Below are positions 1 through 33,083 of a stretch of 33,083 bases of DNA, piece by piece; within the stretch, counting starts at the first letter, position 1, and each line of letters opens with the position of its first letter. Origin of the DNA: a virus; the IMG/VR virus record IMGVR_UViG_3300017768_000036, positions 1 to 33,083 of that record; one strand, written 5' to 3'. The position numbers and the translations under genes were made by a program. The notes below the pieces were generated by a model. The model saw nothing but the letters and a program-made list of their open reading frames with translations. It searched no databases and was not told the DNA's origin.

Positions 1-178
1 CTGTACATGATTGAATAATATCTTTGATTGCATCGATGATCTCTGGTTGTTCACCAGTCTCAGTTGCGACTAATAATAACTTTTCTTCTTTAACAAGGAA
101 AGGTCTATAGTTCACAGTCCTACCGTCAGACGGTAGTTTCAATTTGTACTTAGGTACATTTAGCTTAGGTAATGCCAT
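1..178 (-). CDS. 26: Baseplate hub subunit gp26-like (N-terminal part, cut by window edge)
   Basis: The reading frame opens with an ATG at 178 (MALPKLNVPKYKLKL) and is still open at position 1, so only about 59 residues are visible. The N-terminus, with a PFLVKEEKLLLVA stretch, matches what I remember of cyanophage proteins annotated as T4 gp26, a baseplate hub assembly subunit. A late-promoter-like CTAAATAA at 202-209 sits about 25 nt upstream. It is followed on the same strand by the gp54-like gene, which fits a baseplate cluster. The family call rests on memory of homologues, not on a catalytic motif. Confidence 0.72.
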   Translation of the reverse strand, partial: MALPKLNVPKYKLKLPSDGRTVNYRPFLVKEEKLLLVATETGEQPEIIDAIKDIIQSCT

Positions 179-201
179 AAGGTGTAGTTCACTTCATGTT
201 T

Positions 202-209
202 TTATTTAG
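202..209 (-). promoter_or_regulatory. Candidate late promoter (CTAAATAA) upstream of gp26
   Basis: The minus strand reads CTAAATAAAAAC just before the gp26 start. This is a variant of the T4 late -10 element TATAAATA, recognised by gp55-RNA polymerase helped by gp33 and gp45. The same octamer recurs before other structural genes here (1498-1505, 28502-28509). Confidence 0.45.
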
Positions 210-214
210 TCAGG

Positions 215-1057
215 TTAGCGAGGACCTGTATATGAACCATCAAATGAAATGGGTTGACCAGTGTCACTTCTGTATGTAACACCAGATACTGTATATGTTT
301 CTCCGCTGTATTTTGGTGTCGTATTAACTGTAGTATTGCCACTGGTTTCATCAGCTTTGAAAGTATCACCAATCGAACCAGGAACAGTGATTTGATTTCT
401 CAATCCAGGATCAGAGAATGCATCTGCAGAGTAGAATCTATATCTCTCGTAATAGAATCCCATGGACAATGACATAATTTGATTCTGTTCATTGTTCAAC
501 TGAATAGATCCAATGTTATATGGGAATACATTTCTCATCTCCCAACAACCAGTAAGAACGTTTTGTGCTTGTTGTGTCTCCCACTTATAAACTCTTACCC
601 TAGGAGAACAATACTCTTGATAGAAATCTACCATCTGATTGGAATCTCTAGAAATTCTATTGACCCATGTTTCAAATATAGATCTTGTGTATTGAGATGC
701 AGGAACTAGAAACTCAATCTGCATCTGACTAAATGCTTGGTTGGTTGCGTATCTTACTGACGCACCTGGAGGTTGAAACTGTCCAGTAGTAATCTGTCTG
801 CTAGGTAAACTTACACTTTTTGCATAGTAATCTAGTAAGTTTGCAGGAGTTTTTGTTTCGAGTTGTAAATTATCTGCCTGAGATTTACCACCGACACTCT
901 TTGATAGAAGGATTGGGGGTGATGCGAAGTTGACTGAATACTTATTAAGAGTAGACGGACGCATCGTCTCGTCTTTAAGCATCGTCTCCATGAACGCACC
1001 AACACCACCACCAACACTGGCGACGGGTCTTGCAGTTTCTTTATTGGGGATTGCCAT
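215..1057 (-). CDS. 54: Baseplate tail tube initiator gp54-like
   Basis: 280 residues. The protein is of the tail-tube/gp48/gp54 kind and would sit on the baseplate where the tail tube starts to polymerise. It shares general character with the gp48-like protein encoded nearby (T4 gp19, gp48 and gp54 are related folds). The gp54 assignment comes from length (T4 gp54 is about 320 residues), recalled cyanophage sequences, and its position between gp26 and gp4 next to gp48. The ATG at 1057 overlaps the last base of the gp4 stop codon (TAATG), suggesting translational coupling. A rough alternative is another tail-tube paralogue. Confidence 0.7.
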   Translation of the reverse strand: MAIPNKETARPVASVGGGVGAFMETMLKDETMRPSTLNKYSVNFASPPILLSKSVGGKSQADNLQLETKTPANLLDYYAKSVSLPSRQITTGQFQPPGASVRYATNQAFSQMQIEFLVPASQYTRSIFETWVNRISRDSNQMVDFYQEYCSPRVRVYKWETQQAQNVLTGCWEMRNVFPYNIGSIQLNNEQNQIMSLSMGFYYERYRFYSADAFSDPGLRNQITVPGSIGDTFKADETSGNTTVNTTPKYSGETYTVSGVTYRSDTGQPISFDGSYTGPR

Positions 1058-1476
1058 TAGACTTTAAGTTCTTTTTCGGTGATTAACATAAACTCCCAAG
1101 AGTTATCTTTACAAAATTCAGTTGCTGCTTTCCATTTTGCTCTGTTAACAGCATAGGTAACAACTTCATTTATATATCGTTTGGTATGTCGTTTTTGTGT
1201 TTTGGGTTCAAGTGTCTGTTTGAATGGTTTAACTTCAACTAGATACTTCTTACCCTTAACCTTTACATAAAAATCAGGAAAGTACCTGTGCTTTCTGCCA
1301 TCAACAGGAGAAACATAGGGGATAATAATCTCTTCACTACCCCATTCAGTTACAGATGATGTGACGTCACACCATTTCATGAATTTGTACTCCCACGATG
1401 ACCTATAAATAACATTGTTAGGGTCACCCTTGTACTTTCGAGGGAAACTAGGACGATATTTTCCTTGATACCTCAT
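1057..1476 (-). CDS. 4: Head completion protein gp4-like (PD-(D/E)XK nuclease fold)
   Basis: 139 residues. T4 gp4 (also called gp50) acts late in head completion, probably trimming or protecting DNA ends before tail joining. Visible catalytic-type residues are E29 (in SSWEYKF), D68 (in RYFPDFYV) and E81-V-K83 (in YLVEVKPF), the layout of a TnsA/PD-(D/E)XK nuclease. Length is close to that of T4 gp4 (about 150). It is transcribed divergently from gp48, with only 34 bp between the two start codons. A CTAAATAA late-type element lies at 1498-1505. Confidence 0.82.
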   Translation of the reverse strand: MRYQGKYRPSFPRKYKGDPNNVIYRSSWEYKFMKWCDVTSSVTEWGSEEIIIPYVSPVDGRKHRYFPDFYVKVKGKKYLVEVKPFKQTLEPKTQKRHTKRYINEVVTYAVNRAKWKAATEFCKDNSWEFMLITEKELKV

Positions 1477-1505
1477 AAATATAATATATGTACTCTTTTA
1501 TTTAG
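1474..1505. promoter_or_regulatory. Divergent late promoter region between gp4 and gp48
   Basis: The short divergent gap is very AT-rich and carries a late-type element on each strand. The plus strand reads CATAAATA at 1474-1481, one base from TATAAATA, about 30 nt before gp48. The minus strand reads CTAAATAA (1505 to 1498), about 22 nt before gp4. No sigma70-type box pair is visible. Assignment is by resemblance to the T4 late promoter. Confidence 0.45.
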
Positions 1506-1510
1506 GTCGA

Positions 1511-2497
1511 ATGGCGAACAAAAGCACATTAAGATATCCAATTTCCGCTGTCGTTGATAGAGCAAACGATGAACCATTCCCTACTGAAGCAGTAGATTAT
1601 ATTCACATTCAAAGATCAAGAATTAATTATAAGGATACTGGTGGCGGTTATAAAGGCATGAATATGCCAGGGAGTGAATCAAATTTAGAAAGGAATGACA
1701 CTTCAGTGTATCTTGCGATGCCTAAAAACATCTCAACTGCATACCAAGCATCATATGCTAAAGTTAATATGGGTGTTGCAGGTGCCATGGCAAGCACTAT
1801 GATCAACCCAGGTGGAACATCTTTTGATGACGCAGCATCATCAATCCAAACTGCTGCAGGTGCTGCTGTACCAGAACTGGCAGCATCAGTGATCGCAGGT
1901 TCAGTAGGTAGTTTAAACCAACTTATTGGTGGTGAAGGAAACGTTACTGCAAGTGATCTTCTTGCTGTTGGTCAAGGTAGAGTATTCAACCCCTTTGCTG
2001 AACAAATTTTTAAAGAAATGCAGTTTAGAACTCATTCGTTCTCCTTTAAATTATTCTCTCGTTCAATGAATGAAGCAAAAGAAATATACAATATTATTAC
2101 TTACCTTAAAACAGGTGCTGCACCTAGACTTAAAGGTATAGACGAAAAGCAATTATTTGGTCTCTTTGATCAGGAAGATGGTAGTAACATAATTAACTCA
2201 ACTGCAACCACTGGTTCTCTTGCTGCTAATAGATTCTTTGAGATTCCTGATAAGTATGAACTTAGATTTGTCAGATACGATCCAGAAGCAGATACTATCT
2301 CAGAAGCAGGTGGATTACATTTTAGAATAAAACCATCAGTTTGCACTAGTATTACAGTCAATTATACTCCTGATGGGCAGTATTCTTCTTTCCAAACCGT
2401 TGATCAAGGTGCAGTATCAGTTCCTGCTATTCAACTTGATATGCAGTTTACCGAAACTGCAGTTATCAATCAAGGTTCTATCGCACAAGGTTTCTAA
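1511..2497 (+). CDS. 48: Baseplate tail tube cap gp48-like
   Basis: 328 residues, one of only two plus-strand genes here. T4 gp48 caps the baseplate hub and, with gp54, nucleates tail-tube assembly. I recognise the cyanophage gp48 family by overall sequence; a central Ala/Gly-rich stretch (about 85-150) is followed by the conserved FAEQIFKEMQFRTHSFSF region. Length is near T4 gp48 (364). The stop overlaps the start of the gp53-like gene (TAATG), so the two are co-transcribed and probably co-translated. Confidence 0.82.
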   Translation: MANKSTLRYPISAVVDRANDEPFPTEAVDYIHIQRSRINYKDTGGGYKGMNMPGSESNLERNDTSVYLAMPKNISTAYQASYAKVNMGVAGAMASTMINPGGTSFDDAASSIQTAAGAAVPELAASVIAGSVGSLNQLIGGEGNVTASDLLAVGQGRVFNPFAEQIFKEMQFRTHSFSFKLFSRSMNEAKEIYNIITYLKTGAAPRLKGIDEKQLFGLFDQEDGSNIINSTATTGSLAANRFFEIPDKYELRFVRYDPEADTISEAGGLHFRIKPSVCTSITVNYTPDGQYSSFQTVDQGAVSVPAIQLDMQFTETAVINQGSIAQGF

Positions 2498-3396
2498 TGT
2501 CTTATTTTTCTTATTTTCCAAATGTATATGTAGGAGAAGGCATCTCCGATAGTGAGAACTATAAGTATCGTTTGGTCAAAAATATCTTTAGAAGAGTAAA
2601 GGTAAGAGAGGATCTTGACCAGTATGTTACTCAGTTTGAGGCATATGAACTCAGAGTTAATGACACACCTGAGAGTCTTGCAAGAAATTTTCTAGGTGAT
2701 GGACATTTGGATTGGGTCATCCTAATGGTAAATAATATCACAGACTTCTACGACCACTGGCCAAAGACTGATTATGATTTGCAGAAATACATCGGTTCAG
2801 TGTATTCAGATGCTAATGGTATCCACCACTACGAAACGAATGAAGTATTAGATGGTGATGTTGTAGTAACAAAGAAAGGTATTGAAGTATTAGAAAATTA
2901 TAGAACTACCATGTTAGATGGAACTGCACTTACTGCAGAACAATCTAGATACCCTGTGACTAACTATGAGCATGAAGTTTTTCTTAATGAGTTAAAGAGA
3001 CAAATTATAATCCCAACAATAGGTCTTGCAGACATGATGGTTGAAGAGATTACAGAACAAGTATCATACGATCCTCATCCAGAACTAGATGATGTAAACA
3101 ATAAGAAAACCCCACTGTCTATTGCAGCGAGGTTCATTGATATTGCAGGTTTTGTTACTGCTAGTGTGTCTAGACAGTCGGCAGCAACGAGTGCAACTAC
3201 ATTTGATTACGGTCCTTCTTCTACTGCGAGCACAACAGGCAGTGTTGGAGTTGCTACATCTACCACCGCTACAACTACAACGACTACAGATACTACAACG
3301 ACTGCTACAACTACAACGACTCAAGATACTAGTTCAAGTTCTTCGAGCAGCAGTTCTAGTTCCTCTGGTTCGTCAGGATATGGTGGCGGTTACTAA
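2497..3396 (+). CDS. 53: Baseplate wedge subunit gp53-like with low-complexity tail
   Basis: 299 residues. The first ~215 match the gp53 wedge family: an N-terminal YFPNVYVGEG, then a region with RNFLGDGHLDWVILMVNN. gp53 joins neighbouring wedges when the baseplate forms. T4 gp53 is about 196 residues; the extra ~70 C-terminal residues here are a Thr/Ser-rich low-complexity tail ending in Gly/Tyr (SSGYGGGY), encoded by imperfect tandem repeats. The gene is coupled to gp48 by TAATG. Its stop directly abuts the stop of a small minus-strand gene with no spacer. Confidence 0.85.
   Translation: MSYFSYFPNVYVGEGISDSENYKYRLVKNIFRRVKVREDLDQYVTQFEAYELRVNDTPESLARNFLGDGHLDWVILMVNNITDFYDHWPKTDYDLQKYIGSVYSDANGIHHYETNEVLDGDVVVTKKGIEVLENYRTTMLDGTALTAEQSRYPVTNYEHEVFLNELKRQIIIPTIGLADMMVEEITEQVSYDPHPELDDVNNKKTPLSIAARFIDIAGFVTASVSRQSAATSATTFDYGPSSTASTTGSVGVATSTTATTTTTTDTTTTATTTTTQDTSSSSSSSSSSSSGSSGYGGGY
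3268..3321 (+). repeat. Direct repeat in the gp53 Thr/Ser tail
   Basis: The 18-nt unit GCTACAACTACAACGACT occurs at 3268-3285 and again, identical, at 3304-3321, a 36-nt period kept in frame. It encodes the Thr-rich tail of the gp53-like protein. Such repeats expand and contract by slippage, so tail length may vary between isolates. Confidence 0.85.
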
Positions 3397-3504
3397 TCAT
3401 CCGTATAGATGTTGATTGTGATCTTTACGAGGTGGACTATACTTCGGTTTTCGTTTTACTCTGACAACCTTATAGATTGCTAGAAGTTTTTCAGTGCTAA
3501 TCAT
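3397..3504 (-). CDS. Small hypothetical protein (35 aa)
   Basis: A 35-residue basic peptide starting MISTEKLLAIYKVV and ending in HLYG. Its ATG overlaps the stop of the upstream cupin-like gene (ATGA at 3501-3504), and its own stop at 3397-3399 sits immediately beside the gp53 stop on the other strand. No family recognised. Perfect use of the space and the ATGA coupling argue for a real gene, but at this length chance is possible. Confidence 0.5.
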   Translation of the reverse strand: MISTEKLLAIYKVVRVKRKPKYSPPRKDHNQHLYG

Positions 3505-3974
3505 TCTCCTAACCTATGGATAACTGGTTTTTCATGAAGTAAAACCTTATAAAGTTTTGGTTTCTCTGCTGATGAGACAGGTATAAACTCTGTATCTGGT
3601 TTGAATAAATCATCACGTTGTGCTTGATTAATTACTATAGATCCACCCTCTCCAGACACAGATCTATGGTATGTGTTAGTAGGAATGATCAGTGCACCAG
3701 AGTGAACGTCTAGATGTACAATGTGATACGGATATTTCCAATCAAAGTTTACCAATTCAAACATTCTCTGTCCAGATAGAACACGATTGTAATCTACCTG
3801 ATGATAATGTATATAAAACTGTTTTGCACCTACCATGTCATCGGGAGGTGATACTGCAGCACCTGTGTGTACTACAAGATCACTAGCATTTGATTCCTCT
3901 ACAGATATATCGTAGAAGATAACATCTTCTGTCTCACGAAACACTCTGTGCTTTTTATACTGTACGTCACTCAT
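3501..3974 (-). CDS. Cupin-like protein
   Basis: 157 residues. It reads as a single-domain cupin: beta-rich, with FYIHYHQVDYNRVLSG (H56, H58) and later HSGALIIPTNTYHRSVSGEG (H103), resembling the two cupin motifs and possible metal ligands. Cupins range from sugar epimerases to dioxygenases, and nothing here fixes a substrate. The downstream 35-aa gene overlaps it by ATGA. Upstream lies an AT-rich stretch between it and the next minus-strand gene. Confidence 0.55.
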   Translation of the reverse strand: MSDVQYKKHRVFRETEDVIFYDISVEESNASDLVVHTGAAVSPPDDMVGAKQFYIHYHQVDYNRVLSGQRMFELVNFDWKYPYHIVHLDVHSGALIIPTNTYHRSVSGEGGSIVINQAQRDDLFKPDTEFIPVSSAEKPKLYKVLLHEKPVIHRLGE

Positions 3975-4037
3975 GAAAAAACTAAAGGGGTCAAATTTTT
4001 GGCGGGATTTTTTTGGGCGATATTTTGAAACTAAAAG

Positions 4038-4286
4038 TCATTTTCGGATTACGACTACATCACCTTCGTCATCGTCATTCTCTTCATCGTCTTCTTCGTA
4101 TCCTCTGAAGACTAGCAACTCCTCTCCACTCTGTACGTCTGACATCTCAGGGTGTACATTTGTTTTCTGTACTGGTTTGTTAAACTCTTCTAGTGTAGTA
4201 GTCATCATCTTAAACATAAAAGCAAACGATGCACCTGCTACCAAAGCAAAGCAAATAAAATAGATACCCACTTGAAGATCACTCAT
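4038..4286 (-). CDS. Small one-TM protein with HPEM motif and acidic tail
   Basis: 82 residues. One N-terminal membrane segment (about residues 7-27) is followed by a linker, the motif VHPEMSD at about 44-50, and a strongly acidic C-terminus (EEDDEENDDDEG). The acidic tail should face the cytoplasm or a periplasmic partner; topology cannot be fixed from sequence. It shares the layout (TM, HPEM, acidic tail) with the 78-residue protein at 10276-10512. The start overlaps the stop of the upstream 107-residue gene (ATGA). Function unknown. Confidence 0.7.
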   Translation of the reverse strand: MSDLQVGIYFICFALVAGASFAFMFKMMTTTLEEFNKPVQKTNVHPEMSDVQSGEELLVFRGYEEDDEENDDDEGDVVVIRK

Positions 4287-4606
4287 CGACGTAAAAGTTT
4301 TTGTATTGGAACTTGTTTAATTAAGTCTAGTTTATCTATGATACCATTCTCGATCTTGTCAACAACGTTAACATCGATGCCCATGAATGGTGGGATAATT
4401 CCTAAGATGCGAAGGAGTCCATCCAGAAACAATGCTAAGGTTGTGAACCCTAGAATCATAGAGATGACTGTAGCATCTCTATTGTGTTTCCGCATGGACT
4501 CTTCATCTATTCTCCGTGCCTCATCTACCGCTTCCTTAATGAGTTTGTCAACTTCATTTTTAGTATAGCAGTGCTCTGGTTTAATCTCAGAGAATCGATG
4601 TGACAT
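4283..4606 (-). CDS. Hypothetical membrane protein with N-terminal helix
   Basis: 107 residues. Residues 1-45 form a charged helical, possibly coiled-coil region (YTKNEVDKLIKEAVDEARR), followed by one hydrophobic segment at about 47-75 (ISMILGFTTLALFLDGLL) and a basic end (QKLLRR). The ribosome binding site GGAGG lies 8 nt upstream and overlaps the stop codon of the preceding exported-protein gene. It is coupled by ATGA to the next small membrane gene. No family recognised; the layout is like small phage membrane effectors or holin accessories, but this is only a guess. Confidence 0.65.
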   Translation of the reverse strand: MSHRFSEIKPEHCYTKNEVDKLIKEAVDEARRIDEESMRKHNRDATVISMILGFTTLALFLDGLLRILGIIPPFMGIDVNVVDKIENGIIDKLDLIKQVPIQKLLRR

Positions 4607-4609
4607 TTT

Positions 4610-5014
4610 TTAACCTCCGTCTATTTGGCAACCAGTCATTGCCCCTCCGACAACACCAAGGGGAATGGACCAGATCATAGCATCGTTTTCGGAGATTGCT
4701 GCTGCTCCTAGACCACCTAGTAATCCTCCAATCACTGTACCTTCTGAACAATCGTTCGTATCAGGTACAGGTCTGGGATGTGAGTCGTAGTATCTACGAC
4801 GTCTCTTACATGGAACCTCTACATCATAAGACTCAGAAAAGATCTGACCCCTAGGACTTGGGTTACCAAGTGACCTTGGAGGACGATATACTTCTTCGTA
4901 GATCGTCTTAGTGCAAACCTCATCACGATAGACGTGACTGTGACGACGGTGCTTTGCCTCAGCAGGGACCGACATCGAGGTTGCCACTAAAATAGCAGCA
5001 AGGATGGTTTTCAT
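4610..5014 (-). CDS. Exported glycine-zipper protein
   Basis: 134 residues. Residues 1-20 are a clear Sec signal peptide (MKTILAAILVATSMSVPAEA) with cleavage expected after AEA. The mature part has a basic His/Arg-rich start, four cysteines, and a C-terminal glycine-zipper hairpin (GTVIGGLLGGLGAAA, then PLGVVGGAMTG), as in 17-kDa surface-antigen type envelope proteins. It probably goes to the periplasm or outer membrane of the infected cell. The ATG overlaps the stop of gp32 (ATGA), so it is made from the gp32 transcript. Confidence 0.68.
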   Translation of the reverse strand: MKTILAAILVATSMSVPAEAKHRRHSHVYRDEVCTKTIYEEVYRPPRSLGNPSPRGQIFSESYDVEVPCKRRRRYYDSHPRPVPDTNDCSEGTVIGGLLGGLGAAAISENDAMIWSIPLGVVGGAMTGCQIDGG

Positions 5015-5949
5015 TCTTCTTCAGCGAGTTTAGAGAAGTAAGACAAAGCATCTTCTTCTGTGTCTACAGGAGAGGAAGCGACTGCTTTCTCACGAAAGTC
5101 ATTCACCTCTGTACCCCAAGATGGAGTTGTGTTGCGTGCTCCAAGTCCTTCAGACTCATCCTCAAGGGACTCATCAACAGGTTTTGGTGCTGCAGTCAAC
5201 TGTAGGACAAGACTGAGACGCTCTTTAAGTTTTTCATATGACTTAAAGTTCTTAGGTGCTTCAAAGTCAGCAAGAGAATATGCTTGCTTCCAAAGAGACT
5301 CAAGTTTAGCATCGTCATCAAGAAGGGCACCAGGTGCTGCGAACTCTGACTTATCATAGTTCCAGTAACCATCGACCTTACGAATCTTCAACTTGAAGTT
5401 CGCTCCTTCCCAGAAGTTGAAAGGATCAAGAGGTTGCTCGTCTGCAAATGCAGGTTGCATTGCTTCGACAAGTTTGTCAAAAATCTTCTTACCATACTTA
5501 TAAAGGAAAACCCGACCTTCATTCTCAGGATGTGCAGGATCACTGACAACGTAGATGTTTGAGTAGTAAGAGAGTTTCCTTTTCTGTGCTCGTGCTTGTG
5601 CACGTTGAGGTGAACCTTCGCCACCTGCGTTCCAAAGTTCTGTATTATACTCAGAGACAGGATCTTGCTTACCAAGAGTAGTCAAAGAGTTTTCGATGTA
5701 CCATTGCCCACCAGGTCCTTTGAATGCATGACTCCACACTTTTGCAAATGGAATCTCTTCACTGTCAGGTGCAGGTAGGAATCGGATAACAGCATAACCG
5801 TTACCTGATTTGTCGAGTTCTGGTTTCCAAAGACGGTCATCTACATTGGATGAACTCTGTTGAGGTTGATTGAGTTTCTCAATCTCCTGTGTTAGTTTTG
5901 CAAGTGTGTTACCAGTTGCAGATGCTTTCTTTAATGATGCGAAAGACAT
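5011..5949 (-). CDS. 32: Single-stranded DNA-binding protein gp32
   Basis: 312 residues, close to T4 gp32 (301). It coats ssDNA in replication, recombination and repair and recruits the helicase loader gp59 encoded two genes upstream. Features: an N-terminal cooperativity segment (MSFASLKKASATGN), a core OB-type DNA-binding domain (about 35-245), and an acidic C-terminal tail (ending SKLAEEE) that contacts partners. The protein has no cysteine at all, so the zinc site of T4 gp32 (three Cys and one His) is absent. The start has a good GGAGA site. A sigma70-type promoter lies at 5997-6025. Confidence 0.93.
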   Translation of the reverse strand: MSFASLKKASATGNTLAKLTQEIEKLNQPQQSSSNVDDRLWKPELDKSGNGYAVIRFLPAPDSEEIPFAKVWSHAFKGPGGQWYIENSLTTLGKQDPVSEYNTELWNAGGEGSPQRAQARAQKRKLSYYSNIYVVSDPAHPENEGRVFLYKYGKKIFDKLVEAMQPAFADEQPLDPFNFWEGANFKLKIRKVDGYWNYDKSEFAAPGALLDDDAKLESLWKQAYSLADFEAPKNFKSYEKLKERLSLVLQLTAAPKPVDESLEDESEGLGARNTTPSWGTEVNDFREKAVASSPVDTEEDALSYFSKLAEEE

Positions 5950-5996
5950 AGTGTATTCTCCGTATTGTTTGGATTTGGTTTTTGTACTACTGAGTT

Positions 5997-6025
5997 ATCG
6001 TAGCATACTATTTAGGGTCTGTCAA
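5997..6025 (-). promoter_or_regulatory. Sigma70-type promoter for gp32
   Basis: On the minus strand TTGACA (6025-6020) and TACGAT (6002-5997) are separated by exactly 17 nt. The -35 box lies within the last codons of the upstream DUF1825-like gene. A CTAAATAG late-type element (6008-6015) lies in the spacer, so the gene may also be expressed late. The leader to the gp32 ATG is about 40 nt. Confidence 0.72.
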
Positions 6026-6344
6026 GTTCTTGTTGTGCTGCTTGTTCGAGTGTCACAACCATTGCATCCATGCAGTCCATCAGGTCCTTGAACCCGAATG
6101 CTTTAGTTAATTGGTGAATCCTTTCTCTCATTTCCTTTGCCTCTTCGTCCTCTTTAGCAGCAAGGGAGAGACGGAAGTAGAAATTCTTCTGCTTCTCAAT
6201 GAGTTGCTTACACCCATCGATGTGTTCCAGTTTTTCTTCCTTAGTCATCTCTGCAAGTTGTGATGTCACCATAGCAACTTGTTGATAAGTGTGGAAGATA
6301 TCGTTAAGATTTTCTTGGACTTGTTCAGAATCAAAAAAACTCAT
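6012..6344 (-). CDS. DUF1825-like protein
   Basis: 110 residues. The start MSFFDSEQVQENLNDIFHTYQ and the helical layout resemble DUF1825, a family of unknown function found across cyanobacteria (typical start GFFDSEIVQ). The protein looks all-helical, with no catalytic motif. It is coupled by ATGA to gp59 upstream, and its 3' end hosts the gp32 promoter. A host-derived regulator or adaptor is a plausible guess only. Confidence 0.65.
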   Translation of the reverse strand: MSFFDSEQVQENLNDIFHTYQQVAMVTSQLAEMTKEEKLEHIDGCKQLIEKQKNFYFRLSLAAKEDEEAKEMRERIHQLTKAFGFKDLMDCMDAMVVTLEQAAQQELDRP

Positions 6345-6940
6345 AGCTTTGTGTGTATTACGTCTAGTATAACACCCTTGTATTTCTTACAGTCTACCTG
6401 TAGAAAGGGTTTGTATTTGGTTACTTTCATTTTAGTATCTTCCCAGATAGGGTCAACTAATATCTTAGAAAGGTTATCGATATAACCCAAACAGTTTTCA
6501 AAGATGACTAATGTATCTAATGAAACTTCATTAGCATAGTATCTCTTCAACAGTGGAGGATGATTACCTTTGCTTGCTTTAAAGATGTCTTCAAACGATT
6601 GATCATAAGGTGATTCGAGATCATCTAATAAAACGTTCACGTCTTCTTTAAATTTATAAGTCAAAGACTCTCGTGCAATCTTCCATTTGGTATAGTTTTC
6701 CACACTAAATGATTTGATATACCCTCTAGGATTTGACAAAAAGTTAGCGATGAAGTAATCAAAGATTTCATGATCCTTGAACTTCACCGCTAGTTTTTTG
6801 AAAAAGTATCGATCAAGTCTCTGCTCAAAGGATTGTTCGGAAGCACGAACTTTACCTCGATACTTTTCATAATCGTAGTCTGTCTTTGTGAAATGTTGTT
6901 TGAGTGCTAGGTAAGTTTTGTAAACTTCAAACCCTGTCAC
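6341..6940 (-). CDS. 59: Loader of DNA helicase gp59
   Basis: 199 residues (T4 gp59 is 217). gp59 binds gp32-coated forks and loads the gp41 helicase, starting recombination-dependent replication. I recognise the N-terminal MTGFEVYKTYLALKQHFT start and the basic, helical composition of the family. The gene order gp33-gp59-DUF1825-gp32 parallels the T4 cluster of genes 33, 59 and 32. It overlaps gp33 upstream and the DUF1825-like gene downstream by ATGA junctions. Confidence 0.85.
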   Translation of the reverse strand: MTGFEVYKTYLALKQHFTKTDYDYEKYRGKVRASEQSFEQRLDRYFFKKLAVKFKDHEIFDYFIANFLSNPRGYIKSFSVENYTKWKIARESLTYKFKEDVNVLLDDLESPYDQSFEDIFKASKGNHPPLLKRYYANEVSLDTLVIFENCLGYIDNLSKILVDPIWEDTKMKVTKYKPFLQVDCKKYKGVILDVIHTKL

Positions 6941-7227
6941 AGTGGTAACACTCCCTTAGAAGTCTGTTTCATATAGTTGAGACGTTGTGCCTCATGTCTC
7001 AAGCGTTCCTTGAGAGGTTTAGATAATAACTTTGGAACCGTCTCCAATTCGATTTCATTTTCTTGACAGTATGTAACTACTGCTTCGATGTATGAAATTA
7101 GTCCTCCACTAGTCTTTACAAGTCTCTCAATCTCTTGAGAAAATTTTGTAGGTGTGAGGAACTTGTCCTCAGCAGACTTCTTGGCAGACTTTTTCTTACC
7201 ATCATTTGATAATACTTTATCAACCAT
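6937..7227 (-). CDS. 33: Late promoter transcription accessory protein gp33
   Basis: 96 residues from the internal ATG at 7227 (MVDKVLSNDGKKK); longer readings run far into the upstream exonuclease gene and are not credible. T4 gp33 links the sliding clamp gp45 to RNA polymerase at late promoters with gp55. The C-terminal half (FLTPTKFSQEIERL, then SYIEAVVTYC) matches cyanophage gp33, and it ends in a hydrophobic tail (GVLPL) as expected of a clamp-binding C-terminus. It starts 8 nt inside the end of the exonuclease gene. Confidence 0.8.
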   Translation of the reverse strand: MVDKVLSNDGKKKSAKKSAEDKFLTPTKFSQEIERLVKTSGGLISYIEAVVTYCQENEIELETVPKLLSKPLKERLRHEAQRLNYMKQTSKGVLPL

Positions 7228-7897
7228 TATGGAAAGCGACGAATTCAGAGATGTAGGTTTTGAGTAACTGTAAATAGTCATCAAGATTGTACTTCTCAAA
7301 TATTTGAATAGTGCCCTCTTCAGTGGCAATGAGTGTGACAATTTTCTTTACCTCGATTCCAGATCTTTCGAGGAACATTGCTGCGTATGCAGTCTCCTGA
7401 ACAAAATAGTTCTGGATCCAATCTTCCTTCTTTTCTTTAGTTGAAGTTTTAAAATCGATCACTGCCAACTCGCCATCGAACTCAGCAATGCAGTCAACAC
7501 GACCTGCTAGTCCGAGATAGTGAGAGTATAGGAAAGTTTCTAAGCAATGTATGTTTGAAATACGATTGAGATCTTTCTTTGCGGATTGAAACATACGAAC
7601 TGCCAATGGATTGTTCTCCATGTACTGATCGATGTCTAGATTGCCTCGGATATAATCTTCGGTAATACTGTGAAAGGTTGTGCCTCGTTGTGTTGCTCTA
7701 GCAGTGATACGATTTGCCTCTTGTTCACCAATTTTGGTCCTCCATTCTTTGAAGAACTGTGCGTTCTGAAACGATGTGATTGAGGTAACACTTGGAAAGT
7801 ATTTATCAGTATCAGGTATTTTATAGAAACGAACACCATCTTTATTCACAGGTTGAACTTCAGTTTCTTTGAAGTCTACTTTAACGAAGTCAAACAT
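7220..7897 (-). CDS. PD-(D/E)XK exonuclease (RecB/Cas4-like)
   Basis: 225 residues. It shows the RecB-family nuclease motifs in order: H76 in GTTFHSITE, E120, D135 in LAGRVD, D148-F-K150 in VIDFKTS, and a QxxxY motif (Q167, Y171). These would bind two metal ions and cleave DNA, most likely as a 5'-3' or 3'-5' exonuclease in recombination, replication or host DNA breakdown. Small stand-alone forms of this nuclease are common in cyanophages. The start is adjacent to the phoH stop, and the 3' end overlaps gp33. Confidence 0.82.
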   Translation of the reverse strand: MFDFVKVDFKETEVQPVNKDGVRFYKIPDTDKYFPSVTSITSFQNAQFFKEWRTKIGEQEANRITARATQRGTTFHSITEDYIRGNLDIDQYMENNPLAVRMFQSAKKDLNRISNIHCLETFLYSHYLGLAGRVDCIAEFDGELAVIDFKTSTKEKKEDWIQNYFVQETAYAAMFLERSGIEVKKIVTLIATEEGTIQIFEKYNLDDYLQLLKTYISEFVAFHNG

Positions 7898-8658
7898 TAT
7901 AATCCTAGGTTGTATTTGCTGATGAGATAAGACTTCACAAGACCAGAGCGAACGATATCATTGATATCAAACTCGATACATGCAAACTCTTTCATCTGTT
8001 CTAAGATTCTGATGAAGTCTGAGATACCAGACTTATCATTCTCTCGTGTTAGATCAGACTGGGTGATGTCACCACAGAACATGATCTTACTTTCTTCACC
8101 AATTCTGGTGATCATTGAATCTAACTCATGAAAGTTTAAGTTAGAAAATTCATCGACAACAACGATAGCATTGTCAAGAGTAACACCACGAATGAAACTA
8201 GTGGACCAGAAACTAATAGTCTCTTGTGCACGAAGGTTGTCGTAAAGCATCTCGAATGAATTATCATCAGGCATACTGAACATGTATCGAACCATGTTCT
8301 TGTATGGAATCTGATAGAGAGCACTCTTATCCTCATGGTCACCTGGAAGGAAACCAATCTCTCTGGTAGGAACCAAAGACCTTACAATGTATATTTTATC
8401 ATAAGGTGTGTTTTCGTCAAGTACTTGTTGTAAAGCAAGATACAATGTGATGAAAGTCTTACCTGTACCTGCAGCACCATGGAGTAAAAGATTTTTACCC
8501 TCATTGTACTGAGCAAAAGCAGTCTTCTGATTATCAGTCAATGGTTTGATAGGAACCAGATAGGATGCATCAATAGGTTTTTTGCGTTTCATATGCTTCT
8601 TAGACATACCATTTGGAAATGTTTTAGGATTGTTAGTTCCTTTTCGTGCTCTTGCCAT
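7897..8658 (-). CDS. phoH: PhoH-family P-loop ATPase
   Basis: 253 residues. Walker A GAAGTGKT at 61-68 and Walker B with VVVDE at about 166-170 define the PhoH ATPase. The N-terminus is basic (KHMKRKK). PhoH is widespread in marine phages. It was first linked to phosphate starvation in E. coli, but its role in phage is not settled, and an RNA or DNA helicase/nuclease role has been proposed. It lies in a replication cluster between thyX/FmdB-like and exonuclease genes. Confidence 0.92.
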   Translation of the reverse strand: MARARKGTNNPKTFPNGMSKKHMKRKKPIDASYLVPIKPLTDNQKTAFAQYNEGKNLLLHGAAGTGKTFITLYLALQQVLDENTPYDKIYIVRSLVPTREIGFLPGDHEDKSALYQIPYKNMVRYMFSMPDDNSFEMLYDNLRAQETISFWSTSFIRGVTLDNAIVVVDEFSNLNFHELDSMITRIGEESKIMFCGDITQSDLTRENDKSGISDFIRILEQMKEFACIEFDINDIVRSGLVKSYLISKYNLGL

Positions 8659-8661
8659 AAT

Positions 8662-8892
8662 TTAAGTGAATCGACTCAAGTTTGCTCTAGGGTGTGCCTT
8701 CTGGACTTTAGACATGACTTCTTTGAAACCATTGTCCATCTTAGGTGTGCCATACATGTGTCCTCCGATACCTGCAGACCAGTCCTTGTCCCAGTCAGGG
8801 TTATCCTTTCGCCATTGATCATACTCTTTCATTGACATGGAGAGTTCTTTCTTCTCTTCCGTTTTTTTGTTAATTACAGGATAAGTAGGCAT
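8662..8892 (-). CDS. Small FmdB-like protein
   Basis: 76 residues from the ATG at 8892 (MPTYPVINKKTEEKKE), which overlaps the thyX stop as TAATG; a start three codons earlier is less likely. The MPTY start, the middle WSAGIGGHMYGTPKMDNGF and the end KVQKAHP resemble phage proteins of the FmdB regulatory type, but the zinc-ribbon cysteines are missing. Function unknown. Confidence 0.68.
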   Translation of the reverse strand: MPTYPVINKKTEEKKELSMSMKEYDQWRKDNPDWDKDWSAGIGGHMYGTPKMDNGFKEVMSKVQKAHPRANLSRFT

Positions 8893-9524
8893 TAGTTCCA
8901 CTCCATTGCTTCAGAAATTGTAGGAAATTGTTCGACAAAGATACGCTTACAAGCGTCAGCGATATCCATGTGCTCCTGTTGTGTACCATGTCCAGAACGC
9001 AATGAGATATAATGCATCCAAGACCGAACACTACCAGACATATAAAGTTTGGTGGGTGTACATAAAGGTAGAATCATTCTAGCACATTCTTTGGCAATAC
9101 CGTGATTAAGCATTTCCTCATAAAGTGCAAAGGAGTCATCAATAATTTTACGCATCTTTATATCATACTCCTGAATTAAGAATTCGTCAACATCATCGAT
9201 GCTATTCTGACGATTCTTTGTGTCTTGACGTCTGAGTTTCGGTAAATCAATCTTACCTAGTAGAGAACTATCAGCGTAGCGTTGTGAAAATTCTTGGTAT
9301 GTAAAACTACGGTGACGCAAAATTTGTGCAGCGATTGCTCTTGTAGTTGATATTTCTAGAGTCATGAACGCCTGTTCAAAGATACTCCAGTGTTGATGTT
9401 TAATACAATACTTCAGCAACCCTGATACCTTAGGGTTACTTTGATTGTTAGGGTTGCTCACCCTCGCTACATAACCAATAGTCTTCTCTGCATCGGGAGT
9501 GACCGAAATCAAACTTACATTCAT
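8892..9524 (-). CDS. thyX: Flavin-dependent thymidylate synthase ThyX
   Basis: 210 residues from the ATG at 9524, which overlaps the previous stop (ATGA); an extension upstream is not needed. ThyX makes dTMP from dUMP using FAD, NADPH and methylene-tetrahydrofolate. The signature RHR-X7-S is present at about 70-80 (RHRSFTYQEFSQRY), with the substrate-binding R and a conserved LRSGHGTQQE region near the C-terminus. With NrdAB and glutaredoxin it supplies deoxynucleotides for phage replication. T4 itself uses the unrelated ThyA-type enzyme. Confidence 0.94.
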   Translation of the reverse strand: MNVSLISVTPDAEKTIGYVARVSNPNNQSNPKVSGLLKYCIKHQHWSIFEQAFMTLEISTTRAIAAQILRHRSFTYQEFSQRYADSSLLGKIDLPKLRRQDTKNRQNSIDDVDEFLIQEYDIKMRKIIDDSFALYEEMLNHGIAKECARMILPLCTPTKLYMSGSVRSWMHYISLRSGHGTQQEHMDIADACKRIFVEQFPTISEAMEWN

Positions 9525-9790
9525 CTGGTTTTTTTCTTCTTGGTAGGTTTCTTTGCCTCTGATGGGTCTTGCCACAGTCTAGGATTGATGTTTCCTTTAG
9601 TCTGGATAAAAGTTACGAAGTCTTTTTTATAGAGATCATAATAATAATCGAACAACTCCACTCCCTTCTGGGAGATAGTAACGTCGTAACGTTCTTTACC
9701 GTCCACCTTATAGGTTACAAGGTAGGCAGTGTAAGGCAACGAAGTGTCGTTTGCCTTTTCTTTATCGCAGTTCTCGTATAGAACTTTCAA
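9521..9790 (-). CDS. Conserved hypothetical protein, basic C-terminus
   Basis: 89 residues. It begins MKVLYENCDKEKAND, has a beta-rich centre (TAYLVTYKVDGKERYDVTIS) and a very basic tail (PTKKKKTR). I recall similar proteins in cyanophages, without a function. ATGA overlaps on both sides tie it to the DUF6433-like gene upstream and thyX downstream. The basic tail suggests nucleic acid contact, which is inference only. Confidence 0.68.
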   Translation of the reverse strand: MKVLYENCDKEKANDTSLPYTAYLVTYKVDGKERYDVTISQKGVELFDYYYDLYKKDFVTFIQTKGNINPRLWQDPSEAKKPTKKKKTR

Positions 9791-10254
9791 CTTCGTTTAC
9801 CCCAATCGATGTTTGGAAATGCTTCTGCAACTGTAGAACGAGTAATCCTTTTGTATTTACTGGTGAGTTTCTTATCCTTTACAAGAACAAGAAGTTCTGC
9901 CTCTTCAGCAGATAACCCTTCTAACAGTTGCACAAACATAGACTCCCTCTTAAGACTAGGTAGTTTATCAGCACCACCTTTAACGAACCTATACAAACCT
10001 CTGTACTCTTGTTCTAGTCGAGTATGATCAGTTCCTACTGGTGCATCGTTGGGTGTGTATGGTACTTCACCTTCAGGGAGCATAGAAATTACACTGTCGT
10101 CAAAGTTCCAGATCAAAAGTGACCTGAGTGCTTGACTATTATGTTTGTTGAGAAGTTTTGCCTTCTCTTCTTTAGTTTTTGCGTTTGAGACTTTTCGTAA
10201 AACCTCACTGATTAGCAACCTAGGGTTGCTGTTGTCCATGTTTCGTGTTGCCAT
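9787..10254 (-). CDS. DUF6433-like conserved phage protein
   Basis: 155 residues. Composition and landmark segments (ISEVLRKVSNAKTKEEK, LLEGLSAEEAELLVLVKDK, AFPNIDW) match a conserved cyanophage/T4-like family listed as DUF6433, as I remember it. It looks helical and lacks enzyme motifs. The ATG at 10254 has no clear Shine-Dalgarno. It overlaps the next gene by ATGA. Function unknown. Confidence 0.65.
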   Translation of the reverse strand: MATRNMDNSNPRLLISEVLRKVSNAKTKEEKAKLLNKHNSQALRSLLIWNFDDSVISMLPEGEVPYTPNDAPVGTDHTRLEQEYRGLYRFVKGGADKLPSLKRESMFVQLLEGLSAEEAELLVLVKDKKLTSKYKRITRSTVAEAFPNIDWGKRS

Positions 10255-10275
10255 AATGATTTTAAAATAATGAAG

Positions 10276-10512
10276 TCAGTCTTCCTCGTCGTCGTCTAAG
10301 TCTTGGATATCCCAAGGTGATGTAGGTCTGACGTAGATAAGTTCATCATGTAAAATGTTACCGTCCTCGTCAAGCATCTCTGGATGTGTAACTGATTTTG
10401 CGTAGGCAGCGTTTTCGATGTAGTCTTCAACGTAACCCTTTGCTAACCATGAAACAGTGATTCCTAAGATGAATGCACCGATGGTAACTAAAGTTGCTAG
10501 TGCTATTAGCAT
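10276..10512 (-). CDS. Small one-TM protein with HPEMLDEDG motif
   Basis: 78 residues. One membrane segment (about 3-25) is followed by a short amphipathic region, VTHPEMLDEDG at about 41-51, and an acidic tail ending DLDDDEED. It matches the layout of the protein at 4038-4286 and may be its paralogue. A strong AGGAGG site precedes the start. A CTAAATAA late-type element (10576-10583) overlaps the stop of the upstream gene. Function unknown. Confidence 0.72.
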   Translation of the reverse strand: MLIALATLVTIGAFILGITVSWLAKGYVEDYIENAAYAKSVTHPEMLDEDGNILHDELIYVRPTSPWDIQDLDDDEED

Positions 10513-10575
10513 GGTTTCCTCCTTAGATGAAAGTTATAATAAATGGAAACCAACCTCCTATGTTTGATGTTAATA

Positions 10576-10923
10576 TTATTTAGAAGGTTTCCTGCGCCCT
10601 GGTCTACGATCTATTTCATATTGCCAAGCATCTTGTAAGATCTTGTACAGATAATCTTTGATCTTTCTTGCCCTTGGTTTTCCAAGGTGACCATACGCTT
10701 CACGGATGAATCGATGTTCTGAATCAGACCCACCCTTAATGTATGCATCCAAATCATAACAGAGTTGTGATAAGGTATCGGCAGATGAGGATTGGATAAA
10801 CTCAGTTATCTCTCTCCTCTTCACCTTGCGAGACTTTAGATAGTCGTATGCTTTGAAATAAAATTTGTTTTGTTCAAAAGCACAATCAATCGATCGTTCC
10901 ACAAGTTCATAAAATTCATCCAT
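10576..10923 (-). CDS. Conserved hypothetical helical protein
   Basis: 115 residues, charged and helical throughout (MDEFYELVERSIDCAFEQNK at the start, a C-terminal RRPGRRKPSK). No motif or family recognised. The basic end could bind nucleic acid. It follows the glutaredoxin gene after a 2-nt gap and shares its transcript. Confidence 0.62.
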   Translation of the reverse strand: MDEFYELVERSIDCAFEQNKFYFKAYDYLKSRKVKRREITEFIQSSSADTLSQLCYDLDAYIKGGSDSEHRFIREAYGHLGKPRARKIKDYLYKILQDAWQYEIDRRPGRRKPSK

Positions 10924-10925
10924 TA

Positions 10926-11168
10926 TTAGATAAGATTGTTTTCACGGAGGTATTGTACAGTCTCAGTGCAACCACCAAGATTAGTACTATTAAGAACTAC
11001 CTGAGGAAAGGTAGATCCATTACCGAATTGATTATAGAACGCATCGCGCTCAAAGTCAACCCCCAATCTGTATTCTCTAAAATTATATCCCTTTCCCTCA
11101 AGCACCTGTTTAATTTTTGTGCAGTAAGGGCAACCAGTACGAGTGTAAACAGCGAAGTTCATAAACAT
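10926..11168 (-). CDS. Glutaredoxin
   Basis: 80 residues. Classic glutaredoxin: VYTRTGCPYCTKIK with the redox pair C13-P-Y-C16, the cis-proline segment STFPQVV, and the GGCTET glutathione-binding turn. It would reduce ribonucleotide reductase (the NrdA here ends in a CxxC) or other disulfides; T4 NrdC is the functional analogue. An alternative start two codons later (MNFAVYTR) is possible. There is no Shine-Dalgarno: the gene starts just after a terminator and a T-rich run. Confidence 0.93.
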   Translation of the reverse strand: MFMNFAVYTRTGCPYCTKIKQVLEGKGYNFREYRLGVDFERDAFYNQFGNGSTFPQVVLNSTNLGGCTETVQYLRENNLI

Positions 11169-11180
11169 AAAAAGGAGAAT

Positions 11181-11205
11181 AAAAAAGGGGACCCTTAGAT
11201 CCCCT
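11181..11205 (-). terminator. Intrinsic terminator after the porin-like gene
   Basis: On the minus strand a stem AGGGGA ... TCCCCT (about 6 bp, 8-nt loop) is followed by TTTTTT. It lies between the porin-like gene (stop at 11229) and glutaredoxin (start at 11168), so it ends the short porin-like transcript. Confidence 0.75.
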
Positions 11206-11228
11206 AGGTTTAATTTATATAGTGTATC

Positions 11229-11600
11229 TTAGAAGGTATATTTTGCACCCACTTTTCCAGACATATCAAAGTCAGAATCGTTAGTTACACCGTAGACTTC
11301 ACCGTAAAGGGAAACCTTCTCGCTGATTCCCTTAGATGCTCCAAGGTATCCTGCAAGTTCAGTGTCACCGAACTCATCAGTTGCTTCAGAATGTCCTACA
11401 GTAGGTCCTACAGAAGCGTACCAAGCAAGACCGCCATCGGTCACGGCTTCATATCCAAGTTGGAATTCAACGTTGCCAGAAGTGTATGCACCATCAGGAT
11501 AAGAACCGTTTGCTTCTACATTAACGTAAGGACCTGCAAACGCAGCACCAGAGAAAAGAAGAGGAGTTGCAGCGAGTGCTGCGATTGTTGATTTGATCAT
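11229..11600 (-). CDS. Exported porin-like beta-barrel protein
   Basis: 123 residues. Residues 1-22 are a Sec signal peptide (ending SGAAFA, then GPYVNVEANGSY). The mature part is an alternating, glycine-rich beta pattern ending in a C-terminal aromatic residue (AKYTF), typical of small outer-membrane barrels. Similar short proteins occur in other cyanophages. It may alter the host outer membrane during infection. It is a single-gene unit with a sigma70-type promoter, an overlapping TATAAATA, a structured ~150-nt leader and its own terminator. Confidence 0.72.
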   Translation of the reverse strand: MIKSTIAALAATPLLFSGAAFAGPYVNVEANGSYPDGAYTSGNVEFQLGYEAVTDGGLAWYASVGPTVGHSEATDEFGDTELAGYLGASKGISEKVSLYGEVYGVTNDSDFDMSGKVGAKYTF

Positions 11601-11651
11601 TTTGTTTAAAAGATTTTACTTGCTGATTAAAATTTTGGTCAGCAGATGATA

Positions 11652-11746
11652 GATGTCTCGACATGACATCGTGTTAGGTGATTGAAGAAGAACCTAGCGC
11701 GAGTAATTGAGGCATTCGGAAGTACTTAATCGGGTGGCGTCCCACC
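11652..11746 (-). promoter_or_regulatory. Structured 5' leader of the porin-like gene
   Basis: The leader (about 150 nt from the predicted start near 11754 to the ATG at 11600) holds two good hairpins on the minus strand: GGTGG-GACG-CCACC at 11733-11746 and GATGTC-7 nt-GACATC at 11652-11670. No known riboswitch signature is visible, and there is no terminator inside. It may control mRNA stability or translation of the exported protein. Confidence 0.45.
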
Positions 11747-11755
11747 TTCACCGAG

Positions 11756-11789
11756 TATTTATACTAACATGATCCCGAAGTTTTGTCAA
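11756..11789 (-). promoter_or_regulatory. Overlapping sigma70-type and late promoters for the porin-like gene
   Basis: TTGACA (11789-11784) and TAGTAT (11766-11761) are 17 nt apart on the minus strand. The TTGACA contains the TGA stop of the upstream 55-aa gene. A perfect late element TATAAATA (11763-11756) overlaps the -10, inside GTATAAATACTC, a block also present upstream of psbA (16589-16602). The gene can thus be read both early and late. Confidence 0.75.
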
Positions 11790-11953
11790 GTGTTTTCTGA
11801 TGACCGTACATTGTGTTTGATCTCTAACATTGTTTCGGCACGTCGCTTCAGGAGTTTTGCGTATAAAACTTCCTCTTTAGTATAGCACGCTTTGTTATTT
11901 TTGCGTGCTTTAATAATTTTTTTCGCTGCCTTTATCGTGTCTTTTAATCTCAT
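11786..11953 (-). CDS. Small hypothetical protein (55 aa), basic helical
   Basis: 55 residues from the ATG at 11953, 9 nt after a strong AGAGGA site; it begins MRLKDTIKAAKKIIKARKNN and continues CYTKEEVLYAKLLKRRAETM. It is lysine/arginine-rich and helical. It overlaps the end of the 81-residue gene by 44 nt in another frame, and its stop codon lies within the -35 box of the porin-like promoter. The strong ribosome site and composition support a real gene. Function unknown; nucleic acid binding is possible. Confidence 0.65.
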   Translation of the reverse strand: MRLKDTIKAAKKIIKARKNNKACYTKEEVLYAKLLKRRAETMLEIKHNVRSSENT

Positions 11954-12155
11954 TTCGGATTTCCTCTAGTTTTTTTCTTGATTCAACTAGCATCTCAGCA
12001 ACTTTAGTTCTTCCCTCATACCATGCGTCAGGATCAAATTGAATGTCCATATAGTCCATTGGATCCATGATCGCTTCAAACTCTGCGTCTCCATCACCTA
12101 GGATCTCTTTGAGTTCCTTGGGTAGATCTTCATTTTTTATCTTTGGTAAGTCCAT
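11910..12155 (-). CDS. Hypothetical acidic protein (81 aa)
   Basis: 81 residues: an acidic first half (DLPKELKEILGDGDAEFEA, MDYMDIQFDPDAWY) and a charged helical second half. No family recognised. It is coupled by TAATG to the end of the 1028-residue virion protein, so it may be a chaperone or partner of that protein; this is inferred from position only. Confidence 0.65.
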   Translation of the reverse strand: MDLPKIKNEDLPKELKEILGDGDAEFEAIMDPMDYMDIQFDPDAWYEGRTKVAEMLVESRKKLEEIRNEIKRHDKGSEKNY

Positions 12156-15100
12156 TAATACCCTCCTTCGGATGCAATTGTAGTGAGTTCATAACCTACA
12201 GAATCTCTGGTATTCCAAATAAGATTACCTAAATTGGAAGCAGATCTTGTAGTTAGGTCTAATGATGTTGATGCAAAGAAGTCTACATTAGAACCTGGGG
12301 TAATGTCAAGTTTTGCATTACAATCATCATCATCGCGATCCATGAAACACAACTGACTATTATTGTTTTTCAATCTGAACCCACCTGAGTTACTAACAAT
12401 GACTGCATTGTAAGTACGTCCTCCTTCAAGAACAACTACTTGACTAGTGCTACCTGAAGTCTGACCTGGAGTTTGTCTGAAGTTTACACCCGCTATCCTG
12501 TATGTTCCTAGAGCAGTTCCTGCATTGCTTGGGTCATCATCCCATTCAAAGTCGAGAGTAAACTCTCTACTGCCTGTACCTGTAGTTGTTATACCACCAC
12601 TAGAATTAAAACTTGCACTGACTGTAGAAGACCCTGCTAGTTTCATTGTATATGCAACTCCACCTGGATTTTTAGACCAGACATCAGCGTTGCCTGCAGC
12701 AGGTGCTGCGTTTGTTACTGTGACCCCAATAATATGAGGTCCGATGCTTACGTTATTAATATTTATAGTACTACTGCTCGCAAAACCAGACTGAGATCCG
12801 ATAGCGACTCCATCGAAAGTAAAATCAGCACTGTTATCAGCAGAAACTTCCATCACATAGTTACCTGCCTGCGCGATATTAACCTCTACACTTGCAGTGT
12901 GAGACACTCCAGTGAGCGTCTCTACGTTAGATGGGTATACAGCATACTTATTCATCAGAGCGTTCCATGCTTGGTGAGGACCAGACTTGACCCAAGGTGA
13001 CTGAGGACCACCGTAACAAGATGATCCTCTACAGATTTTTAGATACCATCCACCTGGATTTCTATTCCAGTTGTACGCATTACCAATCGGATAACCATCA
13101 CCGTCTAGAAAACCTGCAGCAGAGTTTGTACATCTTACTACCAAAGTTAGTGTGCCACCATTGATAGTAAGAGTCTCTGAATAAGGAGTAGTATACGAAC
13201 CACCTGCGAAGATACCACCAGGTGCATTGTCGAAGTTTGTAAGTGGTGTGGAAGAGTTATTCAAGAAAACTGACATTGTATCATCACTACCACCAGTGAT
13301 TGTATATGTGTCAGTGGCAGGAATAGGAATCAGATAAGTTACTGTCTGCTGTTGTAATGGTAACGTACATTGTTCTGGGTTAACCCATACAGCATACCTG
13401 TTTCCTTCATCACTCCAGTATCCTTGAGTGACAACCGTAGTGGCATCATTACCATCTGCTGCTACAGAGAAAGTAGCATTCGTATCGTTACCACCACTGT
13501 CTTTAAATTTAAGTTTGGTGAATGTATCATCACGAGTAGGTGCTTGTGCCCTATCTGTGTATGTGATTGGATATGTACCTGCAGTCATCACCTTAGACCT
13601 TCTAACGGTTGCTTCTTCGACATCACCTCCACTACCACCTGCACGATATCCAATCCTTGCAATAGCAATACTATCAAAACAGTTTGGATCATTAGTTGTA
13701 ATAGAATCCATGGTGATATTACCAACTCTAAAATTTCCATTACAATCATCGTCATCACCGTCCATCAAACAAACAACTCTACCATTATCAACTAAACGAT
13801 ATCCTCCAGTATTGTCGTTGTAAGTTACGTTAATAGTTTGTCCTGCAGAGATTGATATATTTTTTGATTGACTCCCTTTCTCACCACTCTGTGTAAAAGT
13901 TTGTCCTCCAACTTCGATTGTTGATACCGCAGTTCCTGCAGTGTTTGGATTATCATTCCAATCAAAGTCCAGTTGGAGTGTACCAGATCCTTGTCCAGTA
14001 ATCTCAAGGTCACCTAATTGGTTAAAGAATGCAGAAAGAGATACGTTATTACTTGTCTTTAATTCACCGCTAGAGTTTGCAATAGTTTGTTTGAACTGTA
14101 CTGTTGTATTTGAATTTCTAAATGCAACAGGGACACGAACCTCACAATATCTAAACTTAGAGTTACGTTGTTTAAATGTTTTAACACTCTGTCCACTATC
14201 TTGCTGTGCTTCTAGATCAACAACGTCGTTTTCAGTTCCATCTGGCCAGACTATTTTCAGTCCTTCACCAGAATTGTTAACTGTTTCTCCACCATTTGTA
14301 TCATTACCTAAAGTCGCATACACAAAAATATGATTTGCGTTATCTAAATCTAGAGTTAGAGCAGCAGTTCTTGTAGATTGTAGAGAGTTGAATGGAGAAG
14401 TTCCTGAAGTTCCAAAAGCAATATATTGATTTCCGATATTGTCATGTTCAGTTGGTTTTCTAAACCCTCCACGCTCTCCTGTGCCATTTCCCCAACTCAG
14501 TAGAGAAGTACCAGACAACGTAAGAGATAGATCTTCAACGTTCCTACAATAGTGTTGTACAAATTTAAGACCATTGACCTCAATCTTTCCTAGAGCAGTG
14601 TCTTTAGTCTTTGGATTGTCATCCCATTCAAGTTGCAATGCAACTCTACCACTAGTAGCACTACCTGAGACTATAAGATTATCACCTGTAGAATCAAACT
14701 GCACAACCATATCATTAGTAACAACCGTTTCTTGAGTCGCACTGGTGACAGGATAAGTTATAGGTGTAGATTTCTGCTTCCTGTACTTTGTTATTGTTGT
14801 GCCTGATGGTGTGTAATACTTAATAGGTTTGATATTAATTTCTGGATCCCAAGCAATACATGAGTCTGCTGCTAATCTTGGTACAAAGAACGTGGGATCA
14901 AAGTTAAAGTTTGGATTTGGAAAGACTCCTGCACAACCTTCCTTAGGAGGATTTTGTCCAGTACAATCCCAAGTGACTGGTAAATCATAAACATACTCAC
15001 AGTCATGGAAAGATCCATCTGGTCTTACTTTACATCTCTGTTCTATAAACCTTGGTAATCCTGGGAAGAACTGGCGAATAGGAGGACCTTCAGGCGGGTC

Positions 15101-15241
15101 GTCTCTAGGGTCACCAATAACTACGATCGAAGGATCCTCTGGCGGTTCAATACCCCCTGGTCTTTTATATTCAGTTGTGCTTGGAGGAAGAATTACATCA
15201 CAAATCGGACCAAAACTTCCTTCTGGATAATAGAATGCCAT
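12155..15241 (-). CDS. Large modular virion structural protein
   Basis: 1028 residues, no enzyme motif. The first ~100 residues are proline-rich. A beta module with D/E-WDDNP-type core (LEWDDNP, DFDWNDNP, DFEWDDDP) appears three times, at about 200-230, 420-500 and 895-975; the last two also share a GGxRL ... C-DxDDDDCN segment that could bind calcium. Another module, ending in a W-x2-NPGG motif, appears twice (about 640-740 and 785-870) and looks like a carbohydrate-binding or PA14-type beta sandwich. It is likely a tail fibre or surface adhesin. The start lies directly after the psbA terminator, with a CTAAATAG late-type element 27 nt upstream. Confidence 0.75.
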   Translation of the reverse strand: MAFYYPEGSFGPICDVILPPSTTEYKRPGGIEPPEDPSIVVIGDPRDDPPEGPPIRQFFPGLPRFIEQRCKVRPDGSFHDCEYVYDLPVTWDCTGQNPPKEGCAGVFPNPNFNFDPTFFVPRLAADSCIAWDPEINIKPIKYYTPSGTTITKYRKQKSTPITYPVTSATQETVVTNDMVVQFDSTGDNLIVSGSATSGRVALQLEWDDNPKTKDTALGKIEVNGLKFVQHYCRNVEDLSLTLSGTSLLSWGNGTGERGGFRKPTEHDNIGNQYIAFGTSGTSPFNSLQSTRTAALTLDLDNANHIFVYATLGNDTNGGETVNNSGEGLKIVWPDGTENDVVDLEAQQDSGQSVKTFKQRNSKFRYCEVRVPVAFRNSNTTVQFKQTIANSSGELKTSNNVSLSAFFNQLGDLEITGQGSGTLQLDFDWNDNPNTAGTAVSTIEVGGQTFTQSGEKGSQSKNISISAGQTINVTYNDNTGGYRLVDNGRVVCLMDGDDDDCNGNFRVGNITMDSITTNDPNCFDSIAIARIGYRAGGSGGDVEEATVRRSKVMTAGTYPITYTDRAQAPTRDDTFTKLKFKDSGGNDTNATFSVAADGNDATTVVTQGYWSDEGNRYAVWVNPEQCTLPLQQQTVTYLIPIPATDTYTITGGSDDTMSVFLNNSSTPLTNFDNAPGGIFAGGSYTTPYSETLTINGGTLTLVVRCTNSAAGFLDGDGYPIGNAYNWNRNPGGWYLKICRGSSCYGGPQSPWVKSGPHQAWNALMNKYAVYPSNVETLTGVSHTASVEVNIAQAGNYVMEVSADNSADFTFDGVAIGSQSGFASSSTININNVSIGPHIIGVTVTNAAPAAGNADVWSKNPGGVAYTMKLAGSSTVSASFNSSGGITTTGTGSREFTLDFEWDDDPSNAGTALGTYRIAGVNFRQTPGQTSGSTSQVVVLEGGRTYNAVIVSNSGGFRLKNNNSQLCFMDRDDDDCNAKLDITPGSNVDFFASTSLDLTTRSASNLGNLIWNTRDSVGYELTTIASEGGY

Positions 15242-15275
15242 AAAAAAAGAGGGGGTTGTGTCCCCCTCTATTTAG
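15242..15275 (-). terminator. psbA intrinsic terminator joined to a late-type promoter
   Basis: Minus strand: stem AGAGGGGG (15269-15262) pairs perfectly with CCCCCTCT (15255-15248), loop ACACAA, then seven T. This is a strong terminator about 30 nt after the psbA stop. CTAAATAG (15275-15268) overlaps the 5' edge of the stem and may be the late promoter of the 1028-residue gene, whose ATG follows the T run directly. Confidence 0.85.
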
Positions 15276-15299
15276 TTCCATCTCGAACGAAACTATTTA

Positions 15300-16388
15300 T
15301 TAACCAATTGAAGGTGCAGTTAGAGCAACCTGAGATGTCTCAGCAGCAGCAAGGTCAAGTGGGAAGTTGTGAGCATTACGCTCGTGCATAACTTCCATAC
15401 CAAGTCCTGCTCTGTTAAGGATATCTGCCCAAGTAGGAATCACTTTACCACCTGCGTCAACGACGGATTGGTTGAAGTTGAAACCGTTAAGGTTGAATGC
15501 CATAGTTGACACACCCATTGCAGTGAACCAGATGCAGACCACAGGGAATGCAGCAAGGAAGAAGTGAAGTGAACGTGAGTTGTTGAAAGATGCATACTGG
15601 AAGATCAAGCGACCAAAGTATCCATGAGCAGCAACAATGTTGTAAGTCTCTTCTTCTTGTCCGAACTTATAACCGTAGTTCTGTGACTCTTGCTCAGTAG
15701 TTTCTCTGATAAGAGAAGAAGTAACAAGAGAACCGTGCATAGCACTAAAGAGTGAACCACCGAATACACCTGCGACTCCAATCATATGGAAGGGGTGCAT
15801 TAGGATGTTGTGCTCTGCTTGGAACACGAACATGTAGTTAAAAGTACCAGAAATACCAAGAGGCATTGCGTCAGAGAAAGAACCTTGACCGAAAGGATAG
15901 ACCAAGAACACAGCGAACGCTGCAGATACTGGTGCAGAGTATGCAACACAGATCCAAGGACGCATACCTAAGCGGTAAGAAAGTTCCCACTGACGACCAC
16001 AGTATGCTGTGATTCCGATAAGGAAGTGGAAGACTACAAGTTGGAAAGGTCCACCATTATACAACCACTCATCAAGAGTTGCTGCTTCCCAGATGGGATA
16101 GAAGTGAAGACCAATAGCATTTGAACTAGGAACGACAGCACCAGAGATGATGTTGTTACCATAGAGAAGTGAACCTGCAACAGGTTCTCTGATACCATCG
16201 ATATCAACTGGAGGTGCTGCAATGAATGCAATGATGAAGCAAGTTGCTGCTGCGAGCAAGCAAGGGATCATCAAGACACCGAACCAACCGACATAGATGC
16301 GATTGTCAACTGAGGTGACCCAGTTACACAGTTCGTCCCATCCTGAGAGGAGACCACCGCGTTGTTTTGAACGTGAAAGAGTTGTCAT
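15300..16388 (-). CDS. psbA: Photosystem II D1 protein
   Basis: 362 residues from the ATG at 16388 ([12 protein letters not shown]); an extension of 48 codons upstream is leader, not protein. D1 is the fast-turnover reaction-centre subunit carrying P680, Tyr-Z and part of the manganese cluster; phage copies keep photosynthesis going during infection. Key segments are present: the DIDGIREP stretch, [12 protein letters not shown], the plastoquinone site SSLIRETTE through [10 protein letters not shown], and the C-terminal [14 protein letters not shown] with a cleavable extension. Position 130 of standard numbering is Gln (GRQWELSYR), the low-light D1 type. No intron interrupts the gene. Promoter and structured leader lie upstream. 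Confidence 0.98.
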
Positions 16389-16434
16389 TTGAAAAAGGGT
16401 TAGTAAAAGTGCAGGGAAACACTGATAAAATATT

Positions 16435-16533
16435 CCTTCGCCACCCTCAGGCGGAGGTATGAGAGACTCGTTTAGGCACCCTATAGGTCTCGGTTTGCGG
16501 AGTGCACATAGAAAAGGTGAGGATTCCCTCACC
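16435..16533 (-). promoter_or_regulatory. Structured psbA 5' leader RNA
   Basis: The ~150-nt leader holds three stems on the minus strand: GGTGAGG-GAAT-CCTCACC (16516-16533), GAGAC ... GTCTC (about 16463-16491), and an 8-bp stem with one wobble closing a 7-nt loop (16435-16457). Structured psbA leaders named PhotoRC-I/II have been described in marine cyanobacteria and their phages; this is a candidate, but I cannot match the consensus by eye. It may control D1 mRNA stability or translation. Confidence 0.55.
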
Positions 16534-16541
16534 CAGTTGAT

Positions 16542-16576
16542 TTATTTAGTATAGCAGAGATGCTAAGTTTTGTAAA
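16542..16576 (-). promoter_or_regulatory. psbA sigma70-type promoter with overlapping late element
   Basis: TTTACA (16576-16571) and TATACT (16553-16548) are 17 nt apart on the minus strand. CTAAATAA (16549-16542) directly overlaps the -10. Transcription would begin near 16541, giving the structured leader. Confidence 0.75.
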
Positions 16577-16588
16577 GTACTTAAAGAT

Positions 16589-16602
16589 GAGTATTTATAC
16601 TC
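16589..16602 (-). promoter_or_regulatory. Late promoter element TATAAATA in an inverted repeat
   Basis: GAGTATAAATACTC, an inverted repeat containing a perfect TATAAATA, lies at the end of the 34-aa gene and about 40 nt upstream of the psbA sigma70 promoter. The same block, less one arm, overlaps the porin-like promoter (11756-11763). It probably gives a second, late psbA transcript. Confidence 0.6.
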
Positions 16603-16705
16603 AAACTCCAGTCATTACTGCTTGGGGTAGAAACCCTGTAATCGTAGACAGCACCAGTGATGCGAAGAAAACGTATGGTACTACCTTTAGGGGGACTGGT
16701 TTCAT
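16601..16705 (-). CDS. Very small membrane protein (34 aa)
   Basis: 34 residues, MKPVPLKVVPYVFFASLVL then a hydrophobic run to GFLPQAVMTGV: essentially one membrane helix. The start overlaps the stop of the 37-aa gene (TAATG). It lies between the hli genes and psbA, so it may go to the thylakoid membrane, in the manner of small photosystem subunits; I cannot match it to a named one. Confidence 0.55.
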   Translation of the reverse strand: MKPVPLKVVPYVFFASLVLSTITGFLPQAVMTGV

Positions 16706-16818
16706 TATACCCACCCCATGTTCCCTGCAGTAATCCCCACTGCTACAAAGAATGCGAACTCTAGAATACCATGCATTGATGGGGGGATAGAGTTTAAAGA
16801 TGATTTGAAATTGGTCAT
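16705..16818 (-). CDS. Very small membrane protein (37 aa)
   Basis: 37 residues beginning MTNFKSSLNSIPPSMHGILE, with a C-terminal hydrophobic segment (FAFFVAVGITAGNMGWV). A strong GAGGAG site precedes the ATG. It is coupled by TAATG to the 34-aa gene, and both are in the photosynthesis cassette. No named family recognised. Confidence 0.6.
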   Translation of the reverse strand: MTNFKSSLNSIPPSMHGILEFAFFVAVGITAGNMGWV

Positions 16819-16843
16819 TTTACCTTGTGCTCCTCAGGTGTAA

Positions 16844-17020
16844 TTAAGAATTTTGTGCGTAGGCAGGCATCATTACCCCACCTTCTGGATCGTCGTCATC
16901 GTCATCACCATCCAGTGCCCTTAGAAAGAGTTCTAACCCTATCAAGACACCGAATGGATATAGACACCACAGTATTGCTTGCCCATAACTAATTGAACCG
17001 ACAGTACTTAAACTGTCCAT
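16844..17020 (-). CDS. Small one-TM protein with poly-Asp linker (58 aa)
   Basis: 58 residues. One membrane helix (about 14-36, QAILWCLYPFGVLIGLELFL), then a run of six or more Asp (DGDDDDDD) and an end MMPAYAQNS. I recall similar proteins beside hli or psb genes in other cyanophages. The start overlaps the stop of the 57-residue hli gene (TAATG). A role at the thylakoid membrane fits the context but is not shown. Confidence 0.72.
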   Translation of the reverse strand: MDSLSTVGSISYGQAILWCLYPFGVLIGLELFLRALDGDDDDDDPEGGVMMPAYAQNS

Positions 17021-17193
17021 TAAAACATGCCGAAGAACATGTGTCCTGTTAATGCATCAGAGATACCTGCTGCGAATAGACCAACCATTGCTGCTCTACC
17101 GTTCCAAGTTTCTGCCCAGATCTTCTGGGGTTCTACTCTGCTGTTCTTCTCGAACAGATTGTTTACTGATTTTTCTTTATCGAATTGCTTCAT
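17020..17193 (-). CDS. hli: High-light-inducible protein (57 aa)
   Basis: 57 residues from the ATG at 17193; a longer reading would overrun the 35-aa hli gene. It has the single chlorophyll-binding helix signature WAETWNGRAAMVGLFAAG followed by DALTGH. Hli proteins bind chlorophyll and carotenoid, protect photosystem II and help D1 replacement. It is the third of three tandem hli genes and starts at the TGATG stop overlap of the second. Confidence 0.9.
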   Translation of the reverse strand: MKQFDKEKSVNNLFEKNSRVEPQKIWAETWNGRAAMVGLFAAGISDALTGHMFFGMF

Positions 17194-17300
17194 CAAAAGA
17201 TACCAGGGATTACTTGTCCTGTAGTTGCGTAAGCACCAACTGCTGCTACGAAACCTAGCATGGCGCACCAACCGTTAAATCTTTCTGCTTCTGGAGTCAT
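17193..17300 (-). CDS. hli: Minimal high-light-inducible protein (35 aa)
   Basis: 35 residues: MTPEAERFNGWCAMLGFVA, then GAYATTGQVIPGIF. It keeps the AE-x-FNG-x-x-AMLGF core of the Hli helix but has almost no N-terminal arm, and a Trp-Cys replaces the usual Arg-x in NGR. It has an AGGAAA site. It is coupled by TGATG to the 57-residue hli gene. It sits at the lower size limit for the family. Confidence 0.85.
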   Translation of the reverse strand: MTPEAERFNGWCAMLGFVAAVGAYATTGQVIPGIF

Positions 17301-17334
17301 TGTTTTTTTCCTGTGTGAGTTTGTTTACATTTGG

Positions 17335-17352
17335 TGTGACAGTTATGTCACA
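17335..17352 (-). other. Intercistronic hairpin between hli genes
   Basis: TGTGACA-TAAC-TGTCACA, a perfect 7-bp stem with a 4-nt loop, lies between the 66-residue and 35-residue hli genes. No T run follows on the minus strand, so it is more likely an mRNA processing or 3'-stabilising element (or a palindromic operator) than a terminator. Confidence 0.55.
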
Positions 17353-17357
17353 GTGTC

Positions 17358-17558
17358 TTAGAACCCTGCGAGTCCAAAGAAAAAGAAGTTTCCTGTGGTA
17401 ACATACGAAATAACTCCTGCTACTAATCCAAGCATTGCTAGACGTCCATTGAGTTTTTCAGCATTTCTACCGTACCCTTCATAGGATTCGTCATAGGTCA
17501 TACGAGGTTCGATGCCAAAGACGTTTTGTCTGCCACCTGATTCAGTTGTTGTAGTCAT
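17358..17558 (-). CDS. hli: High-light-inducible protein (66 aa)
   Basis: 66 residues. A polar N-terminal arm (TTTTESGGRQNVFGIEP, MTYDESYEGYG) is followed by the Hli helix (AEKLNGRLAMLGLVAGVI) and TTGNFFFFGLAGF. E and N/R of AEKLNGR are the chlorophyll ligands of the family. It is the first gene after a consensus promoter and the first of three tandem hli genes before psbA. Confidence 0.93.
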   Translation of the reverse strand: MTTTTESGGRQNVFGIEPRMTYDESYEGYGRNAEKLNGRLAMLGLVAGVISYVTTGNFFFFGLAGF

Positions 17559-17586
17559 TTGTTGCTTTGTTAAGAAACGTTACATT

Positions 17587-17615
17587 ATTATATAGCAAAG
17601 ATTAAGTTTTGTCAA
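17587..17615 (-). promoter_or_regulatory. Consensus sigma70 promoter for the hli cassette
   Basis: A perfect TTGACA (17615-17610), 17 nt, and a perfect TATAAT (17592-17587) on the minus strand. The -35 lies inside the last codons of the 2OG oxygenase gene. The start would be near 17580, about 22 nt before the first hli ATG. This is the strongest host-type promoter in the window, so the photoprotection genes are likely early and highly expressed. Confidence 0.9.
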
Positions 17616-18141
17616 CATCTATTATTAGGTTACCTGATATGGAAATCCTGACGTCTTCGGTCTGCTTAGGGTACACTGTATGGATGAGGTTAGCAGGGAA
17701 AATCAAGGCGTGGCCTACAGAGTCCTCGTTTATGTACACTGGATTTCCTGTTTCATTCCAAATAAAATAGAAAGGAGCGTCATCATTAGTAGTTCTTATA
17801 TAACAGGTAAAGGAATATAATGAGTACTGGTGCATATGGGGTTGGTGCTGATCACCCTTGTGCATCTCGTTTGCCCACATCTTTACTATACGCATCTTAT
17901 CCTTAGTGTTTCCAAAGATACCACCGACGTCCTTGTGTAAATCGAACATCTCATCGACAGTATCAATCATCCACTTCTCAAAGAGAGGTGGTATTGCCAT
18001 AGCATATTCTCTCTTGATAGATACGTTATCTTCATCACCAAGAGGAACCTTTTCTTCTAGTGCTTTCATAGCATATGCTTCCAACTCCTCGAAGGGTTGA
18101 ACGTATGCCACCATGAGTTTGTTAGGTACTAACCATTCCAT
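17602..18141 (-). CDS. 2OG-Fe(II) oxygenase-like protein
   Basis: 179 residues from the ATG at 18141; earlier starts fall in the terminator hairpin. The C-terminal half has the layout of the putative 2OG-Fe(II) oxygenase family: HQPHMHQYSLYSFTCYI (iron-binding His pair), then ALIFPANLIHTVYP (distal His) and VRISISGNLI with the Arg that would bind 2-oxoglutarate. Such enzymes hydroxylate proteins, nucleic acids or small molecules; several occur in cyanophages, and the substrate here is unknown. No Shine-Dalgarno is visible because the gene starts after a terminator T run. Confidence 0.75.
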   Translation of the reverse strand: MEWLVPNKLMVAYVQPFEELEAYAMKALEEKVPLGDEDNVSIKREYAMAIPPLFEKWMIDTVDEMFDLHKDVGGIFGNTKDKMRIVKMWANEMHKGDQHQPHMHQYSLYSFTCYIRTTNDDAPFYFIWNETGNPVYINEDSVGHALIFPANLIHTVYPKQTEDVRISISGNLIIDVDKT

Positions 18142-18147
18142 AATATT

Positions 18148-18174
18148 AAAAAAAAGAAGGGGTGTCGCCACCCC
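18148..18174 (-). terminator. Intrinsic terminator before the 2OG oxygenase gene
   Basis: Minus strand: GGGGTG-GCGA-CACCCC stem, then TTC and eight T. It ends the transcript of the tRNA and small-gene operon. The preceding ~90 nt (18175-18262) contain further inverted repeats (a bulged stem around 18194-18216), so the 3' UTR is structured. The oxygenase ATG follows six nt after the T run. Confidence 0.82.
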
Positions 18175-18262
18175 CCTGTAGTCTGGACGTCAGGTAATCA
18201 AAGATATGTGATTCCTGTCGCGCTTATATGCCATCGAGTTTATGAGATCTATTGGCGGAAGA

Positions 18263-18592
18263 TCAGGAGAAGGTGACGACATCCTTCATATCAGACGTGA
18301 AAGAGATTGACTCTGCTGCCACGTTTGATCCAGACGAGATATTTATATTGTAATCTGGATCGTAAGATTCAGATACAGTAGGGAAAGTACTTGGGGTTGT
18401 GTAGAATTCACCCCCAAGTGGACGGTATGCTTGGGAAGACTTTGCAGACTCAGGTTGGAGTTGTGAAGCAATAGACTTCATACCCTGATAGTGCCTCCAA
18501 AGTTCTCCCTGTAGATTGCTATCTACTTCATCATCGAGTGCTTGCTTGACAGCATCTCTCAACGCTTGTGTTGCCAAATTGTACATGTTCAT
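18263..18592 (-). CDS. Hypothetical protein (109 aa)
   Basis: 109 residues: a helical N-terminal part (LATQALRDAVKQALDDEVD, LWRHYQGMKSIA) and a Ser/Thr/Pro-rich C-terminal half. No family recognised. The start is the first of two close ATGs (MNM); neither has a clear ribosome site. It is the last gene before the terminator at 18148. Confidence 0.6.
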   Translation of the reverse strand: MNMYNLATQALRDAVKQALDDEVDSNLQGELWRHYQGMKSIASQLQPESAKSSQAYRPLGGEFYTTPSTFPTVSESYDPDYNINISSGSNVAAESISFTSDMKDVVTFS

Positions 18593-18603
18593 AGTTTAAT
18601 GAA

Positions 18604-18681
18604 TTAAATGTGCGGATCGTAATAACGTATAAGAAATGCAGTTGCTGCGATGAGCACTACAACAATAATAAAAGTAATCAT
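18604..18681 (-). CDS. Very small one-TM peptide (25 aa)
   Basis: 25 residues, MITFIIVVVLIAATAFLI then RYYDPHI: a single membrane helix with a short polar end. Its ATG overlaps the stop of the 78-residue gene (ATGA). The coupling and the clean TM character support it, although a frame this short can occur by chance. Confidence 0.45.
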   Translation of the reverse strand: MITFIIVVVLIAATAFLIRYYDPHI

Positions 18682-18914
18682 GTGTACTTGCGGTATGCTT
18701 GCACCTCAGGATCAGGATCTAACCATTTTGTGTATTCAAAATCTTCAATCACATAATCCAGTTGCACAGAGTTGTCTAGGAGATACATGTCCCTGTACCT
18801 TTGGGTCCACTCATGAAACTTTTGAATACGATAGTCGGGAAACCCGTTGTCGAGTGTCCCAACTTCAACATAGCGATAAGGATATCGCTCCAAAATGATG
18901 TTAGTCTTGGTCAT
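18678..18914 (-). CDS. Hypothetical protein (78 aa)
   Basis: 78 residues from the ATG at 18914 (MTKTNIILERYPYRYVEVG), which is 14 nt inside the end of the 71-residue gene; the longer reading overlaps far more. Aromatic and acidic (HEWTQRYRDMYLLD, DYVIEDFEYTKWLD). No family recognised. Confidence 0.6.
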   Translation of the reverse strand: MTKTNIILERYPYRYVEVGTLDNGFPDYRIQKFHEWTQRYRDMYLLDNSVQLDYVIEDFEYTKWLDPDPEVQAYRKYT

Positions 18915-19116
18915 AATAATAAAGGTCGGATTCAAGTTTAGCAAGTAGGATGTCATAATCCTCGTCTACATTACCATAGAAGTCAACTCCTCTGTCCTCA
19001 TAGTGTTTCATTAATTGATTATGAATGATAGGATAATCAGAGTCGAGCATGATCTGCCTGTCAACCGCTGCCTCAAGGGTAGGGAGACACGACGAGAACC
19101 GTTGTGCTGTAGTCAT
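18901..19116 (-). CDS. Hypothetical acidic protein (71 aa)
   Basis: 71 residues, helical, with an acidic and tyrosine-rich C-terminus (DEDYDILLAKLESDLYYYDQD). It starts about 45 nt after the tRNA-Arg, with AAAGG as a weak ribosome site. A small hairpin (TGCCC ... GGGCA) lies between the tRNA and this gene and could mark an RNA processing site. No family recognised. Confidence 0.58.
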   Translation of the reverse strand: MTTAQRFSSCLPTLEAAVDRQIMLDSDYPIIHNQLMKHYEDRGVDFYGNVDEDYDILLAKLESDLYYYDQD

Positions 19117-19162
19117 ATGAAGTACCTTTCTAATGGACCGTTAATGCCCCTGTGAAGGGCAA

Positions 19163-19235
19163 CGGGTCAGGCAGGATTTGAACCTGCGACCGACTGCTTA
19201 GAAGGCAGTTGCACTATCCGCTGTGCTACTGACCC
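19163..19235 (-). tRNA. tRNA-Arg (anticodon UCU)
   Basis: 73 nt on the minus strand. The acceptor stem GGGTCAG pairs with CTGACCC, with discriminator G. The anticodon loop CTTCTAA gives anticodon TCT (reads AGA/AGG), and the T arm has the standard GGTTCAAATCC. CCA is not encoded. AGA is frequent in this AT-leaning phage and rarer in a higher-GC Synechococcus host, so the tRNA would help translate phage genes. Its 5' end overlaps the stop codon of the upstream 52-aa gene. Confidence 0.95.
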
Positions 19236-19384
19236 AAAAGAATTTTGGAGGCAGTTTTGATATTCAGATTCAACTTTTCAGCGTCCTCTTCGTAACCTAA
19301 GTCAACGAGAGTATGCAACTTATCGATCTGGACGTCGAGGTAATCCTCTTCAACGTCAGCGTCTAGGAAATCAATCCAACTCAT
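19226..19384 (-). CDS. Small acidic protein (52 aa)
   Basis: 52 residues beginning MSWIDFLDADVEEDYLDVQI, helical and acidic, ending KTASKILLGQ. Its last codons and TAG stop are the first 10 nt of the tRNA-Arg gene, so tRNA 5' processing would cut this mRNA. It is the first gene after the promoter at 19411-19439, with GAGTTG weakly near the start. No family recognised. Confidence 0.6.
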   Translation of the reverse strand: MSWIDFLDADVEEDYLDVQIDKLHTLVDLGYEEDAEKLNLNIKTASKILLGQ

Positions 19385-19410
19385 GTAAGTTGTCTCTGAA
19401 CTACCTCAGT

Positions 19411-19439
19411 AGTATAACCGATTCGCTAGTGTCTGTCAA
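19411..19439 (-). promoter_or_regulatory. Sigma70-type promoter for the tRNA operon
   Basis: TTGACA (19439-19434), 17 nt, TATACT (19416-19411) on the minus strand. The TTGACA contains the TGA stop of the GIY-YIG gene. Transcription near 19404 would give the 52-aa gene, the tRNA and the small genes down to the terminator at 18148. Confidence 0.78.
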
Positions 19440-19921
19440 GTATTAAAATAGTCTTTACGCATGTACCGTCCGAGGATGTTTGAGTTGTAGTATGCAGGGG
19501 TTCCATCGTCCATTGCCTCCGTGAGTACATTGTTGAGAAATAACTGTTTGGTCTCAGTAAAGTTTACCAGACCTTTCGTATTATGTATGCTGATTATGAA
19601 GCGATTAAACGCTTCATCACCATACTTCTTTTTATCTTCAAGTAGTTCTTTTGAACTTCCATAATATTTTTTCCAATCTGATTCTGATTTTACTTTTCTT
19701 TTTTTACCCTTGGGTGTTCGGAATTGGTAGAAGTATTTTCTACCGATATAGCGTTTACCATTAACTGTATTGTGTATAGAGTAAACAAACCCGAAAGACT
19801 CGCCAATGTCACTAGAAGTAAAGATAGTCCCATTGTAAACCCAAGGATTTTTGTAATCATCAGTCGCAGATTCCGTCGTCGTCGTTAACGTCAAGATATG
19901 TAGTGTGCTTATCTGTATCAC
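19436..19921 (-). CDS. GIY-YIG nuclease-like protein (5' end uncertain, apparent frameshift)
   Basis: About 140 conserved residues of a phage GIY-YIG family protein: GFVYSIHNT (GIY equivalent), KRYIGRKYF (YIG and catalytic Arg), SDWKKYYGSSKELLED, FNRFIISIHNT, the likely catalytic Glu in NFTETKQL, and NSNILGRYMR. It may be a Seg-type homing or host-degrading endonuclease. In this frame the only upstream start is a GTG at 19921, deep in the 54-aa gene. A TGATG-coupled ATG at 19860 is in the other frame; one -1 slip at the A5 run (19848-19852) would give MITKNPWVYNG, which fits homologues I recall. Confidence 0.7.
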   Translation of the reverse strand: MIQISTLHILTLTTTTESATDDYKNPWVYNGTIFTSSDIGESFGFVYSIHNTVNGKRYIGRKYFYQFRTPKGKKRKVKSESDWKKYYGSSKELLEDKKKYGDEAFNRFIISIHNTKGLVNFTETKQLFLNNVLTEAMDDGTPAYYNSNILGRYMRKDYFNT

Positions 19922-20024
19922 TACTTATACGGTAAGCAGCAGCGTCAGAATAAACTTCAGACTTCAACTCTGCTAGTGCTATCTCAATGTCGTGAATGAG
20001 TGTTTTTAAGTTTTTCTTTTTCAT
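19860..20024 (-). CDS. Small hypothetical protein (54 aa)
   Basis: 54 residues starting MKKKNLKTLIHDIEIALAEL, with an acidic end (LDVNDDDGICD). It is flanked by two coupling overlaps: TAATG with the 49-aa gene upstream and TGATG with the candidate GIY-YIG start downstream. No family recognised. Confidence 0.65.
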   Translation of the reverse strand: MKKKNLKTLIHDIEIALAELKSEVYSDAAAYRISSDTDKHTTYLDVNDDDGICD

Positions 20025-20173
20025 TAATCACCATACTCCTGTGCTAGTTCTAACATTTTGTTGAGCATGTGATGTGCTCCCTCAGACCATTCTTCTGTCT
20101 GTTCTTCATAGTAACCATTGTAAAGATTCTTTTTGTGATTGTAGATTCTTGCGAGTAGATCTCTTTTAGTCAT
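20024..20173 (-). CDS. Small hypothetical protein (49 aa)
   Basis: 49 residues from the ATG at 20173, chosen because a strong GGAGGAAC site lies just upstream; the longer frame overruns the talC stop. Sequence MTKRDLLARIYNHKKNLYNG then an acidic helical end (GAHHMLNKMLELAQEYGD). No family recognised. It shares the talC transcript. Confidence 0.65.
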   Translation of the reverse strand: MTKRDLLARIYNHKKNLYNGYYEEQTEEWSEGAHHMLNKMLELAQEYGD

Positions 20174-20232
20174 AATTGTTCCTCCACTTGATTGCGGTAA
20201 GCGTCTAAAGTCTGCGTCAGTCTGTTGGCAAT

Positions 20233-20901
20233 TCACTTTTGTTTTCCTAATTCGTCTTGTAGGTTCTTCCAGTCTCTATCAAAAGTCTCCAGACCTTTAT
20301 CTGTTAAGACGTGAGAGTACATCCCTGCAAATACTTTACCTGGGATAGTACAGATATCAGCACCCACTTTAAATGCTTGGGCAACCTGATACACCTCTCT
20401 GATAGATGCTGCTAAAACTTCAGTCTTTGAATTATGAGTCGCGAATACATCTGCGATCTCTTCGATGACTCCAATGCCATCAAACGACTGGTCAAATACT
20501 CTGCCTACAAAAGGAGACACATATGTTGCTCCTGCTTTACTTGCTAAGATTGCTTGGCAAGTGTCGAATACTAATGTAACATTCACCGCTACATCATCAT
20601 CGGTTAAATCTTTACATGCTTTTAAACCCTGAGGTGTGCATGGAACCTTGATAGTAATATTTGGTCCAATGTTAATCAAGGGTTCTGCTTGATCTAACAT
20701 TTCTTGTGCTGTGTCACCGACTACCTCTGCAGAGATCGAAGCATGGAATGGAAAGATATCTGAGATCTTTTTGTATACTTCCATGGGTTCTTCACCTGCC
20801 TTCAGCATGAGTGATGGGTTCGTTGTGACACCATCAATCAATCCTGTTGCATAATAGGTTTTGATTAACTCAGCATCAGAACAGTCCAGAAAAAGTTTCA
20901 T
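20233..20901 (-). CDS. talC: Transaldolase (TalC type)
   Basis: 222 residues, the short fructose-6-phosphate aldolase/TalC size. The signature GLIDGVTTNPSL (about 20-31) and the Schiff-base lysine K85 in NITIKVPCTP are present. The enzyme moves dihydroxyacetone units in the pentose phosphate pathway. Cyanophage talC is thought to push host carbon from the Calvin cycle to NADPH and ribose for nucleotides. It has its own promoter, part of which lies in the preceding terminator. Confidence 0.96.
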   Translation of the reverse strand: MKLFLDCSDAELIKTYYATGLIDGVTTNPSLMLKAGEEPMEVYKKISDIFPFHASISAEVVGDTAQEMLDQAEPLINIGPNITIKVPCTPQGLKACKDLTDDDVAVNVTLVFDTCQAILASKAGATYVSPFVGRVFDQSFDGIGVIEEIADVFATHNSKTEVLAASIREVYQVAQAFKVGADICTIPGKVFAGMYSHVLTDKGLETFDRDWKNLQDELGKQK

Positions 20902-20930
20902 GACTCTCCTTACTTATGTTTCACTTATTT

Positions 20931-20959
20931 ATTGTACAACAAAAGACCCTAGGTGTCAA
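20931..20959 (-). promoter_or_regulatory. talC promoter overlapping a terminator
   Basis: TTGACA (20959-20954), 17 nt, TACAAT (20936-20931) on the minus strand, about 24 nt before the talC ATG region leader. The -35 box is in the loop and top of the terminator stem at 20941-20971. Confidence 0.8.
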
Positions 20960-20971
20960 TACCCAGGGTCT
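20941..20971 (-). terminator. Intrinsic terminator of the riboswitch operon
   Basis: Minus strand: AGACCCTGGGT-ATTGAC-ACCTAGGGTCT, an 11-bp stem with one G-U pair, then TTTTG. It follows the stop of the 58-residue gene by about 22 nt. The T run is short, so some read-through into talC is likely. Confidence 0.75.
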
Positions 20972-20992
20972 CTGTGTCGATCTCCAGATCAA

Positions 20993-21169
20993 CTATTTAA
21001 TCTTCCAGTTAGGTGATACGACAAATGGATTTAAAGTAACCCACTTGGCGTAGTGTATTCCACGGTAACATAACAGGGCAAAGACCTGTTCAGGGTCATG
21101 TATGTCTTCATCATATTCTGGAAGATTGTAATCCCAGTTACGGGAATCAAACTCCAGACTGATTTTCAT
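20993..21169 (-). CDS. Hypothetical protein (58 aa)
   Basis: 58 residues from the ATG at 21169 (MKISLEFDSRNWDYNLPEYD), preceded by GAGG; a start 14 codons earlier overlaps the 29-aa gene. Ends WVTLNPFVVSPNWKIK. No family recognised. It is the last gene of the riboswitch-led operon. Confidence 0.6.
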   Translation of the reverse strand: MKISLEFDSRNWDYNLPEYDEDIHDPEQVFALLCYRGIHYAKWVTLNPFVVSPNWKIK

Positions 21170-21173
21170 TGCC

Positions 21174-21263
21174 TCAGTGTCCTGTTCTAAACAGTAACTG
21201 AACCTCACCATAGATAAGTGCTAAGAAAACCACCATGGCGATACTAATTTGAAGTACTTCCAT
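21174..21263 (-). CDS. Very small one-TM peptide (29 aa)
   Basis: 29 residues, MEVLQISIAMVVFLALIYGE then VQLLFRTGH: one membrane helix. GAGG lies about 8 nt upstream, overlapping the stop of the DUF4278-like gene. Plausible as one of the many single-helix peptides in this window, but short. Confidence 0.45.
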   Translation of the reverse strand: MEVLQISIAMVVFLALIYGEVQLLFRTGH

Positions 21264-21273
21264 AGTTCTAACC

Positions 21274-21408
21274 TCACTTATAGTTTTTTACAAGTTTGAT
21301 GCCACGATACATAAGATCGTGATTTCTCTCTTGTGCTGCTTCTGCGAGTACTTTTGCCTTGTACTCATCTGGGTTGTAAGAAACCCCACGGTAAACGACT
21401 TTTGCCAT
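21274..21408 (-). CDS. DUF4278-like small protein (44 aa)
   Basis: 44 residues, MAKVVYRGVSYNPDEYKAK then a helix and a second MYRGIKLVKNY. The paired YRG motifs resemble DUF4278, a family of short cyanobacterial proteins with (L/V)xYRGxxY, function unknown. It has a strong AGGAG site and lies in the riboswitch operon. Possibly host-derived. Confidence 0.7.
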   Translation of the reverse strand: MAKVVYRGVSYNPDEYKAKVLAEAAQERNHDLMYRGIKLVKNYK

Positions 21409-21453
21409 TTGTTTTACTCCTAAAGTTAAGTGACTTGTTTAAGGTCCGTTCCT

Positions 21454-21639
21454 TTAGTCGTTTGCGTCCCAGTCGCACTTTAGTCCTAATACTGTTACCC
21501 AGTGTTCCCTATAAACTTCAATAATTTCCTGCTTTGCAACAGGATTAAGTTGTTCATGGTTCCTGACTCGATCCATCTTTGCAGATATTTCGGCACAGGT
21601 CATACTTGCTGCGAGTAGTAGTCCGTATAAGTGTATCAT
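21454..21639 (-). CDS. Riboswitch-controlled small exported or membrane peptide (61 aa)
   Basis: 61 residues. A hydrophobic N-terminus (MIHLYGLLLAASMTCAEISA) looks like a short signal peptide or lipoprotein-type leader with Cys at 15. A charged helix follows, with a second Cys near the end (LGLKCDWDAND). It is the first gene after the candidate glutamine-II riboswitch, exactly where the short 'downstream peptide' lies in that RNA family. It is not recognisably IF7 or IF17, the cyanobacterial glutamine synthetase inactivating factors. Ribosome site GGAG is 10 nt upstream. Function unknown. Confidence 0.7.
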   Translation of the reverse strand: MIHLYGLLLAASMTCAEISAKMDRVRNHEQLNPVAKQEIIEVYREHWVTVLGLKCDWDAND

Positions 21640-21649
21640 GAGATGAACG

Positions 21650-21698
21650 CTCCGTTCCGCGACCTACTTGCGTCACCCGAAGGTGATGAACGTAGATG
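21650..21698 (-). promoter_or_regulatory. Candidate glutamine-II (downstream-peptide) riboswitch
   Basis: Minus strand in order: CTAC, GTTCA, TCACC-TTCG-GGTGA, CGCAA, GTAGG. This gives a P1 stem CTAC/GTAG and an upper stem TCACC/GGTGA enclosing an internal loop (GTTCA opposite CGCAA), the arrangement and conserved letters of glnA/downstream-peptide RNAs. GAAC (21657-21654) next to the GGAG ribosome site (21653-21650) can pair with GTTC to form the pseudoknot. Glutamine binding would then hide the ribosome site of the 61-aa gene. Confidence 0.8.
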
Positions 21699-21736
21699 GT
21701 AGCAGCGGATACATAATGTATTCTTTGCTACATTTA

Positions 21737-21744
21737 TATTTATA
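21737..21744 (-). promoter_or_regulatory. Late promoter (TATAAATA) of the riboswitch operon
   Basis: A perfect TATAAATA lies on the minus strand about 40 nt upstream of the riboswitch, in the gap after the 45-aa gene. It puts the riboswitch and its small-gene operon under late control. No good TTGACA box is paired with it. Confidence 0.65.
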
Positions 21745-21783
21745 CCACAGTTTCCTGACATTTGTAGTTCACCCTGTTACATT

Positions 21784-21921
21784 TTAACACATTTTATTGT
21801 TTTCTTTATCATTTCTTAATGATTCCTTCCTTGCAGCAGTCCAGAGCATGTCTGTCACGTCTGGACCAATCTCATTTCCCTTATCTAAAAGGTCATCATA
21901 AACTGAATCCTGCGAAGGCAT
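21784..21921 (-). CDS. Small hypothetical protein (45 aa) after nrdB
   Basis: 45 residues from the ATG at 21921 (MPSQDSVYDDLLDKGNEIG), 26 nt inside the end of nrdB; starts further upstream would overlap nrdB more. Middle PDVTDMLWTAARKESL, basic end. It probably shares the nrd transcript. No family recognised. Confidence 0.55.
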   Translation of the reverse strand: MPSQDSVYDDLLDKGNEIGPDVTDMLWTAARKESLRNDKENNKMC

Positions 21922-23026
21922 CTGCTTTGAGGTCTTGTTTGATTCCTCCAACGACATAACTTTCAATCTCCGTTTCTTGTGGTGCGTTTTGTAGTCCTCT
22001 AGAACTCAACCAGTGCTGAGTCCAAGGGAGAGGATTGTTTCTAGCAACTTGATCAAATACAGGATCTAATCCAATTGCTTTCATTCTTTTGTTAGCAATC
22101 CATTCAACATACTGATGAAGTAGTTTTTCATTTAGACCGATCATACTACCTTCTTTAAAGAGGTAGTTTGCCCATGCCTTCTCTTCATCAACAGTCTTCA
22201 TAAACATGTGCTGCACATTATCCTTCTCCTCAGTAGCAATCTCTTGCATCTCAGGATCATCTCCTTCTGCCCACTTCTTCAAGATATTCTGCGTGATAAC
22301 CAAGTGTTGACTTTCATCTCTAGCAATAAGAGAGAGTATCTTTGCCGAACCCTCCATAAGTTTATTTTCGCCAAAAGCAAACGAGCACGCAAACGACACA
22401 TAGAAACGGATTCCTTCGAGGATGTTGACGTTGGCGATTGCTCTGTAGAGTTTTCTCTTAAGTTCTTTTCTGTCATAGAGTCCCGTTGTGTGTCCGTCTC
22501 TTGCTAGATCCCACATTGAACCAGTGTCATAGTCATGTGCATGTTCAATGAAATCATCGTAGGATGATGTGACACTACTAGCACGAGACATAACATTCTC
22601 ATCATCCAAGATAGTATCGAATACATCTCCAGGATTAGAATATACATTCTTAATGATGTATGTATAGGAACGACTATGAATCATTTCCATAAATTCCCAT
22701 ACAGTCATACATGCTTCCAACTCAGGAAGAGAACAATAAGGAATGAATGCCATCCCAGGTCCTCTACCCTGTACAGAATCAAGCATGATCTGATACTTCA
22801 AGTTAGAAGTAAAGATGTGCTTCTGCTCTGGTGTCAAAGTTTGATAGTCGGAACGATCCTTCTGTAATGATACTTCTTCTGGTCTCCAGAAGTATCCAAG
22901 TTGTTGCTGAGTAAGTTTGTCAAAGACAGGATACTTATACTCATCGTATCTCTGGACACCCAAAGGTTGTCCAAAGAACATTGGTTGTTTCTTTGTGTCT
23001 ACTTGATTCTTGTTAAATACGGTCAT
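21896..23026 (-). CDS. nrdB: Ribonucleotide reductase class Ia, beta subunit
   Basis: 376 residues from the ATG at 23026 (MTVFNKNQVD), matching the T4 NrdB start; a GTG ten codons earlier overlaps nrdA. The subunit holds the di-iron tyrosyl radical needed by NrdA. Ligands are visible: D83, E114 and H117 in EFMEMIHSRSY, radical Y121, and later an Glu and E-x2-H in ARDESQH. T4 nrdB has a group I intron, but none is present here. It starts 10 nt after the nrdA stop. Confidence 0.96.
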   Translation of the reverse strand: MTVFNKNQVDTKKQPMFFGQPLGVQRYDEYKYPVFDKLTQQQLGYFWRPEEVSLQKDRSDYQTLTPEQKHIFTSNLKYQIMLDSVQGRGPGMAFIPYCSLPELEACMTVWEFMEMIHSRSYTYIIKNVYSNPGDVFDTILDDENVMSRASSVTSSYDDFIEHAHDYDTGSMWDLARDGHTTGLYDRKELKRKLYRAIANVNILEGIRFYVSFACSFAFGENKLMEGSAKILSLIARDESQHLVITQNILKKWAEGDDPEMQEIATEEKDNVQHMFMKTVDEEKAWANYLFKEGSMIGLNEKLLHQYVEWIANKRMKAIGLDPVFDQVARNNPLPWTQHWLSSRGLQNAPQETEIESYVVGGIKQDLKADAFAGFSL

Positions 23027-23036
23027 TCCTTTAGTT

Positions 23037-25337
23037 TCAAACTTTGCAACTGTCACAATCTTCCTCCTCGGTAGTTAGTATTTCATTGATCAACTGGTCT
23101 ACATTATTAGAAGGTTCGTCACCATCTTTTTTAACGTCGTAGGTGTTCTGATAATACGACGTCTTCCAACCATACTTGTAGGTTGTTAGAAGATCATTTG
23201 CCATCACTGAGACAGGTACCTCATTGTCAGGATAGTTCTCTGGATTATAACTCCAGTTACCTGAGATTGCTTGATCAAAGAATTTCTGCATAAGGGCAGT
23301 TACTTTGATGTAACCGTCATTATTATGCATATCCCATAGGAGGGTATAGTTATTCTTTAATGTAGTATATGATGGAACAATCTGCTTAAGGGGTCCTTTC
23401 TTTGACTTTTTAACGGACAGGTAGTCTCTAGGTGGTTCGATTCCATTGGTTGCATTTGACACAACGGAACTGCTCTCCGAAGGCATCTGTGCGGACAACG
23501 TGCTGTGCCGTAATCCGTACTCAACAATCCGTCCCCTGAGATACTCCCAATCACATGAAAGGTCATTTGGTACAATTTCATCCACGTCCTGTTTATATGT
23601 ATCGATAGGAAGAATTCCATCAGCGTACTTTGTTTTACCAAAATAACCGCAAGGACCCTTCTCCATGGCGAGACGATTTGACGTCGTTAGAAGGGCATAC
23701 TGGAACCTCTCAGACAGTTTATGAACGAGGTCGAATGCCTTCTGTGAATCATACTTTGCACCATTCTTTGCAAGGTAATGTGCTAGACCAATATAACCGA
23801 TTCCTAATGATCTTCGGTTAAGCGTACTTTGCTTTGCAGCAACTACAGGATAGTTCTGATAATCAATCAAAGCATCTAATCCTCTGACTGCTAGGTCACA
23901 TAACTCATCGAGTTCTTCTAACTTGTTGATCTTACCAACGTTGATAGCAGAGAGGATGCACAAAGCAATCTCACCATTACCATCAATGTGTTGGATAGGA
24001 TCTGTAGGTAGAGTGATCTCCTGACAAAGGTTAGACATGTTCACCTTGTCTTTAAAAGAAGAGTGAGTGTTACAGTGGTCGATGTTCATCAGATAGATAC
24101 GACCAGTCTCTGCTCTCTCCTTCAGGATGTCCATAAAGAGTTTTTGAGCACCGATAGTCGTTCTTGGAATAGACTTATCTGATTCATAGTCCACATAGCA
24201 AGCGTCAAATGCATCAGTACCAAAAGCATCATACAAACCTGGTACGTCATGCGGTGAGAATAAACTAATCTCTGCATTCTGGATGAAACGTTCATAGAAC
24301 AATTTAGATAATTGAATAGAATAATCTAATTTCCTGACTCGGTTGTCTTCTGTCCCTTTGTTATTCTTGAGAACAATAATGTCCTCTATTTCTTGGTGCC
24401 AAATGGGGAAGTGGACCGTCGCGCTTCCACCTCTAATGCCATTTTGAGTGCAACATCTGACAGTGCTTTCAAACTTCTTGAGGAATGGTACAACACCTGT
24501 GTGTTGAACTTCTCCGCTACGGATTTTACTGTTGATCCCACGGATTCTGCCTGCGTTGATGCCGATACCCGCACGTTGTGCAACATATTTACCAATCGCC
24601 ATGTCACTGCTAAAGATAGAATCGAGGGTGTCATCAACATCAACAAGAACACAACTAGCAAATTGTCTAATAGGTGTTCTGACCCCTGCCATGATTGGCG
24701 TTGGGATGTTGAGTTTGTGTTTTGAGATTGCGTCATAGTATTTTTTAACGTACTCCAATCGATAGAACTTATCATCATCTTGGAAGAGAGTCGCAGCAAC
24801 CATGATGTACATGAACTGGGGTGTTTCATACACCTCTCCAGTACTACGACATTGTACAAGGTATTTATCAGAGACCTGACGCATACCTGCATATGTGAAC
24901 AAGTAATCACGATCATGATCTAGATAACCATCTAGAACATTGAACTCTTCTTCTGTATACTTGCTCAAGATACCTGCATCGTATACACCCTGATCAATGC
25001 ATTTTTTCACATGCTGATATAGATTAGGGCGACGGTCTGGATGCTCACCGTATACTTGTTTTCTAAGACTAAACAGTAGCAGTCTTGCTGCCACATATTG
25101 ATAGTTTGGTGCGTCTAAAGAGATCAGATCATTCGCAGAACGAATAAGAATCTCTTGGATGTCAGAAGTCTTAATGCCATCAAAGATTTGAAGTGAGGAA
25201 TTCATCTCAACTGCCGACTCGGATACACCTGCGAGACCTTCGCAAGCGAGTTCGACCATTTTATGAATCTTATCAAGATCAAGAGGTGTCTTAGCACCAT
25301 CTCTTTTGATTACATTAGTTTCTGTTGGTGGTGTCAT
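23037..25337 (-). CDS. nrdA: Ribonucleotide reductase class Ia, alpha subunit
   Basis: 766 residues from the ATG at 25337, which overlaps the primase stop (ATGA); an ATG four codons earlier is possible. It reduces ribonucleoside diphosphates to deoxy forms. An N-terminal ATP-cone region (VIKRDGAKTPLDLDK) is present, along with active-site Cys residues (FASCVLVDVDD; NMSNLCQEITLP), and a C-terminal redox pair DCDSCKV that glutaredoxin or thioredoxin would re-reduce. It is in an operon with primase and nrdB. Confidence 0.96.
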   Translation of the reverse strand: MTPPTETNVIKRDGAKTPLDLDKIHKMVELACEGLAGVSESAVEMNSSLQIFDGIKTSDIQEILIRSANDLISLDAPNYQYVAARLLLFSLRKQVYGEHPDRRPNLYQHVKKCIDQGVYDAGILSKYTEEEFNVLDGYLDHDRDYLFTYAGMRQVSDKYLVQCRSTGEVYETPQFMYIMVAATLFQDDDKFYRLEYVKKYYDAISKHKLNIPTPIMAGVRTPIRQFASCVLVDVDDTLDSIFSSDMAIGKYVAQRAGIGINAGRIRGINSKIRSGEVQHTGVVPFLKKFESTVRCCTQNGIRGGSATVHFPIWHQEIEDIIVLKNNKGTEDNRVRKLDYSIQLSKLFYERFIQNAEISLFSPHDVPGLYDAFGTDAFDACYVDYESDKSIPRTTIGAQKLFMDILKERAETGRIYLMNIDHCNTHSSFKDKVNMSNLCQEITLPTDPIQHIDGNGEIALCILSAINVGKINKLEELDELCDLAVRGLDALIDYQNYPVVAAKQSTLNRRSLGIGYIGLAHYLAKNGAKYDSQKAFDLVHKLSERFQYALLTTSNRLAMEKGPCGYFGKTKYADGILPIDTYKQDVDEIVPNDLSCDWEYLRGRIVEYGLRHSTLSAQMPSESSSVVSNATNGIEPPRDYLSVKKSKKGPLKQIVPSYTTLKNNYTLLWDMHNNDGYIKVTALMQKFFDQAISGNWSYNPENYPDNEVPVSVMANDLLTTYKYGWKTSYYQNTYDVKKDGDEPSNNVDQLINEILTTEEEDCDSCKV

Positions 25338-26320
25338 ACCTTTTTCCATTCACTGAGTTTAACGTGTGCTTCTAGTCCACTGTAAGTATTGAATTCTACC
25401 AGAGATTGAACGTCATGTCCACTACTTGCCATATCATTAAGGTCTTTTTCAACCAAATGTGATGGGAAGATAACAATTTCGTATCCCCTATCAATAGCAC
25501 TTGACATGCGTTTGATAATCTCTGGATTTCTTTGTTCATTGTCAAAGACGAACACTGCTTCTCTATCTTTCAATAGAGACCAGTCGATGTCTGCTCCTGC
25601 CATTGCAATAGCATTGTCGATAAACAGACTATCTAACGGTCCTTCTGTGATGTAAACAGTTTTATTAAAATCTACTCGATCTAAACCATAAACTTTGGTT
25701 CTATTATCATCAAGCATGACCGTTATGTAACGTAGTTTATCTGAAGGATTTAACGATCGTCCTTGAAACCCAAACCATTCTCCCTGCGTGTCAATGAAAG
25801 GTATGATAACTCTGGGGTGATCTTTATTGACATCTGTGAAAGTAGGTTTTTGGGTATTGACCCATGTACAAAAGGAGTCCACATAGTATAAATCAGAGAA
25901 GAACTTCTCTGGAATACCACGACCTTTTAGATATCCTTTTGCGGGGTGCTCATTATTTAGATCGGCAACAGACTCTAGGTTTCCCTTTTTCTTGAACTTA
26001 GGTTTTTTAATTTCAAACTTAGGGGAAGCAACGTTTCTACCCTTTCCTGTAAGTCCACTCTTGTACCTCTCCATGACATATTCGTCGTAGAGATCGTTCG
26101 CTTGATCCTTCAAAAAATTACCAAAGGACCTGCCTACACCACAGTTGTGGCATTTATAAACAAGTCCTGAATTTTTAGTAAAGAAGTACCCTCGTGCCTT
26201 GTTGAGATGCTTCTGTGAGTCACCGCAATAAGGACAACGGAAGTTGTATGTACCGTCCTTTACCTTTTTAAATTTGTCTAAGCGTGCCGATACAAGATTG
26301 GCATAGTGATAATCTATCAC
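25334..26320 (-). CDS. 61: DNA primase gp61-like
   Basis: 328 residues. The N-terminal zinc finger CPYC (C29, C32) and CHNC (C57, C60) reads template sites. The TOPRIM-type core has VYITEGPLDSLF and VFVFDNEQ for metal binding. The enzyme makes RNA primers for lagging-strand synthesis with gp41 helicase. Length is near T4 gp61 (342). It is the first gene of a primase-nrdA-nrdB operon behind its own promoter at 26345-26373. Confidence 0.92.
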   Translation of the reverse strand: MIDYHYANLVSARLDKFKKVKDGTYNFRCPYCGDSQKHLNKARGYFFTKNSGLVYKCHNCGVGRSFGNFLKDQANDLYDEYVMERYKSGLTGKGRNVASPKFEIKKPKFKKKGNLESVADLNNEHPAKGYLKGRGIPEKFFSDLYYVDSFCTWVNTQKPTFTDVNKDHPRVIIPFIDTQGEWFGFQGRSLNPSDKLRYITVMLDDNRTKVYGLDRVDFNKTVYITEGPLDSLFIDNAIAMAGADIDWSLLKDREAVFVFDNEQRNPEIIKRMSSAIDRGYEIVIFPSHLVEKDLNDMASSGHDVQSLVEFNTYSGLEAHVKLSEWKKV

Positions 26321-26331
26321 TTAGGAAAGTT

Positions 26332-26715
26332 CTATTGCTTTTCTATAATACTACTGTTTGATGTGTTTGTCAACCCTGATGGTTGTCCGATGAATTTTTG
26401 TCCGATTGGACTAACCAAGAAAGATATAATAGACAGAGCACCAAAAATAGACCACATTTTCTTTTCCATGAGTCTAAGACGCTCATCGATTTTTCTGATG
26501 TCACGTTCGCACCCCTTTTTGATCTCTGTTGTTTCTCTGTTAAGATCTGTAGATAATCTGTCTATCTTTTCAAATAAAACACGGTCAATCTGATCTTGAT
26601 TTTCTAACTTCTCATTATGAACCGCAAGAAGTTGTCCCATCTTTACAGAATTTTCCTGTAAAGAATCAACTACCCTTTCGAGTCTCTCTAGTATTGCTGT
26701 ATTAATGTCTGACAT
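26332..26715 (-). CDS. Coiled-coil membrane protein
   Basis: 127 residues. A long heptad-like helix (about 5-85: LERLERVVDSLQENS, IDRVLFEKIDRLSTDL, IDERLRLMEKKMW) leads into one membrane segment (about 88-108, SIFGALSIISFLVSPIG) and a polar tail. The topology is like XhlA-type hemolysin/holin accessories, but the identity is unproven. The 3' end hosts the primase promoter. It is coupled to the next upstream gene by its start at 26715. Confidence 0.65.
   Translation of the reverse strand: MSDINTAILERLERVVDSLQENSVKMGQLLAVHNEKLENQDQIDRVLFEKIDRLSTDLNRETTEIKKGCERDIRKIDERLRLMEKKMWSIFGALSIISFLVSPIGQKFIGQPSGLTNTSNSSIIEKQ
26345..26373 (-). promoter_or_regulatory. Sigma70-type promoter for primase-nrdAB
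   Basis: TTGACA (26373-26368), 17 nt, TATTAT (26350-26345) on the minus strand. The whole promoter is inside the 3' end of the coiled-coil gene. A start near 26338 leaves an ~18-nt leader before the primase ATG. Confidence 0.78.
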
Positions 26716-27248
26716 TACCTCGTGGCGTCTTGTTCTGCTCCTGCCCTTGCTTGTTTCTTAAGTTGTGCGGTCTTCATCTGAAGTTGTTTTGCCAATTCTT
26801 GTTTCTTCAGCATCACTTTCTTCTTTTCTATAGCAATCTTCATCTGTGTTTGTTGTTGTTTCATTGCAGGGTCTGCATTCTCAGCAACATTTTTCATATG
26901 CTTCATCCGCTTATCCATAAAAAACTTCGCAGCGTTAGCAGGAAGGATTCTTTCTATACTAATGTCTCCTCTATACTGAGGCATCACTGTTAATCTAAGT
27001 TTCATCTTGAGTTCAGCAGGACTATTAGCGTAGATAATAGTATCACCGATCCCAGGAACGTTTACTTTGTATTGAAATAGTCTAGATGGTTGTGTTGGAT
27101 TTTCTTTAGATTCTTTTACTTTTAATTTTTTTCTTTTCTGTACCTTTTTCTTAAAATTTAGAACTGGATCATAACCCGCATTCGGACCTGTCGCAGCAGC
27201 ACTGCCACTGAAACCTCCTGTACCTGCTGTCATCATTTCTTCGTTCAT
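26715..27248 (-). CDS. Conserved hypothetical protein, Lys/Gln-rich
   Basis: 177 residues. The N-terminus is Gly/Ala-rich (AGTGGFSGSAAATGPNAGYD), then a very basic stretch, a middle domain (GIGDTIIYANSPAELKMKLR) and a long Lys/Gln helix (MKQQQTQMKIAIEKKKVML). Similar proteins occur in cyanophages. The charge pattern suggests nucleic acid binding or a scaffold role; no firm family. Confidence 0.65.
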   Translation of the reverse strand: MNEEMMTAGTGGFSGSAAATGPNAGYDPVLNFKKKVQKRKKLKVKESKENPTQPSRLFQYKVNVPGIGDTIIYANSPAELKMKLRLTVMPQYRGDISIERILPANAAKFFMDKRMKHMKNVAENADPAMKQQQTQMKIAIEKKKVMLKKQELAKQLQMKTAQLKKQARAGAEQDATR

Positions 27249-27610
27249 TAGATCTTGTCCAATTCTGCTTTAAGTGTAGGATCTACGTCAAGATTTGGCA
27301 TCATCCCTATAGGATATTTATTCAAATAAAGAAGTAGAGTCTTGAGCAAACACCAATATTCCCTTTCAAATTTAAAAAAGAGCAGGGGTGTTGCTGCTTC
27401 GCCAAATACATTATAAAGTATGATGAGGTGATTCAAGATCAAAGGGATCCTTAGTGGACCCCCTCTCAAGTATCTTTTCAATAACCGTTTCAAGTATTTG
27501 AAACGTTTTATATCTTCATCAAAATCCTCTCGTGTAACACAGTGGGGATTTTCATAATGTTTGATGGCGAAAAGAATGTAGTTAGACTCATTCAATTCGT
27601 CAAATTTCAT
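27248..27610 (-). CDS. Conserved T4-like phage protein (DUF7207-like)
   Basis: 120 residues, helical and basic: MKFDELNESNYILFAIKHYE, KRLLKRYLRGGPLRIPLILN, VFGEAATPLLFFKFERE. I recall this as a conserved T4-like family (DUF7207) of unknown function. It abuts the 177-residue gene (TAATG type overlap at 27248). Confidence 0.65.
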   Translation of the reverse strand: MKFDELNESNYILFAIKHYENPHCVTREDFDEDIKRFKYLKRLLKRYLRGGPLRIPLILNHLIILYNVFGEAATPLLFFKFEREYWCLLKTLLLYLNKYPIGMMPNLDVDPTLKAELDKI

Positions 27611-27617
27611 TTAGTTA

Positions 27618-28472
27618 TTAACTGCTGAAGGTTAGTGTTGCTGCACCGTTTGAGATAATCTCTTCTGTACCACCTGCTGAGTTGATCTTCACTCTGTACT
27701 TGTAACCATCAAGAGTGTCTCCACCCAATGCTGAGTATGCAAGTGTTGCAGTTGTGAAGTCTGCGTATGTGATACCAGTGTCAAGTCCACCTGCTCCACC
27801 AACAATGTCAACCCAACGAGTAGTAGCATTTGCTGTCTGTCTCTGCCATTTGTATGTAAGAGTTCCAGGTGTTCCAGTTGTACTGGTGCTGACTGCGAAT
27901 GTACCTGCTCCAGAGGAGGAAGTAGAGTTTGCAGGTTGAGAACTGATAGTAACTGCGGATGCTGCGTCTGCTACAACTGTATCGTCTGTGTCGTCACCAG
28001 ATGCTCCTGCTGCAGAATGAATAACTGCTAGACACTCAGACTTATGTCTGGTGTTACCATTGTGATCGGTGAAGGTACGATACTGCCACCATCCTGGTCC
28101 AGTGATTCCTCTTGATTTATTTTCTGCAAGTGCTGCTTCAGTAGTGTCAACGAAGACCAACTCATAAGAGTTAGTGTCGCCACCTTTGATAACAAATTCT
28201 GCTACTGCACGAGGAGGTGTTCTTCGTACTGCGTTTGCTGCAGTAATTGTTGCAGTGCTTCCTGCGTATGTAGTGTGTAATTCTAATGCAGTTGCACTAG
28301 TTCTTTGTTTGACGATATATGCAACGCCACCGAGTTCCAATACATCACCTACTTCAACCAAATTGTCGGAGGCGTCTGTAAAGTCTCCCGAAGTTGTGAC
28401 AGTAGCATCAGCGTTGGTAACTCCAACGTTGGTGCCCATTGCCTTGGCGTCAAGTATTCCGTAGATTGCCAT
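27618..28472 (-). CDS. Virion structural protein with Ig-like domain
   Basis: 284 residues. The N-terminal half (about 1-155) has repeated beta character (VLELGGVAYIVKQRTS, GPGWWQYRTFTDHNGN). The C-terminal half reads as an immunoglobulin-like domain (SSGAGTFAVST, YKWQRQTANATTRWVDI, YKYRVKINSAGG). Such proteins decorate capsids or fibres (T4 Hoc is an Ig-type example). A CTAAATAA element (28502-28509) lies 30 nt upstream and marks it as late. Confidence 0.72.
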   Translation of the reverse strand: MAIYGILDAKAMGTNVGVTNADATVTTSGDFTDASDNLVEVGDVLELGGVAYIVKQRTSATALELHTTYAGSTATITAANAVRRTPPRAVAEFVIKGGDTNSYELVFVDTTEAALAENKSRGITGPGWWQYRTFTDHNGNTRHKSECLAVIHSAAGASGDDTDDTVVADAASAVTISSQPANSTSSSGAGTFAVSTSTTGTPGTLTYKWQRQTANATTRWVDIVGGAGGLDTGITYADFTTATLAYSALGGDTLDGYKYRVKINSAGGTEEIISNGAATLTFSS

Positions 28473-28501
28473 GGTACTCCAGTAAAGATCTTTCCTATTC
28501 T

Positions 28502-28509
28502 TTATTTAG
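28502..28509 (-). promoter_or_regulatory. Candidate late promoter for the Ig-like protein
   Basis: CTAAATAA on the minus strand, about 30 nt before the ATG at 28472 and just after the stop of the 65-aa gene. A GGAG ribosome site follows. Confidence 0.5.
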
Positions 28510-28516
28510 GTGTTTA

Positions 28517-28714
28517 TCAACCTCTAGTGACTAGAGACTCTTTTACTTTTTCAAAAAGTTTGTCGTCTGCATCAGTTTTAGTCAGTTTAACTGCCTTGCC
28601 AATGATGAGTAAACAGATGTCGATAAGTTTTTCGCCAAGTTCTGCATCATCAGGAATCTTAGCGACTGCTGAATCAACTACTTTATAAGCGAGGGGTAAT
28701 AGAAAACCTAACAT
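28517..28714 (-). CDS. Small hypothetical protein (65 aa)
   Basis: 65 residues: a hydrophobic start (MLGFLLPLAYKVVDSAVAKI), a second hydrophobic stretch (LIDICLLIIGKAVKL) and a charged end. It may be membrane-associated with two short helices. I recall near-identical small proteins in other cyanophages, with no function assigned. Confidence 0.65.
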   Translation of the reverse strand: MLGFLLPLAYKVVDSAVAKIPDDAELGEKLIDICLLIIGKAVKLTKTDADDKLFEKVKESLVTRG

Positions 28715-28748
28715 GATTTAATTTTTAGAAACTACAATATATAGGCTT

Positions 28749-29069
28749 CTAATCGTAGGTCTTCTTACCGTCCTTCATATACCCCGAACCCTTCTTATCG
28801 TAGAATCTTACACCCTTCTTTCTAGTGACAGAATATAAGTTATCTTTCTTGTCTTTCATATTTTTTAGAACCTCTTTGTATGATTTACCATATTTCATAC
28901 GAGCGTCACGTTCTTTGTGCTCTCTATCTTGTTTAAGATGTGTTAGTTCTTCTTTGCGTAACATACCATCTCCTCCTACAGTCATACCTTTAGGCATGGG
29001 TTTACACTTTTTATCATCAAAACAATAATACTGCCCCTGAGGGCAGTTATTGGTTAAGTCAACCTTCAA
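28749..29069 (-). CDS. Hypothetical Lys-rich protein with Cys motif
   Basis: 106 residues. An N-terminal Cys cluster (NNCPQGQYYCFDDKKCKPMP) is followed by a highly charged region (HLKQDREHKERDARMKYG) and a basic Gly end. The pattern C-x6-C-x5-C could bind a metal or form disulfides. It overlaps the upstream gene by ATGA. It lies among late, likely virion-associated genes. Confidence 0.62.
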   Translation of the reverse strand: MKVDLTNNCPQGQYYCFDDKKCKPMPKGMTVGGDGMLRKEELTHLKQDREHKERDARMKYGKSYKEVLKNMKDKKDNLYSVTRKKGVRFYDKKGSGYMKDGKKTYD

Positions 29070-29716
29070 GATCCGAGTCCCCTACCTTTATCGTAGTTGT
29101 CCTTACCACCATAGCGTGCCATGGTGTTAGTGTAAGACTTGACGTCCTTGAAACCTCTCTTCTTTGCATCAGATGCTGTTTGCTTTTTCTGATCTGCTGC
29201 TTTCTGGTACTTACCAGTACCTGCAGTAGACTTAGCACCCTTTACTTTTTTATCTTGTTTGCTGCCACCTTGACCGATGATTGCACCCTTACCATATTGT
29301 TTGGCAATCTGTGCTTTTACTACGTCCATGGCAGAAGGTTTTGCTCCTGGGACAGGTTTTTTAGTACCGCCCTTGTCGTAACCTTTCTCCTTCTTTAATC
29401 TAGTCGCCTCATTAAATTCACTGAATCGTATAAGTGAAGTTTCTGGATCGCGCTCTTCTTGATTGCTTTCTTCTGAAACTTCTTCTTGACTGTCATAAGC
29501 GTCGGTTGTTTGTGTAGGTGTTTTATTTAGGGGGTTTACTTCTTCAGTACTGATATCAGGACCGTCGTTTACTTCCTCCCCTTTACGTTTTGCCTCACAT
29601 TTTTTACAATCACAGTCCTCACCATGATTCATACCCTTGACCTCCATCATATCCTTTTTCTTAGGATTGACGAGGATCTTAGATTTCTTTTCCGCAAGTT
29701 CTTTGAAACTTAACAT
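29066..29716 (-). CDS. Lys-rich protein with capsid-targeting-like start
   Basis: 216 residues, mostly disordered and basic (KGAKSTAGTGKYQKAADQKK). The start MLSFKELAE resembles a T4 capsid-targeting sequence, with LAE matching the gp21 protease site LxE. CDCKKC at about 35-40 may bind a metal. Together with the next two genes upstream, it may be an internal head protein injected with the DNA. Function unknown. Confidence 0.65.
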   Translation of the reverse strand: MLSFKELAEKKSKILVNPKKKDMMEVKGMNHGEDCDCKKCEAKRKGEEVNDGPDISTEEVNPLNKTPTQTTDAYDSQEEVSEESNQEERDPETSLIRFSEFNEATRLKKEKGYDKGGTKKPVPGAKPSAMDVVKAQIAKQYGKGAIIGQGGSKQDKKVKGAKSTAGTGKYQKAADQKKQTASDAKKRGFKDVKSYTNTMARYGGKDNYDKGRGLGS

Positions 29717-29719
29717 AGA

Positions 29720-31405
29720 TCACATACCTTGCTGACGCATGAACTCTTTGAATGCAGGAGAGTTAATTCCTCTCTTAGGATCTGCCATTCTCTTCTGTTT
29801 AGCACTTCTCTTGTCACTCTTCTCTTGGTCCCTCTCATACTTCTCAGGATTTCTCATTGCACGATAGTTCTCTGCAATAACATTTTCGATCTCAAAGAGT
29901 TGGAACAGACCTGACTCATATAGATGAGAGATAGTTTCATAGTCTTCACCAAGTCTCTTAGCAAGTTTGTCACTACCTTTAGATACTAATCTAGAAGTTT
30001 TACCAACTGCTTTCTTAAGACCCTTCTTAAGGAGTCTACCTACAGACCTGAGTGCACCACCTGCTGCCCTTCTAGTTTCACCACTGCTGCTGCTACCAGA
30101 TGAACTACCACCTGAAGAACTGCTGCTGCTATCTGAAGAACTGCTGCTGCTACCAGTGTCAGACTTCTTACCTCTGACACTAGAGATAAGTTTATCTAAC
30201 TTACCACCAGTACCATCATTGTCAGATGAAGACGACTTAGCAGGAGTTTTTTCCATCGATGCACGCTTTGCTTTGATGCGTGCTGCTTGGAATTCACCAA
30301 CTGCTTTACCTGTATTCTTAGCGACAGACTTACCTGCTGCCTTAACACCTTTCTTGAGCATACCGCCTGCTTTCTTTGCAGCACTCTTTACTCGATCCAT
30401 CTTGGAAGGTTTTAACTTGAGTTCAAGTTGCTTATACTTCTCTTCAGATAGAACCTCAACTTCCTCAAGTGCTTCACAGATTTCCAGAAGATCCTGATCG
30501 TCCTCTGCTAGTTCACAGATAGACTCAAGCATGAAGTCTACGAGTTCTTCATCAGTTACACTATCAAACTCTTCAAAGTTTTCATACAGATCAAATAGTT
30601 CTTCTTCAGAGAAAGCAAATGCTTCTTTCTTTAATGCTGCCTTGCGTCCCGAAGGATCCTTGATAGCAATCCTGCGTTGCATCTGCTTATTGGTTTCTTT
30701 CTCGTCACCAGCAATTGCTGCTCTTTGCTCTTTACCATATGCGTTATTTGCCTGTCGTGCCATCTTCTCTTTAGGAAGTGGTTTGTAACCTTCTTCTACT
30801 TCATTTTCTTCTTTCTTCATCTTTGCCTTAGTCTTAGCAAGAATGCGATCCTTTGCTTCGGATGCTGCCTTGTTAGGACCATCATATGCCATGGCACCTT
30901 TCTGCATTCTTGGTGCTCGGATCTTATCCTTACCGTCACCTTTGTAGATACCGTATGCACTACCTTCTTCCACTTCCTCTACTTCTTCTTTCTTGTAGAG
31001 TGCACTTGCTTCCTTATGCTTACCTGCATTGGTCAATGCCTTGATCTTATCCATCCTGGCACGTTTTTCCTTCTGCATAGCAGTAGGTTTGCCTTCTTTA
31101 TAATACTTACCAGTACCAGACTCAGGAGTTGCTTTCTTAGCACCACCATAGACTGCTTCTTCTACAGAACTGGGTGTAGTTTCTTCGTGCTCAATGACGT
31201 TACCATCTTCATCTTTCTGATGATGTTCGTTCTTGAGTTTATTTGCAATAGTTTTTCTGCGGTTAGCAAGATAAGAATCTGTTTTATCTTTTTTGCCATC
31301 ATTATTGATGTCACCATCCTCTTTCCCGACTGGATCGAGTTTCTTTGCTTTCTCCTGCACCTCTTGATAGGCAGCAGACATATCAGGTAGTTCTTTAAAA
31401 TTCAT
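29720..31405 (-). CDS. Large charged late protein, probable virion component
   Basis: 561 residues. It begins MNFKELPDMSAAYQEV, has an EF-hand/dockerin-like loop at about 30-43 (DGDINNDGKKDKTD), several LxE or IxE sites, an acidic helical region (about 265-325), a basic KSAAKKAGGMLKKGVKAAGK stretch, a serine-rich linker, and a basic C-terminus. No enzyme motif. The mix of acidic and histone-like basic segments fits an internal head protein that packs with DNA. An ATAAATAA-type late element lies about 25 nt upstream, in the end of the cytidylyltransferase gene. Confidence 0.65.
   Translation of the reverse strand: MNFKELPDMSAAYQEVQEKAKKLDPVGKEDGDINNDGKKDKTDSYLANRRKTIANKLKNEHHQKDEDGNVIEHEETTPSSVEEAVYGGAKKATPESGTGKYYKEGKPTAMQKEKRARMDKIKALTNAGKHKEASALYKKEEVEEVEEGSAYGIYKGDGKDKIRAPRMQKGAMAYDGPNKAASEAKDRILAKTKAKMKKEENEVEEGYKPLPKEKMARQANNAYGKEQRAAIAGDEKETNKQMQRRIAIKDPSGRKAALKKEAFAFSEEELFDLYENFEEFDSVTDEELVDFMLESICELAEDDQDLLEICEALEEVEVLSEEKYKQLELKLKPSKMDRVKSAAKKAGGMLKKGVKAAGKSVAKNTGKAVGEFQAARIKAKRASMEKTPAKSSSSDNDGTGGKLDKLISSVRGKKSDTGSSSSSSDSSSSSSGGSSSGSSSSGETRRAAGGALRSVGRLLKKGLKKAVGKTSRLVSKGSDKLAKRLGEDYETISHLYESGLFQLFEIENVIAENYRAMRNPEKYERDQEKSDKRSAKQKRMADPKRGINSPAFKEFMRQQGM
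30112..30152 (-). repeat. Tandem serine-linker repeat
   Basis: The 20-nt string CTGAAGAACTGCTGCTGCTA occurs at 30112-30131 and again at 30133-30152 (21-nt period, in frame). It encodes the serine run with Asp in the 561-residue protein and may vary in copy number. Confidence 0.8.
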
Positions 31406-31406
31406 C

Positions 31407-32564
31407 TTATTTGGTAACCTTATCCTTTTTATTTATCTTGTTAATAAACTCACCAGGGGTAAGTTTTCGCATATAGTTAGCGAGTTTATCAGTTCCCATC
31501 TCACCCGCAGGTTTGAAATTAAAGAACTTAATGTCATTTCGTTCCATCAGATTCATCAACCAAGTACGAAATAGATGATCATGCTCATCAATAGAGATGA
31601 CGTAATTGCTACCCCTACTAACAATCTTAGAAACGATCCCTGTGTTAAGGTTTTCAACGAATGTGCCCTCTTTAAATAATTCACCTGAGAAGTATGCTTC
31701 TCTCAATCCTTGAGAGTCCATCTTAGGTGCGTACTCAAATATATTATAAGAACAATCGCCAAAATCTTGGTCTTCTTCAACCTTCATTGCAGTTCTTAAC
31801 GTTCCGTAAAGTGACTGAAGATCCTTATCTTTGATACCCTTTGGTATACCTGACTTAAATGAATCGAAGTCACCCTGTACTGCTGCTGCTCTAAGTTTAG
31901 ATGCTGACATACCTGACACACCTTCACCATCAGGATCACGATCACCTGCTGATGATACTTTAATTTCATCAAAGGTATAAAGGTCACCATTATACTTGTT
32001 TGCTAGTGAGTTGAATTCACTGACCCTATCACCACCCACCACAATATTAACTGAACTATACCCGTCAGCATCGAGTCCACTGAGAACATCAAAAATAGTA
32101 CGCATGTCAGCATTATCAATAATCGCGTTAGAATGATCAGGGTACGCTTGGCGCATATACTTGATTTTAGTCCCCGCATCGAGGGGGTTCTTCTTAGGAT
32201 CCTCCGACCTTGAGGGGTATATTCTATACTCTCCTCCACTACTTTTTGCCTCTCTTGCTACTTTGTCTAGAAGTTTCTCATGTCCAATAGTAGGTGGATT
32301 AAATCTTCCAAATGTAATAGATATTGCACCTTGATCGACCGCACCCTCGCCATCTGCAGTTTCTTCTCCTCCTGCTGATTGTTGGGGTCCTGCGTCATTG
32401 TCTTTTGTAATTTTTACTAGTTTACCATCCTTCGACATATGGGTTACGTTGCCATTTTGATCGGCATACCGTCCGTAACCAATATGTTGGAGGTTTAGTT
32501 TCTCTGCTGCTTTTGCAGCGAACGATCTCTCTGCTTCAGATAGGAAAGCACTAAACTTTTTCAT
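31407..32564 (-). CDS. Cytidylyltransferase/NMNAT-like nucleotidyltransferase with head-targeting-like start
   Basis: 385 residues. The N-terminus MKKFSAFLSEAERSF resembles a T4 capsid-targeting peptide with an LSE processing site. The enzyme domain (about 85-245) has GRFNPPTIGHEKLL, the HxGH-type (here TIGH) phosphate-binding motif of the nucleotidyltransferase superfamily, VVGGDRV, and SGMSASKLRAA in place of the ISxTxxR motif. Members activate NMN, pantetheine or choline phosphate by nucleotide transfer; the substrate here is unknown. It may be packaged and injected. Confidence 0.75.
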   Translation of the reverse strand: MKKFSAFLSEAERSFAAKAAEKLNLQHIGYGRYADQNGNVTHMSKDGKLVKITKDNDAGPQQSAGGEETADGEGAVDQGAISITFGRFNPPTIGHEKLLDKVAREAKSSGGEYRIYPSRSEDPKKNPLDAGTKIKYMRQAYPDHSNAIIDNADMRTIFDVLSGLDADGYSSVNIVVGGDRVSEFNSLANKYNGDLYTFDEIKVSSAGDRDPDGEGVSGMSASKLRAAAVQGDFDSFKSGIPKGIKDKDLQSLYGTLRTAMKVEEDQDFGDCSYNIFEYAPKMDSQGLREAYFSGELFKEGTFVENLNTGIVSKIVSRGSNYVISIDEHDHLFRTWLMNLMERNDIKFFNFKPAGEMGTDKLANYMRKLTPGEFINKINKKDKVTK

Positions 32565-33083
32565 TCGTCCAATTTTTTTTAAGGGTAAAGTTTGCTTTAC
32601 TAAAGGTCATTCGGTCTACAAGTTTCACAGGTACTTCGTTTTGTGTAACGAAACCTTCGTGAGCAGTTGGTTGGTCATTCAAATAAGGAGTGACTGTACC
32701 ACTGACTCGTATATTGCTCATGAGTGACTGTTTCAGTTGGAAGATTTGATCCCACACTCTAAAGGTGTAGATATTCACTTCTTGCTTATATTTATCAGGT
32801 AAGGCATTATACATTTCTGCGGAAGGTGGCACCATCTCAAATCGAATCCATAGATTGATGTGCTTGAACATCGCGTCACGAGTCTTCTTATCAGCAGGAA
32901 CCTTTGCCCTGACTAGATTCTTCATGAATTTGAACCAGTCGAACTTAACCTTTCCTTCACAAACAGCACTTGCTTCATTGTGTCCTAGCATAAAGCAATC
33001 AGACTCACCAAAAACATTAACACCAAAACGAGGCGTGGCAGTTGGAGAAACAACATCATAACCAGTGTGAGGGGCAAACACAA
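32551..33083 (-). CDS. C-terminal part of a DUF6267/ligase-like protein (cut by window edge)
   Basis: About 176 residues are visible and the frame continues past the window, so no start is called. The end HEGFVTQNEVPVKLVDRMTF, with FSKANF after it, resembles the C-terminus of a cyanophage family I recall as DUF6267, whose N-terminus has a KxDG ligase-type motif. EGFV and VKLV would match nucleotidyltransferase (ligase) motifs IV and V. It overlaps the start of the cytidylyltransferase gene by 14 nt. Confidence 0.6.
   Translation of the reverse strand, partial: VFAPHTGYDVVSPTATPRFGVNVFGESDCFMLGHNEASAVCEGKVKFDWFKFMKNLVRAKVPADKKTRDAMFKHINLWIRFEMVPPSAEMYNALPDKYKQEVNIYTFRVWDQIFQLKQSLMSNIRVSGTVTPYLNDQPTAHEGFVTQNEVPVKLVDRMTFSKANFTLKKNWTNEKV

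Follow-up and report, generated by a model that had tools for sequence, protein, structure and literature searches.

Small genes nested in the loops of a putative glutamine-I-type riboswitch of cyanophages

The locus described here raises the question of which RNA stands in front of a small-gene operon of a cyanophage, how far this RNA extends and what it may control. The window, that is, the whole stretch of DNA that was analysed, is an IMG/VR virus record of 33,083 bases, and the element lies on its minus strand, as do all the features described below. Around the element the window is 99.8% identical to cyanophage metaG-MbCM1 (501 bases). A sequence-only reading had proposed a glutamine-II riboswitch placed under a late promoter and leading an operon whose first gene encodes a 61-aa peptide. 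The letters named in that proposal are all present in the minus strand, namely the T4-type late promoter motif TATAAATA (21737-21744), CGTTCA (21692-21687), the stem capped by UUCG and GAACG (21657-21653).

When the whole window was compared with Rfam at gathering thresholds, only tRNA and PhotoRC-II were reported. A cmscan of positions 21400-21900 against all 4227 Rfam families with an E-value threshold matched the glutamine-I family RF01739 (29.4 bits, E 2.2e-4) and the glutamine-II family RF01704 (25.6 bits, E 2.8e-4). Both covariance models proposed earlier for this leader thus match it, and both do so under their curated gathering scores (35 and 33, respectively), which is why a default Rfam scan is blind to the aptamer. 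In folding energy the leader (171 nt) is unremarkable, with z -1.54 and 16 of 200 shuffles as good. A chance match can be rejected on the Rfam E-values together with the conservation and covariation found in relatives.

The glutamine-aptamer letters at 21692-21645 are the 5' half of the element only. The 3' half, GGGACGCAAACGACTAAAGGAACGG (21470-21446), is found where the 61-aa ORF ends, this ORF filling the hairpin loop between the two halves, and we place the proper extent at about 21692-21417, taking in the ribosome site of the next gene. The strands of a three-way junction (P1 CGUUC/GAACG, P2 and P3) are all in the window, the 3' part lying past the ORF. The 5' strand of the outer helix P1 is CGTTC1 (21688-21692), followed by A 21687, and is invariant in the 18 compact elements of alignment A1. 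P2 is the hairpin UCACC-UUCG-GGUGA (21673-21686) with a 5-bp stem (21686-21682 and 21677-21673) that covaries in relatives. CGCAAGTA (21665-21672) provides the junction core and the 5' strand of loop E, the longer stretch CGCAAGTAGG being at 21672-21663, and P3a (GGTCG, 21660-21664) is assigned by covariation to its partner P3b (CGACU, 21460-21456) beyond the ORF. GAACG1 (21653-21657) pairs in an inner helix P1' with CGTTC2 (21645-21649, then A 21644), as judged from two-sided changes in relatives. This second strand belongs to a second CGTTCATC (21649-21642), which follows GAACG and had been overlooked in the sequence-only reading. The candidate ribosome site of the 61-aa ORF, GGAG (21650-21653), falls for the most part within the loop of P1', which is 3 nt long.

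The 5' arm of P2' (UCUCA, 21639-21643) reaches the A of the start codon of the 61-aa ORF, the ATG being at 21639, and faces the 3' arm UGGGA (21467-21471), with covariation across the ORF. The ORF itself (21454-21639), a phrog_504 member by profile match, lies within the P2' loop, and its end, ...GACGCAAACGACTAA, consists of aptamer letters. These include the second junction core CGCAAA (21461-21466), P3b, whose last U opens the UAA stop codon, and CUAAAG (21452-21457), the loop-E strand with the stop codon. GAACG2 (21447-21451) gives the 3' strand of P1. In loop E the window has AGUA opposite AAA (UAAAGG, where glutamine-I has UGAAGG), GAA being commoner in relatives. By covariation the loop-E strand has an alternative partner, CUUUAG, within CUUUAGGAG (21417-21425), which also holds the ribosome site of the next gene.

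That gene (21274-21408) encodes a 44-aa DUF4278-like protein (phrog_5049, E 2.7e-21), the proposed classical target. It is followed by a 29-aa hydrophobic peptide with, as read by eye, a likely single membrane helix (21174-21263), and by a 58-aa protein with a YRG motif (20993-21169; phrog_6192 in a profile scan of the 72-aa ORF from 21211). A likely intrinsic terminator (AGACCCT ... AGGGTCTTTT, 20941-20971) stands ahead of talC; it was recognized by eye and was not flagged by a terminator scan. The 61-aa ORF named earlier as the first gene is indeed present, but the switch's own hairpin loop encodes it, and its final codons together with the stop belong to the aptamer.

A pattern scan of IMG/VR for GTTCA ... 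CGCAAGTAGG gave many contigs, some of them chance matches, and in the scanned contigs the letters run on as GAACGG-nn-CGTTCA-hairpin-CGCAAA-CCG/CGAC-..-GAAGGAACGG. The two halves occur together. The second half was found downstream in all 27 loci picked by the first half alone. Reciprocally, with a strict regular expression, a first half was found at a distance of at most 1400 nt in 103 of the 117 second-half sites in loci picked by the second half alone, and four sites were cut off. In seven of the other 10 sites the first half is a variant one (CAACG in six, TGCAAG in L206), whereas L202 and L244 have an insertion before CGTTC2 and L232 has neither. In shuffled control windows the core appeared in 2 of 2320.

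Phage ACG-2014f (L280) and many viral contigs carry the element without an ORF, and for this compact form we propose an outer glutamine-I aptamer that carries another three-way junction, pseudo-symmetric to its own, on top of P3. RF01739 covers the whole compact element above its cut-off of 35 in 5 of 10 compact loci scanned (L280 41.1, L143 46.7, L159 43.6, L251 41.7 and L187 40.3 bits). In the other five (L009, L018, L064, L095 and L186) only one half was matched, at 30.8-38.4 bits. Among ORF-bearing loci, the first half of L268 scored 34.9 bits with RF01739 and 33.1 bits with RF01704, being the only one of the loci scanned to reach the RF01704 gathering score (33), and L042 matched only RF01704 (21.7 bits, E ≤0.5). 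No Rfam match was obtained at E ≤0.05 in L002, L284, L283 and L288, or at E ≤0.5 in L184, L224 and L213. On the window, model R1 aligned the first half and, owing to the excessive length of the insert, mis-placed the 3' half. The kinship with glutamine aptamers suggested at the outset is therefore retained, but the closer class is glutamine-I, given the scores of the five compact relatives (40.3-46.7 bits), and not glutamine-II.

The minimum free energy structure computed by RNAfold has the nested topology for L280, L251, L186 and L187 (element folded alone; at least four of five P3 pairs and three extra inner-end pairs), and the remaining 14 of the 18 compact elements fold without a proper P3. 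Unguided RNAalifold on the 18 compact sequences recovered the outer P1, P2, the inner P1' and P2', and did not recover P3. In the compact A1 alignment 97.4% of the cells of the named structure are paired, compared with 84.2% after shuffling, and the covariation score is 0.337 against 0.095 (0 of 500 shuffles), slid versions of the structure all scoring low. For P3 across all elements, 116 of 138 cells are paired (23 distinct strand pairs; shuffled mean 101.4, 0 of 2000). Its weak positions are 3 (15 of 23 paired) and 6 (9 of 23 paired), position 3 being unpaired (A-C, C-A or A-A) in 8 of the 23 distinct pairs and position 6 in 14. The outer helix P1 is beyond a covariation test because it is invariant in A1. 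We are highly confident of the anatomy, a glutamine-I variant in which two junctions mirror each other and the loops hold genes. The comparison of relatives strongly supports this architecture, and L-glutamine as the ligand and the direction of switching are inferred.

For a census of the loops, 216 second-half sites were reduced by 21 duplicates and by 17 sites without a strict first half (some of these being variant CAACG/CGTTG-type forms) to 178 elements, the window being represented by L001. The loci come mostly from pattern scans with part of the motif fixed, and the counts therefore describe the matches listed and not frequencies in nature. The P2' loop is short in 48 elements and long in 130, and in 121 of the long loops the ORF ends at the identical aptamer nucleotide (elsewhere in 8, no ORF in 1). 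The stops of these 121 ORFs (TGA 77, TAA 44) run into the loop-E strand. At the other end, the ORF starts 4 nt past GUUCA in 121 of 129 cases, with GGAG at most 18 nt before the start in 119 of 129. WDAND is the commonest ending (90 of 121), along with close variants, the last codons being aptamer sequence, and DAND-type endings are also seen in peptides that are otherwise of different type.

The P2 loop is short in 140 of the 178 elements, long in 32 and unresolved in 6. An ORF occupies 29 of the 32 long P2 loops and ends near or in CGCAAGTAA (19 at -2, 6 at +9). A ribosome-site-like motif was found in none of these 29 ORFs within 18 nt before the start, and in 22 of them the 22 nt preceding GUUCA include a -10-like box; P2 ORFs may therefore start almost leaderless. 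Phages S-TIM4, S-IOM18 and syn9 have ORFs in both loops, and in RB11-B an ORF annotated as an HNH endonuclease, for which Pfam gave no family, lies between GAACG1 and CGTTC2. As to promoters, 168 elements had enough upstream sequence. A sigma-70-like -10 box was found in 91, the late motif in 22, both in 2 and neither in 53, so that the late promoter recognized earlier holds for the window as a motif, but sigma-70-like boxes are commoner across the sampled elements.

The stems that enclose the ORFs were compared in 120 of the 129 ORFs of P2' and in 23 of the 29 of P2, all of them starting exactly 4 nt after GUUCA. In the first four pairs of P2', 388 of 392 cells are paired (98 distinct arm pairs; shuffled mean 376.8, 0 of 5000), and in those of P2 across its ORF 83 of 88 (22 distinct; shuffled 70.4, 0 of 5000). 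Like the other shuffle tests given here, these take no account of relatedness. The two arms of P2' vary in concert, the types being TCCC-GGGA (87), TCCT-AGGA (16), TCCT-GGGA (11), TCTC-GGGA (7) and, more rarely, CCCC-GGGG (3) and TCTA-TAGA (3), two being mismatched. The stem is continuous at least as far as the start-codon A in 85 of 98 distinct cases for P2' and in 17 of 22 for P2. The start-codon columns are not clearly above shuffles (P2' 169 of 294 vs 168.1; P2 56 of 66 vs 56.0). AUG hardly varies in these columns, which are uninformative as additional evidence of covariation.

The loop ORF in P2' evolves as a protein gene, which is supported by the differences at codon positions 1, 2 and 3 (3161, 1623 and 4622 in 229 non-independent pairs of equal length, the first 4 and last 7 codons being excluded). 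The occupants of the loops are phrog_504, a second family ending in DAND, and phrog_6471 in P2. In profile comparisons the peptides of the P2 loop were related to those of P2' with a probability of 88.6% (E 2.7e-6), and the two P2' families to each other with one of 96.5% (E 9e-10, in an alignment that includes the common DAND end). The 61-aa peptide has two conserved cysteines. None of the loop peptides scanned had a Pfam family above cut-off, with weak matches only (E 0.03-0.06). AlphaFold predicted the 61-aa peptide with a mean pLDDT of 78.6 and helices at residues 5-8, 15-26 and 33-49, and a Foldseek search of this model against the PDB returned nothing at E <0.001. With the peptide as query, tblastn found 79 phage records and an IMG/VR protein search 4 loci. 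On these counts, conservation is lower in the peptide than in the RNA.

The gene placed behind the element is nearly constant in type. In the window the 44-aa protein matches Pfam DUF4278 (PF14105) with E 2.7e-5 and 24.9 bits, just under the cut-off of 25.3, and in 131 of 140 elements the next gene contains a YRG motif. Of the nine others, three are truncated by the locus end, five lack a gene call and one is mis-called. According to PMC6316151, DUF4278 genes are targets of cyanobacterial glutamine switches that are turned on by glutamine, and the DUF4278 domain spans the N-terminal portion of IF17, which inactivates glutamine synthetase. Switching on with glutamine is also stated in PMC6698751.

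The loop-E strand CU(G/A)AAG can pair with CUU(C/U)AG, which overlaps the ribosome site of the DUF4278 gene, and the two strands vary together. Loop-E strands with CUA or AUA have the partner UUUAG in 53 of 53 elements. Those with CUG or UUG (n=90) have UUCAG in 62, UUUAG (with a G-U pair) in 26 and another partner in 2, and CCA or CCG strands have other partner types in 29 of 31. The CUUUGG type pairs over 7 bp and the CUCAUUCUGG type over only 3 bp. The ribosome site could be placed in 174 of 178 elements, 16 of which have only a 3-bp pairing between loop E and the flank of the site. The best-run pairing weight is 13.36 compared with 12.05 in inter-sequence shuffles (44 distinct pairs; 0 of 300).

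Thermodynamic folding did not reproduce an opening of this site. With the aptamer forced in RNAfold, the mean unpaired probability of the DUF4278 ribosome site was 0.41 compared with 0.39 in the free RNA for 114 ORF-bearing elements (a rise in 41), and 0.32 compared with 0.33 for 44 compact elements (a rise in 11). The calculation thus did not support the ON direction, and we rejected it as a proof of an ON switch. The cost of the forced fold over these 158 elements, which excludes the ligand and non-canonical pairs, had medians of 8.4 (ORF-bearing) and 6.2 kcal/mol (compact), the window requiring 7.7.

We hypothesize, as the reading that we hold to be probable, that the element is a cyanophage glutamine-I riboswitch whose P3 is capped by a mirrored junction, whose loops house small genes and which works by a glutamine-driven reciprocal mechanism. 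L-glutamine, the presumed ligand, would close the outer aptamer. Without glutamine the loop-E strand could mask the ribosome site of the DUF4278 gene; closure would remove this strand from the site, which would then open (ON). The same closure would tie up the start region of the loop ORF, and conversely a ribosome on that ORF would open P2', P3 and the loop-E strand. Since the ORF begins atop P2' and has its stop in loop E, a closed aptamer and translation of the ORF should be mutually exclusive. Low glutamine would then favour the loop peptide and high glutamine the DUF4278 protein. More tentatively, and with somewhat less than even confidence, the start and stop codons of both loops being within the aptamer may make folding and translation mutually exclusive throughout, giving a two-output switch, perhaps with two cooperating glutamine sites.

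A first alternative stays with glutamine-II (downstream-peptide), in which a pseudoknot GUUC1:GAAC1 would control only the 61-aa peptide and the second half would be a separate tandem copy. The RF01704 scores (25.6 bits on the first half of the window, 33.1 in L268) speak for it, and serial pairing (GUUC1:GAAC1 and GUUC2:GAAC2) is also possible in most elements because GUUC and GAAC are almost invariant; moreover, tandem glutamine switches are known (PMC9481103). The variants of the inner helix speak against it. The pair GAACG/CGTTC is present in 176 of 187 rows, and in 7 (L042, L164, L184, L211, L213, L224 and L237) CAACG in place of GAACG1 comes together with CGTTG in place of CGTTC2, which keeps the nested helix. 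The remaining 4 rows are CGTAA with an insertion (L219 and L283, the real CGTTC2 of L283 lying past the inserted ORF) and two spurious-looking rows (L178 and L056), so that no intact element has a one-sided G-C exchange. GAACG2 is unchanged in all seven variants. CGTTC1 is readable in six of them and was not located in L213 (in L237 the script had mistaken CGTTG in the P2 loop for GUUC1), and in these six each serial helix would lose one pair. The seven variants include at least 2 peptide families and 3 linker sequences, the linker that forms the loop of the inner helix being 3 nt long in 152 of 178 elements. These two-sided changes fit GAAC1:GUUC2 and not the GUUC1:GAAC1 pairing advanced in the sequence-only reading. 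In addition, the window has no P2 3' strand in cis after GAACG1, as would be needed for the RF01704 pseudoknot, which was discarded; P3a pairs instead with P3b past the ORF, and RF01739 spans five compact elements as a single aptamer. We therefore reject membership in glutamine-II, the 25.6 bits in the window being below 33, and regard this alternative as very unlikely.

A real RNA element that does not sense glutamine is also unlikely, though less so. The loop ORF would then be an upstream ORF, and its translation up to the stop in loop E would open the DUF4278 site by coupling. Its stop does lie within the strand able to mask the next ribosome site, so that a terminating ribosome would cover this strand, and the failed accessibility calculation fits this possibility equally well as it does the glutamine-driven one. 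However, both halves persist in the 48 elements (of 178) whose P2' loop is short and free of an ORF, the core letters fit the glutamine-I model, and the target family is classical. The loop peptides are moreover poor in glutamine (Q 2.6%), which makes classical attenuation by glutamine codons unlikely, and a leader-peptide attenuator on such codons was rejected on this composition. Finally, the element might be foremost a landing site for gene cassettes at the DNA level, comparable to attC or homing sites, with a secondary role as RNA, which we consider as improbable as the glutamine-II alternative. It would account for loops that hold different ORF types, including the HNH-annotated ORF of RB11-B, but the strand-specific loop E, the covariation of the platform and the near-constant DUF4278-type neighbour fit an RNA, and the fixed aptamer positions of start and stop codons are more than a landing site would call for. 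As profile comparison relates the peptide families to one another, they may be duplicates and not foreign cassettes.

The glutamine-I-type nested element is widespread in phages. The region from the aptamer to the start codon matched 428 phage records at E ≤10, of which 423 have names beginning with Synechococcus, Prochlorococcus, Cyanophage or Marine, and the second half matched 346 at the same threshold. Both halves were present in all 22 named phage records fetched, which had been chosen for diversity and not at random. Model R1, under stricter filters and with the reservation that it may miss divergent forms, matched a single one of 151 genomes of host families, on a contig whose 189 kb are of phage size. 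An exact pattern found 14 stretches in a collection of 84,980 species, of which 7 look like chance and seven hold the element (L288, L290, L292, L294, L295, L299 and L300; both halves in six, L294 being cut by the end of the locus), and none of these seven is on a contig shown to be chromosomal. Canonical glutamine-II elements are found in 28 of 41 host genomes, and the nested half is absent in the 8 host glutamine-II loci read by eye. RF01739 was found in 14 of the 41 (5 over cut-off), and among 15 RF01739-like loci the nested-element pattern picked out only the phage contig. A host-encoded nested switch was rejected, the sole R1 match in host-family genomes being on the phage-size contig. 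Within the scope searched, the element is therefore a phage form of a host control RNA.

With glutamine-I (RF01739) the element shares CGUUCA, P2, the loop-E strand AAGUA, P3 and GAAGGAACG, as well as its place before a DUF4278-type gene and a likely translational mode. It differs in the second, mirrored junction on P3, in ORFs of about 49-66 aa in P2' loops, in aptamer halves that can be about 150-200 nt apart, and in the core CGCA where the RF01739 consensus has CGGA. Glutamine-II (RF01704) has the same CGUUCA-hairpin-CGCA-GGAACGG letters and small ORFs nearby, and its host copies stand in front of YRG-type (DUF4278-like) genes, as read by eye in 8 loci. In the phage element, however, the inner GAAC pairs with a second GUUC, no P2 closes in cis and the ORF is inside and not downstream. 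Group I introns are structured RNAs that carry ORFs, sometimes endonucleases, in peripheral loops, and they have in common with the phage element a structured RNA with genes in hairpin loops. To our knowledge neither ribozyme activity nor splicing is known for the phage element, whose RNA is a putative metabolite sensor.

Two aptamer-like units per leader also occur in tandem glutamine riboswitches (157 doublets; PMC9481103), whereas the phage units are nested and share P3 and are not consecutive. Phage Melnitz likewise carries a glutamine aptamer, with a tmRNA gene (PMC9004378), and the portion of that report available does not mention a nested ORF or a double junction. Glutamine switches in T4-like cyanophages are already mentioned in PMC9602691 and PMC9964418. 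Nested genes, a double junction and a reciprocal reading were not found among the matches listed in the full-text literature, subscription papers, preprints and supplements being outside this scope.

Riboswitches usually precede genes. Here, genes lie within the aptamer at fixed positions, broadly in the cyanomyoviruses, in what appears to be a natural split aptamer and an RNA scaffold where the structure of the RNA sets protein sequence, as in the DAND end. A link to the nitrogen state of the host is plausible, and it would offer a concrete and testable connection from this state to the way in which abundant marine viruses express their genes.

The 58-aa protein of the phrog_6192 family encoded at 20993-21169 of the window, in the same operon as the DUF4278-like 44-aa protein, also carries a YRG motif. 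On account of this motif it may represent a second DUF4278-like protein in the operon; Pfam did not report DUF4278 in it. Elsewhere in the window a tRNA-Arg (TCT) gene lies on the minus strand at 19162-19236, and a PhotoRC-II RNA (16422-16517, 62.7 bits) lies where a 410-aa ORF, taken here to be psbA, begins, an arrangement ordinary in cyanophages. In phage P-RSM6 (L268) the nested glutamine-I-like element is followed downstream by a strong match to the manA RNA (L268:1658-1843, 188 bits), and a transaldolase gene comes immediately after the latter.

In Cyanophage RB11-B an ORF annotated as an HNH endonuclease (L283:1240-1812) interrupts the inner helix P1' of the element at its 3-nt loop. No Pfam family was found for its protein. 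By eye, four other loci (L098, L219, L202 and L244) match this insert fully or partially at the identical site. Many elements are directly preceded by a palindromic -10-like box, e.g. GGTCTATAATAGACC, only a few bases from GUUC1, the 5' strand of the outer helix; one example is found at L283:1165-1182.

Lone, un-nested glutamine-I-like elements were seen by eye on viral contigs L015, L030, L034, L059, L065, L091 and L106, and several of these show complementarity between a GGAAA 3' of the aptamer and the ribosome site, GGAG(G)TTTCC. The nested element was also encountered on contigs assigned to Dehalococcoidia, Rhodospirillaceae, Nonlabens and Euryarchaeota genomes (L290, L292, L294, L295 and L299), which look like cyanophage DNA that was mis-binned or mis-assembled into those genomes.
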